Assembly (NCBI RefSeq): GCF_028595285.1
Contig: NZ_JAQQXQ010000001.1
Location: 22,308-86,307 of the forward strand
Source of the DNA: Erythrobacter fulvus
GTDB taxonomy: Bacteria > Pseudomonadota > Alphaproteobacteria > Sphingomonadales > Sphingomonadaceae
Direction: 5' to 3'
DNA length: 64,000 bases
Shown: positions 1-64,000 of the stretch, piece by piece
Position numbering within the stretch: the first letter of the stretch is position 1
Layout of the letters: each line of letters opens with the position of its first letter
The notes under the pieces: generated by a model
Seen by the model: only the letters and a program-made list of their open reading frames with translations
Databases searched by the model: none
What the model was told of the DNA's origin: nothing
Made by a program: the position numbers and the translations under genes

Positions 1-231
1 TACGGCGACCACCCCACCGGCGCGCTCCGCCTCGGAAAGATTGGAAAGCCGCCACCATGCGCCGCGGATCTTGAACGCACCGATGGGTTGGAGATTGTCG
101 GCCTTCACCCATGCCTGCACGCCGTTTATATCGACCGGCAGTAGCGGAGTGGGTGGAAGAATCGCGGCCACAGCCTCGGCAGCGGCGCGCACGCCGTCGC
201 TGGTCGGTATTCTGACGTCGGCTTGGATCAT
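1..231 (-). CDS. Threonine/serine dehydratase-like PLP enzyme, N-terminal part only
   Basis: Only the first 77 codons lie in the window; the rest runs off the left edge. The visible part reads as the start of a fold-type II PLP enzyme of the threonine ammonia-lyase/serine racemase group, which deaminates Thr or Ser. The segment KADNLQPIGAFKIRGA (residues 43-58) is the family's PLP-lysine motif, with Lys54 the likely Schiff-base residue; the family more often has Ser where this has Ala52. The chosen ATG at 231 has AAGGGAC just upstream; an in-frame ATG at 249 lacks such a site. It is divergent from the polyamine genes, with 63 bases between. Exact substrate cannot be told from this fragment. 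Confidence 0.8.
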   Translation of the reverse strand, partial: MIQADVRIPTSDGVRAAAEAVAAILPPTPLLPVDINGVQAWVKADNLQPIGAFKIRGAWWRLSNLSEAERAGGVVAV

Positions 232-294
232 TTGTCCCTTCTCATGCATTCGACTAAGCGCAGCGCAAGATTCGCATAACGAAAGGTTCCTAAC

Positions 295-1521
295 ATGTCG
301 GCAGCAAAATCCAGCACCGTCCTTGTCATTGGCGCGGGTGGGGTGAGCTCGGTGTGCGTTCACAAGATGGCGTTCAACCCCGATATCTTCCCCGAAATCC
401 ACCTTGCCAGCCGCACCAAGTCAAAGTGCGACGCGATCGCTGCGTCGGTAAAGGAACGTTGCGGGCGCGACATCGCCACCTATGAAATCGACGCCGAGGA
501 AGTCCCGGCGATGGTCAATCTGATCCGCAAGACCGGCGCGGGCCTCGTGGTCAACCTTGCGCTGCCCTATCAGGACCTGCCGATCATGGACGCCTGCCTC
601 GAAGCGGGCGTCGATTACCTCGACACCGCGAACTACGAGCCCAAGGACGAGGCGAAGTTCGAATACAAGTGGCAGTGGGCCTATCACGATCGCTACAAGG
701 ACGCAGGGCTGATGGCGCTGCTGGGTTCGGGCTTCGATCCGGGCGTGACCAGCGTGTTCACGATGTGGCTCAAGAAGCATAAGCTGAAGACCATCCGCCA
801 GCTCGACATTCTCGATTGCAACGGCGGCGATCACGGCCAGCACTTCGCCACCAACTTCAACCCGGAAATCAACATCCGCGAAGTGACCGCCCCCGCGCGC
901 CACTGGGAGAATGGCGAGTGGGTGGAAACGCCCGCCATGTCGAACAAGGTGCAGTTCGATTTCGAGGCGGTCGGCCCTAAGAACATGTACCTGATGTATC
1001 ACGAGGAGCTGGAAAGCCTCGCCAAGTTCAATCCCGAGCTTGAGCGCGCGCGCTTCTGGATGACCTTCGGCGACCAGTACATCACGCACCTCACCGTGCT
1101 GCAGAACGTCGGCATGACCTCGATCGAGCCGGTGAAGTATCAGGGCAAGGACATCATCCCGCTGCAATTCCTCGCCGCCGTCCTCCCCAAGCCCGAAACG
1201 CTGGGCGAAACCACCAAGGGCAACACCAATATCGGCGTGATCGCGACCGGCGAGGCCTTGGACGGTTCGGGCGAAAAGACATTCTACATCAAGAACATTT
1301 GCTCGCACGAAGCGGCCTTTGAGGAAACCGGCAACCAGGCGGTCAGCTACACCACCGGTGTGCCCGCGATGATCGGCGCGGCGATGATGGTGCAGGGCAA
1401 GTGGGCTGGTGAGGGCGTGTTCAATATCGAACAGCTCGATCCCGATCCCTTCATGGAGATGCTCAACCAGCACGGTTTGCCGTGGACGGTCGAGGAAATG
1501 GCCGGGCCGGTGGGCTTCTGA
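295..1521 (+). CDS. Carboxynorspermidine/carboxyspermidine dehydrogenase (saccharopine dehydrogenase family)
   Basis: This 408-residue cytoplasmic enzyme belongs to the saccharopine dehydrogenase (Lys1-like) family. The N-terminal VLVIGAGGVSSVCVHK (residues 9-24) is the Rossmann dinucleotide-binding loop, and GSGFDPGVTSVF near residue 145 is typical of the family. Family members next to a carboxynorspermidine decarboxylase condense putrescine (or diaminopropane) with aspartate beta-semialdehyde using NADPH, giving carboxyspermidine. The decarboxylase is two genes downstream, which supports this over a lysine-metabolism role. The start ATG at 295 follows a GAAAGG-like site. The stop codon overlaps the start of the next gene (TGATG), so translation is probably coupled. 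Confidence 0.88.
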   Translation: MSAAKSSTVLVIGAGGVSSVCVHKMAFNPDIFPEIHLASRTKSKCDAIAASVKERCGRDIATYEIDAEEVPAMVNLIRKTGAGLVVNLALPYQDLPIMDACLEAGVDYLDTANYEPKDEAKFEYKWQWAYHDRYKDAGLMALLGSGFDPGVTSVFTMWLKKHKLKTIRQLDILDCNGGDHGQHFATNFNPEINIREVTAPARHWENGEWVETPAMSNKVQFDFEAVGPKNMYLMYHEELESLAKFNPELERARFWMTFGDQYITHLTVLQNVGMTSIEPVKYQGKDIIPLQFLAAVLPKPETLGETTKGNTNIGVIATGEALDGSGEKTFYIKNICSHEAAFEETGNQAVSYTTGVPAMIGAAMMVQGKWAGEGVFNIEQLDPDPFMEMLNQHGLPWTVEEMAGPVGF

Positions 1522-2483
1522 TGCGCCGCGCCCTCGCGTTGCTGGCGGTTCTGGCGCTAGCGGCCTGTGACGTCGCCGCGCCGCCGCCGCCGCGCGAGGA
1601 TGTGCCGGTGCTGGCGGTCGATACCGGCTGGCCGACCATTCCCGCAGGCATACCCTTCGGCGAGGTCAGCGCAGTCGATGTTGACGCTGAGGGCAACGTC
1701 TGGGTGCTTCACCGCGCCGGGCGAGTGTGGGAAGAGCCGTTTCCGACGACCCCGATCACCGATCCCACCGTTTTCAAGTTCGCGCCCGACGGCACGCTGC
1801 TGGCGCAGTGGGGTGAAGGGCTGTTCATCATGCCGCACGGGCTTTCTGTCGACGATGCCGGCAAGGTGTGGATCACCGACGTGGCGCATGAACAGGTGTT
1901 CCGCTTCAGCCCCGAAGGCGTCGAGGAACTGGCGATCGGCACACGTGGCGTCACGGTGCAGGATGCCACACATTTCGGCCGTCCTGCCGATGTCGCTTTC
2001 CTAGGTGATCGCGTGTTGGTGGCCGACGGCTATGTGAACACCCGCGTTGCCGAGTTCTCGCCCGAGGGCAAGTTCATCCGCGACTGGGGCGATTTCAAGG
2101 TCGCCCATGCCGTCGCGGTGGACGAGGCGCATATCTATGTCGCCGACCGCGAGAATGCCCGGATCCAGATATATGATCACGACGCAAAGCTCGTCGAAAG
2201 CCGCGTCTCTCCGGCAGGCAATCACACCTACAGCCTGAAGCCGTTGGGCGGCGGGCGGCTGCTCGCGGTCGAGGGGCGGGACGGCGCGGATCGCAAGGGC
2301 GCGGTGATCCGCATCTATGCTGCCGACGGTTCGGTCGAGGCCAGTTACGATATCAGCCTTCCCGGAGAGGATGCGAGCCTTGGGCATGATCTTGCGATCG
2401 GGCCGGACGGCCATATCTATGTCACCGACGTGCCCGGCGGGCGCGTGGTGCGCTTCTCTCTCCCCAGCAATTCGGACGAATAG
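1521..2483 (+). CDS. NHL-repeat beta-propeller lipoprotein
   Basis: The 320-residue protein starts with a lipoprotein signal: a short basic N-terminus, a leucine/alanine core, and a lipobox L-A-A-C with the lipidated Cys at residue 16. The rest is built of NHL/SMP-30-like repeats such as GEVSAVDVDAEGNVWVLHR, MPHGLSVDDAGKVWITDV and AHAVAVDEAHIYVADREN, so it should fold as a six-bladed propeller in the periplasm or on the outer membrane. The ATG at 1521 overlaps the stop of the dehydrogenase gene, and its own stop is 2 bases before the decarboxylase start, which places it inside a polyamine operon. The longer reading frame from 1482 would lose the signal peptide. Function unknown; ligand or protein binding is a guess from the fold. 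Confidence 0.82.
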   Translation: MRRALALLAVLALAACDVAAPPPPREDVPVLAVDTGWPTIPAGIPFGEVSAVDVDAEGNVWVLHRAGRVWEEPFPTTPITDPTVFKFAPDGTLLAQWGEGLFIMPHGLSVDDAGKVWITDVAHEQVFRFSPEGVEELAIGTRGVTVQDATHFGRPADVAFLGDRVLVADGYVNTRVAEFSPEGKFIRDWGDFKVAHAVAVDEAHIYVADRENARIQIYDHDAKLVESRVSPAGNHTYSLKPLGGGRLLAVEGRDGADRKGAVIRIYAADGSVEASYDISLPGEDASLGHDLAIGPDGHIYVTDVPGGRVVRFSLPSNSDE

Positions 2484-2485
2484 CC

Positions 2486-3679
2486 ATGCAAACCAAGGCC
2501 GGTGATCCGGGCGCGTTCGCCCATTTCGATCTGTCGCGCGTCGACAGCCCCGCCTTCGTGGTCGATGCGGCCAAGCTGCGCGCCAATTGCCGCGTGCTGG
2601 CAGGGGTGCGCGATGCTGCTGCAGCGGACGGCGGGGATATCAAGGTGTTCGCCGCGCTGAAGGCATTCTCCATGTTCTCCACCGCGCCTATCATCGGCGA
2701 ATATCTCGACGGCGTTTCCACCTCGGGCCTGTGGGAAGCGCGCCTCGCATCGGAGTTCTACGACGGCGAGATCGCCACCTATTCCGCCGCCTTCAAGCCG
2801 GAGGAGCTGGAAGAGATCTGTCGCCTTTCGGACCACGTGATCTTCAATTCCCCCGGCCAGCACCAGCGTGCGCGGCTGATCCTCGAACAGGCGGCGGCGA
2901 ACGGCGCGCCGGTCAGCGTCGGCCTGCGCATAAACCCGCAAGTGCCGACGGGCGAAGTTGCCAAATATGATCCTTCCGCCCCCGGCTCGCGGCTCGGCTA
3001 TCCGCTCGACCAGTTGACCGAAGAAGACATGGAGGGGATCGAGGGCATCCACTTCCACAACCTGTGCGAACAGGATTTCGAGCCCCTGAAGGCCACCTGG
3101 GACCGCGTGTTCGACGTGATCGAGCCCTATTTCGGCCAGCTCAAGTGGATCAACATGGGCGGCGGACACCACATCACCCGCGCCGATTACCAGCGCGATG
3201 AACTGGTCGATTTTCTGAAAGATGCCGCCGCCGACACCGGCTGCCAGATCATCCTTGAACCGGGCGAAGCGGTGGCGCTGGATGCGGGCATTCTCGTCGG
3301 CACGCTGCTCGATACCCATTTCAACGAAATGCCGGTGGGCATCACCGATATCAGCGCCACCTGCCATATGCCCGACGTGCTGGAAGCGCCCTATCGCCCG
3401 GCAATGCTCGGAGAGCTGACCGATCCCGACATGATCCCGATCCGGCTGGGCGGGCCGTCCTGCCTCGCGGGGGACGTCATTGGCGATTACCGTCTGCCGG
3501 TGCCGGCCGAACCGGGCGCGCGCTTCGCCTTTCTCGACCAGGCGCATTATTCGATGGTCAAGACCAACACCTTCAACGGCGTGGCCTTGCCGAGCATCTG
3601 GCTGTGGGACAGCGAGACCGATGCGCTCGACTGCATCAAGCGGTTCGACTACGAGGATTTCAGGGATCGCCTGAGCTGA
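2486..3679 (+). CDS. nspC: Carboxynorspermidine/carboxyspermidine decarboxylase
   Basis: A 397-residue fold-type III PLP decarboxylase (alanine racemase-like N-terminal barrel). It removes CO2 from carboxyspermidine or carboxynorspermidine to give spermidine or norspermidine, the last step of the alternative polyamine route. Lys59 in VFAALKAFS is the likely PLP lysine; the glycine-rich INMGGGHHITRADYQ and the LEPGEAVALDAG segment match the phosphate-binding and substrate regions of NspC proteins. It starts 2 bases after the propeller lipoprotein gene and is the last gene of the operon. Length is normal for the family. With ornithine decarboxylase encoded nearby at 6.2-7.4 kb, spermidine is the probable product. 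Confidence 0.93.
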   Translation: MQTKAGDPGAFAHFDLSRVDSPAFVVDAAKLRANCRVLAGVRDAAAADGGDIKVFAALKAFSMFSTAPIIGEYLDGVSTSGLWEARLASEFYDGEIATYSAAFKPEELEEICRLSDHVIFNSPGQHQRARLILEQAAANGAPVSVGLRINPQVPTGEVAKYDPSAPGSRLGYPLDQLTEEDMEGIEGIHFHNLCEQDFEPLKATWDRVFDVIEPYFGQLKWINMGGGHHITRADYQRDELVDFLKDAAADTGCQIILEPGEAVALDAGILVGTLLDTHFNEMPVGITDISATCHMPDVLEAPYRPAMLGELTDPDMIPIRLGGPSCLAGDVIGDYRLPVPAEPGARFAFLDQAHYSMVKTNTFNGVALPSIWLWDSETDALDCIKRFDYEDFRDRLS

Positions 3680-3716
3680 TCCGGGATACTCCCGGCCGGC
3701 AGGTGCGGGAGGTTAC

Positions 3717-4241
3717 ATGAAATTCGCTTCGCTCATTCTCGCTGGCGTCCTAGCGCTGGCCGCCACTTCCGCGCCGCTGGCCGCGCAGGATTTCGTTGCC
3801 GAGCGGGTGGTCAAATCGGTCGGCACCGCCGATCTTGCCGCGATTGCCGGCGCGCTGGGCCATCAGGTGCTTGAACAGGGCGAGGGCGATGATGTCGTGG
3901 TGCTTGCCGAGGATCCGAACCAGATCAGGTATGTCCTGCTGGGCACTGCGTGCGACGTGGGCGAGGTTTCGGGTTGTCAGGGCGTGCTGATGCAGGCGCA
4001 GTTCGATCTGCCGGCTGGCACCACCTACGAAACGGTGGCCAGGGCCAATCTCGATTTCGCAGCGCTCAATGTCTGGGTCGATTTCGAGCAGAAGTCGCTT
4101 GGCTTCACCCGCTATGTCGTGCTCGATCAAGGCGTGACGATGGCCAATCTGCGCGCCAATATCGACGTGCTGCTGAGCCTGATCGGCGAAGCCTATCCGG
4201 TCGCGGCCGGAGAGGCGCTGGACAGCGGCGGCGCGGCCTGA
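3717..4241 (+). CDS. Exported YbjN-domain-like protein
   Basis: This 174-residue protein has a clear Sec signal peptide (MKFASLILAGVLALAATSA, cleavage probably after LAA near residue 23). The rest resembles the YbjN/type III chaperone-like fold: a short N-terminal helix-strand region, then LNVWVDFEQKSLGFTRYVVL, then a helical tail that begins VTMANLRANIDVLLSLIGEA. Sphingomonads carry several such exported YbjN-like proteins of unknown job. Two cysteines about residues 79 and 86 could form a disulfide. It lies 37 bases after nspC on the same strand and converges on the DUF3137 gene. The ATG is preceded by GGGAGG, which supports the start. Confidence 0.6.
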   Translation: MKFASLILAGVLALAATSAPLAAQDFVAERVVKSVGTADLAAIAGALGHQVLEQGEGDDVVVLAEDPNQIRYVLLGTACDVGEVSGCQGVLMQAQFDLPAGTTYETVARANLDFAALNVWVDFEQKSLGFTRYVVLDQGVTMANLRANIDVLLSLIGEAYPVAAGEALDSGGAA

Positions 4242-4253
4242 GGCGAAAGTGCT

Positions 4254-5291
4254 CTAAAGCCCCTTGCGTCCGAAGCCGCCCGCCGGACGCGCGACTGCGG
4301 CAGCGGCGGTTTCTTCGCCTTTCAACGCGCGCGTTTCCGCCAGAACCCGTCCGCGCTCGTTCTGGTTGATCGCGACGGCAAGGCCTGCCAGCGCAGCAAA
4401 TTGCTCGGCCGCTTCCTCGGCCCGCATCCGGTCCTCAGCTGCGTCCATCGAACCGCTTTCGAACATGTCCTTGCCCTCGACTGCAAGGATGACCTCGCCG
4501 CGCGCGAACAGGGCGCGCAGTTCCTTGGCGCCGAATGCGCTTTCCAGCTTCAGCAGGTGTTCGACATAGGACGGGTGAACCAGCACCCGCGCTTCGACCT
4601 GATCGTCGCTGAACAGGCCGAATTTCTCGTCGAAAGCGGGATGCACCTGATCGACGAAATCGAGCCGGTGCCCGCCGAAGCTGACGCTGTCCTTGGTCCC
4701 GCCGAGGCCGAACCACTTGCGGTGCATTCCCGCGCGCTGGAGCAGGGTGGTCGACCGAAAGGGACGCCCGAAACCGAGCTGGATGATGACGCCGCGGAAC
4801 ACGGTGACCCAGCGCTTGTTCTTGCCCGAACCGCGCCGTTCCTCGAGATGGGCTTCGTACAGGTTGAAGGCGTGCCCTTCGAGCGTGCCGTGCCAGCGAT
4901 CCTCGAAGCTGGAGCGGTGGTGTGACGGCACCAATCCGTAACGCCGTGCCGCCTCGAATTCGGCGCCCGGCTCTACGTCATGTTCGTAGGCGACGCCGAA
5001 ACTGCGGGCGATCGCCGAATTGATGCCGATCTTGATCGCCTTTTTCGCATCGGCAATCGGCTGGTAGCCCCACACCGTCACTGCGATGGCCGCGCCGAAG
5101 GTGATCATGACGCGCAGCCCGGTCGGCCATGTAGGCCCGAACCACAGGAATGCCAGCACAGGCAACAGCAGCGCCGCGCCCCAGGTCCAACGCGAGGCGG
5201 CGCGTTCCTTGGCAGAGGCCCGCATATCGGTCTGCGTTGCCAGCCATTCGCCCAGCTCGCCCTGCATCAGATTGTCGATATTCGTGCGCAT
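4254..5291 (-). CDS. DUF3137 membrane protein
   Basis: A 345-residue protein with two transmembrane helices (about residues 36-51 and 58-76) followed by a large soluble domain of the DUF3137 type. Recognisable pieces are the YGLVPSHHRSSFEDRWHG stretch and a core with ERRGSGKNKRWVTVFRGV, FDEKFGLFSDD and VEARVLVHPSYVEHLLKLE. Family members are commonly paired with LemA; here the gene is divergent from lemA with 85 bases between the two starts. The function of the pair is not established; a role in envelope stress or membrane-protein quality control is only inferred from context in other genomes. Confidence 0.85.
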   Translation of the reverse strand: MRTNIDNLMQGELGEWLATQTDMRASAKERAASRWTWGAALLLPVLAFLWFGPTWPTGLRVMITFGAAIAVTVWGYQPIADAKKAIKIGINSAIARSFGVAYEHDVEPGAEFEAARRYGLVPSHHRSSFEDRWHGTLEGHAFNLYEAHLEERRGSGKNKRWVTVFRGVIIQLGFGRPFRSTTLLQRAGMHRKWFGLGGTKDSVSFGGHRLDFVDQVHPAFDEKFGLFSDDQVEARVLVHPSYVEHLLKLESAFGAKELRALFARGEVILAVEGKDMFESGSMDAAEDRMRAEEAAEQFAALAGLAVAINQNERGRVLAETRALKGEETAAAAVARPAGGFGRKGL

Positions 5292-5376
5292 CGCCTGCGG
5301 CCATAGCGCGATCTTGTCTGCATTCCCTTAACAATTGCGTATTATAGTGCCGCGCGGATACAGGAGCTTTTGCATC

Positions 5377-5949
5377 ATGGTTGATATTCTCGGCTGGTTC
5401 TGGACTTCGGCAATCCTTGTGATTGCAGTCGTGTTCGTGCTGCTGTTGATCGGCATCTACAACACGCTCGTCCGGCTGCGGCAGAACGTGCGGCAGGGTG
5501 TGGCGGACATCGACGCACAGCTGCGCCAGCGCCATGATCTGATCCCCAATCTGGTGGAAGCGGTGAAGGGCTATGCCGGTCACGAGGCAGGCACGCTGGA
5601 GGCAGTGATCGCGGCGCGCAATGCCGCGGCGCGGGGCGAGCCGTCTTCGGGCAGCGAACAGCAACTGCGGGTTGCGCTCGATAACCTGCTGGCGCTGGGC
5701 GAGGCCTATCCGGATCTCAAGGCGTCGGCGAATTTCCAGTCGCTTCAGAGCGAACTGGCCGATGTCGAGGACAAGCTGGCCGCCGCCCGCCGTGCGTTGA
5801 ATGCCGCTGCGGCCCGGTTCAACTCGGCCCGCGAATCCTTCCCGGCCGTGCTGTTCGCCGGGCTGCTCGGATTCGGCGAGGCGGACTTCCACCGGCTCGA
5901 CGACAGCGAGAAGGGCAGCGTCGACCAGGTGCCACGGATCGCCTTTTAA
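5377..5949 (+). CDS. lemA: LemA family protein
   Basis: A 190-residue protein with one N-terminal transmembrane helix (about residues 9-27) followed by a LemA coiled-coil domain: IYNTLVRLRQNVRQGVADID, QLRQRHDLIPNLVEAVKGYA and the C-terminal YNSARESFP-like NSARESFPAVLFAGLLGF. The N-terminus would be outside and the helical domain in the cytoplasm by family analogy. The ATG at 5377 is chosen because AGGAGC lies upstream and the membrane helix follows at once; the longer in-frame ATG at 5335 adds 14 residues without a ribosome site. It is divergent from the DUF3137 gene, its usual genomic partner. Confidence 0.9.
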   Translation: MVDILGWFWTSAILVIAVVFVLLLIGIYNTLVRLRQNVRQGVADIDAQLRQRHDLIPNLVEAVKGYAGHEAGTLEAVIAARNAAARGEPSSGSEQQLRVALDNLLALGEAYPDLKASANFQSLQSELADVEDKLAAARRALNAAAARFNSARESFPAVLFAGLLGFGEADFHRLDDSEKGSVDQVPRIAF

Positions 5950-6175
5950 GCGCGACGGAACGCACGGAAAAACCGGAACTTTTCTGTCCTGCTCCGTTGA
6001 TGGAGCATGACCTGTCTTCAAAAAGTAACATCCCGCCCCGCGCGGGACCTTTTTTCGTTTGCATTTTGGCCCCCAGACCCTAAATGCGCCGTTCCGCTGC
6101 CCCAAGGGGACTTCCAAACCGCAAGGCAGCTTGTCGTTTTATGGTTTCAACGAACCGTTTTGGGGGTCCCTTGAG
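5950..6175 (+). promoter_or_regulatory. Structured 5' leader of the ornithine decarboxylase gene (speF-leader-like)
   Basis: About 225 bases separate lemA from the likely TTG start of the decarboxylase. The stretch holds a hairpin TGCTCC-GTTGAT-GGAGCA (5990-6007), then a terminator-like hairpin with a T run (6031-6055), then a long-range pairing in which GGCCCCCAGA (6068-6077) can pair with TTTTGGGGGTC (6158-6168). The GGGGG of the second arm is the best ribosome site for the TTG start, so the pairing would cover it. Alphaproteobacterial ornithine decarboxylase genes are known to carry a conserved speF leader RNA; the assignment to that family is inferred from position and layout, not from a covariance search. 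Confidence 0.5.
6031..6055 (+). terminator. Intrinsic terminator or attenuator before the decarboxylase
   Basis: Stem TCCCGC/GCGGGA (6031-6036 with 6042-6047) with a 5-base loop is followed by CC and then TTTTTT. It can end lemA transcripts, but it also sits inside the decarboxylase leader, so it may act as an attenuator. Confidence 0.65.
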
Positions 6176-7381
6176 TTGCACATTTATCCCGACGCACTGG
6201 CTGTAGTCCGCGACCTTCGTCCGGACGAACCCGTCATCCTCAACCGCCCGCACGCCGCGCGGCGCGCCGCCCGTTTCTTTGTCGAGAAATTCCCGGGCAA
6301 GGTGCTCTATGCGGTAAAGGCCAATCCCGCGCCCGATCTTATTCAGGTGCTGTGGGATTCGGGAGTGACCCATTACGATGTCGCCTCGATCGCCGAGGTG
6401 CGGCTGGTGCGCGGACTGCTGCCGCAGGCCGTGCTCTGCTTCATGCACCCGGTGAAGACCCCGGCGGCGATCAGCGAAGCCTATTTCGAGCATGGCGTGC
6501 GCACCTTCAGCCTCGATTCGGTCGAGGAGCTGGAGAAGATCGTCGATGCCTGCCGCAACCGCGAAACCGGCGAAGCGCCGCGCGACCTGCGCCTGTGCGT
6601 GCGGCTGCGCGTGTCGTCCGAATATTCCGAGCTTTCGCTGGCCTCGAAGTTCGGCTGCGATCTCGTCGAAGCGCCAGCGTTGTTGCAGGAAGCCCGCCAG
6701 CATTGTGACTGGCTGGGGGTGTGCTTCCACGTCGGCAGTCAGGCGATGACCCCGTTTGCCTTCGTGCAGGCGATGGACCGCACCCGCGCCGCGATTGCCG
6801 AGGCTTCGGTGGTGATTGACATGATCGACGTGGGTGGGGGCTTCCCGAGCGCCTATCCGGGCCTCGAACCGCCGCCGATGGAAGATTACTTCGCGATCAT
6901 CGCGCGTCACTTCGAAGCCCTGCCGATCGCCTACAACGCCGAACTGTGGTGCGAACCCGGCCGCGCGCTGTCGGCCGAATACAGCTCTATGGTGGTGCAG
7001 GTGAACAAGCGCCGCGGCGAAGAGCTGTACATCAACGACGGCGCCTATGGCGCGCTCTACGATGCCGCCCACGTGGCGTGGCGCTTCCCGGTGAAGGCGC
7101 TCGAGGACGACCTGATCGAGGACGATGCCGATTTTGCCTTCTACGGGCCGACCTGCGACGATGCCGATTACATGAAGGGCCCGTTCCGGCTCCCGGCCGA
7201 CATTCAGGCGGGCGATTATGTCGAAATCGGCATGCTCGGCGCTTACGGCGCGGCGATGAAGACCGGCTTCAACGGCTTCGGCGCAGCGCAGCAGGTGACC
7301 GTGCTCGACGAACCGATGATGAGCCTGTTCGACGGCAGCCGCGTGCGCGAAGCCGCGGACAACGTGGTGAGCTTGCGCTGA
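6176..7381 (+). CDS. Ornithine/lysine decarboxylase, fold-type III (eukaryote-like)
   Basis: A PLP decarboxylase of the eukaryotic ODC/bacterial lysine-ornithine group, about 401 residues from the TTG at 6176. VLYAVKANPAPDLI carries the PLP lysine, MIDVGGGFPSAYPG is the glycine-rich phosphate loop, and FYGPTCDDADYM contains the CDxxD motif with the catalytic Cys contributed across the dimer. It makes putrescine (or cadaverine), the substrate of the upstream carboxyspermidine dehydrogenase. The start is uncertain: the frame is open from ATG 6059, but that ATG is 4 bases after a terminator and the first 39 residues do not look like the family; TTG 6176 has GGGGG upstream and gives a family-like N-terminus (HIYPDALAVVRDLRP). 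Confidence 0.88.
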   Translation: MHIYPDALAVVRDLRPDEPVILNRPHAARRAARFFVEKFPGKVLYAVKANPAPDLIQVLWDSGVTHYDVASIAEVRLVRGLLPQAVLCFMHPVKTPAAISEAYFEHGVRTFSLDSVEELEKIVDACRNRETGEAPRDLRLCVRLRVSSEYSELSLASKFGCDLVEAPALLQEARQHCDWLGVCFHVGSQAMTPFAFVQAMDRTRAAIAEASVVIDMIDVGGGFPSAYPGLEPPPMEDYFAIIARHFEALPIAYNAELWCEPGRALSAEYSSMVVQVNKRRGEELYINDGAYGALYDAAHVAWRFPVKALEDDLIEDDADFAFYGPTCDDADYMKGPFRLPADIQAGDYVEIGMLGAYGAAMKTGFNGFGAAQQVTVLDEPMMSLFDGSRVREAADNVVSLR

Positions 7382-7393
7382 ACCTTGATGTGC

Positions 7394-7418
7394 GGGTTCG
7401 AGGCTAGTCCTCGAACCC
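7394..7418. terminator. Convergent hairpin between the decarboxylase and nitroreductase genes
   Basis: A perfect 10-base stem GGGTTCGAGG/CCTCGAACCC with loop CTAGT. It overlaps the last codons of the leftward nitroreductase gene. No T run follows on either strand, so intrinsic termination is only possible, not certain. Confidence 0.4.
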
Positions 7419-8099
7419 CACGAACCGCGCCGCCTCGTCCACGCTACGGCGGGTGATCTTCACCGGGTTGGCGGGGAAGTCCGGATCGGGCCAGCCCAGC
7501 GCCACGGCCTTCATGATCACCTGATCATCGGGGATGCAGGCATGTTCGCGCACCACCGGCGACTGCATGATGCCTTGTGAGTTGATCACGCAGCCAAGGC
7601 CCTTGCTCCACGCCGCGTTGACCAGTGCGGTGGTCACCGCGCCGCAATCGAACACGGTGTCGTCGGCGTCGGACAGTTCCTTGTCATAGGTGACGATCAC
7701 GCAGACTGGCGCATCGAACTGGCGGAAGCCGCGCAGCACCCAGTCCTGCCGTTTTTCCTTGTCGTCGCGGGCAATACCCATCGCTTCGAACAGCTGGATC
7801 GCGCAGCCCACCTGGCGATCGCGATGGACGCCCTGAAAGGGGTGGCCCTTGCGGAATTCGCGGCTGTCGGGCTCGCCTGCCAGAATACGCTCGGTATTGC
7901 CCTTGCGGATCCGGTCGAGCGGTTCGCCGGTGATGACGTGGAAGTGATAGGGCTGGGTGTTCATCGACGAAGGCGAGCGCATCGCCATCGCCAGCACTTC
8001 CTCGATCAGTGCGCGCGGCACGGGCTTGTCGAGATAGCCGCGGATGCTGCGCCGTCCGAGGACGACTTCGGCGTAAGTCTGGTCAGGCGTGCCGCCCAT
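7404..8099 (-). CDS. Nitroreductase family flavoprotein
   Basis: A 231-residue FMN-dependent NAD(P)H oxidoreductase of the nitroreductase superfamily. The N-terminal VVLGRRSIRGYLDKPVPRAL and MRSPSSMNTQPYHFHVI segments form the FMN phosphate site typical of the family; the C-terminal VALGWPDPDFPANP is the usual end region. Natural substrates could be quinones, nitroaromatics or unsaturated compounds; the sequence does not tell. The start at 8099 follows GGGAGAGAG and gives a family-like N-terminus; an upstream in-frame ATG at 8159 only adds 20 residues. It is leftward, 87 bases downstream of hemA on the same strand, so co-transcription is possible. Confidence 0.87.
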   Translation of the reverse strand: MGGTPDQTYAEVVLGRRSIRGYLDKPVPRALIEEVLAMAMRSPSSMNTQPYHFHVITGEPLDRIRKGNTERILAGEPDSREFRKGHPFQGVHRDRQVGCAIQLFEAMGIARDDKEKRQDWVLRGFRQFDAPVCVIVTYDKELSDADDTVFDCGAVTTALVNAAWSKGLGCVINSQGIMQSPVVREHACIPDDQVIMKAVALGWPDPDFPANPVKITRRSVDEAARFVGFED

Positions 8100-8185
8100 T
8101 ATGCTCTCTCCCGATTCTGTGTTCGGGAGGACTGCTAGCGCAGCCGCGCGCGTCCACAAAGGACGCTACGGCAAGGCGAGGGCAA

Positions 8186-9406
8186 TCAGGCCGCCTGGCG
8201 CAGTTCCAGCTCCAGCCGGTCCCAGATTTCGACCAGCGCGGCCGTCAGCTCGTCCATCATGGGCTCGGTATGGTGCGGCCCGGGCGTGAAGCGCAGCCGC
8301 TCTGTGCCGCGCGGTACGGTCGGGAAGTTGATCGGCTGCACATAAACGCCGTATTCGGCCAGCAGGATGTCGCTGATCTTCTTGGCGCGCACCGGATCGC
8401 CCACCATCAGGGGCACGATGTGGGTGACGCTGTCCATCACCGGCAGGCCGGCTTCGGCGAATTTCAGCTTCAGCAGCGCAGCGGCGCGCTGCTGCGCATT
8501 GCGTTCGACACTGCTTTCCTTGAGGTGCCGCACCGAGGCAAGCACGCCCGCTACCAGCACCGGCGAAAGCGAGGTCGTGAAGATGAAGCCCGGCGCATAG
8601 GATCGGATGCAGTCCACCACCTTGGCACTTGCCGCGATATAGCCGCCCATCACCCCGAACGCCTTGCCCAGCGTGCCTTCGATGATGTCGATCCGGTGCG
8701 CGGCATTGTCGCGTTCAGAAATCCCGCCGCCACGCGCGCCGTACATGCCCACCGCGTGCACCTCGTCGATATAGGTCAGCGCGTTGTACTTCTCTGCAAG
8801 GTCGCAGATCGCGTGGATCGGGGCGACATCGCCTTCCATCGAATAGACGCTTTCGAAGGCGATCAGCTTGGGTGTGTTGGCATCCTCGGCCGCGAGCAGT
8901 TCTTCGAGATGCGTCACGTCATTGTGACGGAACACGCGCTTTTCGCAGCCCGAATTGCGGATGCCGGCGATCATGCTGGCATGGTTCAGCTCGTCGGAAA
9001 AGATCACGCAGCCCGGCAGCAGCTTGGCCAGCGTCGACAGCGTCGCGTCGTTCGAGACATAGCCCGACGTGAACAGCAGCGCGGTTTCCTTGCCGTGGAG
9101 ATCGGCCAGTTCCTGTTCCAGCTGCACATGCAGGTGGGTGTTGCCGCCGATATTGCGCGTGCCGCCCGAACCGGCGCCGACATCGTGCAGCGCGTCTTCC
9201 ATCGCGCCGATGACCTTTTCGTGCTGGCCCATGCACAGATAGTCGTTGGAGCACCACACGGTGATCGGCTTGGGGCCATTGTGGCCGTGGAAACAGCGCG
9301 CGTTGGGATAGGCGCCCTTGTTCCTCATGATGTCGATGAAGACGCGGTAGCGGCCTTCCTCATGCAGGCGGTCAATCGCCTGATCGAAGATCTGATCGTA
9401 GTTCAC
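8186..9406 (-). CDS. hemA: 5-aminolevulinate synthase (C4 pathway)
   Basis: A 406-residue alpha-oxoamine synthase that condenses glycine with succinyl-CoA to give 5-aminolevulinate, the first step of heme (and any chlorophyll) synthesis in alphaproteobacteria. The glycine-rich [17 protein letters not shown], the [13 protein letters not shown] loop, [10 protein letters not shown] and the PLP lysine Lys248 in [12 protein letters not shown] are all present, and length is normal. The start codon is GTG at 9406. This enzyme is diagnostic for the class Alphaproteobacteria, since most other bacteria use the glutamyl-tRNA route. Gene stands alone with its own 170-base upstream region shared with the end of murI. 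Confidence 0.97.
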
Positions 9407-9576
9407 TTCGCGCGTCTCTTTGTCTCGCAGGGCAGGGCGGTTGGCCGGAGCGGTGGCATCCGGTCATCTGCGCTCATAACCCGCAAACGGGGGAAATGTT
9501 TCGCGGTTATCTAGGTCAGGGTAATCGGTTTGACCACCCGCGATCTTTGCGAGCGAATCGCAGTTTTCGGCGGCGT

Positions 9577-10374
9577 TCAGAACGCCTCGACCGGGCCGAA
9601 ACCGCGCGCGGCGAGCGCCGGTTCTAGACCGGCGGCAGCTTCGATCGGGCCGGTGACGACAAAGCGGTTGGGGCCGGTGGCCGCGAATTCCTGCCCTTCC
9701 AGCAGATGCGCGATGCGGCGCGCGATGCCTTGCGCGCCGTCGACTTGCGCGACCTGCGGGCCGAAGGCTTCCTCCAGCTCATCGGCCAGCAGCGGGAAGT
9801 GGGTGCAGGCGAGCACCAGCGTATCGAGGTTCTCCGCCCCCGGCATGGCGGCAATGCGGGCGTGCACGTCGGCGATCAGCGCGGGATCGACCGGACGCCC
9901 GCGCAGCTTGGCCTCGGCGGCCTCTACCAGACCGGGTGCGGCGACGCGCAACAGCTGCTTGCCGTTCGCGAATTTCGTTTCGAGGTCGTCGACATAGGCC
10001 TGCCGGATAGTCGCTTCGGTGCCGACCAGCCCGATCGTGCCGGTCTTCGTCAGCGCGGCGGCAGGCTTGATCGCAGGCACGGTGCCGACGACCGGCACCG
10101 CCAGCACCTCGCGCACCATGCCGAGCGCAATGGTGGAAGCGGTGTTGCAGGCGATGCAGACCAGCCGCGGACGGAACCGTTCCGCCATGCGCCCCAACAG
10201 GCCGGAAACGCGCGCTGCAATCTGGGCTTCGGTCTTGGTGCCATAGGGCAGGCCGGCGAGGTCGGCGGCGTAGATCACCGGGGCTTGCGGCAGCACTTCG
10301 CGCAGCGCGTCATACACCGTCAGCCCGCCAACACCGGAATCGAACAGCAAAACGGGGGATGCGGCATCGACCAT
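9577..10374 (-). CDS. murI: Glutamate racemase
   Basis: A 265-residue cofactor-independent racemase that makes D-glutamate for peptidoglycan. The two catalytic cysteines are visible: Cys76 in CIACNTASTIAL and the second in LVLACTHFPLLADE. The N-terminal VLLFDSGVGGLTVYDALR holds the aspartate-binding DSGVGG motif. Length is normal. It lies 170 bases upstream of hemA on the same strand and 57 bases downstream of the LuxR/EF-hand gene; spacing does not suggest tight coupling. Confidence 0.95.
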   Translation of the reverse strand: MVDAASPVLLFDSGVGGLTVYDALREVLPQAPVIYAADLAGLPYGTKTEAQIAARVSGLLGRMAERFRPRLVCIACNTASTIALGMVREVLAVPVVGTVPAIKPAAALTKTGTIGLVGTEATIRQAYVDDLETKFANGKQLLRVAAPGLVEAAEAKLRGRPVDPALIADVHARIAAMPGAENLDTLVLACTHFPLLADELEEAFGPQVAQVDGAQGIARRIAHLLEGQEFAATGPNRFVVTGPIEAAAGLEPALAARGFGPVEAF

Positions 10375-10431
10375 CAGCGCCGTGCGATGGCCGATGCCAC
10401 AGGGGACGTCAACAACAGGCTGGATTGTCTC

Positions 10432-11226
10432 CTAACCTGCGGGTTGCAGGCCTTCGGGAAGGATTGGGATTCCGCGATCCTTGAACGTGTCGAACGAAAC
10501 GGCGATGTATTCGTCCTTGCTTACCCGGCCGTCGGAATTCCCGTCATACTTCTCGAAGAACGCGGCTTTCGCCGATACGCCGGTGTAGACGGTGCGGCCC
10601 ATGGCATCGTCTATCGGGAAGGTGCTGGGCGCCTCTGCTGTTTCGATAAAGCCGGATTCGTCCTGGTCGACCGTGCCGAAGATGAAGTCGAGCCATTCGC
10701 GAATTTCCGTTGCCGAAGCCGGCTTGTACTTCATCTCGCCCGATGACAGCATCAAGGTCTTGCGGTCATCGTCGTCGCTCTGGCCCTGCAATTGGCTTGT
10801 CGTACGAACCCGGGACATTGCTTCTGGAGCTTCCGCTCCCTGCGGGGCAGGCTGAAAGGCGATCAGGGCGGCGGCGAAAAGGGATAAGGTCATAATCAAA
10901 GCTCCGATTCTGAATTGAATGGAGCTTGGTTTCTGTCCGCCATCCACTTTGTCCGACAGGTCCGGTGAATGGGGGGCGGCCCAATCGTACCCTTCCGCCT
11001 GAGCCAGCATTTGCGCAGCTTCGATCGAGCTCGCAACGTCCAGCTTGAGTCGCGCAGTTTTCAAGCGCTTTTCAATCGCGTGGTGCGATACCCCCAGATC
11101 GAGCGCTATCTGCTTGGCGGTCTGGTGATGCATCCAGCGCCGCAGGCAATCCTTCTCCTTTTCGGTCAGGCGATCGACCCGCGATTGCAGGTCGTCGGTA
11201 TCGGGAAGGACTTCGGGTTTGTTCAT
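10432..11226 (-). CDS. LuxR-type HTH protein with transmembrane helix and C-terminal EF-hands
   Basis: A 264-residue protein with three parts. Residues 18-75 are a LuxR/FixJ-type DNA-binding domain (DRLTEKEKDCLRRW, then TAKQIALDLGVSHHAIEKRL as the helix-turn-helix). Residues 107-124 are one transmembrane helix. The part after it, which would be periplasmic, has two EF-hand calcium loops: DQDESGFIETAE (187-198) and DGNSDGRVSKDE (228-239), both with acidic residues at the binding positions. The layout suggests a membrane-anchored regulator that reads calcium or another periplasmic signal with no kinase between; this is inference. It is divergent from plsY with 133 bases between starts. No clear ribosome site. 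Confidence 0.75.
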   Translation of the reverse strand: MNKPEVLPDTDDLQSRVDRLTEKEKDCLRRWMHHQTAKQIALDLGVSHHAIEKRLKTARLKLDVASSIEAAQMLAQAEGYDWAAPHSPDLSDKVDGGQKPSSIQFRIGALIMTLSLFAAALIAFQPAPQGAEAPEAMSRVRTTSQLQGQSDDDDRKTLMLSSGEMKYKPASATEIREWLDFIFGTVDQDESGFIETAEAPSTFPIDDAMGRTVYTGVSAKAAFFEKYDGNSDGRVSKDEYIAVSFDTFKDRGIPILPEGLQPAG

Positions 11227-11359
11227 TGCCGGGGACGATAAGGTATCATCGGCAAATCGCCAGTACGGTCGGACCGTAGCTTGGATAATTGTCGCTTCGA
11301 ACCGGGCGAAATCGGTTTTTTGCTACCCATTCGCATTCATTCGGCTAATCAATTCGGCT

Positions 11360-11941
11360 ATGGAAAACCTCTACGCCGCGCTGCTGGGCTTCGTGCTTGG
11401 CTCCATCCCCTTCGGCCTGATCCTGACCCGTGCTGCGGGTCTGGGCGATGTACGCAATATCGGTAGCGGCAGCATCGGTGCAACCAATGTGCTGCGCACC
11501 GGCAACAAGGGGCTGGCGGCGGCCACGGTGCTGCTCGATGCGGTAAAGGCGGTGATCCCGGTGCTGGTCGCAAAGGCCGTGTGGCCGGGCACGGAAGGCA
11601 TCGCAGCGGTGGCAGCGGTGGCGGGGCATTGTTTCACCCCGTGGCTGGCCTTCAAGGGCGGAAAGGGCTTTGCCAGCGCGGCTGGCGCACTCGGGGCGCT
11701 GGCTTTCCCTGCGTTTATCGTCTGCGCCATGATCTGGGTTGCTACCCTGGCCATCAGCCGGATTTCCTCTGTCTCCTCGCTGGTCAGCGTCATCGCCGCG
11801 CCGTTTGTAGCATGGGGCATGGGCTTCCCGCAGGTGATCGCGCCGCTGATCGCGATTGCGGCGATCGTGATCGTCCAGCACCGCGCCAATATCGGCCGGT
11901 TAATGCGCGGCGAGGAGCCGAAGGTGGGCAGCAAGACATGA
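11360..11941 (+). CDS. plsY: Glycerol-3-phosphate acyltransferase PlsY
   Basis: A 193-residue integral membrane enzyme that moves the acyl group of acyl-phosphate to glycerol-3-phosphate, the first step of phospholipid synthesis. The three PlsY motifs are visible: an N-terminal GFVLGSIPFGLILTR, then RNIGSGSIGATNVLRTGNK, and GHCFTPWLAFKGGKGFA. Five or so membrane helices are evident. The ATG at 11360 gives the normal short N-terminus; the open frame upstream to 11219 encodes no family sequence. dprA starts 16 bases after its stop, so the two are probably one transcript. Confidence 0.95.
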   Translation: MENLYAALLGFVLGSIPFGLILTRAAGLGDVRNIGSGSIGATNVLRTGNKGLAAATVLLDAVKAVIPVLVAKAVWPGTEGIAAVAAVAGHCFTPWLAFKGGKGFASAAGALGALAFPAFIVCAMIWVATLAISRISSVSSLVSVIAAPFVAWGMGFPQVIAPLIAIAAIVIVQHRANIGRLMRGEEPKVGSKT

Positions 11942-11957
11942 TGCGAGCGATCATCTG

Positions 11958-13085
11958 ATGGAGAGCCAGGGGTCGCAGCCGATGCTCTCTCAGAACGAAG
12001 CGTTCGCGCGGATCAGGCTCCTGCGCTCGCCCAATATCGGGCCGGTGAGCTATCGCCAGCTCATCGCCCGCTTTGGCAGCGCGGCTGCTGCGCTGGATGC
12101 CTTGCCCGATCTCGCCAGCCGGGGGAAGGGGCCCTATCGCCCCGCCGCAGCCGAGAGCATTGAGCGCGAGGTTGCCGCGGTGCGCAGGGCGGGCGCGCGC
12201 TACCTGTTTCACGATCAGCCCGATTACCCTGCGTTGCTGGCCGAACTCGATTCCGCACCGCCGATCGTGACCTGCCGTGGGCGGCTGTCGCTGGCGTCCG
12301 ATCCCTGCGTTGCGCTGGTCGGCGCGCGCAACGCCAGCGCGGCGGCGGTGAAACTGGCGCGCGATTTCGCGGGTGGGCTGGCGGAGGCGGGCTTCACTGT
12401 CGTGTCGGGCCTTGCACGCGGCATCGACGGCGCCGCGCACGAGGGCGCATTTCCGGCCACCATCGGCGTGATCGCCAGCGGGATCGACATCACTTACCCC
12501 CCGCAGCACGTCGATCTTCAGGAACGCATTGCCAGCGAAGGCCTGCTGATCGCCGAACAGCCCCCCGGTACCGAGCCGAGGGGAAGACACTTTCCCAGCC
12601 GCAACCGGATCATCGCCGGCCTCGCGCTTGGCACGCTGGTGGTCGAGGCCGCGCCGCAATCGGGCAGTCTAATCACCGCAAGGCTGGCGGGCGAGGCGGG
12701 GCGCGAGGTGATGGCGATCCCCGGCTCTCCGCTCGATGCGCGCGCGCTCGGCTGTAACCAGCTGATCCGCGAAGGTGCGGTGCTGGTGCAGACGCCGGAA
12801 GAGGTTGTGGAACTGCTCCAGAGCTTCACTGGCGCGCCGCGCTCGCGCTTCCGCGTGGCCGAAGATGCATCGGGTTTCGACTATGCCGAACTGGCCGCGG
12901 CGGATTGGGACGCGACCGGCACCGAAGCGATTGCCGCGCTGCTTTCCAACGCGCCGGTCGGCATCGACGAACTCATCCGCCAGTCGGGTGCCAATGCGGC
13001 CGGCGTGCACATGGCGCTGCTCGAACTCGAACTGTCGGGGGAACTGGTGCGCGAGGCGGACGGGCTGGTGCGGCTGGCGGGTTAG
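11958..13085 (+). CDS. dprA: DNA-processing protein DprA
   Basis: A 375-residue DprA/Smf protein that binds incoming single-stranded DNA and loads RecA during natural transformation; it also occurs widely in bacteria not known to be competent. The Rossmann-like core is clear: CVALVGARNASAAAVKLA, VVSGLARGIDGAAHEGA, the GRHFPSRNRIIAGLA motif, and VEAAPQSGSLITARLAGE. A C-terminal winged-helix-like (DprA_WH) stretch, APVGIDELIRQSGANAAGVH, follows. It sits between plsY and topA, an order common in alphaproteobacteria. Confidence 0.95.
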   Translation: MESQGSQPMLSQNEAFARIRLLRSPNIGPVSYRQLIARFGSAAAALDALPDLASRGKGPYRPAAAESIEREVAAVRRAGARYLFHDQPDYPALLAELDSAPPIVTCRGRLSLASDPCVALVGARNASAAAVKLARDFAGGLAEAGFTVVSGLARGIDGAAHEGAFPATIGVIASGIDITYPPQHVDLQERIASEGLLIAEQPPGTEPRGRHFPSRNRIIAGLALGTLVVEAAPQSGSLITARLAGEAGREVMAIPGSPLDARALGCNQLIREGAVLVQTPEEVVELLQSFTGAPRSRFRVAEDASGFDYAELAAADWDATGTEAIAALLSNAPVGIDELIRQSGANAAGVHMALLELELSGELVREADGLVRLAG

Positions 13086-13177
13086 TCGATTTTGCGTGCA
13101 CAACGCGCTTGACGGCCTAAGAAGTGCGGCCCCACCCTCGCGCACACGTACACGTAAGGGACATTTCCATACCCGCC

Positions 13178-15727
13178 ATGCAGCTCGTCATCGTTGAATC
13201 TCCCGCCAAGGCGAAAACCATCGAGAAATACCTGGGCAAGGACTACAAGGTCCTCGCCTCCTACGGCCACGTCCGCGATCTGCCGCCCAAGGACGGCAGC
13301 GTGAAGCCGGAGGACGATTTTGCGATGGAGTGGGAACTCTATCGCGACAAGCAGAGCCGATTCAAGGAAATCGCCGATGCCGCCAAGACGGCCGACCGGC
13401 TGGTGCTCGCCACCGACCCTGACCGTGAAGGCGAGGCGATCAGCTGGCACGTGCAGGAGCTGCTGGCGAAACGCAAGGCGCTGCCCAAGAGCGTGGAGCG
13501 CGTCACCTTCAACGCCATCACCAAGCAGGCCGTGACCGAGGCCATGGCGAAGCCGCGCGAGCTCGATCAGCCGCTGATCGACGCCTATCTCGCCCGCCGC
13601 GCGCTCGATTACCTGTTCGGCTTCACGCTTTCGCCGGTGCTGTGGCGCAAGCTGCCCGGTGCCAAGAGCGCGGGCCGCGTGCAATCGGTGGCCCTGCGCC
13701 TGATCGTCGAGCGCGAGCGCGAGATCGAGGCGTTTCGGGCGGACGAATACTGGAACGTCGTCGCGCGGATGCAGCATGACGGGACCGAGTTCGATGCCCG
13801 TCTGGTGCGCTTCAGGGGCGAGAAGCTCGACAAGCTCAGTCTTGGGCAAGAAGGCATCGCGATGGAAGCCAAGGCCGCGGTGGAAGCCGGGCGCTTCACC
13901 GTCGAAGGGGTCGAGACCAAGCCGCTCAAGCGGAACCCCGCGCCGCCGTTCACTACCTCAACCCTGCAACAGGAAGCCGCGCGCAAGCTGGGCTATTCGG
14001 CGCAGCACACCATGCGGCTTGCGCAATCGCTCTACGAGGCGGGCGCGATCACTTACATGCGTACCGACGGGGTGCAGATGGACATGGGCGCGATCCATGC
14101 TCTGCGCGATGCCATCGGTGCGCGTTATGACAGCTCCTATCTGCCCGAAAAGCCGCGCTTTTACAGCACCAAGGCCAAGAACGCGCAGGAAGCGCACGAG
14201 GCGATCCGGCCGACCGATTTCACTCGCGAACGTGCCGGGACGGGCGACGAGGCCAAGCTTTACGATCTGATCTTCAAACGCGCCATGGCAAGCCAGATGG
14301 CGACCGCGCAGCTTGAACGCACCACCATCACCCTGCGCGATGCGACCGGACAGCACGAATTGCGCGCCACCGGTCAGGTCGTCCGCTTCCCCGGCTTCCT
14401 TGCGGTCTATCAGGAAGGGTTCGACGATTCGGACGAGGACGAGGACGGCCTGCTGCCGATGCTGAAATCGGGCGATTGCCCGGCCAAGCGCGGCGTCGAA
14501 GCCACCCAGCACTTCACCCAGCCGCCGCCGCGCTTTTCCGAAGCCTCGCTGGTCAAGCGGCTGGAGGAACTCGGCATCGGGCGTCCGTCCACCTACGCCT
14601 CGACCATCCAGACCCTGCGCGATCGCGCCTATGTGCGGATGGAGAAGAACCGTTTCTTCGCGGAAGAATCGGGCCGGCTGCTGACCGCTTTCCTCGAACG
14701 CTTCTTCCCAACCTATGTCGCCTATGATTTCACCGCGGGCATGGAGGACGAGCTCGATGTCGTTTCCGACGGGCGCGAGGATTATAAGACGCTGCTCGCC
14801 CGCTTCTGGAAGGACTTCAAACCCAAGGCCGACGAGGTGATGGAGAAGATGCCTTCGGAAGTGACCGAGGCATTGGACGATTACCTGTCCGACTTCCTGT
14901 TCCCCCCGCGCGAAGACGGCAGTGATCCGCGCGCCTGCCCGCTCTGCGCGTCGGAAGGGCGCGCCAATGGCCGCCTCAGCTTGCGCGGCGGGCGCTTCGG
15001 GGCCTTCGTCGCCTGTGCCAATTATCCGGAATGCAAATATACACGCCGCTTCGCCCAGCCGGGCGGCGAGGGCGAGGGCGGGGCGGATGACGGCATTCTC
15101 GGCCAGCATCCTGAAACCGGCGAGGACATCCACCGCAAGACCGGTCGCTTTGGTCCCTATGTCCAGATGGGCGATGGCAAGGAGGCGAAACGGGCCAGCA
15201 TTCCCAAGGACCTCGACGATTTCGATCTCGACTGGGCGGTGAAGCTGCTTGGCTTACCGCGCATCATCGGCGCGCATCCGGATACGGGGCTGGAAATCGA
15301 GGCCAATATCGGGCGTTACGGCCCGTATCTGCGGCATGACGGAAAGTACGGCAAACTCACCAATACGCGTGAGGTGTTCGAGGTGGGGATGAACCGTGCG
15401 GTCGATATCCTTGCTCAGGCGGCCAATCGCGGCGGCGCGGCACGGGGCAAGGCGGAACCCATCGCCACGCTGGGCGCGCACCCGACGAGCGGCGGCGAGA
15501 TCAAGGTCATGCCGGGCCGCTACGGCCCCTATGTCACCGACGGCACCACCAACGCCACGATCCCGCGCGACACCAAGCCCGAGGACGTGACGCTTGAAGC
15601 AGCGATCGCCCTGATCGACGCACGCGCGGCGAAGGGGCCTGCCAAAGGCAAGGCAAAGAAGAAGGCCGCGCCCAAGAAGGCCGCCGCGAAGAAGAAGGCT
15701 CCGGCGAAAAAGAAGGCGGCAAAATAG
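13178..15727 (+). CDS. topA: DNA topoisomerase I
   Basis: An 849-residue type IA topoisomerase that relaxes negative supercoils. It begins with the Toprim domain (MQLVIVESPAKAKTIEKYLG; acidic DPDREGEAISWH) and carries the active-site Tyr293 in AGAITYMRTDGVQ. The C-terminal part has one four-Cys zinc ribbon (CPLC ... CANYPEC) and then three related repeats, each ending in a GRFGPYV or GRYGPYL/GRYGPYV motif, near residues 650-800. The last 40 residues are a lysine/alanine tail typical of alphaproteobacterial TopA. The start at 13178 follows directly with the Toprim strand; the upstream in-frame ATG at 13124 adds unlike sequence. Confidence 0.97.
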   Translation: MQLVIVESPAKAKTIEKYLGKDYKVLASYGHVRDLPPKDGSVKPEDDFAMEWELYRDKQSRFKEIADAAKTADRLVLATDPDREGEAISWHVQELLAKRKALPKSVERVTFNAITKQAVTEAMAKPRELDQPLIDAYLARRALDYLFGFTLSPVLWRKLPGAKSAGRVQSVALRLIVEREREIEAFRADEYWNVVARMQHDGTEFDARLVRFRGEKLDKLSLGQEGIAMEAKAAVEAGRFTVEGVETKPLKRNPAPPFTTSTLQQEAARKLGYSAQHTMRLAQSLYEAGAITYMRTDGVQMDMGAIHALRDAIGARYDSSYLPEKPRFYSTKAKNAQEAHEAIRPTDFTRERAGTGDEAKLYDLIFKRAMASQMATAQLERTTITLRDATGQHELRATGQVVRFPGFLAVYQEGFDDSDEDEDGLLPMLKSGDCPAKRGVEATQHFTQPPPRFSEASLVKRLEELGIGRPSTYASTIQTLRDRAYVRMEKNRFFAEESGRLLTAFLERFFPTYVAYDFTAGMEDELDVVSDGREDYKTLLARFWKDFKPKADEVMEKMPSEVTEALDDYLSDFLFPPREDGSDPRACPLCASEGRANGRLSLRGGRFGAFVACANYPECKYTRRFAQPGGEGEGGADDGILGQHPETGEDIHRKTGRFGPYVQMGDGKEAKRASIPKDLDDFDLDWAVKLLGLPRIIGAHPDTGLEIEANIGRYGPYLRHDGKYGKLTNTREVFEVGMNRAVDILAQAANRGGAARGKAEPIATLGAHPTSGGEIKVMPGRYGPYVTDGTTNATIPRDTKPEDVTLEAAIALIDARAAKGPAKGKAKKKAAPKKAAAKKKAPAKKKAAK

Positions 15728-15814
15728 TCTCTTCCGGCCCTGCCGGGGCCCTCGCGTTCGTAAATCATAAAGCATTGCAGCCTATCACTGGCCTTCGAGA
15801 CCAGGGGCTGCACC

Positions 15815-16105
15815 GTGATTGAGATCGAAGTCCAGAACGAGACGCACCAGACCCAGGCCCGCCTGCGCTTTGCCGCGGTGCCGCGTATCGGGGAAGGCAT
15901 CCGCCTGCGCGAGCCGGACGGGATGTGGGCGAGCTACGATGTGCTCGACGTGTGGTACCAGAAAGCCGAATTCGGCGATGTCTGGATGCCCTATCTGCAT
16001 GTGCGCATGACCCCGGGAGAGGGCGCGGCAGTAGACGGCTATGCCGATGAGTACGACGACGGCTTTGCGTCGCTGGGCGGGGAGCAAGAATCGTGCAGAA
16101 TCTGA
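15815..16105 (+). CDS. Small conserved protein of unknown function, coupled to a response regulator
   Basis: A 96-residue acidic soluble protein starting at GTG 15815. It has no signal peptide or membrane helix. Residues 1-70 look like one compact beta-rich domain (MIEIEVQNETHQTQARLRF, then GEGIRLREPDGMWASYDVLD and VWYQKAEFGDVWMPYLHVRM), followed by an acidic tail. I do not recognise a named family. Its last 13 bases overlap the start of the CheY-like gene, so the two are likely translated together and may share a pathway. The 87-base gap from topA has no strong terminator. Confidence 0.7.
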   Translation: MIEIEVQNETHQTQARLRFAAVPRIGEGIRLREPDGMWASYDVLDVWYQKAEFGDVWMPYLHVRMTPGEGAAVDGYADEYDDGFASLGGEQESCRI

Positions 16106-16746
16106 TCAAGCGTAACAGCGGCCCGCAGCGCCGTTCGGGCATGGAGGGCAAGACGCTCGCCGAAAAGCTCGCCCAGAGCGAGCGCGCCCGCGAAGCTGCA
16201 CAGACGCAGACGCAGGCGGAAACGCCGGCCGAGGCCGCGCCGGTGGAAGATGCGAAAGCCGAGATGCAGTCGCGCGCTCCGGCTGCGCCCGCACCGGGCT
16301 CTGCCGACACCGATTCGATCGTCGCCGCCGCCAAGGCCATGCGCGATCGCTATGCTGGACGGGAAAAACCGGTCGCCGCAGCCAAGACCTGCCTGATCGT
16401 CGATGACAGCCGGGTGATCCGAAAGGTTTCCAGCAAGATCGCCATCAGCCTCGGCTATGTCGCGATCGAGGCCGAGAATGGCGAGGAAGCGCTGGCGCGC
16501 TGCAAGAAAGCGATGCCCGATCTGGTGCTGACCGACTGGAACATGCCCGAAATGGACGGCATCGCCTTCGTCCAGAAACTGCGCGCGATCCCCACGCCAA
16601 AAGAGCCGGTGGTGGTGTTCTGCACCTCGAACGGCGAGGCCAAGGACATCCACGACGGCATCGCCGCGGGCGCGGACGATTATATCGTCAAGCCCTTCGA
16701 CGAGGCGGCGCTCAAGGCCAAGCTGGAGAAGCTGGGGCGGGGGTGA
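16093..16746 (+). CDS. CheY-like response regulator with long N-terminal extension
   Basis: A 217-residue protein whose residues 98-215 are a stand-alone receiver domain: acidic pocket Asp104-Asp105 (LIVDDSRVIRK), phospho-acceptor Asp148 (LVLTDWNMPEMDG), Thr178 in VVFCTSN and Lys200 in DYIVKPF. There is no output domain. Residues 1-95 are charged and rich in Ala, Glu and Gln, probably disordered or coiled-coil. The GTG at 16093 has GGGGAG upstream; an ATG at 16141 is a less likely start. Single-domain receivers of this kind relay signals in chemotaxis, general stress or cell-cycle pathways; the partner kinase is not in the neighbourhood. Confidence 0.88.
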   Translation: MQNLIKRNSGPQRRSGMEGKTLAEKLAQSERAREAAQTQTQAETPAEAAPVEDAKAEMQSRAPAAPAPGSADTDSIVAAAKAMRDRYAGREKPVAAAKTCLIVDDSRVIRKVSSKIAISLGYVAIEAENGEEALARCKKAMPDLVLTDWNMPEMDGIAFVQKLRAIPTPKEPVVVFCTSNGEAKDIHDGIAAGADDYIVKPFDEAALKAKLEKLGRG

Positions 16747-16775
16747 GGCTGTCGCCTATGGCAAGGACCACGCGT

Positions 16776-16796
16776 CCTGAGCCGGTCGAAGAACGG
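16776..16796. repeat. Lone half of a short interspersed repeat
   Basis: The stretch CCTGAGCCGGTCGAAG plus GAACGG resembles the arms of the inverted repeat at 34261-34374 (GAGCCTGTCGGAAGC). It lies in the 173-base gap between the response regulator and the leftward exported protein. Likely a decayed copy of the same repeat family. Nothing else is evident in that gap. Confidence 0.4.
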
Positions 16797-16919
16797 CATT
16801 CCTGCCACCATCGGGTGTCCGTTTTCGAGCTGGAACCGAGCAGTCGCTAATGGCCGCAAGTTTGTTTGATTTGGGATGTCCTTAGCTTTGCGCCGACTGT
16901 GCGAGTTCAATCAGCTAAG

Positions 16920-17354
16920 CTAACAGCCATCGGGGATCTGTTCCCCGCGCAGTGCCAACTTGAGTTCGAAGTTTGCGGCAACCGCCTTCATTTCAATCGG
17001 GTCGTAGCCCGAAACCTCAAGCTGATACACGCCGGTGCGGGGTAGCCTGATACGAACATCTGCACCAAAACCGGTGCCCGTTATCAGCGGAGTCTCGCCA
17101 ACAATTCCAAGAGTGAAATTGAGGCTCGGGTCTGGCCTTGTGTTGACCAAAAGGAGGGTCTCGTCGGTATTGCCATCGAAATGGTAGACCGCTGGAGAAT
17201 ATGGCTTCGCCGAGCCGGTCACGTTGATCGGGCAAGCAGTTGTGGCTAGCGGCAGCAGACCGGGAGCCTGCGGCGGCGGTGGCGGTACTGCAAACGCAGG
17301 TATTGCTGCCACCAATGCAGCCAATGCTGCAACTTTGCGCAAATCAACCAACAT
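16920..17354 (-). CDS. Small exported protein of unknown function
   Basis: A 144-residue protein with a Sec signal peptide (MLVDLRKVAALAALVAAIPA, cleavage near AFA at residue 22) followed by a proline run. The mature part is beta-rich, with two cysteines far apart (near residues 40 and 144) and phrases such as DETLLLVNTRPDPSLNFTLG and GVYQLEVSGYDPIEMKAVA that resemble a pre-peptidase C-terminal (PPC)-like beta-sandwich. The ATG at 17354 is preceded by GGAGG at good spacing, which settles the start against the longer frame from 17429. G+C content is lower than in most neighbours. Role unknown. Confidence 0.65.
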   Translation of the reverse strand: MLVDLRKVAALAALVAAIPAFAVPPPPPQAPGLLPLATTACPINVTGSAKPYSPAVYHFDGNTDETLLLVNTRPDPSLNFTLGIVGETPLITGTGFGADVRIRLPRTGVYQLEVSGYDPIEMKAVAANFELKLALRGEQIPDGC

Positions 17355-17471
17355 TGTCGTGCCTCCGCTGGTGAATTGCGCCCGGCTTCCGGTCTGCCAC
17401 AGACCTTGATTCAGTGTCGGCGCATCCACACGCTTGCGAATGGACCCATCGCCGAACCGAGCCTAATGATG

Positions 17472-18578
17472 TCACCGGCACCTGGGATGGGTTCGGATAT
17501 CGCGAATGTCTACGATCCGGCCATTGGCGGCTGTCGTCTGCACGCACAGGCGCGTCGGGCGGAAGTAGTAGATGCCGTAAATCGTGCTGCCCGATGACTG
17601 GGAATCGACATTCTCGAACCCGCGTGTGCGAAGTTCGTCGATTGCATTGACTGCATACATGCCTTCAATCCCGGCGATGCTACCCGAATTGCCGCCGCCG
17701 CTGGAGGTGGTTCGTAGATAGCGTTCGCGGGCCCACCCGTTCAAATAGCCGTCGAGCGTTGCGACATGACACCAGTTCTCGCCTTCGGAAGACTTGCATC
17801 CTGTCCGGCGCAAGGTTGTGCCGCCATTCACCCGCCCGACGACATAGCCGTTCTTGGAGGGTGTGCCGATGATCTTCAGCTGGCCGGAACTGAGTCCGTA
17901 AACCTCGACCAAGTCTCCAGCGCTGCCGCCATAATCGGGCAGGTGGCTGGCGCTCGAATCGCTGGCCCGCAGATAGCGGTCGCGCGCCCAGCCCTTGGTG
18001 CGGCCGTTCATGGTCGTGACTTCGCACCAGCTTTCGCCATTATAATTGTCGCAGCCATAGTTCCTGAGCAGCGACCCCTCATCGACTTGGCCGCGCACGC
18101 GAGAATTCTTGTCGGGTTGGGCGAAAATGCGCAGCGTCCCGGATTGCAGCCCATGGGCTTCAACCTGCTGCCAGTCCTGCTGGTAACCGCTTTCGTCCTT
18201 TTTCTTGTCCTTGCGTGACAGCAGCAAAGCGCCGATCGCTACCGCACCGATTGCGGCCGCAGCCACCGCCACATCGCTGCCTCCACCCTTGCCGCAATCC
18301 TTGTTCGAAGCATCGGTGATCGCAGTGTAGCGTCCGTCGTAAGTCTCGACCCGAATGCAATTCTTGTCACGCGCGTGCCAATAATAGCTGATCTGGGTGC
18401 TCGCCTCGGTCTTGCCTTCGGCGTAGGTGAAGCCGCGCTGTTCAAGCGCCGATTGACCGCTTGATGCCCTGACCCCGACGAGGTCGGTCAATTTGTTGGC
18501 TTTTTCGGCCAGAACTGGCGTTGTAACAAGTCCGGCAGCTACCGTCGCAGCTACAAATTTCGCGATGATTTTCGCCAT
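17472..18578 (-). CDS. Exported protein with two SH3 domains framed by a repeated domain
   Basis: A 368-residue protein with a signal peptide (cleavage near VLA-EK, residue 24). An N-terminal domain (about 35-85, ALEQRGFTYAEGKTEASTQI) is followed by a hydrophobic helix (about 103-120) and a basic KDKKKDES stretch, then two tandem bacterial SH3 domains (about 140-205 and 220-285). These end in the matching motifs GWARDRYLR and GWARERYLR. The C-terminal domain (about 310-360, AIDELRTRGFENVDSQSSGS) looks like a second copy of the N-terminal one. SH3 domains often bind cell-wall peptides. The start follows GGGGGAGGG. G+C is lower than in the neighbouring housekeeping genes. Confidence 0.75.
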   Translation of the reverse strand: MAKIIAKFVAATVAAGLVTTPVLAEKANKLTDLVGVRASSGQSALEQRGFTYAEGKTEASTQISYYWHARDKNCIRVETYDGRYTAITDASNKDCGKGGGSDVAVAAAAIGAVAIGALLLSRKDKKKDESGYQQDWQQVEAHGLQSGTLRIFAQPDKNSRVRGQVDEGSLLRNYGCDNYNGESWCEVTTMNGRTKGWARDRYLRASDSSASHLPDYGGSAGDLVEVYGLSSGQLKIIGTPSKNGYVVGRVNGGTTLRRTGCKSSEGENWCHVATLDGYLNGWARERYLRTTSSGGGNSGSIAGIEGMYAVNAIDELRTRGFENVDSQSSGSTIYGIYYFRPTRLCVQTTAANGRIVDIRDIRTHPRCR

Positions 18579-18831
18579 TATCCAGCCCTCCCCCAAACGA
18601 GAGGGAGTGTCTCAAGTAGTTGGCATATTTGTCAAGCGCGCGCGCTGCCCTGTCATGAGGCCCGTGGTGCTCGATTGAGCCAATAGTTTATTCGGAATCG
18701 GGCGCGTTGAGGTTCCGCTTTCGCCATCTCCGAGTGCAAAGCAGAAATGGCTCGGAGCGGATTTACCTTCCGCAACGAGGTCGCGTCTCGGACGGCGGTT
18801 TTTGGCCCAAGTCTGGATTAAACGGACGTTC

Positions 18832-19752
18832 CTAGCGCACCCAGTCGAGCCCGATTTCCTCGAACAGTTCCTTGTCCTCGGCCCAGTTTTCCAACACCTT
18901 CACGTGCAGGAACAGGTGCACCTTCACGCCCAGCACCTCTGACAATTCCTTGCGGGCCGCCTCGCCGATTGCCTTGATCTTCGATCCGCCCTTGCCGAGC
19001 ACGATCGCGCGCTGGTTGTCGCGGGTGACCACGATCTGCTGGTGGATCTCGACGCTGCCGTCCTTGCGATGCTCGTATTTCTCGGGCCGCACCGCGCTGT
19101 CGTAGGGCAGTTCCTCATGGAGCTGTTTATACAGCTGTTCGCGCGTGATCTCGGCGGCGAGTAGGCGTTCCGAGGCGTCGGAGACTTGATCCTCGGGATA
19201 CATCCACACGCCCTCGGGCATCAGCTTGGCGAGTGTCTCTTTCATCTCCGGCACGCCTTCACCGGTCAGCGCTGAGACGAAAAACACTTCCGAAAAATCG
19301 ACCTTGCCGGTGAGTTCCTGCGCCAGCGCCAGCAGCGGCTCCTTCTTCGCGCGATCGACCTTGTTGAGGACCAGGATCTTGCGTTCCGGACGGCCCGCCA
19401 GCGTCTCCAGCAGCGGTTCCAGTTCATGCCGGCGCTGCTTGATCGGATCGACCAGCAGCACCACCGCATCGGCGCTTTCCGCGCCTTCCCACGCGGCGCT
19501 CACCATCGCCCGGTCAAGGCGGCGGCGCGGGGCGAAGATGCCGGGGGTGTCGACAAGGATCATCTGCACCGGCGTGCCATCCGCCAGTTCGTGCAGTGCG
19601 ATGCCCAGCATTCTTGCGCGGGTGGTCTGCGCCTTGGCGCTGGTGATCGCGACCTTCTGGCCGACTAGGCTGTTCACCAGCGTCGATTTGCCCGCATTGG
19701 GCGCGCCAAGCACGGCAACGACGCCGCAGCGGGTGGGGGGATTATCCGTCAT
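18832..19752 (-). CDS. era: GTPase Era
   Basis: A 306-residue GTPase that binds the 3' end of 16S rRNA and helps mature the small ribosomal subunit. G1 is VLGAPNAGKSTLVN, G3 DTPGIF, G4 VLNKVDRA; the C-terminal KH RNA-binding domain holds AIVLGKGGSKIKAIGEAAR. It is the last gene of the leftward lepB-rnc-era group, a conserved order. A perfect parS-type palindrome lies 47 bases upstream of its start, within the 192-base gap after rnc. Confidence 0.97.
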   Translation of the reverse strand: MTDNPPTRCGVVAVLGAPNAGKSTLVNSLVGQKVAITSAKAQTTRARMLGIALHELADGTPVQMILVDTPGIFAPRRRLDRAMVSAAWEGAESADAVVLLVDPIKQRRHELEPLLETLAGRPERKILVLNKVDRAKKEPLLALAQELTGKVDFSEVFFVSALTGEGVPEMKETLAKLMPEGVWMYPEDQVSDASERLLAAEITREQLYKQLHEELPYDSAVRPEKYEHRKDGSVEIHQQIVVTRDNQRAIVLGKGGSKIKAIGEAARKELSEVLGVKVHLFLHVKVLENWAEDKELFEEIGLDWVR

Positions 19753-19798
19753 TCAAAAGCTTTCATTTCCTTGCCCTGCCATAGACGCGCAGAGCCAA

Positions 19799-19814
19799 TG
19801 TTTCACGTGAAACA
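19799..19814. other. parS: parS centromere-like site
   Basis: The 16-base perfect palindrome TGTTTCACGTGAAACA matches the known ParB (Spo0J) binding site parS that is shared by most bacteria. It lies between rnc and era. In known genomes such sites cluster near the replication origin, where ParB loads for chromosome segregation, so this window is probably origin-proximal. Confidence 0.9.
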
Positions 19815-19876
19815 TATGTAGAACATACCTCAAACTGGCCTTAACCGGGCGAAAAGGGGGCCTAATCGGGCGAGAT

Positions 19877-20560
19877 TCACCCGAACGCCTCCAGAAATGC
19901 CTTGGCCGCCAGCCGTTCGGCCTCGCCCTTGCTGGTGGCGGTGGCTTCGGCCTCGCCGACATTACGGACGCTGACGCGCACGGTGAAGCGCGCCGCGTGG
20001 TCCGGGCCGGAACGGTGGGTGACTTCGTAGACCGGCATCTGCCGCTTGTTGCCCGCCGCCCATTCCTGCAGCGCGCTTTTGGGATGCTTGGCCTTGCCGA
20101 CATCGCCTTCCAGCTCGCGTTCCCACAGGCGATAGACCGATCGCTGCGCGGCATCGAAGCCGTTTTCGATGAAGCAGGCGCCGATCAGCGCTTCCATCAC
20201 GTCGCCCAGGATCTTGTCGCTATCCGCCCCGCCGTCGTCGCGCGCCTGCTTGCCCAGCCGGATATGCGCAGGCAGGCCGATCTTGCGGGCAATGCGCGCG
20301 CAGGTGGAGCCGCTGACGAGCGCGTTCAAACGCTGCGACAGCTTGCCCTCCGGCCCGTCGCCCGCGCGATAGAGCCATGCCGCCACCGACAGGCCCAGCA
20401 CGCGGTCTCCGAGAAATTCCAGCCGCTGGTAATCGATCGCACCGCCGCCTGCGCCGTTATAGCTGCCGTGGGTCAACGCTTCGAGCCAGCGCGTTTCCTC
20501 GTTCACGGTAAAGCCGTGTGTTTCCAGCCATGCGCGGGTTTCCGGTTCGAGCGCGGTCAC
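19877..20560 (-). CDS. rnc: Ribonuclease III
   Basis: A 227-residue double-strand-specific RNase that processes rRNA precursors and regulatory RNAs. The RNase III signature reads YQRLEFLGDRVLGLSVA (Arg replaces the usual Ser after the Asp), the second acidic site is ILGDVMEALIGACF, and the C-terminal dsRNA-binding domain begins HPKSALQEWAAGN. The chosen start is GTG 20560, whose GTG overlaps the lepB stop (GTGA) and which has GGAGAC upstream. The open frame reaches an ATG at 20620, but that would overlap lepB by 64 bases and adds nothing family-like. Confidence 0.95.
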   Translation of the reverse strand: MTALEPETRAWLETHGFTVNEETRWLEALTHGSYNGAGGGAIDYQRLEFLGDRVLGLSVAAWLYRAGDGPEGKLSQRLNALVSGSTCARIARKIGLPAHIRLGKQARDDGGADSDKILGDVMEALIGACFIENGFDAAQRSVYRLWERELEGDVGKAKHPKSALQEWAAGNKRQMPVYEVTHRSGPDHAARFTVRVSVRNVGEAEATATSKGEAERLAAKAFLEAFG

Positions 20561-21411
20561 AGGCTGTCTCCGATCCGGTTCCAGCGCGCGGCGGAGAACC
20601 ACGTCCAGGGCTTGATCCATTCGGCGCTGCCGTCGGTCGACCAGACGATGATCCCGGCGCGGCCCACCAGCCGTTCAAGCGGAACCATGCCCACCGCATC
20701 GCCTGCTGCGGCCGGCCAGCGGCTGTCGCGCGAATTGTCGCGGTTGTCGCCCATCACGAACATCGCGCCTTCCGGCACGGTTACGGGAGCGAAACTGTCG
20801 CCCGGGGTCAGGCCAAAATCGAGCACTCCGTAAGCCTTCCCGCCCGGCAGGGTCTCGCGGAAACGCGCATAGCGGCAGGCCGTGCGCCCGTCTTCCAGCC
20901 GTGCCGCATCACCGCCCCATTCACAGCCCGTGTTGGGGGACATGGGGATAAGGAAATCGGACATCCGCTCGCGCGAAACAAGCTTGCCGTTCAGCACCAC
21001 CTGACCGCCGATCACCGCGACTTTATCGCCCGGCAGGCCGATCACCCGCTTGATATAGTCGCGCCCGTCGACAGGGTGCTTGAAGATCACGATATCGCCG
21101 CGTTCGGGGATCTGGGCCAGCACGCGCCCTGCGGGCAAGGGCAGATCGAACGGCAGCGAGTGGCGCGAATAGCCATAGGGCCATTTTGCGGCGAGCAGAT
21201 AGTCGCCGTTCATCAGCCGCGGCAGCATGCTTTCCGACGGAATCGAAAAGGGCGAGAACACCAGCGTCCGCAGAACCAGCACCGCCAGCAGCAGCTTTAT
21301 CATCAGCCAGATAAAGCTGCCGGGCCTGTCACCATCGCGCGCGGTCCCCGGCGCGCCCCCTTGCGCGGCAGGCATCATCGCCTCTGCGAGAGATTGGCTC
21401 TTAACATCCAT
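20557..21411 (-). CDS. lepB: Signal peptidase I
   Basis: A 284-residue inner-membrane serine protease that cuts signal peptides from exported proteins. One membrane helix (about 33-52, IWLMIKLLLAVLVLRTLVF) leads into FSIPSESMLPRL with the catalytic Ser; the general-base Lys is in RDYIKRVIGLPGD; the C-terminal box is MGDNRDNSRDSR. Length is normal. First gene of the lepB-rnc-era group and divergent from pgi, with only 49 bases between the two starts, so both promoters must be packed into or beside the coding regions. Confidence 0.97.
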   Translation of the reverse strand: MDVKSQSLAEAMMPAAQGGAPGTARDGDRPGSFIWLMIKLLLAVLVLRTLVFSPFSIPSESMLPRLMNGDYLLAAKWPYGYSRHSLPFDLPLPAGRVLAQIPERGDIVIFKHPVDGRDYIKRVIGLPGDKVAVIGGQVVLNGKLVSRERMSDFLIPMSPNTGCEWGGDAARLEDGRTACRYARFRETLPGGKAYGVLDFGLTPGDSFAPVTVPEGAMFVMGDNRDNSRDSRWPAAAGDAVGMVPLERLVGRAGIIVWSTDGSAEWIKPWTWFSAARWNRIGDSL

Positions 21412-21460
21412 CTCTCATGCCCTTAGTCGCAGCTGCAGATATGCGCAAAGGGGAACGGTG

Positions 21461-23023
21461 ATGAGCGGCTTGGACGAAGGGCGGAACAAGGCAGGCGTGG
21501 CGGCAGCCTGGTCGCAGCTGCGCGGGCTGGAGGCCCGGAGCCTGAAGGCACTGTTTGCCGGTGATGCCGGACGGGCCGCCGCCATGACCCGCCGCATCGA
21601 CTGGCCGGTGGAACCCGGCAGCGAGGCGCAGGCGGGCATGACGATCGACTTTGCCAAGACCCATCTGGGTGAGGCCGAACTCGCCGCTTTCGAGGAACTG
21701 GCCGAGGCCGCAGGCTTTACCGCAGCGCGCAAGGCGTTGTTCGGCGGCGGGATCGTCAATCCCACCGAAGGCCGCGCCGCCACCCACGGCGCCCTGCGCG
21801 GCAGCGGCACCCCTGCGCAGGTGGAGGAGGCCGAGGCATTGCTGGCGCGCATGGGCATGCTGGTAGAGGCGATCCACGAAGGCGCGCTGGGCGAAGTCCG
21901 TCATTGCATCGCTATCGGCATCGGCGGATCCGCGCTGGGCCCGGCCCTGGCCATCGACGCGCTGACCCGTGATCTGGCGCTGGTCGATGTGCATGTCGTC
22001 TCGAATATCGACGGGCTGGCGCTGGAACAGGCCTTTGCCGCCTGCGATCCGGCCACCACGCTGATCGCAGTCGCATCCAAGACCTTCACCACCATCGAGA
22101 CCATGACCAATGCCGCCAGCGCGCTGAAGTGGCTGGCCGAAAACGGCGTTGCCGATCCCGGCGGACGGGTGGTGGCGCTTACCGCCGCGCCCGAAAAGGC
22201 GGTGGAATGGGGCGTCGATGAAACCCGCGTGCTGCCGTTCCCCGAAAGCGTGGGCGGTCGCTATTCGCTGTTCTCCAGCATCGGCTTTCCGATTGCGCTG
22301 GCTGTGGGGATGGATGAATTCGCCGCGATGCTGGCCGGAGCGAAGGCAGTGGACGATCACTTCCGCGCCGCCGAAGGTCGCGCCAATGCGCCGCTGCTCG
22401 CTGCCTTTGCCGACCAGTATTACACGCGCCTGCGCGGCTGCCAGACCCGCGCCGTGTTCGCCTATGACGAACGGCTCGCGCTGCTGCCCGACTATCTCCA
22501 GCAGTTGGAGATGGAATCGAACGGCAAAAGCGTGACCGTAGACGGCGAGCCAGCCGACGGGCCGACCGCGGCGGTGACATGGGGCGGGGTGGGCACCGAC
22601 GCGCAGCATGCGGTGTTCCAGTTGCTGCATCAGGGCACGCATCTGATCCCGGTCGATTTCATCGCCAGCATTGCGCCGGGCGACGATCTTGATCCGGCGC
22701 ACCACCGCACGCTGTTGATGAACTGCCTTGCGCAAGGCGCGGCGCTGATGGCAGGCAAGCCGTCGGACGATCCCGCGCGCGCCTATCCCGGCGACCGGCC
22801 TTCGACGACATATCTCGTCGATGATTGCGATGCCGCTGCTCTGGGCGCGCTGATCGCGTTCCACGAACAGCGCACCTTCGCCAATGCGGTGCTGATGGGG
22901 ATCAATCCCTTCGACCAGTTCGGCGTGGAACTGGGCAAGGCGATCGCCAAGCAGATCGATTCGGGCGAAGGGGAATTCGATCCCAGCACCACCGCGCTGA
23001 TGAAGGCGGCAGGGCTGGCGTAA
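21461..23023 (+). CDS. pgi: Glucose-6-phosphate isomerase
   Basis: A 520-residue sugar isomerase that interconverts glucose-6-phosphate and fructose-6-phosphate. Two SIS domains are evident: CIAIGIGGSALGPALAIDAL, VASKTFTTIETMTNA, then GGRYSLFSSIGFPIALAVG (close to the PGI signature) and the C-terminal region with QFGVELGKAIAKQ. The ATG at 21461 has AAGGGG upstream and gives the family-like N-terminus; the open frame extends back into lepB in the antisense sense, which is not coding. Divergent from lepB. Confidence 0.96.
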   Translation: MSGLDEGRNKAGVAAAWSQLRGLEARSLKALFAGDAGRAAAMTRRIDWPVEPGSEAQAGMTIDFAKTHLGEAELAAFEELAEAAGFTAARKALFGGGIVNPTEGRAATHGALRGSGTPAQVEEAEALLARMGMLVEAIHEGALGEVRHCIAIGIGGSALGPALAIDALTRDLALVDVHVVSNIDGLALEQAFAACDPATTLIAVASKTFTTIETMTNAASALKWLAENGVADPGGRVVALTAAPEKAVEWGVDETRVLPFPESVGGRYSLFSSIGFPIALAVGMDEFAAMLAGAKAVDDHFRAAEGRANAPLLAAFADQYYTRLRGCQTRAVFAYDERLALLPDYLQQLEMESNGKSVTVDGEPADGPTAAVTWGGVGTDAQHAVFQLLHQGTHLIPVDFIASIAPGDDLDPAHHRTLLMNCLAQGAALMAGKPSDDPARAYPGDRPSTTYLVDDCDAAALGALIAFHEQRTFANAVLMGINPFDQFGVELGKAIAKQIDSGEGEFDPSTTALMKAAGLA

Positions 23024-23261
23024 CCGGCACTGATGCAGGCAGGTCACACCCGCGCCACGCGGTGCGGGGCAGGGGCTTCGGTTGTTTTCCGGCGCTGTTT
23101 CATGGTTTCGTGCCCAAGCAAGAATCTGACAGCTTCAATGGCGCGCGGTGACATATCGCGTTGAATCCGCATTTATCCGGCGTTCGATTTGCACCATCGG
23201 CCCAAATGCTTATCTTTTCGCGCGAACCCTTACCGATCCTCTCCCCCCGACAAGGTTTGCG

Positions 23262-23657
23262 ATGAAAAACGTTCTGACGTCCGCTGCTGTGCTGTTTTCG
23301 CTCGTCTGCGCCCCCGCGGCGCTGGCCGAAGATCAGGCGGGGGACGGCACCGCGCGTTCCAAGGTCAAACCCGTGCGGCTGATCGCCTTCGACGGCGCGC
23401 GCGAATTTCTCAAGACTTCCACCCGCCTCAGAGTCTGGCGCGGCGAGGTGGGTTACACGCTGGCGGTCGATGCCGCGGGCACGCCCACCGATTGCGAACT
23501 GACCGAGCGGTTTCGCATGAACTACGTGAACGACAAGCTGTGCGAGGTGCTGATCAAGCATCACACCTTCGAACCCGCGCTCGACACCAGCGGGATGCCG
23601 GTGGAAGGCAGCTATGAAGGGCTGCTCAATTATCAGGAACTGCGCGAACGGGATTGA
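23262..23657 (+). CDS. Exported TonB C-terminal-like protein
   Basis: A 131-residue protein with a signal peptide (MKNVLTSAAVLFSLVCAPAA, cleavage near ALA at residue 22). The mature part resembles the TonB C-terminal domain seen in many small sphingomonad secreted proteins: WRGEVGYTLAVDAAGTPTDC, then a segment with DKLCEVLIKHHTFEPALDTSG and a final GSYEG. The two cysteines around positions 84 and 98 probably form a disulfide. No membrane anchor or proline-rich spacer, so it cannot work as a full TonB. AAGG lies 9 bases before the ATG. The 238-base gap before it holds no gene I can support. Confidence 0.65.
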   Translation: MKNVLTSAAVLFSLVCAPAALAEDQAGDGTARSKVKPVRLIAFDGAREFLKTSTRLRVWRGEVGYTLAVDAAGTPTDCELTERFRMNYVNDKLCEVLIKHHTFEPALDTSGMPVEGSYEGLLNYQELRERD

Positions 23658-23924
23658 TCGCGGTTCTTGCCGCATCAAGCCCGGCTTGTTTTTCCAGCCG
23701 AACCCTTAATCCTTTGACTTTTGCTGCCGAAGCGCCCATCTGGGCCGCATCGAAGCGCGCTAGCCAGCGTGAAGCGGCGGAACTCTGAAAGCATCCGCCC
23801 CGGCCGCGCCTCGGTTTTTCCCCAAGGACTTCCCTTTTCACGCGGGCGGTTTGAACCCCCGCGCCGCGCGCGCCGTCCGTCATGGACAGGCTTCGCGTGC
23901 GTCGCACATTATGCGAGTTACATT

Positions 23925-25427
23925 ATGACCACTTTCGCTGATCTCGGGCTGTCGCAGCCCGTGCTCCAGGCCCTCGACATGAAGGGCTACACCACGCCGA
24001 CCCCGATCCAGGAACAGGCCATTCCGGCCGTCCTGAAGGGTCGCGACCTGCTCGGCATCGCCCAGACGGGCACCGGCAAGACTGCCGCCTTCATGCTTCC
24101 CAGCATCGACCGGCTGCGCGAGGCCGACAAGCAGATCCCGTTCAAGTCCTGCCGCATGCTGGTGCTGGCCCCGACCCGCGAACTTGCGGTGCAGATTGCC
24201 GACAGCGCCAAGGATTACGGCGCGCTTGCCGGGCTGAAGGTGCAGTGCATCGTCGGCGGCACGAGCGTCGGCAAGGATCGCAACAAGCTGCATCGCGGCA
24301 CCGACATCCTTGTCGCAACGCCCGGCCGTCTGCTCGATCTGATCGACCAGAAGGCGTTCAACCTCAACGGCATCGAAGTGCTGGTGCTCGACGAGGCGGA
24401 CCAGATGCTCGACCTCGGCTTCATCCACGCGCTGCGCAAGATCCGCGAACTGGCGCCGAAGGATCGCCAGACGCTGTTCTTCAGCGCCACCATGCCCAAG
24501 GCGATCAAGGAGCTGGTGAGCGGCTTCTGCAATAACCCGGTACAGGTTTCGGTCACCCCCGAAAGCACCACCGCCGAACGCATCGACCAGTACCTGTTCA
24601 TGGTGCAGCAGGACGAAAAGCTCGCCCTGCTCGAAATGATCCTCAAGGGCCGGCATGCGGTGCCGGGCGAATTCGAGCGGATCCTGATCTTCACCCGTAC
24701 CAAGCACGGCGCTGACCGCGTGGTGAAGAAGCTTGCCCAGAGCGGGATCGAAAGCAACGCGATCCACGGCAACAAGTCGCAGCCGCAGCGTCAGCGCGCG
24801 CTCGACGAGTTCCGCAAGGCCCGCGTGCCGGTGCTGATCGCAACCGACGTCGCCGCGCGCGGGATCGATATTCCCGGCGTCAGCCACGTGATCAATTACG
24901 AACTGCCCAATGTGCCGGAACAATATGTCCACCGCATCGGCCGCACCGCGCGTGCGGGGCGTGACGGGGTGGCGATTGCCTTTTGTGCCGAGGACGAGCG
25001 CGCCTATCTGAAGGATATCCGCAAGACCACGGGCGCCGAGCTCGATCGCCTGCCGTTGCCGGATAATTTCCGCGCAGTCGTGGAAGGTGTCGGGCCGGAC
25101 AAGCCCGCACCGCGCCAGCCGCAAAAGCGCGTGCAGCCGCGCCCGCTTGGTGGTCGCGGGGGGCGTCCCGAACAGCGGGGCGAGCGTCGTCCGCAAGGCG
25201 AACGGCGGCCTGACCAGCGGGGCGACCAACCGCGCGGCGAGCGTCGTCAGGGCGATGAAGCCCGCGGCGATCGTCGTCCGCAGCAGGGCAAGCCCGGCGG
25301 CGGCGGCCAGCGCAAGGCGCATGGCGAGAACCGCGGCGGCAGCCAGAATCGCGGCGGTCGCGGGCGTCCCGGCGGCGGTGGGCGTCCCGGCGGTGGTGGC
25401 GGACGAAATCGTTCGGCCAACGCCTGA
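23925..25427 (+). CDS. DEAD-box RNA helicase with RGG-rich tail (RhlE type)
   Basis: A 500-residue ATP-dependent RNA helicase. Motif Q and I (TPTPIQEQAIP, AQTGTGKTAAF), Ia (APTRELAVQI), II (LDEADQMLDLG), III (FFSATMP) and VI (YVHRIGRTARAGRDG) are all present. The C-terminal 110 residues are basic and low complexity, with repeated GER/RRP units and Gly-Arg clusters such as NRGGRGRPGGGG, a likely RNA-binding, disordered tail. RhlE-like proteins help ribosome assembly and RNA turnover, often at low temperature. The ATG at 23925 follows a 267-base gap in which I see no other gene; a long 5' leader, as in some cold-induced helicase genes, is possible. Confidence 0.93.
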   Translation: MTTFADLGLSQPVLQALDMKGYTTPTPIQEQAIPAVLKGRDLLGIAQTGTGKTAAFMLPSIDRLREADKQIPFKSCRMLVLAPTRELAVQIADSAKDYGALAGLKVQCIVGGTSVGKDRNKLHRGTDILVATPGRLLDLIDQKAFNLNGIEVLVLDEADQMLDLGFIHALRKIRELAPKDRQTLFFSATMPKAIKELVSGFCNNPVQVSVTPESTTAERIDQYLFMVQQDEKLALLEMILKGRHAVPGEFERILIFTRTKHGADRVVKKLAQSGIESNAIHGNKSQPQRQRALDEFRKARVPVLIATDVAARGIDIPGVSHVINYELPNVPEQYVHRIGRTARAGRDGVAIAFCAEDERAYLKDIRKTTGAELDRLPLPDNFRAVVEGVGPDKPAPRQPQKRVQPRPLGGRGGRPEQRGERRPQGERRPDQRGDQPRGERRQGDEARGDRRPQQGKPGGGGQRKAHGENRGGSQNRGGRGRPGGGGRPGGGGGRNRSANA

Positions 25428-25546
25428 GGCGTAACCGGAGGCTGCCGCATGGCGTAGTCTCTCGCAAGAGAGGCGCGCCTTGCGGTTGGCATCCACGCTG
25501 CCATCGGCCATAGCGCGCCTGCCACCCAGACAGGAGCACGCTGCGC

Positions 25547-26899
25547 ATGGCCGACCAATACGACTTCGATCTTTTCACCATCGGTGCCGGTTCGGGCGGG
25601 GTGCGCGCCAGCCGCGTTGCCGCTGCCCATGGCGCGCGGGTGGCGGTGGCCGAGGAATATCGCGTTGGCGGCACCTGTGTGATCCGCGGCTGCGTTCCCA
25701 AGAAGATGCTCGTCTACGGCGCGCATTTCGCCGAGGATCTGGAAGACGCCAAGCATTTCGGCTGGACGATTGGCGAGAAAAGCTTCGACTGGGCGGCCTT
25801 GCGCGATCACGTGCAGAACGACGTCACCCGGCTGGAGGGCCTCTATGGCCAGACGCTCTCCAACCACAATGTCACCGTCTTTGAAGAACGTGCGACCATC
25901 ACCGGCGATCATGAAATCACGCTGGCAAGCGGCAAGGTCGTCACCGCGAAATACATCCTGATTGCCACCGGCGCGCGTCCGCATGTGCCCGATTTTCCGG
26001 GTAACGAACACGTCATCACTTCGAACGAGGCGTTCCATCTGGATACCATTCCGCGCCGCATCCTGATCGCGGGCGGCGGCTATATCGCTAATGAATTTGC
26101 CGGCATCTTCAATGAATTCGGCAGCAAGGTAACGATCGCCAACCGTTCCGACACGATCCTGCGCGGCTATGACGAGGCGCTGCGCGACCGGCTGCTGCAG
26201 ATCAGCCTGACCAAGGGGATCGAGTTCTGCTTCATGGCCGAATTCGAATATGTCGAAAAGCAGGACGACGGCACGCTCCGCGTCAAGCTGACGGGCCATG
26301 ACGAACGCACCTTCGATGCGGTGATGGTGGCCACCGGCCGCGTCCCCAATATCGATGGGCTGGGGCTGGAAACCATCGGCGTTGAATGCGGCAAGCGCGG
26401 CGAGATCGTGGTCGACAAGTTCAGCCGCACCAATGTCGATTACGTCTATGCCGTGGGCGACGTGACCGACCGCGTGCAGCTGACCCCGGTCGCGATCCGC
26501 GAAGGTCAGGCCTTTGCCGATAGCGTTTTCGGCGGGGTCGAACCCTATGCGGTCGATCATTCCTGCGTGCCGAGTGCGGTGTTCAGCCACCCGCCGATTG
26601 CCGCGGTCGGCATGACCGAAGGCGAGGCACGCAATGTGCTCGGCAGCATCAAGGTCTATCAGGCCGATTTCCGCCCGATGAAGAACGTGGTGGCGGGCCG
26701 CAACGAGCGCAGCCTTTACAAGATGATCGTCGATGCCGCGAATGACCGGATCGTCGGCATCCATATGATTGGCCCCGAAGCGCCCGAGATCATGCAGGCC
26801 GCTGCGGTGGCGGTGAAGGCAGGGCTGACCAAGGCCGATTTCGATGCGACCGTGGCGATCCACCCGACGATGGCGGAAGAACTCGTGCTGTTCAAATAG
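25547..26899 (+). CDS. gor: Glutathione-disulfide reductase
   Basis: A 450-residue FAD enzyme that reduces oxidised glutathione with NADPH. The redox-active pair Cys44/Cys49 is in GGTCVIRGCVPKKML; the FAD loop is TIGAGSGGVRASRVAA; the NADPH loop is IAGGGYIANEFAG followed by ANRSDTILRGYD, where the arginine suits NADPH. The C-terminal His-Glu pair is in IHPTMAEELV. Length is that of the plant/alphaproteobacterial type. It starts 119 bases after the helicase gene with CAGGAG upstream; an SDR gene follows 29 bases later. Confidence 0.95.
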   Translation: MADQYDFDLFTIGAGSGGVRASRVAAAHGARVAVAEEYRVGGTCVIRGCVPKKMLVYGAHFAEDLEDAKHFGWTIGEKSFDWAALRDHVQNDVTRLEGLYGQTLSNHNVTVFEERATITGDHEITLASGKVVTAKYILIATGARPHVPDFPGNEHVITSNEAFHLDTIPRRILIAGGGYIANEFAGIFNEFGSKVTIANRSDTILRGYDEALRDRLLQISLTKGIEFCFMAEFEYVEKQDDGTLRVKLTGHDERTFDAVMVATGRVPNIDGLGLETIGVECGKRGEIVVDKFSRTNVDYVYAVGDVTDRVQLTPVAIREGQAFADSVFGGVEPYAVDHSCVPSAVFSHPPIAAVGMTEGEARNVLGSIKVYQADFRPMKNVVAGRNERSLYKMIVDAANDRIVGIHMIGPEAPEIMQAAAVAVKAGLTKADFDATVAIHPTMAEELVLFK

Positions 26900-26928
26900 G
26901 GCTCTGGCCGCGAAAAGGGGACGACAGG

Positions 26929-27651
26929 ATGGACGTGAACGGCAAGACGGTGCTGCTGACCGGCGGCAGTGCGGGAATCGGGCGCGAGATTGCGCGCCAG
27001 CTCAAAGCCAAGGGCGCGAACGTTATCCTGACAGGCCGCGATCCGGCACGGCTGGAGGCGATGCGCGGCGAGGGGTTCGAAGCGCTGGCTGCCGACCTGT
27101 CGCACGCCGCCGGGGTCGACGCGCTGGCGGCTGCGCTGGGCGACCGGCCGATCGACATCCTCATCAACAATGCGGGGCAAGGCGTGGCGCATGATTTCCG
27201 CGAAGGCATGCCCGATCCGCAAGCCGCCGACGATTGCATCTACGCAACCCTCAATGCGCCGATCCGTCTGATCACCACGCTGCTGCCGCGCCTGCGCGCG
27301 CGTCCTCAGGCGGCGATCATCAACGTCACCAGCGGGCTTGCCATCGCCCCGCGAGCGGGCAGCCCCGTTTATTGCGCCACAAAAGCCGCCTTGCGAAGCT
27401 ACACGCTCGCGCTGCGTGCTCAGCTGGCGGGCGAGCGCATCCAGGTGATCGAAGCGCTACCGCCGGTGGTCGACACACAGATGACCGCCGACCGTCCGAG
27501 GGGCAAGATGCCGCCGCAGGAATGTGCGCGCCAGATCATCGCCGCGATTGAAGGCGGGAAGCCCGAAGCCAATGTCGGGCTGACCAAGGTGCTGCGCGCT
27601 GTCTACTCGCTCTCGCCTGCACTGGCGCGTCAGGTCATGATCCGCTTCTGA
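26929..27651 (+). CDS. Short-chain dehydrogenase/reductase (DltE-like)
   Basis: A 240-residue NAD(P)-dependent oxidoreductase. The nucleotide loop is TGGSAGIGREIA (residues 11-22), the stabilising NNAGQG is near residue 83, and the catalytic triad is Ser in INVTSGLAIAPR with Tyr and Lys in VYCATKAAL. It resembles the DltE/YbbO subgroup, whose substrates are mostly unknown. It follows gor by 29 bases, so the two may be co-transcribed, and its stop codon is immediately followed by the stop of the leftward oxidase gene with no base in between. Confidence 0.88.
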   Translation: MDVNGKTVLLTGGSAGIGREIARQLKAKGANVILTGRDPARLEAMRGEGFEALAADLSHAAGVDALAAALGDRPIDILINNAGQGVAHDFREGMPDPQAADDCIYATLNAPIRLITTLLPRLRARPQAAIINVTSGLAIAPRAGSPVYCATKAALRSYTLALRAQLAGERIQVIEALPPVVDTQMTADRPRGKMPPQECARQIIAAIEGGKPEANVGLTKVLRAVYSLSPALARQVMIRF

Positions 27652-28755
27652 TCAAGCGTCGAGCCGCTCCGGGGCGAATTGCCGCGCCGAGAGTCCGGCA
27701 GCGGTACAATCCTCGGGGAATGGCAGTCCCAGCGCCGCCGCTGCTGCAATGCGCGACAGGGCAGGGGCGGTCTGGAATCCCGCGCCGCCTTGCCCTGCGC
27801 ACCATACGAAACCCTGCGCGCCCGCCGCATGGCCGATCACCGGCAATTCGTCCGGTACGAAGCTTCTGAGGCCTGCCCAGCTATGACTGATCCGCCGGAT
27901 AGGCAGGGTGGTCGCTTGCTCCACGCGATCAGCCGCAATCGCGATGTCGAGTTCTTCCGCCGCCGCATCGCATGGGGCTGACGGGGTCTGGTCCATCGAC
28001 GAGGCGAGCAATTGCCCGCGCCCTTCGGGTAGCAGGTAGAAGCCTTCGCCCACAGTCTTGGTGAACGGCCATGCGCCGACATTCTCGCCTTCGGGCGCGG
28101 CAAAGCTGATGACCGTGCGGCGGCGCGGTTCTATCCCGATGGGCGTGACGCCTGCCATGTGCGCCACATCATCCGCCCATGCGCCGGCCGCGTTGACGAG
28201 GATCGGGGCGGCGTAGCTTTCCCCGCCCGCTTCCACCCGCCAGCCGTCGCTGTCGCGCGCAATCGCGTGAACCCTTGCGCCTGTCACCAGCTTGCCGCCG
28301 TGGGCGCGCAGGCTGGCTGCATGGGCCTGAAGCATCGCATTGGTGTCCAGCTTCAATGACCCGTGATCGACCAGCGCCGCCGCGCAGGCCTCCGGGCGGA
28401 TCGCGGGCATCAGCGCCAGCGCCCCGGCGGTTGTGATGCGGGTATAGTCGCAGCGGAACTGTCGGTGCACATCCTCCAGCGCGTCAAGCGCGGCGATATC
28501 GGCTGTGCTGGCGATATGCAGCGCCGGGTGCATCGTGCCATGCTCTGCCAGCTCGCCCATGCTCAGCGCGGTCAGGGTGCGCACCGGCTCATTGCCCAGC
28601 CCGTAATGGGCAAAGGCCACCGATCGGCCGGAGGCATGGTATCCGGGCGCGCCCTCGCCCTCCAGCACCATGACGCGCCCGTGCCGCGCCAGCCGTGCCG
28701 CCACCGAAAGGCCCGCTATCCCGCCGCCGATTACAAGCATGTCTGCCCGGTGCAC
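27652..28755 (-). CDS. FAD-dependent D-amino-acid dehydrogenase/glycine oxidase-like protein
   Basis: A 367-residue flavoprotein of the DadA/DAO family, which oxidises amines or amino acids. The N-terminal [20 protein letters not shown] is the FAD-binding motif; a [14 protein letters not shown] segment follows; the C-terminal [20 protein letters not shown] is the second FAD contact typical of the family. The GTG at 28755 has GGGAG at good spacing; an ATG at 28740 is an alternative. The longer frame up to 28950 overlaps pccB antisense and is not family-like. It meets the SDR gene tail to tail. Substrate cannot be told. Confidence 0.85.
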
Positions 28756-28855
28756 GATCGCTCCCAACTTTGCCGCCCGCCACTTTTGCCACGTTGACGC
28801 CTTGCGCGCGCTAAGGCAACGCACCCCGGCAATTGCAATTGAGAGGGGATGCCCG

Positions 28856-30388
28856 TTGTCCGCGAATATCGCCGAAATGGAACGCCGCCGCGAAGCCGCC
28901 CGCATGGGGGGCGGCCAGAAGCGCATCGACGCCCAACACGCCAAGGGCAAGCTGACCGCGCGCGAACGGCTCGACGTGCTGCTCGACGAAGGCAGCTTCG
29001 AAGAACTCGATACCTATGTCGAACATGACTGCACCGATTTCGGCATGGAAAGCCAGCGCATCCCGGGTGACGGGGTGGTGACCGGCTCCGGCACGATCAA
29101 CGGGCGCCTCGTTTACGTCTTCTCGCAGGATTTCACCGTCTTCGGCGGCAGCCTTTCGAAACGCCATGCCGAGAAGATCTGCAAGGTGATGGACACCGCG
29201 ATGAAGGTCGGCGCGCCGGTGATCGGTTTGAACGATTCGGGCGGCGCGCGCATTCAGGAAGGCGTGGCATCGCTGGGCGGCTATGCCGAGGTGTTCCAGC
29301 GCAACGTTCTGGCGAGCGGCGTGGTGCCGCAGATCAGCCTCATCATGGGGCCCTGCGCGGGCGGGGCGGTGTATAGCCCTGCGATGACCGACTTCATCTT
29401 TATGGTGAAGGATTCGAGCTATATGTTCGTCACCGGCCCCGACGTGGTGAAGACCGTCACCAATGAGGTCGTGACGCAGGAGGAGCTGGGCGGGGCGATC
29501 ACCCACACCACCAAGACCTCGGTTGCGGACCTTGCTTACGAGAACGATGTCGATGCGCTGCTGGCGACCCGCCGCTTCTTCGACTTCCTGCCGCTGTCGA
29601 ACCGCGAGGCGGTGCCCGAACTGCCCACCAATGACCCGTGGGATCGTCTGGAGGACAGCCTCGACACGCTGATCCCCGACAACGCCAACCAGCCCTATGA
29701 CATGCACGAGGTGATCACCAAGGTGCTGGACGAGGGCGATTTCTTCGAAATCCAGCCGTCCCACGCCGCCAACATCATCTGCGGTTTCGGCCGCGTGGAA
29801 GGCCGCACCGTAGGCGTGGTGGCGAACCAGCCGATGGTGCTCGCCGGTGTGCTCGACATCAATTCCTCGAAGAAGGCCGCGCGCTTCGTGCGCTTCTGCG
29901 ATGCCTTCGAGATCCCGATCATTACCTTCGTCGACGTCCCCGGCTTTCTTCCCGGCACGGCGCAGGAGCTGGGCGGGATCATCAAGCACGGCGCGAAGCT
30001 GCTGTTTGCCTATGCCGAGGCGACCGTGCCCAAGATCACCGTCATCACCCGCAAGGCTTACGGCGGTGCCTATGACGTGATGGCCTCCAAGCACCTGCGC
30101 GGCGACCTCAACTACGCCTGGCCCACCGCCGAAATCGCGGTGATGGGCGCGAAGGGCGCGGTGGAGATCATCTTCCGTCAGGAAAAGGACGACCCCGTCA
30201 AGATCGCCGAGCGCACCAAGGAATACGAAGACCGCTTCGCCAATCCGTTTGTCGCGGCGCAACGCGGTTATATCGACGAGGTGATCCACCCGCACTCGAC
30301 CCGCCGCCGGATCGCGCTGGGGCTAAGGAAGCTGCGGACGAAGCAGTTGGAGAACCCGTGGAAGAAGCATGACAATATCCCGCTATGA
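28856..30388 (+). CDS. pccB: Propionyl-CoA carboxylase beta subunit (carboxyltransferase)
   Basis: A 510-residue carboxyltransferase that moves CO2 from carboxy-biotin on PccA to propionyl-CoA, giving methylmalonyl-CoA. Two crotonase-like halves are visible: [20 protein letters not shown] with [18 protein letters not shown], and [18 protein letters not shown] with [16 protein letters not shown]. The start is TTG 28856, which gives [19 protein letters not shown], the usual N-terminus, and has GAGAGGGG upstream. Its stop overlaps the start of the next gene (ATGA). PccA is encoded 7.5 kb downstream. Confidence 0.95.
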
Positions 30389-30744
30389 GCAGGAAAACGC
30401 GCGATATTAGGTTGGAAGCAGAAGGGCGTTGGCCGACGCTTTATCAATTCTTGGGCGCATATTGTCATCAGGATTGGCCTGAAGACTATGGCACGCCTGA
30501 AGCTGCTGTGGATGCAGCGATTGCTGATTACTTGCTGCCTATACGCCAGCAGGTTCTTCAGGAATGGAGGGATTGGAATTCGACGCGCGGTGCTGAGTAT
30601 GATCCGCGCTCAGCGGTCAATGATGGGTTCGGCGTGGACGTCTGTTTCGAGAAACCTTCCGATGCTCGGCAATTCATGAACATGGTTTACGACAAGCTCA
30701 TCGTCTCTGTGCGGAATGAAACTAGCAAGGACTGGAAGCCATGA
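30385..30744 (+). CDS. CdiI-type contact-dependent inhibition immunity protein, orphan
   Basis: A 119-residue cytoplasmic protein with [20 protein letters not shown] near its N-terminus, the hallmark of one CdiI immunity family, followed by a helical region with [12 protein letters not shown] and a C-terminal helix. Proteins of this family block the toxic tip of a matching CdiA or related toxin. No CdiA, CdiB or other toxin gene is in the window. The gene sits exactly inside the methylmalonyl-CoA operon, overlapping pccB at its start and the epimerase gene at its end by ATGA. Its base composition is clearly lower in G+C than both neighbours, a sign of transfer. Function as an immunity protein is inferred from family only. 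Confidence 0.7.
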
Positions 30745-31193
30745 AACTCGGCCGTCTCAACCACATCGGGGTCGCCACGCCCTCCATTGCCGATAGCATC
30801 GCGTTCTACCGCGACGTCATGGGCGCGACCAAGATCCACACGCCCTTCGACCTTGAGGAGCAGGGCGTGAAGGTCTGCTTCGTCGACACGCCCGGTGCGG
30901 ACGGGGCGATGAACGGCACGCAGATCGAGCTGATCGAGCCCTTAGGCGAGAACTCCACGCTCGCAGGCTTCCTCGCCAAGAACCCCTTGGGCGGGCAGCA
31001 TCACCTGTGCTTCGAGGTGCCCGATATCGCCGAGGCGCGCTCGGAGTTCGAGGCGCTCGGCAAGCGTATCCTCGGCCCCACGCGCATCGGCGCGCACGGC
31101 ACCCCTATCTTTTTCGTCCATCCCAAGGACATGGGCGGCATGCTTACCGAGATCATGGAGACCCCGCGCGAGGGCGCGCACTGGTCGAACTGA
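30741..31193 (+). CDS. mce: Methylmalonyl-CoA epimerase
   Basis: A 150-residue metal-dependent epimerase of the glyoxalase/vicinal oxygen chelate fold. It turns (S)-methylmalonyl-CoA from PccAB into the (R) form used by the mutase. The metal ligands appear as LNHIGVATPS (His), GGQHHLCFEVPD (His) and a C-terminal glutamate in MLTEIMETP; the FVDTPGADGAMNGTQIELIEP stretch is typical. Length is normal. Its ATG overlaps the stop of the immunity-type gene. Confidence 0.95.
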   Translation: MKLGRLNHIGVATPSIADSIAFYRDVMGATKIHTPFDLEEQGVKVCFVDTPGADGAMNGTQIELIEPLGENSTLAGFLAKNPLGGQHHLCFEVPDIAEARSEFEALGKRILGPTRIGAHGTPIFFVHPKDMGGMLTEIMETPREGAHWSN

Positions 31194-31215
31194 CACACCT
31201 CACCCGGAGAGAAAA

Positions 31216-32001
31216 ATGTCCTACGAAACCATTCGCGTCGAACGTGAAGGTCCGCTGCTGACCATTACCCTGAACCGTCCCGAGCGACTCAATGCCATGC
31301 CGCCCAAGATGGCGGACGAGCTGGGGCAGGCGTTTTACGATCTTGGCGATGCACGCGCGGTGCTGATTACCGGTGAGGGCAAGGGCTTCTGTTCGGGCGC
31401 TGATCTTTCGGCGCGTGGCGATGGCTCGGCGCTGGGCGGCAAGGGCGGCAGCCACGAGGCGCTGATCAATCACTATAACCCGGCGGTCAGCCAGCTGATC
31501 CGCGCGAATGTGCCGGTGATCTGCGCGGTCAACGGCCCGGCGGCGGGCGTGGGCTGCTCGCTGGCTCTGGCGGCGGATTTCACCATTGCCGCCAAGAGCG
31601 CCTATTTCCTGCAGGCTTTCGTCAATATCGGCCTCGTGCCTGACGGCGGCTCGACCTGGCTGCTCATCCGCGCCATCGGCCGCGCCCGCGCCACCCGCAT
31701 GATGATGCTCGGCGAGAAGATTTCGGGCGAACAGGCCGAGGAATGGGGCCTGGTCTACAAGTGCGTCGAGGATGCCGATCTGATGACCGAAGCCCGCGCG
31801 CTGGCCGAGAAGCTGGCGAACGGGCCGACGGTTGCCTACGCGACGATGAAGCGCAACATTGCCACCGCGCTCGACCAGAACCTGCAAATGGTGTTGCTTG
31901 CCGAGGCCGAAGGGCAGCGCATCGCGGGCGCGACCAAGGACGCGATGGAGGGCGGCATGGCCTTCCTCCAGAAGCGCAAGGCCGAGTTCAAGGGGGAGTA
32001 G
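31216..32001 (+). CDS. Enoyl-CoA hydratase/isomerase family protein
   Basis: A 261-residue crotonase-fold protein. The oxyanion-hole regions read GFCSGADLSARG and CAVNGPAAGVGCSLALAADF, and NIGLVPDGGSTWLL carries an Asp where typical hydratases have Glu pairs, so it may act as an isomerase (PaaG-like) or hydratase. It lies 22 bases downstream of the epimerase gene with GGAGAG before the ATG, in the propionyl-CoA operon, which suggests a role in odd-chain or branched acyl-CoA breakdown. Substrate not determined. Confidence 0.88.
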   Translation: MSYETIRVEREGPLLTITLNRPERLNAMPPKMADELGQAFYDLGDARAVLITGEGKGFCSGADLSARGDGSALGGKGGSHEALINHYNPAVSQLIRANVPVICAVNGPAAGVGCSLALAADFTIAAKSAYFLQAFVNIGLVPDGGSTWLLIRAIGRARATRMMMLGEKISGEQAEEWGLVYKCVEDADLMTEARALAEKLANGPTVAYATMKRNIATALDQNLQMVLLAEAEGQRIAGATKDAMEGGMAFLQKRKAEFKGE

Positions 32002-32012
32002 GTTCCCCATTT

Positions 32013-32075
32013 CGTCACCCCAGCGAAAGCTGGGGCCTAGGGCGGCAAGAGATGCCAGCTTTCGCTGGCATGACG
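32013..32075. repeat. REPIN-like pair of inverted GAAA-loop hairpins
   Basis: Two hairpins face each other: CCCCAGC-GAAA-GCTGGGG (32018-32035) and ATGCCAGC-TTTC-GCTGGCAT (32052-32071). The second is the mirror-oriented copy, since its loop is GAAA on the other strand. The outer edges CGTCA and TGACG are also inverted. This is the layout of a REP doublet (REPIN). It fills the 93-base gap between the hydratase and mutase genes. Confidence 0.75.
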
Positions 32076-32094
32076 AATTTGCTTTGGAAGAGAC

Positions 32095-34248
32095 ATGACC
32101 GACAAACCCACCTCCGCCGACTGGAAAGCCCTTGCCGACAAGGAAGTGAAGGGCCGCGATCTGACGTGGCAGACGCCGGAAGGCTTTGCCATCAAGCCGC
32201 TTTATACGGCGGAAGATCACGCAGAGTTTGATCCCGGCCTGCCCGGTTTCGCGCCATTCACGCGCGGGGTGAAGGCGAGCATGTATGCGGGCCGCCCGTG
32301 GACGATCCGGCAATATGCGGGCTTCTCCACTGCCGAGGAGTCCAACGCCTTCTACCGCCGCAACCTTGCGATGGGGCAGAAGGGGCTGTCTGTCGCCTTC
32401 GACCTCGCCACCCACCGGGGATATGACAGCGATCACCCGCGCGTCGTCGGTGATGTCGGCAAGGCGGGCGTGGCGATCGATACGGTCGCGGACATGCAGA
32501 TCCTGTTCGACCAGATTCCGCTCGATGCCATGAGCGTCAGCATGACGATGAACGGCGCGGTGATCCCGGTGCTGGCCTTCTTCATCGTCGCGGCGGAACG
32601 TCAGGGGGTGTCGCAGGACAAGCTTGAGGGTACGATCCAGAACGACATCCTCAAGGAGTTCATGGTCCGCAACACCTATATCTACCCGCCCGAACCGAGC
32701 ATGCGGATCATCTCGGACATCATCGCATATACGTCGGCCAACATGCCGAAATTCAACTCGATTTCGATTTCGGGCTACCACATGCATGAGGCCGGAGCGA
32801 CGGCGGTGCAGGAGCTTGCCTTCACCATTGCCGATGGCAAGGAATATGCGAGCCGCGCGATGGCGGCGGGGCTGGATATCGACAAGTTCGCCGGGCGGCT
32901 GTCGTTCTTCTTCGGCATCGGCATGAACTTCTTCATGGAGATCGCCAAGCTGCGCGCCGCGCGCACGCTGTGGTATCGCGTCATGGACGGGCTGGGGGCA
33001 AAGGACGAACGCTCCAAGATGCTGCGCACCCACTGCCAGACTTCGGGCGTCAGCTTGCAGGAGCAAGACCCTTACAACAACGTCATCCGCACCACGGTGG
33101 AGGCCATGGCGGCCGTGCTGGGCGGCACCCAGTCGCTCCACACCAACGCGCTGGATGAAGCGATTGCGCTCCCCACCGACTTCAGCGCCCGTATCGCGCG
33201 CAACACCCAGCTTGTGCTGCAGGAGGAAAGCGGCATCTGCAACGTGGTCGATCCGCTCGGCGGTTCGCACTATATCGAAGCGCTGACCGCGACGCTGGTG
33301 GAAGAAGCCGAGAAGCTGATCGCCGAGGTCGACGCGGCGGGCGGCATGACCGCCTTCGTCGCCACTGGCGCGCCCAAGGCCGCGATCGAGCGTGCGGCGG
33401 CGGAAAAGCAGACCAAGGTCGACAAGGGCGAGACGGTGATCGTCGGCGTCAACAAGTATCGCAAGGACGCCGAAGACGCGCTCGAGACGCTCGAGGTCGA
33501 CAACCAGAAGGTGCGCGCGGGGCAGATCGCCCGCCTAGCCAAGGTGCGCGAAGCCCGCGACGAGGCCGCCTGCCGCGCGGCGCTCAGCGCGCTGACCGAG
33601 GGTTGTTCGACCGGCGGCAACCTGCTGGCGCTCGCGGTCGAGGCTGCGCGCCACGATGCGACGCTGGGCGAAATTTCCGCAGCGATGGAAGAGGTCTTCG
33701 GCCGTCACGATGCTACGCCTGCGCCGGTGAAGGGCGTCTACAAGAGCGCCTATGAATTCGACCGCCGCTGGGCGCAGGTGACCGACGGCGTCGAGGCCGT
33801 GGGCCGTCGCCTCGGCCGCAAGCCGAAGATCATGATCGCCAAGATGGGCCAGGACGGCCACGATCGCGGCGCGAATGTGATCGCCTCGGCGTTCTCCGAC
33901 ATGGGTTTCGATGTGATCTCCGGCCCGCTGTTCCAGACCCCGCAGGAAAGCGCGGCGATGGCGCTGGAACACGACGTCGACGTGGTCGGCGCATCGAGCC
34001 TTGCGGCGGGCCACAAGACGCTGATCCCCGAACTGATTCGGCTTTTGAAGGAAGCGGGCCGCGGCGATATCAAGGTCACCGCAGGCGGCGTCATCCCCCC
34101 GCAGGACTACGACTTCCTGCGCGAGGCAGGGGTGCAGGGGATCTACGGCCCCGGCTCCAACGTGGTCGAATGCGCGGCGGATATCCTTGTGCTGCTGGGC
34201 CACAACATGCCCCCGCTGGGTGAAGGGCTGGACGAGGCGGCGGAGTAA
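32095..34248 (+). CDS. Methylmalonyl-CoA mutase
   Basis: A 717-residue adenosylcobalamin enzyme that rearranges (R)-methylmalonyl-CoA to succinyl-CoA, feeding the TCA cycle. The long N-terminal barrel includes [20 protein letters not shown] and [19 protein letters not shown]; the C-terminal B12 domain holds [18 protein letters not shown] with the cobalt-ligand His589. It is the single-chain (catalytic subunit-type) form of normal length. The gene follows the REP doublet and keeps the direction of the pccB-mce run. The chaperone gene (meaB) is not nearby. Confidence 0.96.
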
Positions 34249-34260
34249 CCCTCTCCTCCG

Positions 34261-34374
34261 CCGTTCGCTCTGAGCCTGTCGGAAGCGATGCTGGGCGTTG
34301 CCCAATGGCTGCTTTTTCTTCTACCGGAGGCATGAAGTTGAAAGGCAGGGCTTCGACAGGCTCGGCCCGAACGG
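34261..34374. repeat. Inverted pair of sphingomonad-type interspersed repeats before bioB
   Basis: Left arm CCGTTCGCTCTGAGCCTGTC plus GGAAGC (34261-34286) is an imperfect mirror of right arm GCTTCGACAGGCTCGGCCCG plus AACGG (34350-34374). The spacer carries a weak TGGGC-GTT-GCCCA hairpin and a T run (34312-34320), possibly ending the mutase transcript. The right arm ends 12 bases before the chosen bioB start and gives its GGAG ribosome site. Confidence 0.65.
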
Positions 34375-34385
34375 AGTTTACATTT

Positions 34386-35396
34386 TTGACCCACCCCCGC
34401 ACCGACTGGACCCGCGCCGAGATCGCGGCCCTCTTCGACCTGCCGTTCACCGAGCTGCTGTTTCAGGCCGCCAGCGTCCACCGCGAACACCACCCCGCGA
34501 CCGAAGTCCAGCTGTGCACCCTGCTCAGTATCAAGACCGGCGGGTGCCCTGAGGACTGCGGCTATTGCTCGCAGTCGGTTCATGCGGACTCCGGCGTCGA
34601 GGCGACCAAGCTGATGGACGTGCAGGCCGTGCTCCAGCGCGCGGCGCAGGCGAAGGATGCGGGTAGCCAGCGGTTCTGCATGGGCGCAGCGTGGCGCAAT
34701 CCCAAGGACCGCGACATGCCCGCGATCGTCGAGATCGTGAAGGGCGTACGCGACATGGGCCTCGAAACCTGCATGACGCTGGGGATGCTCGAACCGCATC
34801 AGGCGGAGATGCTCGCGGAAGCGGGGCTCGATTACTACAACCACAATATCGACAGCAGCCCGGAGTATTACGAGCGCGTGATCTCCACGCGCGATTTCCA
34901 GTGCCGCCTCGATACGCTCGATCACGTGCGCAAGGCGGGGATCAACGTGTGTTCCGGCGGGATCGTCGGCATGGGCGAAACGCGCGAGGATCGGGTAGGC
35001 TTCGTCCACACGCTCGCCACTCTGCCGCAGCATCCCGAAAGCGTGCCGGTCAACGCGCTGGTGCCGGTGAAGGGCACGGTGCTGGGCGATATGCTGGCCG
35101 ACACGCCGCTCGCCAAGATCGACGATATCGAGTTCGTCCGCACCGTCGCGGTCGCGCGCATTACCATGCCGCGCTCGATGGTGCGGCTGTCGGCGGGGCG
35201 CGAATCCATGTCCGAAGCCACGCAGGCCCTGTGCTTCCTCGCGGGCGCAAACTCGATCTTCACCGGCGACAAGCTGCTGACCGCGCCCAATGCGGGCGAT
35301 GACAGCGACGGCGCGTTGTTCGCCAAGCTGGGCCTGACGGCGCTGAAGGGCGAGGAACCCGCGCGGGCGTGCAAAGCCAAGGTGGCGGCGGCGTAA
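34386..35396 (+). CDS. bioB: Biotin synthase
   Basis: A 336-residue radical SAM enzyme that inserts sulfur into dethiobiotin. The [4Fe-4S] cysteines are in [17 protein letters not shown] (CxxxCxxC), followed by [33 protein letters not shown] and [12 protein letters not shown]. The frame is open from ATG 34305, but that part encodes the interspersed repeat; TTG 34386 has CGGAG upstream and gives a family-like [15 protein letters not shown] start, so I prefer it. The biotin made is the cofactor of PccA (3.5 kb downstream) and of acetyl-CoA carboxylase. Other bio genes are not nearby. A small membrane gene overlaps its stop (TAATG). Confidence 0.93.
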
Positions 35397-35599
35397 TGCT
35401 GGGCCGGTTTCTCTTCGAGAATTTCCAGAAGATACTCACCTCGATCGTCGGCTTTCTTTGGCTTATCCTGTGGTTATCTCACGAACCGCTATCGACGAAA
35501 CTGCTGGGGCTGGTCGGCGCGCTCGTGCTGGCGGGGTTGATTGGCTGGTATGGCGCAGCTTTCAAGGCGTGGTATCGCAGGCGAAGGCGCATGCTGTGA
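35396..35599 (+). CDS. Small membrane protein of unknown function
   Basis: A 67-residue protein with two hydrophobic helices (about residues 12-29 and 37-54, KILTSIVGFLWLILWLS and LLGLVGALVLAGLIGWYG) and a short basic C-terminus (RRRRML). Its ATG overlaps the bioB stop and its own stop overlaps the GTG of the hydrolase gene, so it is read within this operon. No family recognised. Confidence 0.6.
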   Translation: MLGRFLFENFQKILTSIVGFLWLILWLSHEPLSTKLLGLVGALVLAGLIGWYGAAFKAWYRRRRRML

Positions 35600-36447
35600 G
35601 GCTGCTTCTCGCATCGATTTTGAGCCTCGCGGTCGCGGTTCCGGCATTGGCCGATCCGAACGCCTACCCGCAGCCCCGACCGCTCATCATCGGCGAGACG
35701 GTGACGTTCGAAGCGGTGGGGGCCGAGCGCAGCGTCAATATCGTCCTGCCGCCCGATTATGCCGAGGATCCGGAAAGGCGCTGGCCGGTGGTCTACCAGC
35801 TTGACGGAGCCATGGCGCAAGACCTGATGATGGGCACCGGCCTGATGCGTTGGGGCGCGCTGTGGGGGCGCAGTCAGGATGCGATCGTGGTTGGGATCGA
35901 GACCAAGGACCGCCAGCGCGAACTGCTCCCGCCCACCGGTGACGAGGCCGAGCGCAAGCGCTGGCCGACCGCAGGCGAAAGCGCGGCCTTCCGGGCGTGG
36001 CTGGCGGACATCGTCAAGCCGATGATCGAGGCGCGCTATCGCACCGACGGCACCGCTGTCCTCGTCGGCGAAAGCGCGGCGGGCCATTTCGTGGTCGAGA
36101 CATGGGCGCAGACGCCCGCGTTGTTCACCGGATACGCCGCGATCTCTCCCAGCCTGCAATGGGATCACGAGGCGCTCAGCCGTCGCCCGCCGGGCACCGA
36201 AGCCCGTCCGCCGCTTTACCTCAGCCTTGCGGATGAGGGCGGAGCGACCGAAACGGGCATGTTGCGGCTGCTGGATAGTCTGCCGCCCGCGCAGCCCTAC
36301 TGCTTTTCCGACCGGCGCACCGAATTGCATCATTCCAACAGCCTCCACGGCCTGCTGCCCGAGGCGCTGCAATATCTGCTTCCGACGGGGGCCGACTGGC
36401 TGGAGGAATACGGCTTCACGCTGCGCTGCGAGCGGCGGGGCGGCTGA
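35596..36447 (+). CDS. Exported alpha/beta hydrolase of the esterase D/Fes group
   Basis: A 283-residue protein with a signal peptide (VRLLLASILSLAVAVPALA, cleavage after ALA at residue 19) and an alpha/beta-hydrolase fold like that of the esterase/siderophore hydrolase (IroE, YbbA) group. SVNIVLPPDYAEDPERRWPV is the common N-terminal strand region, and the nucleophile elbow is VLVGESAAGHFVVE with Ser in GESAAG. The catalytic His is probably in TELHHSNSLHG. It starts at GTG 35596, overlapping the previous stop (GTGA). Ferric-siderophore or other ester hydrolysis in the periplasm is inferred from the family; substrate unknown. Confidence 0.8.
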   Translation: MRLLLASILSLAVAVPALADPNAYPQPRPLIIGETVTFEAVGAERSVNIVLPPDYAEDPERRWPVVYQLDGAMAQDLMMGTGLMRWGALWGRSQDAIVVGIETKDRQRELLPPTGDEAERKRWPTAGESAAFRAWLADIVKPMIEARYRTDGTAVLVGESAAGHFVVETWAQTPALFTGYAAISPSLQWDHEALSRRPPGTEARPPLYLSLADEGGATETGMLRLLDSLPPAQPYCFSDRRTELHHSNSLHGLLPEALQYLLPTGADWLEEYGFTLRCERRGG

Positions 36448-37233
36448 ATGAGCCTCGGCTTTTCGGTCGACAGCCTGCTCCCCAAGGCGCGCGGGGGAGG
36501 GCAACTGCGCATGGGGCTGGTGAAGCTGGAAGAGCGCGAATGGCTCCAGCCGCAGCCTGATCTAGCGGCGCGGGCCGAAGGGTTCGCGCAGTGGCCCGAA
36601 GGCGTGCAGCTGACGCCTGAAGTCGATGCGCCCGGACGCGAACTGGCGGCGATGCTGGGTGTGAACGGCGCGCTCCCCGAAGTCGCCAGCGCCGTGCATG
36701 AAGACCTGTGTCTGCTGACAAGGCACGAGGGCGAGGATGTTTATCGCCTGATCGGAGCCGCAGTCGCCTGGCCGTCCGACTGGCGCCCCGGCGAAAAAAT
36801 AGGGCTTCCCCTGCGCGCGCTCCACGCACCGATTGCGGGTTACGAGCAACAGCTTGCGACCGGGGTTGATCGTTTCATGGAGACGCTCCGCCCCGGCCCG
36901 ATCTACGGCCGCTGCAACTGGTTCATCGCGGCCACGGGTGAGCGCCGCTGGCTGCCCGATTGTCCGCCGCACGAGGCCTTCGCCCATGTCACGCCCGGGA
37001 ACGCGGGCGAAACGCTGTTCGTGCGCTCCGAACGCCAGACCCTGCGGCGCCTGCCGCAGACGGGCGCGATCCTGTTCACCATCGGGATTTATGTCGAGCC
37101 GCTGGGTACGCTTTCAAGTGAAAACAAAAGAATGCTTGCAGGTGCGGTACAAAACATGATCGCCGGTGAGAGCGACAGGCGCGGATCACCAAATTATGCG
37201 GATGCAATGCTACGATACATTTCGGAGCATTAG
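36448..37233 (+). CDS. Heme-dependent oxidative N-demethylase-like protein (DUF3445)
   Basis: A 261-residue protein of the DUF3445 family, related to the alpha subunit of dimethylamine monooxygenase-type heme N-demethylases. Characteristic stretches are HEDLCLLTRHEGEDVYRLIG, AVAWPSDWRPGEKIGLPLRA, the IHAPI-like LHAPIAGYE, RCNWFI and LFVRSERQTLRRLPQTGAIL with FTIGIYVEPL. The gene starts one base after the stop of the hydrolase gene. No partner reductase gene is nearby, so its electron donor is unknown. A role in breaking down methylated amines is only inferred. Confidence 0.8.
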   Translation: MSLGFSVDSLLPKARGGGQLRMGLVKLEEREWLQPQPDLAARAEGFAQWPEGVQLTPEVDAPGRELAAMLGVNGALPEVASAVHEDLCLLTRHEGEDVYRLIGAAVAWPSDWRPGEKIGLPLRALHAPIAGYEQQLATGVDRFMETLRPGPIYGRCNWFIAATGERRWLPDCPPHEAFAHVTPGNAGETLFVRSERQTLRRLPQTGAILFTIGIYVEPLGTLSSENKRMLAGAVQNMIAGESDRRGSPNYADAMLRYISEH

Positions 37234-37398
37234 ATTTTCCCTGCTGATTCTGAATTTATAATTTTCATTGAATTCGTGGTTTTATGTGGCTTGCTTTACT
37301 TATTGTAAGCTTCAGGCTAAGTCTATGCGGGTCTGGATAAATAGTATTGGCAAACACTTAATTTAGAAAGACAAAACTGACATTTCAGGGGGGAAATT
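37234..37398 (+). promoter_or_regulatory. A+T-rich upstream region of the exported-protein gene
   Basis: This 165-base gap is strongly A+T-rich against a G+C-rich background, with several runs of A and T and a TTAATTT stretch near 37360. It probably holds the promoter of the gene at 37399. I could not pick a single -35/-10 pair with confidence. Confidence 0.4.
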
Positions 37399-37839
37399 AT
37401 GCGTAAAACACTTATGATCGCTGCGGCATTTGCAATGCCGTTGACTGCTGCACCAGCATTGGCTGACAATCACATGGAAGCGGAAGCTCCAAAGCAAGCC
37501 AACCTGGACTGGTACGAAATCAACTACACGCGGTATCATGCTGGTAAGGTTGGGGAAGCTCGCCAAATGCAGGAAGTTTTCAAGGAAATCAGCGTAAAAG
37601 TTGGCTTGGAACTGCCTATGATCTTCCACATGAATTCCGGCGAATGGCACACGATGCTCGCCAGAAAGATGCCCGGCGGGATCGCTCAGATGGGCTGGGA
37701 AAGCAATCCGAATGGCCGGAAATGGTGGGCAGGATTGGTTGAGCATACGGGCAGCGAGGAAGCAGCCAACGAATATTGGCAAAAATATCAAAGCCTGATT
37801 GCGGACCAGAAAGAAGAGGTCGGGCACATCGACCGGTAA
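37399..37839 (+). CDS. Exported protein of unknown function in an A+T-rich island
   Basis: A 146-residue protein with a signal peptide (MRKTLMIAAAFAMPLTAAPA, cleavage near ALA at residue 22). The mature chain is mostly helical and polar, with several Trp residues (DWYEINYTRYHAGKVGEARQ, GEWHTMLARKMPGG, NPNGRKWWAGL), and has no cysteine. I do not recognise a family. GGGGGG lies 6 bases before the ATG, a strong ribosome site. Gene and the 165-base gap before it are clearly richer in A+T than the rest of the window, which hints at transfer or a special promoter. It precedes pccA by 100 bases. Confidence 0.7.
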   Translation: MRKTLMIAAAFAMPLTAAPALADNHMEAEAPKQANLDWYEINYTRYHAGKVGEARQMQEVFKEISVKVGLELPMIFHMNSGEWHTMLARKMPGGIAQMGWESNPNGRKWWAGLVEHTGSEEAANEYWQKYQSLIADQKEEVGHIDR

Positions 37840-37882
37840 TAGCCCGCTAGTCTATTTGCGAGCCTGACTTGGCTCTCTTGAT

Positions 37883-37939
37883 ACGGGCCTCCGACCACGG
37901 CATAGGCGTATTACGCAAATGCCACAGCCGGAGGCCCGT
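37883..37939 (+). promoter_or_regulatory. Long nested hairpin covering the pccA ribosome site
   Basis: ACGGGCCTCCG (37883-37893) is the exact reverse complement of CGGAGGCCCGT (37929-37939). Inside it, GGCA/TGCC and GCGT/ACGC stems nest around a three-base loop, with symmetric internal loops of 5+5 and 3+3 bases. The right arm holds GGAGG, the ribosome site for the TTG at 37940. No T run follows, so it is not a plain terminator. Confidence 0.6.
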
Positions 37940-39994
37940 TTGTTCTCGAAAATCCTGATTGCCAACCGCGGCGAGATCGCCTGCCGGGTCATTACCACCG
38001 CGCGGAAAATGGGTATCAAGACCGTCGCGGTCTATTCCGATGCCGATGCGCGCGCGCCCTTCGTGAAAATGGCCGACGAGGCGGTGCATATCGGCCCGTC
38101 GCCTGCGGCAGAATCCTATCTGATCCCCGAAAAGATCATCGCCGCGTGCAAGCAGACCGGGGCAGAGGCGGTGCACCCGGGCTATGGCTTCCTGTCCGAG
38201 CGTGCGAGCTTCGTCGAGGCGCTTGAGGCCGAGGGCATCGCCTTCATCGGCCCGCCGGTGAACGCAATTGCTGCGATGGGCGACAAGATCGAATCCAAAA
38301 AGCTGGCCAAGGAAGCGGGCGTCAATGTCGTGCCCGGCTTCGTCGGCGAAATCGAGGATACCGAGCACGCGGTGCGGATCGCCAACCAGATCGGCTATCC
38401 GGTGATGATGAAGGCCTCTGCCGGTGGCGGGGGCAAGGGAATGCGCCTTGCGTATAGCGAGGCTGACGTGCGCGAGGGCTTTGAAAGCGTGAAGCGCGAG
38501 GGGCTCAACTCCTTCGGCGATGACCGCGTCTTTATCGAGAAGTTCATTCTCAACCCGCGCCATATCGAAATCCAGATCCTCGGCGACAAGCACGGCAACA
38601 TCCTCTACCTCAACGAGCGCGAATGTTCGATCCAGCGCCGACACCAGAAGGTGGTCGAGGAAGCGCCGTCGCCCTTCGTGACCCCCAAGATGCGCAAGGC
38701 GATGGGCGAGCAATGCGTCGCCCTTTCGCGGGCGGTCGGATATCACAGCGCGGGCACGGTCGAACTGATCGTGAGCGGCGCGGACCCTACGGGGGAAAGC
38801 TTCTACTTCCTTGAAATGAACACCCGGCTTCAGGTCGAACACCCCGTCACTGAAGCGATCACCGGCATCGATCTGGTCGAGCAGATGATCCGCGTCGCGG
38901 CCGGGGAAAAGCTCAGCATGACGCAGGACGATATCGGCATTCACGGCTGGTCGATCGAAAACCGCGTCTATGCCGAAGACCCCTATCGCGGCTTCCTGCC
39001 GTCGACCGGACGCCTTACCCACTATGCCCCGCCGATCCCCGGCTGGAGCGAGGACGAGACTGTCGCAGGCCTGCCGCGGCGCGGTGTCGCGCGCGGCAGC
39101 GGATCGGTGCGCGTCGATGACGGGGTTTACGAAGGCGGCGAGGTGTCGATGTTCTACGACCCGATGATCGCCAAGCTGATTACCTGGGCACCGACCCGCG
39201 ACGAGGCGGCGGATCTGCAGATCGAGGCGCTCGACAATTTCCGCATCAAGGGGCTCGGCCACAATGTCGATTTCCTGTCCGCGATCATGCAGCACCCGCG
39301 TTTCCGTTCGGGGGAACTGACCACCGGCTTCATCGCCGAGGAATATCCCGAAGGGTTCGAGGGCGCGGCAACGTCGGAAGATTTCCGCCGCATTCTCGCG
39401 GCTGTGTGCGCGGGCAACGAATACACCCTGCAATCGCGCTCGCGCCGCATTTCGGGCCAGCTCGACGGGCCGTTGCCGGTCGCCAGCGAATGGCTGGTAA
39501 AATTGGGCGACGAACGCTTCGAAGTGGTGCTCGGCGATGGTCATGCGATGGTCGACGGGGTGCGGGTCGAAGGTCACTGCGACTGGCAACCCGGCATGGT
39601 CCACGCTGAAGCCACCGGCAAGATCGGTGACGGTGAGGAAGTGCGTTTCGGCCTGATCGTCGAGCGCAACGGCAACCAGTGGAAGGTCACGACCCGCGGC
39701 GCTGCGCATAGCGCGCTGGTGCTGCCGCTGCGCCTTGCCCGCCATGAAAGCCTGATGCTCGAAAAGGAGCCGCCGGATCTTTCGCGCATGCTGATCTGCC
39801 CGATGCCGGGGATGCTGGTGAAGCTCCACGTCGCTGCGGGCGAGACCGTGCAGCCGGGCCAGCCGCTGGCCACGGTGGAGGCGATGAAGATGGAAAACAT
39901 CCTGCGCGCCGAAAAGGAAGGCGTGATCGCGAAGATCAACGCTGCCGAAGGCGAGAGTCTGGCGGTCGACGCCGTGATCCTCGAACTGGAATAA
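37940..39994 (+). CDS. pccA: Propionyl-CoA/acetyl-CoA carboxylase alpha subunit (biotin carboxylase plus biotin carrier)
   Basis: About 684 residues from TTG 37940. The biotin carboxylase part starts FSKILIANRGEIACRVITTA and includes the ATP loop KASAGGGGKGMRLA and EMNTRLQVEHPVTE. A middle PCC-type linker domain follows, and the last 75 residues are a biotinyl carrier with the biotin Lys in VEAMKMENILRAE. It carboxylates its biotin and hands CO2 to PccB (7.5 kb upstream). TTG 37940 is preferred because GGAGG precedes it and it gives the usual N-terminus; ATG 37919 is in frame but has no ribosome site. The start lies at the base of a long hairpin. Confidence 0.94.
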   Translation: MFSKILIANRGEIACRVITTARKMGIKTVAVYSDADARAPFVKMADEAVHIGPSPAAESYLIPEKIIAACKQTGAEAVHPGYGFLSERASFVEALEAEGIAFIGPPVNAIAAMGDKIESKKLAKEAGVNVVPGFVGEIEDTEHAVRIANQIGYPVMMKASAGGGGKGMRLAYSEADVREGFESVKREGLNSFGDDRVFIEKFILNPRHIEIQILGDKHGNILYLNERECSIQRRHQKVVEEAPSPFVTPKMRKAMGEQCVALSRAVGYHSAGTVELIVSGADPTGESFYFLEMNTRLQVEHPVTEAITGIDLVEQMIRVAAGEKLSMTQDDIGIHGWSIENRVYAEDPYRGFLPSTGRLTHYAPPIPGWSEDETVAGLPRRGVARGSGSVRVDDGVYEGGEVSMFYDPMIAKLITWAPTRDEAADLQIEALDNFRIKGLGHNVDFLSAIMQHPRFRSGELTTGFIAEEYPEGFEGAATSEDFRRILAAVCAGNEYTLQSRSRRISGQLDGPLPVASEWLVKLGDERFEVVLGDGHAMVDGVRVEGHCDWQPGMVHAEATGKIGDGEEVRFGLIVERNGNQWKVTTRGAAHSALVLPLRLARHESLMLEKEPPDLSRMLICPMPGMLVKLHVAAGETVQPGQPLATVEAMKMENILRAEKEGVIAKINAAEGESLAVDAVILELE

Positions 39995-40365
39995 TGCACG
40001 TCCGGCACGATCCCGATGCGCCTGCGGGCGAGCAGATTGGCTTCGAGGATTTCCTCAAGGTCGATATTCGCATCGGGACCGTGCTGGCGGCCGAGGAATT
40101 TCCCGAGGCGCGCAAGCCGAGCTATCGGCTGCGGATCGATTTCGGCCCGGTGATCGGTGTGAAGAAAAGCTGTGCGCAGATTGCCGTCAATTACCATCCC
40201 GACGAACTGGTCGGGCGGCAGATCGCAGCGGTCGTCAATTTCCCGCCGCGGCAGATCGGCCCGGCCATGTCCGAAGTGCTGACACTCGGGTTCGCCGATG
40301 CGGCCGGAGAGGTCGTGCTGTTTGCGCCCGACACCCGCGTGCCGGAAGGATCCCGACTGTTCTAG
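39994..40365 (+). CDS. csaA: CsaA-type tRNA-binding-domain protein
   Basis: A 123-residue single-domain protein with the EMAP/tRNA-binding OB fold, as in chaperone CsaA: FEDFLKVDIRIGTVLAAEEF, KPSYRLRIDFGPVIGVKKS and a C-terminal EVLTLGFADAAGEVVLFAPD. CsaA binds tRNA and unfolded proteins and has been linked to export. Its ATG overlaps the pccA stop (TAATG), so it is the last gene of that transcript. Why it is coupled to pccA is unclear. Confidence 0.88.
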   Translation: MHVRHDPDAPAGEQIGFEDFLKVDIRIGTVLAAEEFPEARKPSYRLRIDFGPVIGVKKSCAQIAVNYHPDELVGRQIAAVVNFPPRQIGPAMSEVLTLGFADAAGEVVLFAPDTRVPEGSRLF

Positions 40366-40395
40366 CCGGCCGACAAGCTAACGCCGCGTCTATTC

Positions 40396-40447
40396 GTTTC
40401 AATGGCTTGAAACAATGCGGCGCGGGGCGGCGTTTATGTTACATAAA
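40396..40447. promoter_or_regulatory. Two dyad-symmetric sites upstream of a small gene
   Basis: GTTTCAA-TGGC-TTGAAAC (40396-40413) and TTTATG-TTA-CATAAA (40433-40447) are two perfect inverted repeats in the 228-base gap after csaA. They could be operators of the gene at 40594 or parts of a hairpin. The regulator is unknown. Confidence 0.4.
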
Positions 40448-40593
40448 GCGTTGTAAATCTGCGTCAGATTGATGATTTGGCGCAAAAAATACGCATGACA
40501 TCTATCTTACAGCCCCGACCATGAGTGACAATCGATCCGCCGATTCGCGGAATTTCCCGCGTACGGATTGAATCTCGGTGGGAGGATTTGATC

Positions 40594-40875
40594 ATGGCAC
40601 ATACAGGGACGGGGTTTTTCGATCGCAAGGGGAACTTCTTCAAGACCGCGCGCGATGCGACCGTGAGCGACATTGCCGGGTTGCTCGGACAGATCGGCGA
40701 AGGCGAAAGCCTGGCGCCGGGGATCGCCTACATGCTGCTCGAACGTCGCGGAGAGATCGAACGGTTGTTCGCCGAGCATGACAGGATGCTGGAGGAAGAA
40801 GCTTCGATAAAGGCCGCGAAAGACGCTGCCTCGCCTGACAACGTCGCCAAGCTGCCGAGCAGGCCGGTCGGGTAA
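40594..40875 (+). CDS. Small conserved cytoplasmic protein of unknown function
   Basis: A 93-residue protein with no signal peptide or membrane helix. The N-terminus (MAHTGTGFFDRKGNFFKTAR) is followed by a helical region (DIAGLLGQIGEGESLAPGIA, then LLERRGEIERLFAEHDRMLE) and a charged tail. GGGAGG sits 9 bases before the ATG at 40594, which sets the start; the open frame from 40525 is not needed. I do not recognise a family, though the FFDRKGNFFKT phrase suggests a compact conserved domain. Stands alone, convergent with the GNAT gene. Confidence 0.65.
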   Translation: MAHTGTGFFDRKGNFFKTARDATVSDIAGLLGQIGEGESLAPGIAYMLLERRGEIERLFAEHDRMLEEEASIKAAKDAASPDNVAKLPSRPVG

Positions 40876-40891
40876 CGCGCCATTACGCCGC

Positions 40892-41356
40892 TCAGCCGAG
40901 CGCCAGATGCAGGCACTGGTTGAAATCGGTCAGAACGTAATCGGCAAAGGCCGGACCGTTCACAAAGCCGCGATTACGATAGAGGGCGAGCGCCGGTTCG
41001 AATGCAGGCCCGCTGCCGGTTTCCAGACTTACAACGGCCAGTCCGTCGGCGCGCGCCTGTTCGATGATCGCTTCCAGCAACGCCGTTGCAATCCCCTGCC
41101 GCAGGAAGTCGGGATGGGTGCGCATCGATTTGATTTCGCCGCGCATGCTGTCGAGGCGCTTCATCGCGCCGATTGCTGCCACCCGCTCCGCCACATGAAC
41201 TGCCCAGACGGTGACGTTTTCAGCCTGCAAACCGCTAATATCGAGCGCGAAGCTTAGCCCGGGGGGCGAGCCTGCAACCATGCTGCGCTGGTGAAAGGCG
41301 ATCAGGTCGCGAACCTGCTGGTCGGCAAGATCGGCAGGGGCGATCCGCAAACTCAA
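40892..41356 (-). CDS. GNAT family N-acetyltransferase
   Basis: A 154-residue acetyltransferase. Motif A, the acetyl-CoA loop, reads RTHPDFLRQGIATALLEAII, and the C-terminal EPALALYRNRGFVNGPAFADY is typical of the family. The start is probably TTG 41356, which overlaps the stop of the upstream cyclase gene (TTGA) and gives the usual SLRIAPADL N-terminus. The same frame stays open far into the cyclase gene, but that part is out-of-frame shadow. It is the last gene of the leftward aroK-aroB-cyclase group. Substrate unknown. Confidence 0.8.
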   Translation of the reverse strand: MSLRIAPADLADQQVRDLIAFHQRSMVAGSPPGLSFALDISGLQAENVTVWAVHVAERVAAIGAMKRLDSMRGEIKSMRTHPDFLRQGIATALLEAIIEQARADGLAVVSLETGSGPAFEPALALYRNRGFVNGPAFADYVLTDFNQCLHLALG

Positions 41357-42123
41357 TCCCCGATCATCGCCACGGCGCGAATCCAGCCTGCACTCGCGCG
41401 TTCGATCTTCACCGGAAAACAGCTGACCATGAAGCCGTGCGGGGGCAGGGCGGCGAGGTTCGCCAGCTTTTCGATCTGGTAATAGGGCCGGATGCGCCCG
41501 GCCTTGTGGCCTTCCCAGATGATCGAAGGATCGCGGTTCTCGGCCCAGCGCCGCGCGGTGTGGCTGAAGGGCGCGTCCCAGCTCCATGCGTCGGTGCCGA
41601 CCACTTCGATACCCTGTTCGGTCAGCCACAAGGTCGCCTCCGCACCAAGGCCCACGCCCTGATCGGTGAAGCCATCGGTGCCGTAGACCGCGCCCGATTG
41701 CACCAACACGATATCGAGCGGTTCGAGGCTGTAGCCGATCCGCGCCAGTTCGGCCTGCACTTCGGCAGCGCTGACGACATGGCCGTGGGGGAGGCCCGAG
41801 AAATCCAGTTTCACGCCGGGGCGGAAAAAGCGGTCGAGCGGGGCTTCGTCGATGCTCGGGGCAGGGCGTGCGCCCGAATCCGTGGTCGAATGGAAATGCC
41901 ACGGCGCGTCCATGTGGGTGCCGTTATGGGTAGAAAGCTCGACGAATTCGACCGCCCAGCCTTCGCCGTCGGGCAGATCCTCGCGCTGCAAGCCGGGGAA
42001 GAACATCGCGATCTGTTCCCACGTATTCTCGTGGGTCATGTAGGTGACCTTGGGCCGCATCACCTCGGGATCGGAGATCACGTCATTGGTGATCGGAATG
42101 GAGAGGTCGATGAAGCGCGTCAT
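41353..42123 (-). CDS. Cyclase/kynurenine formamidase-like metal hydrolase
   Basis: A 256-residue protein of the cyclase (KynB-like) family, metal-dependent hydrolases that act on amide or ester bonds. The hallmark THNGTHMDAPWHFH (about residues 64-77) carries the metal ligands; the N-terminal FIDLSIPITNDVIS is also typical. True formamidases are shorter (about 210 residues); this longer form with VGTDAWSWDAPFSHTARRW belongs to a subgroup with unclear substrates. Its ATG overlaps the aroB stop (ATGA), so it is translated with the shikimate genes. No other tryptophan-breakdown gene is nearby. Confidence 0.8.
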   Translation of the reverse strand: MTRFIDLSIPITNDVISDPEVMRPKVTYMTHENTWEQIAMFFPGLQREDLPDGEGWAVEFVELSTHNGTHMDAPWHFHSTTDSGARPAPSIDEAPLDRFFRPGVKLDFSGLPHGHVVSAAEVQAELARIGYSLEPLDIVLVQSGAVYGTDGFTDQGVGLGAEATLWLTEQGIEVVGTDAWSWDAPFSHTARRWAENRDPSIIWEGHKAGRIRPYYQIEKLANLAALPPHGFMVSCFPVKIERASAGWIRAVAMIGD

Positions 42124-43238
42124 TGGCCGAGTTCTCCGTCCAGAAAGGCGGCGATGTCCGCCAGATCGACGTCGCGCGCGACATAGGCTTCGCCCAGTTG
42201 GCGCAGCAGCAGGAAGGGCAGGGTCGTGCCTTCGGCCTTCTTGTCGTGGCGCATGTGATCAACCAGGGCCGCGCCGTCGCAGGCAAGGCCCAGCGCCGTG
42301 AGGCTGGCAGACAGGCCCGCTGCGGCAACTGCGCGCGTCGCCCGATCGGCATCCTCGTGCGAAATCTCCCCGCGCCGCGCGGAATAGCGCGCCGCCAGCA
42401 CCATGCCCATTGCCACCGCCTCGCCATGCAGCAGCCGGTCGGAAAAGCCGGTCTCGGCTTCCAGCGCATGGCCGAAGGTGTGCCCGAGATTGAGCAGCGC
42501 GCGGCGGTCCATCGTTTCGCGCTCGTCCTCGGCGACGATCCTTGCCTTCATCGCGATGCTGGTGGCGATGGCGTGTTCCAGCGCGGCGGGTTCGCGCGCC
42601 AGCACCTTGTCGCCGTTGGCCTCCAGCCATGCAAAGAAGGCTGCGTCGCCCAGCAGGCCATATTTCAGCACCTCGGCATAGCCGGCGCGCATTTCGCGGT
42701 CGGGCAGGGTGCCCAGCACCAGCGGGTCGATCAGAACCAGCGAAGGCTGGTGAAACGCACCGATCAGGTTCTTGCCTGCGCCGGTGTTGATCGCGGTCTT
42801 GCCGCCGACCGAACTGTCGACCTGTGCCAGCAGCGTCGTCGGTAATTGCACGAAGCCGCAGCCGCGCTTGGTGATGGCGCAGGCAAAGCCGACCAGATCG
42901 CCCACCACCCCTCCGCCGAGCGCAAAGACATGATCCTTCCTCGTGACGCCAAGTGCCAGCAGCCAGTCGGTCAGCTGTTCGAGCACCCGCCAGCTTTTCG
43001 CGTTCTCGCCCGGTTCGACGACGAACCATTCGGCGGCAAATCCGCAAGCGGCGAGATCGGCGTCAACGGCGGCATGATAGAGTCGATATGTGTTCGCGTC
43101 CGCGACAAAGGGCACCTTGCGGCCGCCCGCATAGGAAGCGAGGAATGGCGCCGCAGCCTCTCCCAGCCGTGCCAGCAGCCCTTCCTCGATCATCACGTCA
43201 TAGGCGCGTCCGGCCAGCGCGACGGGAATTACAGCCAT
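42120..43238 (-). CDS. aroB: 3-dehydroquinate synthase
   Basis: A 372-residue NAD+- and zinc-dependent enzyme that closes DAHP to 3-dehydroquinate, step two of the shikimate pathway. Visible motifs are FALGGGVVGDLVGFACAI, QLPTTLLAQVDSSVGGKTAI with GAGKNLIGAFHQP, and the metal-binding LNLGHTFGHALE with a second His in LLHGEAVAMGM. Length is normal. It overlaps aroK by 10 bases and the cyclase gene by 4, all leftward. Confidence 0.97.
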   Translation of the reverse strand: MAVIPVALAGRAYDVMIEEGLLARLGEAAAPFLASYAGGRKVPFVADANTYRLYHAAVDADLAACGFAAEWFVVEPGENAKSWRVLEQLTDWLLALGVTRKDHVFALGGGVVGDLVGFACAITKRGCGFVQLPTTLLAQVDSSVGGKTAINTGAGKNLIGAFHQPSLVLIDPLVLGTLPDREMRAGYAEVLKYGLLGDAAFFAWLEANGDKVLAREPAALEHAIATSIAMKARIVAEDERETMDRRALLNLGHTFGHALEAETGFSDRLLHGEAVAMGMVLAARYSARRGEISHEDADRATRAVAAAGLSASLTALGLACDGAALVDHMRHDKKAEGTTLPFLLLRQLGEAYVARDVDLADIAAFLDGELGQ

Positions 43239-43804
43239 TGGTCAATCGCCTCGATGATGGCGCGGGCGGTATCGGCATGGGGGCCGTTCTCGCTCACCAC
43301 GCGGATGGGGGCCTGCGAATAGAAGGGCGTGCGTTCGGCGGCCAGCCGGGTCAGGATTTCCCGGGGGTTGCCATTGCGCAGCAGCGGGCGCGTGTTGCGC
43401 CGCGCGGTGCGTTCCACCAGCGTATCGACATCGGCATCGATCCACACCGGGATGGCTCGTTCAAGGATCAGCGCGCGGGTGGACGGATCGACAAAGGCCC
43501 CGCCGCCGGTGGCGATCACCCCGTGGCCTTCCTCTATCAGCCGGGCGATCACGCGCCGCTCGCCGTCGCGGAAATAGGCTTCGCCGAACTGTTCGAAGAT
43601 TTCCGGGATGCTCAGTTGCGCAGCTTCGGCAATGGCATCGTCGGCATCGACGAAATCGCGCTCTAGCAACCGTGCCAGTTTGCGCCCGACGGTGGACTTG
43701 CCCACCCCCATCAGCCCGACGAGCACCACCGGACGCGCAATGCGCGCGGCCACGGCTGCGAAAGCGGCGGGTGTCTGTTCGGTTGATGCAGGCTCGGCGG
43801 ACAT
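43229..43804 (-). CDS. aroK: Shikimate kinase
   Basis: A 191-residue P-loop kinase that phosphorylates shikimate with ATP. Walker A is LVGLMGVGKSTVGRKLA, the shikimate-binding DADDAIA and GGGAFVDPSTR regions follow, and the lid arginines are in RTARRNTRPLLR. An N-terminal extension of about 20 residues precedes the kinase core, common in this group. The ATG at 43804 is chosen over the longer frame to 43873, which crosses the promoter of the divergent small membrane gene. First gene of the aroK-aroB-cyclase-GNAT run. Confidence 0.96.
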   Translation of the reverse strand: MSAEPASTEQTPAAFAAVAARIARPVVLVGLMGVGKSTVGRKLARLLERDFVDADDAIAEAAQLSIPEIFEQFGEAYFRDGERRVIARLIEEGHGVIATGGGAFVDPSTRALILERAIPVWIDADVDTLVERTARRNTRPLLRNGNPREILTRLAAERTPFYSQAPIRVVSENGPHADTARAIIEAIDQWL

Positions 43805-43842
43805 TGCCGCACGGCCTATAGATGGGCTAGGGCGCGTGCAAT

Positions 43843-44043
43843 ATGGCAAACCTGTCCCGACCGCTGGCATCACGGCAGATCCTCGCGCGAGAACCGGCGC
43901 TGCAACCCCGCTTGCGCGTGCGGCGGCTGGGTCTGGTGCTGATCGTCATTGCCGCGCTGGCGGTACTGGCATGGATCGACGGCGGGGAAGAACCGCTGCA
44001 TCCGATCGCACAACCGGTCGACTTGCCGGAGGCCCGGCAATGA
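43843..44043 (+). CDS. Small single-pass membrane protein
   Basis: A 66-residue protein with a basic N-terminal part, one membrane helix (about residues 29-45, LGLVLIVIAALAVLAWI) and a short outer tail. Its stop overlaps the ATG of the next, large gene (ATGA), so the two are probably made together and may form a complex. It is divergent from aroK, 38 bases apart. No family recognised. Confidence 0.65.
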   Translation: MANLSRPLASRQILAREPALQPRLRVRRLGLVLIVIAALAVLAWIDGGEEPLHPIAQPVDLPEARQ

Positions 44044-45968
44044 TCGCTCCGCGCACGCGTTTCGCCTTGGCGGGGAGCATGCTGGCGTTGGGATTGGCCG
44101 GCGCGCTGGGCGGCGCTGGTCTGGCCAGCTTTGCCGCCGCGCAGGGGAAGCCCGAATCGATCCTGCCGCCGGGTTTCGACGATCCCGTCCCCGCGCCCAG
44201 TCCGACGCCGTCCCCGCGCTCGGCCGCCACCACTGCGCCGCCGCCCATCGCCCGTCCCGCACCGGGCGATGCTGTGCCCGTCGCGGGCGGCATTCCGGCC
44301 GCGCCTGCGGCTTCGGCAGAGACAGCGCCCCTGCCTTCGATCTCGCGCGACGATCTCGCCCGCCTGCCGACCCTTGAAGAGCTGGAAGGTATGTCGACCG
44401 AGGAGCTCGACCAGCTGCTGGGGCTGAAGCCGAAATTCGACATTCCCCCGGGTGCGCGCCGCGCGATGACCCGCGTCGGCGTGCTGTCGAGCGCTGAGGG
44501 CGGCTTGCCGCCGCGCGCGCTGGCCAAGCAGCCGCCCGCGCTGGTGCGCGCCGCGCTGGCGGGCAACAGAGGGCCGATGGTATCGCGCTGGGGCCATATC
44601 CTGCTGCGCCGCGCGCTTGCCAGCCGCATGGCCGCACCGGACGGCATGGCACCGGCAGAATTCGCCACCTTGCGCGTCGCCTTGCTCAACCGGTTGGGCG
44701 AATTCGCCGTGGCGCGCGCTGTGGTGCAGGACATCGACACTGCCAACTGGTCGGGCGAGCTGACCGCCGAAGCGCTCAAGGCCTATATCGGCGTGGGCGA
44801 CATTACCGGCGCCTGCCCTGCGGTGCGTTTGCAGGGGTCTTCGCGCGAGGACGGCGAATGGCAGCTGATGCAGGCGATCTGCAATGCCTATGCCGGGGAA
44901 AGCGCGCTTGCCGCCTCGCAGCTTGACCGGGCACTGTTCCGCGGAATCGCGCCGCGGATCGACATCCTTCTTGCGCGCCGTTTTGCCGGGGCGGCTGGGC
45001 GCGGCCAGCGCGCGGTGGAGATCGAGTGGGACGGGGTCGAAGATCTCAACCCGTGGCGGTTCGGTCTCGCCACCGCGCTTGGCGAGCCGGTGCCGGAAAG
45101 CCTGCTCGACAGTGCGCTTACGGCGCAGGGCGGTGCCTATTACGCGCGTTCCGGTGCGTTGTTGCCGATGCTCCCCGCGATCCAGCGCACGCCCTTTGCC
45201 GGACGTGCCGCGCGCGACGGCGTGCTGTCATCGCAGGCGCTGATCGACCTTTACAGCGCGGTTTACGCCGATCCGGCGGCGAGCGGCGATGCGGCCACCA
45301 CGGCCGCGACATTGCGCGAGGCCTATCTCGCACCTGATCCTGCCGCCCGTATCGCTGCGATGCAGCGGTTGTGGGACTCGGGAGAGGGGATCGGCGGCGG
45401 TGACGGTTACGGCGCGCGGGTGCTGACCGCCTATGCCGCCGCGCGCATTCCCGCCGATGCCGTCCATGCCGATGCGGCAGGCGGGTTGATTGCATCGATG
45501 CTGACCGCCGGGCTTGATCGTGACGCGCTGGCATGGCGCAATGTGGTTGAGGACGGATCGCTCGGCTGGGCGCTGGTCGCGCTGGCCGCCCCCGGCACGA
45601 ATGGTGCGGCAAGCGAGGGAATCGACGCCTTCCTTGACGATGACGACAGCGCGGGTGCGCGCAAATCGGCCTTTCTCGTCGCGGGCCTTGCCGGACTGGG
45701 CAAGGTTTCGTCGGGTAATGCCGGCGCGCTGGCCGAACGCGTCGGGATCGATCTTGCCCGCCAGACCCGCTGGAGCCGCGCGATCGCGCAGGCTGCCGAA
45801 GTCAATAATCCGGCGCTGGTCGCGCTGCTCGCCGGATTGGGGATGCAGGGGACAAGCTGGAAGGCGATGACCCCGCTGCACCTCTATCACATCACCTCCG
45901 CGCTGCGCCGGGTGGGGCTGGAAGCCGAAGCCCGGATGATCGCCGCCGAGGCGGTTGCGCGGGGCTGA
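44040..45968 (+). CDS. Large membrane-anchored alanine-rich protein of unknown function
   Basis: A 642-residue protein with an N-terminal signal anchor (about residues 8-34), a linker rich in Pro, Ala and Ser (about 45-105, PVPAPSPTPSPRSAATTAPP), and a long alpha-helical body rich in Ala and Leu (from about 110). The body looks like helical hairpin repeats (RLPTLEELEGMSTEELDQLL, LLNRLGEFAVARAVVQDI, MLTAGLDRDALAWRNVVED), possibly TPR- or SEL1-like. It is coupled to the small membrane protein before it and lies 21 bases before xerD. I know of no assigned role; the site between aroK and xerD is reported for similar genes in related bacteria, which is inference here. Confidence 0.65.
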   Translation: MIAPRTRFALAGSMLALGLAGALGGAGLASFAAAQGKPESILPPGFDDPVPAPSPTPSPRSAATTAPPPIARPAPGDAVPVAGGIPAAPAASAETAPLPSISRDDLARLPTLEELEGMSTEELDQLLGLKPKFDIPPGARRAMTRVGVLSSAEGGLPPRALAKQPPALVRAALAGNRGPMVSRWGHILLRRALASRMAAPDGMAPAEFATLRVALLNRLGEFAVARAVVQDIDTANWSGELTAEALKAYIGVGDITGACPAVRLQGSSREDGEWQLMQAICNAYAGESALAASQLDRALFRGIAPRIDILLARRFAGAAGRGQRAVEIEWDGVEDLNPWRFGLATALGEPVPESLLDSALTAQGGAYYARSGALLPMLPAIQRTPFAGRAARDGVLSSQALIDLYSAVYADPAASGDAATTAATLREAYLAPDPAARIAAMQRLWDSGEGIGGGDGYGARVLTAYAAARIPADAVHADAAGGLIASMLTAGLDRDALAWRNVVEDGSLGWALVALAAPGTNGAASEGIDAFLDDDDSAGARKSAFLVAGLAGLGKVSSGNAGALAERVGIDLARQTRWSRAIAQAAEVNNPALVALLAGLGMQGTSWKAMTPLHLYHITSALRRVGLEAEARMIAAEAVARG

Positions 45969-45989
45969 GGCGGAAAGGGGCGCGCGGCC

Positions 45990-46877
45990 ATGTCGGCAGC
46001 CACGCAGGCCTTTCTCGCGATGCTCGCCGCCGAACGCGGCGCTGCGCCCAACACGCTGGCCGCCTATGCCCTTGATCTGGCAGGGGCCGAGGAAGCGATC
46101 GGCGATCTTTCCGCCGCTCCGCGCGATGCGGTTGCATCCCTCGCACAGGAATGGGCCGCGCTCGCCCCGGCCAGCGTCGCGCGCAAGGCATCGGCGCTAC
46201 GGCAGTTTTTCGGCTTTGCGCTGGACGAAGGCTGGCGGCGTGACGATCCTTCGGGCGCGCTGCCGTCCCCCCGCGCGCGCCGCCCGCTGCCCAAGGTGCT
46301 GGACCACGATCAGATCGCCGCGCTGTTCGCCCGCGCCGAACTCGAAGCTGCGGGCGAAGAACCCAGATCTGTGCGGAACCTCGCGCTGCTCGAACTGCTG
46401 TATGGTTCGGGCCTGCGGGCGAGCGAACTGGTGATGCTGCCGTTGGTGGCCGTGCCGCGCGATGCGCCGTTCCTGACCGTCAACGGCAAGGGCGGCACCA
46501 CCCGGCTGGTGCCGGTGGGCGCGCGGGCGATGGAGGCACTGGCGCGCTGGATCGCGGTGCGGCCGGGACTGCCCGCCTCGCGTTACCTGTTTCCATCGAA
46601 AGACGGCAAACCGATCACCCGCGTGCGTCTGTTCCAGTTGCTCAAGGGCCTTTCCGCGCGCGCGGGGCTGGATCCGGCAAAGGTCAGCCCGCACGTGCTG
46701 CGCCATGCCTTCGCCACCCACCTGCTCGAAGGCGGGGCGGACCTGCGCGTGTTGCAGACTCTGCTCGGCCATGCCGACATCGCGACGACGCAGATCTATA
46801 CTCATGTCGAACCGGCGCGGCTGGTCGCGCTCGTCAATTCGCGGCATCCGCTTGCCACGCGCGCAACATCGGACTAG
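45990..46877 (+). CDS. xerD: Tyrosine recombinase XerD
   Basis: A 295-residue site-specific recombinase that, with XerC, resolves chromosome dimers at dif near division. The N-terminal SAM-like domain (FLAMLAAERGAAPNTLAAYA) is followed by the catalytic domain with Arg in GSGLRASELVML, Lys in VNGKGGTTRLVPVG, HxxR in SPHVLRHAFATHLLEGG, the second His in LLGHADIATTQIYTHV and Tyr in the same stretch. Full length and all active-site residues present. Chromosomal housekeeping context (aroK, accA) argues against a phage integrase. Confidence 0.93.
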   Translation: MSAATQAFLAMLAAERGAAPNTLAAYALDLAGAEEAIGDLSAAPRDAVASLAQEWAALAPASVARKASALRQFFGFALDEGWRRDDPSGALPSPRARRPLPKVLDHDQIAALFARAELEAAGEEPRSVRNLALLELLYGSGLRASELVMLPLVAVPRDAPFLTVNGKGGTTRLVPVGARAMEALARWIAVRPGLPASRYLFPSKDGKPITRVRLFQLLKGLSARAGLDPAKVSPHVLRHAFATHLLEGGADLRVLQTLLGHADIATTQIYTHVEPARLVALVNSRHPLATRATSD

Positions 46878-46886
46878 CGCCGCGGC

Positions 46887-47831
46887 ATGATTTCCTATCT
46901 CGATTTCGAGAAGCCGGTTGCCCAGCTTGAAGAGCGCATCACACAGCTGCGCGATGTGAACGCGCTGCATGATGTCGACGTCGCGCAAGAGATTGCCCGG
47001 CTCGAAGCCAAAAGCACCGAGCTGCTCGCCAGCACCTACGCCTCGCTCACGCCGTGGCAGAAGACCCAGGTCGCGCGCCATCCGCAGCGGCCCCATTTCC
47101 GCGATTACGTGGCGCACGCCTTCAGCGATTTCATGCCCTTGGGCGGGGACCGGCTCTATGCCGATGATCTTGCCATCATGGGCGGCTTCGCGACGCTGAA
47201 CGGGCGGCGGGTGATGCTGATCGGCCACGAAAAGGGCAACGATACGCAAAGCCGCATCCGTCACAATTTCGGCATGGGCAAGCCGGAAGGCTATCGCAAG
47301 GCGATCCGCCTGATGGAACTGGCGGGCCGATTCGGTCTGCCGGTGGTGACGCTGGTGGATACCTCGGGCGCGTTTCCGGGGATCGAGGCGGAAGAACGCG
47401 GGCAGGCCGAAGCCATCGCCCGCGCGACCGAGGCCTGCCTTGCGCTGCCGGTGCCGATGGTCGCCGCGATCGTGGGAGAAGGCGGATCGGGCGGCGCGGT
47501 GGCGCTTGCCTCGGCCAACCGGGTGCTGATGATGGAGCATGCGGTCTATTCGGTGATCTCGCCCGAAGGCTGCGCATCGATTCTGTGGCGCACCAGCGAA
47601 AAGGCGGCCGATGCCGCGCAGGCGATGAAGGTTACCGCGCAGCACCTGAAGCGCGACAATGTGATCGACCGCATCGTCAAGGAGCCGGTCGGCGGCGCGC
47701 AGCGTGATCCGGTGGCAGCAGCGCGGCTGCTCGGGCAGGCGCTGACCGAGGAGATCGATCTCCTGTCGGGCAGCACCGACGAAGCGCTGATCGCGCAGCG
47801 CGAAGAACGGTTCCTCGCCATCGGAGGTTAA
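46887..47831 (+). CDS. accA: Acetyl-CoA carboxylase carboxyltransferase subunit alpha
   Basis: A 314-residue subunit that, with AccD, transfers CO2 from biotin to acetyl-CoA, the first committed step of fatty acid synthesis. Family stretches are YLDFEKPVAQLEERITQLRD, RPHFRDYVAHAFSDFMPLGG, HNFGMGKPEGYRKA, VTLVDTSGAFPGIEAEERGQ and YSVISPEGCASILW. Length is normal. It starts 9 bases after xerD, an order often seen in alphaproteobacteria. Confidence 0.97.
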   Translation: MISYLDFEKPVAQLEERITQLRDVNALHDVDVAQEIARLEAKSTELLASTYASLTPWQKTQVARHPQRPHFRDYVAHAFSDFMPLGGDRLYADDLAIMGGFATLNGRRVMLIGHEKGNDTQSRIRHNFGMGKPEGYRKAIRLMELAGRFGLPVVTLVDTSGAFPGIEAEERGQAEAIARATEACLALPVPMVAAIVGEGGSGGAVALASANRVLMMEHAVYSVISPEGCASILWRTSEKAADAAQAMKVTAQHLKRDNVIDRIVKEPVGGAQRDPVAAARLLGQALTEEIDLLSGSTDEALIAQREERFLAIGG

Positions 47832-47909
47832 GCCGCACTCCTTCAGGTCTTTGCGCAAACCGGGTTTGCCGATAGGCTGGCGTCACGCAGACGCGGGAGG
47901 GAGATAGCC

Positions 47910-49382
47910 ATGGCACGTATAATTCGCACGATCCTTGCAGCGGGCGCGGCGCCGCTGGCGCTGGCCGGATGCATGGGGGCGGGGGCTTCCATCCCCTCGG
48001 CCTCGACCCCGATTACCCCTTCCGAGGCCCAGCAGGGGGCGCAGTATCACCCGCAATTCTTGGCCGAATTCGGCGGCGCGATGAGCGGGGCGCAGGCAGC
48101 CTATGTCGAACAGGTGGGCAAGAACATCGCGGTTCAGTCCGGCCTCGGCAATGCGCGCGAAAGCTTTACCGTCAGCCTGCTCAATTCCCCCGTCAACAAC
48201 GCATTCGCGGTGCCGGGCGGCTATATCTACACCACGCGCCAGCTGGTGACGCTGATGAACAACGAAGCCGAACTGGCGGCGGTTCTCGGACACGAAGTCG
48301 GCCATGTCGCGGCGCGCCACAGCCAGCGGCGGCAGCAGGCGGCGCAGACCAATTCCATTCTCGGCGTGCTGGGCGCGATTGGTTCCTCGATCCTGCTTGG
48401 CGATTCGGGGCTGGGCGAAACCCTGTCGCGCGGGTTCCTGCAGGGCTCGCAGCTGCTGACGCTCAAATTCTCGCGTTCGCAGGAGCTGGAGGCGGACGAT
48501 CTGGGCATCCAGTACCTCGCGCGCGCGGGCTATGATCGTCGTGCGATGGGCACGGTGCTGGCGAGCCTTGCGGCGCAGAACACGCTTGATGCGCGGTTGC
48601 AGGGCCGGAATGCGAGCATACCTGCATGGGCCTCGACCCACCCCGATCCCGCCAGCCGCGTGCAGGGCGCGCTGGCCAAGGCGGGCGCGGCGGCAGGCGG
48701 GCGCAGCGACCGCGACCTGTTTCTCTCGCGCATCGACGGACTGCTTTACGGTGACGATCCTGCGCAGGGCATCATCGAAGGCAGCCGCTTCATCCATCCC
48801 GAACTGCGCCTGTCCTTCACCGCGCCCCAGGGCTTTTACATGATCAACAGTCCGCGCGCCGTCAGCATCAACGGGCAGGGTGGCCAGGCGCAGATGTCCA
48901 CGGCCGCCTATAACGGGAATCTTGATACCTACGTCCGGCAACAATTTAGCGCGCTGGGCGGGCAGAATAGCACGCTTGCCCCCCAGCGGATGCAGCGCAC
49001 CAGCGTAAACGGCCTGTCTGCGATGGTGGGTGAGGCGCGCGTCAACAACGGCAATTCGCAGGTCGATGTGATTGTCTTCGCCTATGAATTCGCGCGAAAC
49101 CGGGCCTATCACTTCACCGCCATCGCCCCTGCCGGGCGCGCGGCGGTGTTCAACCCGATGTTCCAGTCGATGCGCCCGATCTCGCAGGCCGATGCCGGTG
49201 CGGTGGTGCCCAAGCGGCTGCAGGTGGTAACGGTGCAGCGGGGCGATACGATTGCCAGCCTTGCGCGGCGCATGGCCTATGCCGACGCACAGGAAGAACG
49301 GTTCCGCGTTCTCAATGCGCTGGGCAGCCGCGATACGCTGGTGCCGGGGCAGAAGGTCAAGCTGGTGGTGCGCGCGCGGTAG
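47910..49382 (+). CDS. M48 family metalloprotease lipoprotein with C-terminal LysM-like domain
   Basis: A 490-residue zinc protease. It begins with a lipoprotein signal ending in the lipobox L-A-G-C (Cys at residue 21). The zinc motif is LGHEVGHVAARHSQRR (HExxH), with the third ligand Glu in SRSQELEADDLGIQYLARAG. The C-terminal 60 residues (TVQRGDTIASLARRMAYADA to VPGQKVKLVV) are LysM-like and should bind peptidoglycan. The family includes BepA/LoiP-type periplasmic quality-control proteases. GGGAGGGAG precedes the ATG at good spacing. Confidence 0.9.
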   Translation: MARIIRTILAAGAAPLALAGCMGAGASIPSASTPITPSEAQQGAQYHPQFLAEFGGAMSGAQAAYVEQVGKNIAVQSGLGNARESFTVSLLNSPVNNAFAVPGGYIYTTRQLVTLMNNEAELAAVLGHEVGHVAARHSQRRQQAAQTNSILGVLGAIGSSILLGDSGLGETLSRGFLQGSQLLTLKFSRSQELEADDLGIQYLARAGYDRRAMGTVLASLAAQNTLDARLQGRNASIPAWASTHPDPASRVQGALAKAGAAAGGRSDRDLFLSRIDGLLYGDDPAQGIIEGSRFIHPELRLSFTAPQGFYMINSPRAVSINGQGGQAQMSTAAYNGNLDTYVRQQFSALGGQNSTLAPQRMQRTSVNGLSAMVGEARVNNGNSQVDVIVFAYEFARNRAYHFTAIAPAGRAAVFNPMFQSMRPISQADAGAVVPKRLQVVTVQRGDTIASLARRMAYADAQEERFRVLNALGSRDTLVPGQKVKLVVRAR

Positions 49383-49426
49383 CGGCCGCAGCGCGCTTTT
49401 TTCGAATCTGCGGCGCACAAACGAAA

Positions 49427-49451
49427 AGCGGCGGGGAAATTCCCCGCCGCT
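49427..49451 (-). terminator. Terminator of the leftward Flp pilin gene
   Basis: A perfect 10-base stem AGCGGCGGGG/CCCCGCCGCT with loop AAATT. Read leftward it is followed by TTTTCGTTTG, so it suits the pilin gene at 49476-49658. It also lies downstream of the M48 gene. Confidence 0.8.
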
Positions 49452-49475
49452 TCCCGTTGGTAAAGACGATGCGAC

Positions 49476-49658
49476 TTACGCGCCGCCGGTCACGCCCGGC
49501 TGCATCTTGGTCGAAACGTTGTTGAAGGTGCCCTGCAGGGTGGTGCCCAGAGCCTGCATGCCGACGATGGCGGCAACGGCGATGAGAGCGGCGATTAGGC
49601 CGTATTCGATGGCGGTCGCGCCCTGCTCGTCACGAAGAAGCTTGTTGATGAAGGTCAT
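49476..49658 (-). CDS. Flp family type IVb pilin
   Basis: A 60-residue prepilin for thin Flp/Tad pili. A short basic leader ends at the processing site RDEQGATAIEYGLIAALIAV: cleavage after Gly (residue 13), the Glu five residues later and the following Tyr are the Flp signature. The hydrophobic helix spans about residues 18-38. AGGAGA precedes the ATG. A second, different pilin gene lies 120 bases upstream on the same strand. The Tad export genes are not in the window. Confidence 0.93.
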   Translation of the reverse strand: MTFINKLLRDEQGATAIEYGLIAALIAVAAIVGMQALGTTLQGTFNNVSTKMQPGVTGGA

Positions 49659-49778
49659 TGATAGTCTCCTGGTTTCGGTCTTCGGTACCCTTACCGTTCC
49701 GCTTGGCCCGGCCCGGTATTCATTCGATTAATCGGCAGCTATTGAGAAATTCCTAACTCGAAATTCTTTTTTCCGATG

Positions 49779-49961
49779 TCAGGCGCTCATCGCAGCCACG
49801 CCTGCCGTCTTGACGGTGTCCCAAGTGAGGATTGTCACATCAGCAACTGCTTGCAGCGAGACAATCATAGCAACAACGACAAGAGCGACAATCAGGCCGT
49901 ATTCGACGGCGGTGGCCCCAGACGTATCGTCCCACATGGTCCTGAAGAGGGTCGTCAACAT
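49779..49961 (-). CDS. Second Flp family type IVb pilin
   Basis: A 60-residue prepilin similar to the one downstream but diverged: leader MLTTLFRTMWDDTS, then GATAVEYGLIVALVVVAMIV with the same Gly cleavage site and Glu-Tyr pair. The C-terminus differs (TILTWDTVKTAGVAAMSA). The ATG at 49961 is the only start close to the prepilin leader; the frame open to 50153 runs through mutT. A TTAA-N7-TTGA element lies about 55 bases upstream. Two pilins side by side may give different fibre types or a major and a minor subunit. Confidence 0.9.
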   Translation of the reverse strand: MLTTLFRTMWDDTSGATAVEYGLIVALVVVAMIVSLQAVADVTILTWDTVKTAGVAAMSA

Positions 49962-50014
49962 CGTGGGGCACCTGTTTTCTGCGTCCTGATGTTTCGGAGA
50001 ATCGGTGTTGCGGG

Positions 50015-50029
50015 TTAAGAAAAGGTTGA
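50015..50029. promoter_or_regulatory. CtrA-like site upstream of the second pilin gene
   Basis: TTAA-GAAAAGG-TTGA fits the alphaproteobacterial CtrA consensus TTAA-N7-TTAA at seven of eight fixed positions. It lies between the divergent pilin and mutT genes. CtrA is known to drive pilin genes in Caulobacter; the match here is by eye. Confidence 0.4.
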
Positions 50030-50039
50030 TTGAGACCCG

Positions 50040-50471
50040 ATGACTGGAAAAAAAACCGACACGGCAGAACGCCCCATGCTGGTGGTGGCAGCGGCGCTTT
50101 GCGGCGAGGACGGGCGCTGGCTGATGCATCGCCGCCCCGCAGGAAAGCACCATGCCGGGCTTTGGGAATTCCCGGGCGGGAAGGTAGAACTATCTGAAAT
50201 TCCTGTAGAAGCTTTGTTCCGCGAATTGCACGAAGAGCTTGGGATCGATTGCCGCGAGGCCGCGCCCGAACCGGTCGGATTTGCCGAAACTGCACCTCAT
50301 GACACCGGCCCGGCGATTGTCATCCTGCTTTACAGAATCCGCAGTTGGCACGGCGAACCGCAGGCGCTGGAAGGCGGACAGATCGACTGGTTCACCCCCG
50401 CCGACGCGTTGGCTCTGCCAAAGCCACCGCTCGATGTGCTGCTGGCGGATCAACTTTTCCAAAAACACTGA
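50040..50471 (+). CDS. mutT: NUDIX hydrolase, MutT type
   Basis: A 143-residue NUDIX protein. The Nudix box is GGKVELSEIPVEALFRELHEELGI (key residues G, E, REL, EE), preceded by LWEFPGGK, which with the QIDWFTPADALALP ending fits 8-oxo-dGTP diphosphatase MutT, which prevents A:T to C:G errors. Only one substitution from the textbook box is visible (the P in EIP replaces a common second-position residue). It starts 78 bases from the divergent pilin gene and precedes tRNA-Arg. Other NUDIX substrates cannot be excluded. Confidence 0.85.
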   Translation: MTGKKTDTAERPMLVVAAALCGEDGRWLMHRRPAGKHHAGLWEFPGGKVELSEIPVEALFRELHEELGIDCREAAPEPVGFAETAPHDTGPAIVILLYRIRSWHGEPQALEGGQIDWFTPADALALPKPPLDVLLADQLFQKH

Positions 50472-50531
50472 AAGCCGACAAAGCCCACTTGCCAAGCTTT
50501 GCCGACCCCCCTATGTGCCCCGCTCCAGAGC

Positions 50532-50608
50532 GCACCCGTAGCTCAGCTGGATAGAGCACCAGACTACGAATCTGGGGGTCAGAGGTTCGAATCCTTTCGG
50601 GTGCGCCA
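50532..50608 (+). tRNA. tRNA-Arg (anticodon ACG)
   Basis: A 77-base cloverleaf. The acceptor stem GCACCCG pairs with CGGGTGC, the D arm reads GCTCAGCTGGATAGAGC, the anticodon loop is CTACGAA with anticodon ACG at 50576-50578, the T loop is GGTTCGAATCC, and the 3' CCA is encoded. Its A34 is normally edited to inosine by TadA to read CGU, CGC and CGA. No integrase gene is nearby. Confidence 0.97.
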
Positions 50609-50645
50609 ACAACGCCCGCTCCTCGCAAGAGGGGCGGGCGTTGTT
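50608..50645 (+). terminator. Strong hairpin just after tRNA-Arg
   Basis: AACAACGCCCGC (50608-50619) pairs perfectly with GCGGGCGTTGTT (50634-50645); inside, CCTC-GCAA-GAGG adds a tetraloop stem. Only a weak T-rich stretch (TTGTTGGTTC) follows. Likely the tRNA transcript end or a 3' processing signal. Confidence 0.7.
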
Positions 50646-50691
50646 GGTTCGGGAGCTTCGTTCTCTCGCTGCGTGGCCTCCGGGAAGGGCG

Positions 50692-51081
50692 CTAATCCTC
50701 CACGCTCTCCTCGAGCGCGTGCATGTCCTCGTCCGAGAATCCGAAATGGTGTCCGGCCTCGTGGATGACGACGTGCCGCACCAGTTCGACAAATCCCACG
50801 CCGGTTTCGCGCATCTCGGCCAGCAGCGGCTGGCGGAACAGGCTGATCATTGGCGGCTTCCGTTCGTGATCCCATTGCGACTGTTCGGGCAGCGCGATGC
50901 CTTCATAAAGCCCGGTCAGCTCCCAGCGGTCCTCCATCCCTACGGCGGCGAGTTGTTCGGGGCTGGCGAATTCCGCGATTCGCAGCACCACATCCTGAAG
51001 ATGCGCGCGGAAGGGTTCGGGCAAGCGGCGCAGCACTGCGCGGGCGGTTTCCTCGAACTCGGCTGCGCTGTGGCTGGGCAA
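50692..51081 (-). CDS. Zincin-like metallopeptidase (type 2)
   Basis: A small protein of the DUF1025-type zincin family. The C-terminal VVIHEAGHHFGFSDEDMHALE holds the zinc motif HExxHxxGxxD; LTGLYEGIALPEQSQWDHER and MISLFRQPLLAE are family stretches. I take TTG 51081 (129 residues), which has AAGGA upstream and yields the short PSHSAAEFEETAR N-terminus usual for the family; ATG 51117 is in frame but has no ribosome site. Substrate unknown. It is divergent from folE; the 217-base gap between holds no other gene. Confidence 0.82.
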   Translation of the reverse strand: MPSHSAAEFEETARAVLRRLPEPFRAHLQDVVLRIAEFASPEQLAAVGMEDRWELTGLYEGIALPEQSQWDHERKPPMISLFRQPLLAEMRETGVGFVELVRHVVIHEAGHHFGFSDEDMHALEESVED

Positions 51082-51298
51082 GGAGGATATCCTTTTTTGC
51101 GGGATGCGGGGGTGCATTGCGCCATTCTCGGCTTACATAACGTAATATGGAGCATGGCGTTGCGGACGCAACCGGCGCATCGCCGGGCATGATCTGCGGA
51201 ACGTCAGGCGGTTTTGACGGTTAAGGTGTCGCGGGATCGACGAAAGAGGGGGCAGGGGCCGTGTGCGCTCCGCCGATTGCTAGGAAAGACCACCCACA

Positions 51299-51919
51299 AT
51301 GAATTACGTTTGCGCCCATGATGACGAGTTTGATCCGGACAATCCGCTGGGCAAACCCGACGTGCCCGAACATGTGCAGGACGCGATCCGCACCCTGCTC
51401 GAATGGGCGGGCGATGATCCGGCCCGCGAAGGCCTGCTCGACACCCCCAAGCGCGTCGGGCGCGCGTGGCTCGAATATTGCGAGGGCTACAAGGAGGATC
51501 CGGCGATCCACCTGACCCGCCAGTTCACCGAAGTCGGCGGCTATGACGAGATCGTGCTGCTCAAGGACATCCCGTTCCAGTCGCATTGCGAACACCACAT
51601 GGCGCCGATCACGGGCAAGGCGGCAATCGCCTATCTGCCGAACAAGAAGGTCGTCGGCATTTCCAAGCTGGCCCGCGTGCTGCACGGATATGCCCACCGC
51701 CTGCAAATCCAGGAGCGTCTGACCGCCGAGGTCGCGCAGTGCATCTGGGACAATCTCGAACCGCACGGCGTCGCCGTTGTGATCGAGGCGCAGCACGGCT
51801 GCATGACCGGGCGCGGCGTGAAGACGCACGGCGTGGAAATGGTGACCAGCCGGATCCTCGGATGCTTCCTCGAAGATCATCGCAGCCGCAAGGAAGTGAT
51901 GAGCCTGATGGGCTACTGA
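51299..51919 (+). CDS. folE: GTP cyclohydrolase I
   Basis: A 206-residue zinc enzyme (FolE type IA) that turns GTP into 7,8-dihydroneopterin triphosphate for folate. Zinc ligands are in FQSHCEHHMAPITGK (Cys and His) and AQHGCMTGRG (Cys); the GTP-binding VVGISKLARVLHGYAHRLQI is intact. The longer N-terminal helix region with EGLLDTPKRVGRAWLEY is normal. AGGAAAG lies before the ATG. Confidence 0.97.
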   Translation: MNYVCAHDDEFDPDNPLGKPDVPEHVQDAIRTLLEWAGDDPAREGLLDTPKRVGRAWLEYCEGYKEDPAIHLTRQFTEVGGYDEIVLLKDIPFQSHCEHHMAPITGKAAIAYLPNKKVVGISKLARVLHGYAHRLQIQERLTAEVAQCIWDNLEPHGVAVVIEAQHGCMTGRGVKTHGVEMVTSRILGCFLEDHRSRKEVMSLMGY

Positions 51920-51942
51920 CGGGCCTGTCTTCAAATAGGCGC

Positions 51943-51989
51943 ATCAATGCATTGATCGTTTTCCCTTGCTTGTGATGAAATTACATCAC
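51943..51989. promoter_or_regulatory. Two palindromes upstream of an exported-protein gene
   Basis: ATCAATGCATTGAT (51943-51956) is a perfect 14-base palindrome, and GTGATG-AAATTA-CATCAC (51972-51989) is a perfect inverted repeat with a 6-base spacer. Both lie between folE and the gene at 52077 and look like operators. No regulator gene is nearby. Confidence 0.45.
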
Positions 51990-52024
51990 TTCCGCTTGGA
52001 ATTCGCCCTGCGCGCTGCTAGGTT

Positions 52025-52067
52025 TCCTGCGTCAATGGCCGGATAAAATGGCCAGGATAACGCAGGA
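52025..52067 (+). promoter_or_regulatory. Hairpin covering the ribosome site of the exported-protein gene
   Basis: TCCTGCGT (52025-52032) pairs perfectly with ACGCAGGA (52060-52067), and TGGCC/GGCCA nests inside. The right arm contains the AGGAG that serves the ATG at 52077. It may slow or regulate translation, or just stabilise the mRNA end. Confidence 0.45.
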
Positions 52068-52076
52068 GACCTGATC

Positions 52077-52526
52077 ATGAAGAAACTTGGGCTCACAGGC
52101 CTGGTTGCCGGGGTGTGCCTTGCCTCGCCGGCGCTGGCTCTCGAACATGAAGTGGTGATCGAACACCCGGCCGGAACGATTGCCGCCGATTACGAAGGCG
52201 CGGTGCAGATCGAAACTCGCCAGACCGGGACGGCAGGCGTGGCCGGCCGGCCGAGCACGCTGCGTTGCGTGTGGAGCGCTTCGCTGAGTGTCGAGCGCAC
52301 CGCAAAGGTCGGCGATGCGCTTCAGACCCGCCGCACGATGTCGCGCGATGATGTCGCCAGCGGTTCCACCCCCGGCTGGTGCCGTCAGAACGACAAGGCG
52401 ATCGACCAGCTGGTAGAGGCGCGCCGCGACACCTTCCGCAGCGCGATGCTCGAACTGGTCGATCAGGATCGCACCGCGATCCTCGCCGAAGCTGAAAGCG
52501 CCGCCGCCAACGGGCGCGAAGGCTGA
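52077..52526 (+). CDS. Small exported protein of unknown function
   Basis: A 149-residue protein with a signal peptide (MKKLGLTGLVAGVCLASPA, cleavage near ALA at residue 22). The mature part has two cysteines (CVWSASLSVERTAK and WCRQNDKAIDQ) likely to form a disulfide, and a helical C-terminal half (AIDQLVEARRDTFRSAMLEL). I do not recognise a family, though similar short proteins are common in sphingomonads. AGGAG is well placed for the ATG but lies in a hairpin. A strong terminator follows at 52552. Confidence 0.7.
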   Translation: MKKLGLTGLVAGVCLASPALALEHEVVIEHPAGTIAADYEGAVQIETRQTGTAGVAGRPSTLRCVWSASLSVERTAKVGDALQTRRTMSRDDVASGSTPGWCRQNDKAIDQLVEARRDTFRSAMLELVDQDRTAILAEAESAAANGREG

Positions 52527-52551
52527 TAGCTTTCCGGGGTTGCACGGGATC

Positions 52552-52581
52552 GGGGCGCTCCGCTGCGGGGCGCCCCTTTTT
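52552..52581 (+). terminator. Intrinsic terminator after the exported-protein gene
   Basis: An 11-base stem GGGGCGCTCCG/CGGGGCGCCCC (one T-G wobble) with loop CTG is followed by TTTTT. Strong and well placed, 26 bases after the stop at 52526. Confidence 0.9.
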
Positions 52582-52694
52582 CGTGCCTTTGCGGCAGGTC
52601 AATGCGTGCGCGGTGCAGGTTATGTTTGCGATGGACTGCAAAGCTGCATAGCTTGCTGTCCGGGATTTGCCTTACGGCCCAATCAAGGAGCTAC

Positions 52695-53180
52695 ATGACG
52701 ATGGTTCGCATTCCTGCCTCTCGCCTTGTGATCGCCGCCGCGCTGGCCGCTACGCTTGCTGCCTGTTCGGGCGGAGAACCGGCTGCGGAAGCGCCGCCGG
52801 TGCTCAAGGAACGTCACGACAACTTCGAAGCCATCGGCGATGCCTTCAAGGCCGTGCGCGGCGAGCTTGAAAAGGACGCGCCCGACTTCGGCGTGATCGC
52901 CGCCAAGGCGAGCGAGATCAACACGCTCGGCGGCAAGATCGAAGGCCATTTCCCCGCCGGCACCAGCGTGGATGACGGTTACAAGACCGAAGCCCTGCCC
53001 GCGATCTGGGAAAAGCCCGAGGAATTCAAGGCGGCCGCTCAGAAGCTGCTCGATGAAAGCGCCAAGCTGGCCGAGATCGCCCCCGCAGGCGACAAGGAAG
53101 CCGTCGGTGCGCAAGTGATGGCGTTGGGCGGCGCGTGCAAGGGCTGCCACGACAACTTCCGTCTCGACGACAAGAAGTAA
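52695..53180 (+). CDS. Cytochrome c' family lipoprotein
   Basis: A 161-residue protein with a lipoprotein signal (lipobox L-A-A-C, Cys at residue 20) and a four-helix cytochrome c' fold. The heme motif is near the C-terminus, GGACKGCHDNFRLDD (CxxCH), as in c'/c556 proteins; LKERHDNFEAIGDAFKAVR is the first helix. Such proteins bind heme c in the periplasm and may take part in electron transfer or NO binding. AAGGAG lies 4 bases before ATG 52695. The gene for a b-type cytochrome follows 7 bases after its stop. Confidence 0.9.
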   Translation: MTMVRIPASRLVIAAALAATLAACSGGEPAAEAPPVLKERHDNFEAIGDAFKAVRGELEKDAPDFGVIAAKASEINTLGGKIEGHFPAGTSVDDGYKTEALPAIWEKPEEFKAAAQKLLDESAKLAEIAPAGDKEAVGAQVMALGGACKGCHDNFRLDDKK

Positions 53181-53187
53181 TCCGGAA

Positions 53188-53880
53188 ATGAGCGGCATGC
53201 CCGGCCAAGGTGCGGTTTCCGCGCCCGATGTCAGGGTGTGGGACCCGCTGCTGCGCCTGACCCACTGGAGCTTTCCGCTGCTGATCACCGCGATGTGGTG
53301 GACGGCGGAAAACGACAAATGGGCGCTGCACCGCCAGATCGGACTGGCGCTGTTCGGTATCCTTGCGTTCCGGGTCTTGTGGGGATTTCTCGGCCCGGAA
53401 ACGGCCCGCTTCGCGCAGTTCGTGAAGGGGCCGGGCACGGTTATCGCCTATCTGCGGGGGCAACCGGAAGGGGCAGGCCCCGCGATCGGACATAGCCCGT
53501 TGGGCGGGTGGAGCACGATGGCGCTGATCGGCGCGATGCTGCTTCAGGTCAGCCTAGGGCTGTTTTCGGGCGATCCCTATGACGGGATGACTGGGCCGCT
53601 CAATCCGCTGGTGGGCGTTATGCTTGCCGATAGCATCACCGAACTGCACGAGGCGTTTTTCAACGTCCTGCTCGGGCTCATCGTGCTGCACCTTGCCGCG
53701 ATCACCTTCTACGCGGTGAAGGGCAATGATTTGCTCAGCCCGATGTTCGGCGGCGCGCGTCCGCCGATGGCCGGGGTGACGGGGATCGGGCCGACGCCGT
53801 GGGTGCGTGCAGTGCTGGCGGTGGCGCTGGCGACGGGCCTTGCCCTGTGGATTGCGAACGGCGCGCCGCCGCTCACCTGA
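53188..53880 (+). CDS. Cytochrome b561 family membrane protein
   Basis: A 230-residue integral membrane protein with four or five helices. Likely heme-ligand histidines sit at LTHWSFPL, LHRQIGLALFG, ELHEAFFNVLL and VLHLAAITFYA, the arrangement of the prokaryotic b561/Ni-hydrogenase-type b family. The gene starts 7 bases after the cytochrome c' gene; in other proteobacteria the two are often adjacent, so this protein probably passes electrons to its c-type partner. The final helix (AVLAVALATGLALWI) is followed by the shared terminator. Confidence 0.88.
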   Translation: MSGMPGQGAVSAPDVRVWDPLLRLTHWSFPLLITAMWWTAENDKWALHRQIGLALFGILAFRVLWGFLGPETARFAQFVKGPGTVIAYLRGQPEGAGPAIGHSPLGGWSTMALIGAMLLQVSLGLFSGDPYDGMTGPLNPLVGVMLADSITELHEAFFNVLLGLIVLHLAAITFYAVKGNDLLSPMFGGARPPMAGVTGIGPTPWVRAVLAVALATGLALWIANGAPPLT

Positions 53881-53900
53881 TCGGCGTTGACCCGACACGA

Positions 53901-53937
53901 AAAAGGGGCGCTTTCCGCGATGGAAAGCGCCCCTTTT
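53901..53937. terminator. Bidirectional terminator between cytochrome b561 and peroxiredoxin genes
   Basis: A perfect 16-base stem, AAAAGGGGCGCTTTCC with GGAAAGCGCCCCTTTT, around a GCGAT loop. It has A and T runs at both ends, so it can stop transcripts from both converging genes. Confidence 0.93.
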
Positions 53938-53958
53938 CAATTATCTGTCGTGCATGCT

Positions 53959-54438
53959 TCAGAGCTGGCCGAGCATGTAATCGGCGCTCGACACCTTGAA
54001 ATCACCCGGCTCTTCGACGTTCAGCTGCTCGACCACGCCATCATTGATGACCATCGAGAAACGCTGCCCGCGCTTGCCCATGCCGAAGCCCGATCCGTCC
54101 ATGGTGAGGCCGATAGCCTCGACGAAGTCGGCATTGCCATCGGCCAGCATGGTGATTTCGTCGCTGCCTGCGGCCTTGTTCCAAGCGCCCATCACAAATG
54201 CGTCGTTTACCGCGGTGCCGACGATTTCATCGACGCCCTTGGCTTTGAGATCGGCGGCCTTTTCGACAAAGCCGGGCAGGTGCTTGGCCGAGCAGGTCGG
54301 CGTGAAAGCGCCGGGAACCGAGAACAGCGCCACGCGCTTGCCAGCAAAATAGTCCGAGGATTTGACCGGCTGCGGCCCTTCGGCAGTGGCTTTGATCAGC
54401 GTGACATCGGGAAGCTTGTCGCCAACGGAAATCGTCAT
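53959..54438 (-). CDS. Peroxiredoxin (Prx5/AhpC-TSA type)
   Basis: A 159-residue thiol peroxidase that reduces hydrogen peroxide and organic peroxides. The peroxidatic Cys is in VPGAFTPTCSAKHLPGF, the Prx5 hallmark; further family pieces are LFSVPGA, VDEIVGTAVNDAFVMGAW and RGQRFSMVINDGVVE. No second obvious resolving Cys is visible, so it is probably a one-Cys, glutathione- or glutaredoxin-dependent type, fitting the glutathione reductase in the window. It is divergent from ahcY, with 184 bases between. Confidence 0.93.
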   Translation of the reverse strand: MTISVGDKLPDVTLIKATAEGPQPVKSSDYFAGKRVALFSVPGAFTPTCSAKHLPGFVEKAADLKAKGVDEIVGTAVNDAFVMGAWNKAAGSDEITMLADGNADFVEAIGLTMDGSGFGMGKRGQRFSMVINDGVVEQLNVEEPGDFKVSSADYMLGQL

Positions 54439-54512
54439 GTGCGTGGGTGTCCTTCGTTAAGGGGGAACTGCGGCACCTATAGCGGGCGTGGCGGGACGGG
54501 CAACAAATAGAC

Positions 54513-54532
54513 ATATAAAGATAAGTTTATAT
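54513..54532. promoter_or_regulatory. Palindromic operator-like site upstream of ahcY
   Basis: ATATAAA-GATAAG-TTTATAT is a perfect 7+7 inverted repeat in an A+T-rich patch, 91 bases before ahcY and 75 before the peroxiredoxin start. Its position and composition resemble operators of ArsR-type regulators of methionine-cycle genes (SahR); this link is an inference. Confidence 0.5.
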
Positions 54533-54554
54533 TTGCCTCGGAAGCGGCGCGCGG

Positions 54555-54612
54555 CTAGGGGCCATCGCAATAGAAGATTATGCCGCGCTGGTGCGCGCCG
54601 ACCTGCCCCTAG
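54555..54612 (+). promoter_or_regulatory. Inverted repeat reaching into the ahcY ribosome site
   Basis: CTAGGGGC (54555-54562) is the exact reverse complement of GCCCCTAG (54605-54612); the right arm overlaps the first bases of the AGGAG that serves ahcY. G+C-rich inner segments can also pair. I see none of the conserved SAH- or SAM-riboswitch sequences, so it is called only a candidate leader. Confidence 0.4.
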
Positions 54613-54622
54613 GAGATAGATC

Positions 54623-56041
54623 ATGGCCACTCTCGCCCCGACCCAGGAATATGTCATCAAGGACATCGCTCTCGCCGATTTCGGGCGTGACGAGATCCGC
54701 ATCGCCGAAACCGAAATGCCGGGCCTGATGGCGCTGCGCGAGGAATATGGTTCCTCGCAGCCGCTCAAGGGCGCGCGTATCACCGGCAGCTTGCACATGA
54801 CCATCCAGACCGCCGTGCTGATCGAGACGCTGGTGGCGCTGGGCGCTGACGTGCGCTGGGCGACCTGCAACATCTTCTCGACTCAGGATCACGCCGCCGC
54901 CGCAATCGCCGCGCGCGGCATTCCGGTGTTCGCCGTGAAGGGCGAAACGCTGGGCGAATATTGGGATTACGTCGGCCGTATCTTCGACTGGTCGAGCGAG
55001 GCTGATCAGGACCTTACCTGCAACATGATCCTCGACGATGGCGGCGATGCGACCATGTTCGCGCTGTGGGGCGCGCGCATCGAAGCGGGCGAGGAAATGC
55101 CTGCTCCTGCCAATGCCGAGGAAGTCGAATTCCAGCGTGCGCTCAAGGCCTTCGTCGCCGCCAAGCCGGGCTACCTCACCAAGACCGTCAAGACCATCAA
55201 GGGCGTTTCGGAAGAAACCACCACCGGCGTCATGCGGCTCTACCAGATCGCCAAGCAGGGCAAGCTGCCGTTCCCCGCGATCAACGTGAACGATTCGGTG
55301 ACCAAGTCGAAGTTCGACAACCTCTACGGCTGCAAGGAATCGCTGGTCGACGCGATCCGCCGCGCGACCGACGTGATGCTGGCCGGCAAGGTCGCCTGCG
55401 TTGCCGGTTACGGCGATGTCGGCAAGGGTTCGGCCGCTTCGCTGCGTGACGGCGGCGCGCGTGTGATGGTGACCGAAATCGATCCGATCTGCGCGCTTCA
55501 GGCGGCGATGGACGGGTTTGAAGTCGTCACCATGGAAGACGCGGTCAAGCGTGCCGACATTTTCGTGACCGCCACCGGCAACGAGGACGTGATCACCGCC
55601 GATCACATGATGAACATGAAGCCGATGGCGATCGTCTGCAATATCGGCCACTTCGACAGCGAGATCCAGATTTCGGCGCTTTCCAACTATGACTGGAAGG
55701 AAATCAAGGAAGGCACCGATCTGGTCACCTTCCCCGATGGCAAGTCGATCCTGATCCTCGCCAAGGGCCGTCTGGTGAACCTCGGCTGCGCCACCGGCCA
55801 CCCGAGCTTCGTGATGAGCGCGAGCTTCACCAACCAGACGCTGGCCCAGATCGAGCTGTTCACCAAGTCGGACGAATACGACAACGACGTCTACGTTCTG
55901 CCCAAGCACCTCGATGAAAAGGTCGCCGCGCTGCATCTCGAAAAGCTGGGCGTGAAGCTGACCCAGCTGTCGGACAAGCAGGCGAGCTATATCGGCGTGC
56001 CGCAGGCCGGCCCGTTCAAGCCCGATCACTATCGCTATTGA
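54623..56041 (+). CDS. ahcY: Adenosylhomocysteinase
   Basis: A 472-residue NAD+-dependent hydrolase that splits S-adenosylhomocysteine into adenosine and homocysteine, clearing the inhibitor left by methyl transfer. The NAD-binding loop is [20 protein letters not shown]; catalytic-region stretches are [29 protein letters not shown] and [11 protein letters not shown]; the C-terminus ends in the family's PDHYRY. An insert of about 40 residues near [20 protein letters not shown] is the form seen in many bacteria. AGGAG precedes the ATG. Confidence 0.98.
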
Positions 56042-56138
56042 TCGCCCACAGCCGCGTTCCCGCCCCGTTTTTTCACGGGGTTGGGGGCGGGCATGGCGAA
56101 CCCCGTTGCACTGGCCGCGCGCCGCGCATAGCTGGTGA

Positions 56139-58502
56139 ATGATGGAATCCTCGCCGCTTTCGCTTGTGCTGATTGCGCTGGTGCTCGCCGCATGGGCGGT
56201 GGGCGCGGCGGTGGTGGTGCTGCGCGCAAGCGGCAGCATGAAGCGCGCCCGGGCGCTCAAGGCCAGTCTCAAGCGGATGTCGACCTTGCTCGATGTCGCT
56301 CCGGCGGTGCCGCTGCTGGTGCGGGTAGACGGGCGGATCGAGGCACCGGAAAAGCTGGCGCGGCTGCTCGGTCTGCCGGCGATGCCGAAATATCTCAGCG
56401 AACTGGCAGCGCGCGGGGATGATCCGCGCAGCGGCGGCCTGTCGCCCGATCAGCTCGATCAGCTCTGGGCCAGGGTGCAGGCCACCCAGAAGACCGCCGC
56501 CCCGTTCCGCATGGCGATCAATCCGCTCGGCTCGCAGCGCAGTCTGGCATTGCACGGGACGCTGGCCGATCCGCAGGTCTCCCCCGGCGGTGCGGCGCTG
56601 GTGTGGGTGTTCGACTTCAGCGAAAGCCATGCCGAAATGGCACGCCTGCGCGCCGCTGCAACCCGGGCGACGGGGGACTTTGCTGCGCTGGTGGGGCTGA
56701 TCGAAGCCGCGCCGATGCCGATGTGGTTCCGCGGCAGCGATCTTTCGCTCCAGCTCGTCAATCAGGCCTATGTCGACGCGGTCGGCGCGGCCAGCGCGAC
56801 CGAGGTGGTGGAGGGGCAGATCGAACTGCTCGAACCCGAAGACGGACGCTCTCCGGCAGAAATCGCGCGCGACACGCTCAAAAGCCAGACCAAATCCGAA
56901 CGTTCCGTCGCGGCGACCGTGCACGGCGCGCGCCGCACCTTGCGGGTCAGTGATCTGCCGCTGGGGCTAGAAGGCGTCGCCGGCTACGCCATCGATATCG
57001 AGGAACAACAGCAGGTCGCGCGGAATTTTCGCGCCTTCCGCGATGCACAGCGCGCGCTGCTCGATCAGCTTTCGGTCGGCGTGGCGCAGTTCGATGCGGA
57101 GGAACGGCTGGTCTTCGCCAATCGCCCGTTCCGCCGCCTGTTCGTGCTTACCGACGAAGCGATCGAGGCGCGCACGCCGTTCGAACGTTTCCTTGCCGAA
57201 GCGCGCGAGCGTGGGCGCACGCCGGAAGTGCGCGATTTCCCCGAATGGCGGCGCGAGCGGGCCGGATGGTTCGAGGCGAGCGCGACGCTGGAAGAGGCGT
57301 GGCCGCTGCCGGGCGGCACGCATCTGCGTATCGTTGCCCAGCCGCTTCCCGATGGCGGGCTGGTGCTGATTGCCGAAGACCGCACCGAACAACTGGCGCT
57401 TTCGGCCGTGCGCGACACATTGCTGCGCACCCGCACCGCAACGCTCGACAGCCTGTTCGAAGCACTGGCAATCTTCGCACCCGACGGTTCGGTGCAGCTG
57501 TGGAACCGTAGCTTCGCGGGCACCTGGGGCCTGACCCCCGAACTGCTCGACGCGCATCCCAGCGCCGATGAATTGCTTGGCGCGATCGGGCGCAATCTGG
57601 TGCGCCCCGAAGATGCCGGGTTGATCGGTGCGGCGGTGCGCGCGGCGACGCTCGACCGGCGCGAGAAGGGCGGTCAGGTGGACCTTGCCGACGGGCGCAC
57701 CCTGCGTTTTGCCGGGGTGCCGCTGCCCGACGGCAACGGGCTTTTGACCGTGCTCGATATCACCGCCTCGCAAAAGGCCGAGCAAGCCCTGCGCGAACGC
57801 GCCGAGGCACTGGAGGAGGCCGACGCGGTCAAGGCGCGGTTCCTCGCCAACATGTCCTACGAATTCCGCACGCCGCTCACCACCATCGGCGGCTATGCCG
57901 AACTGCTGAAGGCCGGTGTGGCGAGCGATCCGCAAGCCGCGGGCGAATATGTCGATGCGATCCTCAGCGCGGTCGAACGCCTGACCGAACAGGTCGAAAA
58001 CGTGCTCGACCTGTCGCAGAGCGAGGCAGGGTTGCTGCCGATCCGCAAGGAGAGGCTCGATCTGCTCGAATTCCTCACCACGCTGGTGCGCGAGCGCGAG
58101 CAGGCGATCATCGCCGCCGGGCTGAGCCTTGATCTCAAGGGCCGCCGCGGGCGGGTGATCGAGGGCGACCCGCGCCAGCTAGGCCGGGCGCTCGGCAATC
58201 TGATCGACAATGCCATTGCCGGAACCCCCGATGGCGGGCGGATCGTGATCGAGATCAGGAAAGCCCCCGAAGGCGCGGAGTGGGGAATGGAAATCGGCAT
58301 TGCCGATAATGGCCGCGGGATGACTTCGCAGGAACTGGCGCGCGCGCTTGGCGGATTGCAGCCGGGCAAGGACGGATCGCCCGAACGCCGCACCGGGCTG
58401 GGCCTGCCGCTGGCCCGCCAGCTGATCGAGGCGCATGACGGCACGCTGGAGATCGCCAGCCGCCCGGGCGCTGGCACCACCGCAACGATTCGCCTCCCGT
58501 GA
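56139..58502 (+). CDS. divL: DivL-like cell-cycle kinase with Tyr in place of the phospho-His
   Basis: A 787-residue protein: one N-terminal membrane helix (about 7-29), three or four PAS-like domains (about 130-540), a dimerisation/phosphoacceptor segment, and an ATPase domain with N box LGNLIDNAI, G1 IADNGRGM and G2 RTGLGLPLARQL. The H box reads FLANMSYEFRTPLTTIGGYA, with Tyr574 where histidine kinases have His. This substitution, with the PAS array, marks DivL, the Caulobacter regulator that works with DivK and CckA upstream of CtrA. It is followed by tsaE with a GTGA overlap. As a kinase acting on itself it is probably inactive or atypical; it may act as a signal receptor. Confidence 0.85.
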   Translation: MMESSPLSLVLIALVLAAWAVGAAVVVLRASGSMKRARALKASLKRMSTLLDVAPAVPLLVRVDGRIEAPEKLARLLGLPAMPKYLSELAARGDDPRSGGLSPDQLDQLWARVQATQKTAAPFRMAINPLGSQRSLALHGTLADPQVSPGGAALVWVFDFSESHAEMARLRAAATRATGDFAALVGLIEAAPMPMWFRGSDLSLQLVNQAYVDAVGAASATEVVEGQIELLEPEDGRSPAEIARDTLKSQTKSERSVAATVHGARRTLRVSDLPLGLEGVAGYAIDIEEQQQVARNFRAFRDAQRALLDQLSVGVAQFDAEERLVFANRPFRRLFVLTDEAIEARTPFERFLAEARERGRTPEVRDFPEWRRERAGWFEASATLEEAWPLPGGTHLRIVAQPLPDGGLVLIAEDRTEQLALSAVRDTLLRTRTATLDSLFEALAIFAPDGSVQLWNRSFAGTWGLTPELLDAHPSADELLGAIGRNLVRPEDAGLIGAAVRAATLDRREKGGQVDLADGRTLRFAGVPLPDGNGLLTVLDITASQKAEQALRERAEALEEADAVKARFLANMSYEFRTPLTTIGGYAELLKAGVASDPQAAGEYVDAILSAVERLTEQVENVLDLSQSEAGLLPIRKERLDLLEFLTTLVREREQAIIAAGLSLDLKGRRGRVIEGDPRQLGRALGNLIDNAIAGTPDGGRIVIEIRKAPEGAEWGMEIGIADNGRGMTSQELARALGGLQPGKDGSPERRTGLGLPLARQLIEAHDGTLEIASRPGAGTTATIRLP

Positions 58503-58963
58503 ACGCACTCCCCGAAGTTCTGCCCGATCTTGCGGCCATGGCAGCCTATGGCGCGCGCATCGCGGCGCGGCTGCGCGCGGGCGACGTGGTCGCGCTGTCG
58601 GGCGGGCTGGGAGCGGGCAAGACCACGCTGGCGCGCGCGATCCTCGCCGCGCTGGGGCACAGGGGCGAGGTGCCTTCGCCAACCTTCACCATTATCGAAA
58701 CCTACCCGTCGCCTCCCCTGCGTCTGGCGGTGGTGCACGCCGATTTCTACCGCCTTGAAAACCCGTCGGAGCTGTTGGAAATCGGGCTGGACGATTACCG
58801 CGTAGGCGCGGCGCTGCTGGCCGAATGGCCCGATCACGCGGGCGGTTTTTCGAATGAGCCGGGGTGTCTTGAGATCGCCCTCGAACCTGCCGGAGAAAGC
58901 GGGGAAGGCGGGCGGATTGCGATTGCCCGCGGCGGGGCGGATTGGGTAGGGCGGATGCCATGA
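58499..58963 (+). CDS. tsaE: tRNA N6-threonylcarbamoyladenosine ATPase TsaE
   Basis: A 154-residue P-loop ATPase (YjeE) that works with TsaB and TsaD to make t6A37 in tRNAs reading ANN codons. Walker A is LSGGLGAGKTTLARAIL, followed by the family's EVPSPTFTIIETYP and VVHADFYRLENPSELLEIG. It starts at GTG 58499, overlapping the divL stop, and overlaps amgK at its own stop (ATGA). Confidence 0.95.
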   Translation: MNALPEVLPDLAAMAAYGARIAARLRAGDVVALSGGLGAGKTTLARAILAALGHRGEVPSPTFTIIETYPSPPLRLAVVHADFYRLENPSELLEIGLDDYRVGAALLAEWPDHAGGFSNEPGCLEIALEPAGESGEGGRIAIARGGADWVGRMP

Positions 58964-59949
58964 GCGAACTGCCCGCAGGCCTTGCCGACTTCACTGCCCG
59001 TGCCGGATGGGCCGATGCCGCTGTCCAGCCGCTGCCCGGCGACGCCTCGTTCCGGCGCTATTTCCGGCTGGTGCGCGATTCGGGCGAAACGGCCATGCTG
59101 ATGCACGCGCCCCCGCCGCATGAGGATCCTGCGCCTTTCCTGCATGTGGCCGGCTGGCTGACCGCCAACGGAATGCGCGGCCCGGCGATCATCGCTGCGG
59201 AAGCGGACGCGGGCTGGGTGCTGACCGAGGATTTCGGCAATGACCGGATGCGCGACTGGCTCGACGCGAACCCCGGCGACGAGCGGGCGGCCTATGAAGC
59301 CGCGGTCGAGGCGCTGGTGGCGCTGCATCGTCTGCCGCCCGGTTCCTTCGCACCTTATGACATGGCGACCTACCAGCGCGAGGCGGCGCTGCTGACCGAG
59401 TGGTATTGCCCTGCACAGGGGCTTGAAGTGGATGAGGCGGGGTATGCTGCGGCATGGGAAGAGGTGCTGTCTCCCTTGCTCACCCGCCAGCAGCCCGGAG
59501 TCACCGTGCTGCGCGACTATCATGCCGAAAACATCATGCTGCTCCACGGCCAGCCGGGCGCGCCGCAGGGCCTGATCGATTTCCAGGATGCGCTGGTGGG
59601 GCATCCGGCCTATGATCTTGTCTCGCTGTTGCAGGACGCGCGGCGCGACGTGTCGGAAGACCTCGAAACCGCGATGCTGCTTCATTACGCGCATCATTCG
59701 GGCGCCGCCGACGACGAATTCCTGGCCGACTACGCCCGCCTCGGCGCGCAGCGCAATGCCAAGATCGTCGGCATTTTTACCCGGCTCGACCGGCGGGACG
59801 GGAAGCCGAAATACCTTGCCATGATCCCGCGCGTCTGGGCCGCGCTTGAACGCGATCTGGCCCATCCGGCGCTGGAGCCGGTGGCGCGCTGGTTCGATGC
59901 CAATATCCCCGATACGCTGCGATTTGCCCATGGAGCCTTTGCCGCATGA
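58960..59949 (+). CDS. amgK: N-acetylmuramate/N-acetylglucosamine kinase AmgK
   Basis: A 329-residue kinase of the aminoglycoside-phosphotransferase fold that phosphorylates MurNAc or GlcNAc at C1 for peptidoglycan recycling. The catalytic loop is VLRDYHAENIMLLH, and the metal-binding DFQDALVGHPAYDLVSLLQD follows. The N-terminal QPLPGDASFRRYFRL is the glycine-rich nucleotide region. The ATG at 58960 overlaps the tsaE stop; an ATG at 58942 is a less likely start. murU overlaps its stop. Confidence 0.9.
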   Translation: MSELPAGLADFTARAGWADAAVQPLPGDASFRRYFRLVRDSGETAMLMHAPPPHEDPAPFLHVAGWLTANGMRGPAIIAAEADAGWVLTEDFGNDRMRDWLDANPGDERAAYEAAVEALVALHRLPPGSFAPYDMATYQREAALLTEWYCPAQGLEVDEAGYAAAWEEVLSPLLTRQQPGVTVLRDYHAENIMLLHGQPGAPQGLIDFQDALVGHPAYDLVSLLQDARRDVSEDLETAMLLHYAHHSGAADDEFLADYARLGAQRNAKIVGIFTRLDRRDGKPKYLAMIPRVWAALERDLAHPALEPVARWFDANIPDTLRFAHGAFAA

Positions 59950-60668
59950 GCGAAGCCGGCCTTGTCACCGATACCGCGATGGTGCTCGCCGCCGGGCTGG
60001 GCAAGCGGATGCGTCCGCTCACCGCCAGCCAGCCAAAGCCGATGGTCCGGGTCGCGGGAAAGCCGCTGATCGATCACGCGCTTGATCGTCTGGCCGAAGC
60101 GGGGGTCGCCCGGGCGGTGGTCAACGTGCATTATCTGGCCGACGCGCTGGAGGCCCATGTCGGCGCCCGCAAGACGCCGCAGGTGACCGTGTCGGACGAG
60201 CGCGCTGTGCTGCTGGAAACCGGCGGGGGGATGATCAAGGCGTTGCCGCAACTGCCCGATCCCTTCTTCGCGCTCAATGCCGACAACATCTGGCTCGACG
60301 GGCCGAACAACGCCTTTGCCGAATTGTCGCGGCGCTGGAATCCCGATCAGATGGATGCGCTGCTGCTGCTGGTGTCGCACGCGCGAGCGGCCAATTTCAA
60401 CGGGCCGGGCGATTTCCACATGGACCCCAACGGCCTGCTTTCGCGCCGCCGCGACGGGCGGATCGCGCCGTTCATCTACACCGGCATCCAGCTTGTCAGC
60501 CACCGCCTGCTGCGCGATGCGCCCGAAGGGCCGTTCTCCACCAACATTCTGTGGAACCGCGCGATTGCCGAAGGGCGGCTTTACGGCCTGTCGTTCGGTG
60601 GTTTGTGGTTCGAAGTCGGCACGCCGCAGGCGATCCGCCCGACCGAGGAGGCCTTGCAGCGTGGCTGA
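59946..60668 (+). CDS. murU: N-acetylmuramate alpha-1-phosphate uridylyltransferase MurU
   Basis: A 240-residue nucleotidyltransferase that makes UDP-MurNAc from MurNAc-1-phosphate, bypassing the de novo route that fosfomycin blocks. The N-terminal MVLAAGLGKRMRPLTASQPK is the nucleotide motif, LNADNIWLDG the metal site, and TGIQLVSHRLLRDAP a family stretch. It overlaps amgK by 4 bases and addB by 8. Its pairing with AmgK supports the recycling role over a generic sugar nucleotidyltransferase. Confidence 0.92.
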   Translation: MSEAGLVTDTAMVLAAGLGKRMRPLTASQPKPMVRVAGKPLIDHALDRLAEAGVARAVVNVHYLADALEAHVGARKTPQVTVSDERAVLLETGGGMIKALPQLPDPFFALNADNIWLDGPNNAFAELSRRWNPDQMDALLLLVSHARAANFNGPGDFHMDPNGLLSRRRDGRIAPFIYTGIQLVSHRLLRDAPEGPFSTNILWNRAIAEGRLYGLSFGGLWFEVGTPQAIRPTEEALQRG

Positions 60669-63600
60669 GCCGCGCCGCGCCGGCCCCCTGGTCTATTCGA
60701 TTGCCGCACACCGCGGGTTTGCAGATGCACTCGTCGCCGGGCTGGTGCCGCGTTACCGCGAGCCGGGTTTCGGCCTCGCGAGGCTGACGCTGCTCGTCCC
60801 TTCTAGCCGCGCGGCGCGCACCTTGTCCGAAGCTTTCATCCGCCACGCGGGCGAAACGGGCGAGGGCGGGCTGCTGATGCCGCGCATGGTCGCGGTCGGC
60901 GATCTCGATCTTGACGAGAAACTGGGCGCGGCGCTCGATCCGTTGGGCGCTGCCGACATTCCGCCCGCCTGCGATCCGGTGCGCCGCTGGCTGACGCTTG
61001 ATCGCCTGATTGCCGAGGAACGCGCGGGCGAGAGGATGGAGCCGCTGCCGGGCCGCGCGCGGCTTAATCTGGCGCGCGAAATGGCGCGAACGATTGACCG
61101 GCTGCTGGTCGAGGAAAAGACCTTCGAGGATCTGCTGTCCGATCCCGTGCTCGACAGCATGGCCGGCGTAGCGGAGCACTGGAAGCGTTCGATCCGCCTG
61201 TTCGCGCGGGTTAATGTCCGCTGGCAGGCCGAACTGGCTGCGCGCGGCGAGGAGGATGCCGCAACGCGGCGCAACCTGCTGTTCGATCGTGCTGCACGGC
61301 GCTGGAAGGACCATCCGCCGCGTCATCCGGTCGTCGCTGCCGGTGTCACCAGCGCCGCGCCCGCGCTGGCGCGGCTGCTGCGCGTTATTGCCGAATTGCC
61401 CGAAGGGGCGGTGATCCTGCCCGATCTCGACCGCGAGATGAGCGCCGGGGCGTGGGACGAACTGGGCCGAGCGGGCGCTGCCGATGAGCCGGGCGGAGCG
61501 GTGTTCGGCGCCGATGATGCCGTCACCCATCCGCAATACCATCTGAAGCTGCTGCTGAACCGGATGGGCGTCAACCGGGCGGAGGTGCAGCCGTGGCACC
61601 GGCGCGGGATCGCGGCGGCGGAACCTGCCCGCAGCCGTGCAATTTCCTCGCTGTTTCTGCCCCCGCAGGCGAGCCGCGACTGGGTCAGCCTCGACGCGGC
61701 CGACCGTCGCCTTGCCGGTGTGCGTCTGCTTACCAGCGCGACGATCGAGGAAGAAGCCCAGGCGATCGCGCTGCTTGTGCGCGAGGCGCTGGAACAGCCC
61801 GAACGGCGTATCGCCGTCGTCACCGCCGATCGCGGTCTGGCGCGGCGGGTGGTGCAGCATCTGGAACGCTGGAATATCGCCGCCGACGATTCGGCGGGGC
61901 GTCCACTGGCCTTGACCCCTGCGGGCCGCCTGCTCGGTCTGCTGGCCGAGATTGCAGCGCATGGCCCCGATCCTGCCCGGCTTGTCGCCGCCTTCGGCCA
62001 TCCGCTTGTGCGCGGATCCGAGCCGGACGCGCGGCGCGACTGGCTGAAGGGCCTGCGCGCCTTCGACCGCGAATTGCGCGGTCCTGCACCCGCAGCCGGA
62101 TGGGAGCCGCTGCGCGAGGCGGCCGAAGAGGCAAAGGTTGCCGTGTGGTGGACCGAGGCCGAGGCGCTCGTCGCCCCGCTGACCGGTTGGCCCGAAGAGA
62201 TCGCGCTTGCCGAGGCGCTCGACAAACTTGCCGCTGCGGCCGAGGATTTCGCTGGCACCGCCGCGTGGGAGCGCGAGGATGGGCGTGCGCTGGGCACCAT
62301 GATCGAGGATTTGCGCCAGCAGGCGCAGGCGGCGGGAACGATGATCGCCGCCGCCGATCTTGCCGGTATCCTTCGTGACGCGATGGACGAGGTGGCGGTG
62401 CGTCCCGGCTATGGCGGGCACCCGCGCGTGGCGATCTACGGCTTGCTGGAAGCGCGTATGGCGCGTGCCGATCTTGTCGTCTGCGGCGGGCTGAACGAAG
62501 GATCATGGCCGCAGCCGCCGGGCGCCGATGCGCTGCTGGCGCCCGCGATTCTGCGCGCGCTTGGCGTGCCGGGGGCAGAATTCCGCATCGGCCTTGCCGC
62601 GCATGACCTTGCCGGGGCGCTGGGGGCTCCGCAGGTGGTGCTGAGCCGCGCCTTGCGCGATGCCGAAGGGCCGACGCTGCCTTCGCGCTTCCTCCTGCGG
62701 GTCGAGGCGCTGCTGGGCGAGGATCTGGCAAACGAGCACCGCGAAAGCGCCATCCCTGCGCTGCTGCCGCATCTCGACCGGCTGCGCCCGATCGCAGCAC
62801 CCTATCCGCGCCCTGCGCCCGATCCCGAGCCACGGCTGCGCGATGTGGCGATCAAGGTAACCGCGCTCGACCGGTTGCTGGGCGATCCCTACCAGTTCTA
62901 CGCGCAGGCGATCCTCGACCTGCGGCGGCTTGATCCGCTCGCCGCCGATCCCTTCAGCGACCCGGCGCTGCGCGGCACCCTGGTGCACGACATTCTCGAC
63001 AAGTGGCACAAGGCGCGCCTGCGCGACCCGGCCGTGCCGATGGCGCCCTTTGCCGCCGCACATTTCGCCGCCGAGCGCGTCCATGCGCTGTTCCGGGCGC
63101 TGTGGCAGCCGCGTCTGATCGCCGCGCTCACCCGCTTTGAACAGTGGGTGCGCGAAGGCGAGGCCGAAGGCCGCACCGTGCTGGCGAGCGAGATTTCCGG
63201 CGCGATGGAGGTGGACGGCGTGAAGGTGATAGGCCGCGCCGACCGGATCGACCGGCTGGCCGACGGCAGTCTTGCCATCGTCGATTACAAGACGGGCGCG
63301 CCGCCTGCCAAGAAACAGGTGACTTCGGGCTTTGCCCTGCAACTCGGTCTGCTCGGGCTTATTGCCCGCGACGGGCGCTTTGCGGACGACAAGAGCGGGC
63401 AGGTTGTCACCGGTACACCGACGCGGTTCGAATACTGGTCGCTCGGCAAGGCAAAGAAGCAAGAAGGCTTCGGCTATCGCGAAACGCCGATGAAGATAGA
63501 CAAAGCCAAGACCGGCCTCGAACCCGATGGGTACCTGCCCTTTCATGAAGAAAAGCTGGCCCTTGCGATCCGCGAATACATCAAGGGCAGCAAGCCCTTT

Positions 63601-63717
63601 ACCGCGCGCGAGAACCCCGATTACGAAGGCTATAATGAATATGACCAGCTGATGCGGCTGGAAGAGTGGATCGTCCACCACACCGGCACCGACGACACGG
63701 CGGAGGACGCGGCGTGA
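60661..63717 (+). CDS. addB: Double-strand break repair protein AddB
   Basis: A 1018-residue protein of the alphaproteobacterial AddB type, the partner of AddA in resecting DNA ends and loading RecA. The N-terminal LTLLVPSSRAARTLSEAFI resembles the inactivated helicase core of AddB; ERRIAVVTADRGLARRVVQH and VICGGLNEGSWPQ-like VVCGGLNEGSWPQPPGADAL are further family pieces. The C-terminal nuclease domain carries RGTLVHDILDKWHKA and LAIVDYKTGAPPAKKQ with the PD-(D/E)xK residues. It starts at GTG 60661 inside the end of murU; the frame is open further back only as a shadow of murU. Confidence 0.95.
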   Translation: MAEPRRAGPLVYSIAAHRGFADALVAGLVPRYREPGFGLARLTLLVPSSRAARTLSEAFIRHAGETGEGGLLMPRMVAVGDLDLDEKLGAALDPLGAADIPPACDPVRRWLTLDRLIAEERAGERMEPLPGRARLNLAREMARTIDRLLVEEKTFEDLLSDPVLDSMAGVAEHWKRSIRLFARVNVRWQAELAARGEEDAATRRNLLFDRAARRWKDHPPRHPVVAAGVTSAAPALARLLRVIAELPEGAVILPDLDREMSAGAWDELGRAGAADEPGGAVFGADDAVTHPQYHLKLLLNRMGVNRAEVQPWHRRGIAAAEPARSRAISSLFLPPQASRDWVSLDAADRRLAGVRLLTSATIEEEAQAIALLVREALEQPERRIAVVTADRGLARRVVQHLERWNIAADDSAGRPLALTPAGRLLGLLAEIAAHGPDPARLVAAFGHPLVRGSEPDARRDWLKGLRAFDRELRGPAPAAGWEPLREAAEEAKVAVWWTEAEALVAPLTGWPEEIALAEALDKLAAAAEDFAGTAAWEREDGRALGTMIEDLRQQAQAAGTMIAAADLAGILRDAMDEVAVRPGYGGHPRVAIYGLLEARMARADLVVCGGLNEGSWPQPPGADALLAPAILRALGVPGAEFRIGLAAHDLAGALGAPQVVLSRALRDAEGPTLPSRFLLRVEALLGEDLANEHRESAIPALLPHLDRLRPIAAPYPRPAPDPEPRLRDVAIKVTALDRLLGDPYQFYAQAILDLRRLDPLAADPFSDPALRGTLVHDILDKWHKARLRDPAVPMAPFAAAHFAAERVHALFRALWQPRLIAALTRFEQWVREGEAEGRTVLASEISGAMEVDGVKVIGRADRIDRLADGSLAIVDYKTGAPPAKKQVTSGFALQLGLLGLIARDGRFADDKSGQVVTGTPTRFEYWSLGKAKKQEGFGYRETPMKIDKAKTGLEPDGYLPFHEEKLALAIREYIKGSKPFTARENPDYEGYNEYDQLMRLEEWIVHHTGTDDTAEDAA

Positions 63718-64000
63718 GCGGCGGCAACGGCAAGGTCTTTCCGCTGCAGGATAACCAGCGTCTGGCGGCCGAACCGCAGGACAACGTCTGGCTGTCGGCA
63801 TCGGCGGGGACGGGCAAGACGCAGGTGCTTTCTGCGCGCGTGTTGCGGCTGCTTTTGCGCGAGGATGTCGCGCCCTCGCAGATCCTGTGCCTGACCTTTA
63901 CCAAGGCGGGCGCGGCGGAAATGGCCAACCGCATCAACGCGGTGCTGGCGCGCTGGGTGCGGTTGCCGGCGGGCCAGCTGGGCAAGGAGCTGGGCTATCT
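63714..64000 (+). CDS. addA: Double-strand break repair helicase AddA, N-terminal part
   Basis: Only the first 95 codons are in the window. The start is GTG 63714, overlapping the addB stop (GTGA). PLQDNQRLAAEPQDNVWLSA is followed by the Walker A motif ASAGTGKTQVLSARVLRLLL and motif Ia CLTFTKAGAAEMANRINAVL of UvrD/AddA-type helicases. With AddB it forms the helicase-nuclease that starts recombination repair. Confidence 0.93.
   Translation, partial: MSGGNGKVFPLQDNQRLAAEPQDNVWLSASAGTGKTQVLSARVLRLLLREDVAPSQILCLTFTKAGAAEMANRINAVLARWVRLPAGQLGKELGY

Follow-up and report, generated by a model that had tools for sequence, protein, structure and literature searches.

The transposase leaders of IS10, IS50 and IS200 fold only in read-through RNA, where they sequester the Shine-Dalgarno (SD) sequence or the start codon. 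For gene e (lysozyme) of phage T4, and also for I-TevI, PMC3014915 describes long early transcripts that hide the SD sequence in a hairpin, while transcripts from the gene's own promoters are missing the 5' portion and translate well; related phages carry a late promoter in the stretch that encodes the 5' strand of the hairpin. In dksA-gluQ-rs of Shigella flexneri and its relatives, a terminator-like stem overlaps the start of the downstream gene, and its mutation raised downstream expression (PMC3542578). Both the logic of gene e and a terminator lying over the start of the next gene are known, but within the accessible portions of the literature searched on promoter-terminator overlap, read-through and sequestering hairpins (including PMC3890552, PMC8450116, PMC3542578 and PMC7566282) neither the nested arrangement reported here nor its combination at a bacterial metabolic gene, tracking the upstream gene, was found, which is no proof of absence.

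The locus considered here lies in the window, that is, the whole stretch of 64,000 nucleotides of Erythrobacter fulvus DNA that was analysed, and joins the end of an upstream gene, given the ad hoc label UpsA, to the start of pccA. Its features are as follows.

37399-37839, plus strand: UpsA, an open reading frame of 146 amino acids with a signal-peptide-like start (judged by eye), whose presence predicts the hairpin
37878-37883, plus strand: -35 element TTGATA of the putative pccA promoter, its TTG at a fixed distance from the -10 in 85/105 loci, with a match in tRNA promoters
37883-37893, plus strand: 5' arm of the outer stem, within the promoter spacer (complementarity and fold)
37899-37903/37919-37923 and 37906-37909/37913-37916, plus strand: nested inner stems (fold)
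37901-37906, plus strand: putative -10 element CATAGG, inside the hairpin (GGCATAG near-invariant in 85 loci; spacing of tRNA promoters)
37913 (+/- about 2 nt), plus strand: predicted transcription start of pccA, in the loop or apex of the hairpin, from general knowledge of sigma70 promoters
37929-37939, plus strand: 3' arm of the outer stem, carrying the pccA SD sequence (complementarity and fold)
37930-37934, plus strand: likely SD sequence GGAGG of pccA, 5 nt 5' of the TTG and inside the 3' arm, invariant in 23 aligned hairpin sequences
37939-37946, plus strand: T-rich stretch TTTGTTCT, following the stem and taking in the pccA start codon, a candidate terminator U-tract (T counts in UpsA-pccA loci)
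37940-39994, plus strand: pccA, propionyl-CoA carboxylase alpha subunit, with a TTG start (Pfam Biotin_carb_N, CPSase_L_D2, Biotin_carb_C, PCC_BT and Biotin_lipoyl)

The reading that we favour, with a probability of roughly 0.7, sees in the hairpin a 3' end of terminator type that belongs to UpsA, is superimposed on the promoter, the SD sequence and the start codon of pccA, and insulates pccA. As in T4 gene e, the SD sequence of pccA is predicted to be hidden in RNA derived from upstream, and RNA from its own putative promoter would lack the 5' portion; unlike gene e, pccA is a bacterial metabolic gene, and its hairpin resembles the terminator of the upstream gene, is followed by T-rich sequence that covers the start codon, and appears and disappears together with UpsA. 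As at dksA-gluQ-rs, the stem stands between two co-directional genes, here UpsA and pccA, and overlaps the start of the downstream one, but gluQ-rs is there described as having no promoter of its own, whereas that of pccA appears to lie inside the hairpin. The sequestering of the SD sequence or the start in RNA coming from outside is shared with the IS10, IS50 and IS200 leaders, which differ in belonging to mobile elements.

The two arms of the hairpin, 37883-37893 and 37929-37939 (ACGGGCCTCCG / CGGAGGCCCGT), are exactly complementary over 11 bp and are separated by 35 nt, and in the predicted fold of the plus strand (37878-37949; -36.6 kcal/mol, z -5.63, with 0/200 shuffles equally stable) this outer stem encloses nested stems with symmetric internal loops, so that the structure first described by the sequence-only reading, which had been obtained from the letters without database searches, is borne out by sequence and fold alike. 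The same reading had seen in it more order than chance would give, and this holds for the whole fold and for its conservation; the 11-bp perfect arm by itself is only mildly unusual, since the window holds six perfect inverted repeats (arm of at least 11, spacer 3-40) and each of six random sequences 1-4. The minus strand of the region folds more stably than the plus strand (-45.3 kcal/mol, z -7.5), because the inner mismatches of the window sequence are A-C on the plus strand. A search of the own genome with a 106-base query returned only the hairpin site and its own reverse complement, and a plasmid collection gave zero matches. Just 5' of the -35 element there is also a small stem, GAGCC/GGCTC at 37860-37875, of which the relative L004 has a longer version made of other bases.

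In the comparison within the genus, the region was matched in 113 of 114 genomes; five genomes with weak matches (G028, G049, G058, G059 and G088) were left out, 108 loci were fetched and, after exclusion of three with no pccA start (L108-L110), 105 were parsed. In 85 of these, which are loci sharing ancestry, the pattern TTG-N18-(G)GCATAG (equivalently, TTG-N20-CATAGG) precedes pccA with a single inner spacing, though 17-19 had been allowed; the other 20 had no such box within 110 nt and stand outside the 85-locus counts. The TTG of the box lies 58-72 nt 5' of the pccA start codon, GGCATAG is nearly invariant across the 85 loci, and the box is unchanged with or without the hairpin. In the window, pccA begins at TTG 37940-37942 (LFSKILIANRGEIA), and the start codon of the 85 boxed loci is TTG in 75, ATG in 8 and GTG in 2; since the relatives support TTG 37940 as the start, GGAGG at 37930-37934 is likely to be the SD sequence, and its burial in the 3' arm just before the start, as had been claimed, stands. 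An in-frame ATG at 37919, offered by the open reading frame list as the pccA start, was discarded, not being retained in most relatives. The PccA protein has named relatives in Erythrobacter tepidarius, Porphyrobacter and Qipengyuania, among others (74 of 80 named loci inspected).

The fixed box has the features of a sigma70 promoter, namely a -35 TTG, a 17-nt spacer and an A at the second position of the -10 (TTGATA-N17-CATAGG). According to Myers et al. 2021 (PMC8407463), more than 80% of the sigma70 promoters of N. aromaticivorans have no T at -7, and the -35 TTG is well conserved in most species. Moreover, TTG-N20-TA was found upstream of 10 of the 30 tRNA genes of this genome that were used (out of 44, some being tandem and needing no promoter of their own), compared with 0-3 at 12 other spacings and with a mean of 0.42 and a maximum of 3 in shuffles, and two of these genes have TTG-N20-TATAGG and TTG-N20-AATAGG. 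The box is thus probably pccA's own promoter, laid out like the tRNA promoters of the same genome. In two genomes, G008 (locus L206) and G054 (locus L309), it stands in front of a further apparent coding stretch, which separates it from pccA (starting with ATG there); such a position suits a promoter but not a leader specific to pccA. As a point against the promoter reading, the exact box TTG-N18-GGCATAGSC was not enriched elsewhere in the 114 genomes, giving few matches per genome, many of them at pccA; an N23 control pattern gave more matches than the N18 box, apparently from in-phase coding sequence, which makes that comparison uninformative, and the tRNA promoters served in its place. Furthermore, the -35 reads TTGAT in 21/21 loci with UpsA and in 4/64 without it, so the promoter seems to change along with the upstream gene.

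At sigma70 promoters, transcription starts seven nt 3' of the last base of the -10. The predicted pccA start would accordingly fall at 37913, in the loop, giving a leader of 27 nt in the window and of 23-37 nt across the 85 loci, and pccA RNA from its own promoter would be without the 5' arm. The sequence-only reading, which saw in the hairpin a possible translation-control element of pccA, had named a transcript start inside the hairpin as evidence against itself; the conserved promoter-like box predicts just such a start.

The UpsA family, which gave zero Pfam matches at E 0.001 when searched with the window's UpsA, occurs in 36 of the 114 genomes of the genus and, as assigned by profile, stands directly upstream of pccA in 21 of the 85 boxed loci. 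In the window, UpsA is co-directional with pccA, and its stop codon lies 38 nt before the -35 and 43 nt before the outer stem. Arm pairing was present in 21/21 loci with UpsA (-23.2 to -34.7 kcal/mol), while 62 of the 64 loci without it reached -21.4 or weaker, the exceptions being L087 (-23.6) and L082 (-27.2). The genome of the latter, G039, has no detectable UpsA, and the box is kept there; its fold (-29.2, compared with -38.9 in the similar L067) is weaker, as would be expected of a decaying remnant. Shared ancestry was taken into account with a pccA tree built from 336-450 nt per locus of one gene fragment, a short and partly unresolved basis that shows 14 changes of the UpsA label and 16 of the hairpin. 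Supported branches provide 8 independent pairs; on average, hairpin and UpsA go the same way in 7.9 of them and opposite ways in 0 (median p 0.008). In these sequence comparisons, the hairpin goes with the upstream gene UpsA and not with pccA.

The same is seen where the two genes are apart. Behind the stop of UpsA-family genes not adjoining pccA, a stem of at least 8 pairs was found in 19/22 cases, and such a stem with at least 4 T in 8 in 8/22, several of these being classical terminators. They stand at a similar distance 3' of the stop as the pccA hairpin, and differ from it in their shorter loops, in the clear T-run that several have, and in not overlapping a pccA promoter box. In G008 the arms stay beside UpsA though pccA is 1.4 kb off, and the -10 is altered there, to GCGATAGG. 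Outside the genus, a stem of at least 8 pairs is present in each of the 7 loci where UpsA adjoins pccA, but a stem with a T-tract in only 3 of them; L255 among them is without the full outer stem and L258 is a different form. In the loci without UpsA, the neighbours are mostly co-directional and end about 18 nt before the -35, with the hairpin absent, which indicates that protection from read-through is not generally needed. One may guess that high expression of UpsA is the reason for so strong a gene end.

As to its terminator character, the pccA hairpin is a stable GC-rich RNA stem 3' of the UpsA stop, as in intrinsic terminators, and it is followed by the T-rich start region of pccA, which reads TTTGTTCT in the window and TTTGTTTTCC in many relatives. 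A stem of at least 8 pairs followed by at least 4 T in 8 is present in 24 of 28 UpsA-pccA loci, compared with 4% of shuffles, in a region where the same bases encode the pccA start, and for this reason the T-rich stretch is also present where the hairpin is not. A terminator scan confined to loops of 3-8 nt did not list the pccA hairpin, which has 35 nt between its outer arms; in verified Z. mobilis terminators, the stem averages about 11 bp and the loop about 4 nt (PMC7566282). With a score of the d'Aubenton Carafa type, available for 21/21 loci with UpsA and for the 44/64 others in which a stem spans the site, positive values were obtained in 14/21 and 0/44, respectively. Negative values were those of the window (L003, -5.5, with the closing A-T pair counted within the stem), L044 (-2.7), L019 (-8.6), L098 (-15.7), L011 (-28.1), L014 (-37.1) and L017 (-37.6). 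Since 3 of 5 hairpins that follow UpsA-family genes, taken for comparison, are negative as well, the score is a weak guide.

The occlusion of the SD sequence was evaluated by predicted folding of the two kinds of RNA. In the predicted fold, the long read-through RNA pairs the pccA SD sequence, as in the lock of T4 gene e. For the 21 loci with UpsA, the predicted unpaired fraction of SD and start is 0.48 in RNA from the own promoter and 0.21 in read-through RNA, as against 0.45 and 0.41 in the 64 loci without UpsA; it falls below half in 13/21 and 3/64, respectively. The drop predicted for the window is modest, from 0.46 to 0.27.

The mechanism proposed would depend on where the polymerase comes from. 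One arriving from UpsA would copy both arms, so that the stem could fold in the RNA, and as the stem is followed by the T-rich beginning of pccA, transcription from UpsA should end; RNA escaping termination would keep the pccA SD sequence locked in the stem. A polymerase starting at pccA's own promoter would begin at about 37913 in the loop and make RNA without the 5' arm and without the stem, free for elongation and translation. The element would in this way insulate pccA from its neighbour with no ligand involved. Given the weak terminator scores and the SD pairing predictions, insulation from read-through is put first, and the shares of termination and occlusion are left undivided. If this is true, one short sequence acts as terminator, promoter and translation start, and the three roles do not clash, since the starting point of transcription decides the outcome. 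A single gene boundary of about 60 bases, being the terminator of one gene and the promoter, SD sequence and start of the next, would then be read according to the origin of the polymerase, a view to which we incline slightly; since the arrangement comes and goes with the upstream gene in these bacteria, it could be a general and overlooked mode of co-directional packing. The repeated loss of the hairpin along with the upstream gene offers ready-made natural controls. In addition, a hairpin over an SD sequence need not be a riboswitch, and the promoter has to be located before one is proposed.

Among the other explanations, the one that survives best, while still unlikely, takes UpsA and pccA to be co-transcribed and the hairpin to be a regulated switch, an attenuator or SD lock, setting pccA relative to UpsA, with the own promoter playing a minor part. 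The co-directional UpsA, with its stop 38 nt before the -35, and the SD sequence predicted to be hidden in the long RNA would suit it, and dksA-gluQ-rs (PMC3542578) shows that expression of a gene can be reduced by a terminator lying at its start. Nevertheless, the conserved core of the 23 hairpins consists of the promoter box and GGAGG and not of an aptamer-like loop, UpsA-family genes elsewhere are followed by ordinary stems, and the box is kept with and without UpsA.

An RNA regulating pccA specifically in cis, be it a riboswitch, a thermosensor or a protein-binding site, was the first proposal of the sequence-only reading, suggested by the buried SD sequence in front of a gene for a metabolic enzyme. 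It now appears highly improbable, since the strong pairing is missing from 62 of the 85 pccA loci and tracks UpsA, the predicted own transcript of pccA would be without the 5' arm, and Rfam, at the gathering score, has no family at the hairpin, its sole match in the window being a tRNA. Sub-threshold Rfam hits near the site, P35 (minus strand, E 0.67) and sR53 (E 0.56), were read as chance.

Compensatory changes in relatives, the check by which that reading was to be judged, were found, in 23 hairpin sequences (21 of the genus and 2 from Qipengyuania). Since the MAFFT alignment broke the 3' arm with gaps, base pairs were scored in two blocks, one aligned on the box and the other on GGAGG, after L124 and L127 had been moved by one base. 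Over 14 pairs, 87.3% of the cells are standard, compared with 77.4% after shuffling of the 3' letters, and the covariation score is 0.392, compared with 0.235 in shuffles (0/1000 reaching the observed value in either case) and with 0.085-0.188 when the partners were slid by 1-3 columns. Weaker measures gave 7 pairs with double changes, reached by 66/1000 shuffles, and 18 extra pair types, reached by 88/1000. Departures from Watson-Crick pairing in 19 columns, whose cells are not independent, comprise 53 G-U, 22 A-C and 73 others, part of the G-U excess being expected because the fixed GGAGG favours C-to-T changes. Left arms pair with their own right arms at a mean of -29.5, compared with -24.7 with those of others, the own arm being the best partner in only 2/23. 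With a fold far better than shuffles and compensatory and G-U changes in relatives, the hairpin looks like a selected RNA structure.

These data also bear on another alternative, a DNA operator, which the earlier reading had admitted as well: a dimeric regulator of pccA would bind the inverted repeat at the -10. The repeat is centred on the promoter and its inner GCGTATTACGC is a good palindrome; nevertheless, the arm sequences change together between relatives, G-U departures on the plus strand exceed A-C, and most pccA promoters with the same box lack the repeat, so that an operator has very little probability. When imperfect palindromes are corrected by template switching, the two arms can likewise change in concert, but that the near-perfect repeat is such a by-product of mutation without function is scarcely credible, as it leaves unexplained the pairing in 21/21 loci with UpsA and comparable pairing in only 2/64 others.

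In a sample of 298 genomes from the bacterial family, UpsA-family proteins were matched in 32, from 22 of 96 genera, some of the matches being weak and covering the first 30-40 residues only. Besides the hairpin, the window has five perfect inverted repeats whose arms measure 11-16 bp; they lie at 21291-21320, 32020-32068, 49426-49452, 50606-50647 and 53901-53937; the one at 50606 stands directly 3' of the tRNA at 50532-50605 and may be the terminator of that tRNA.
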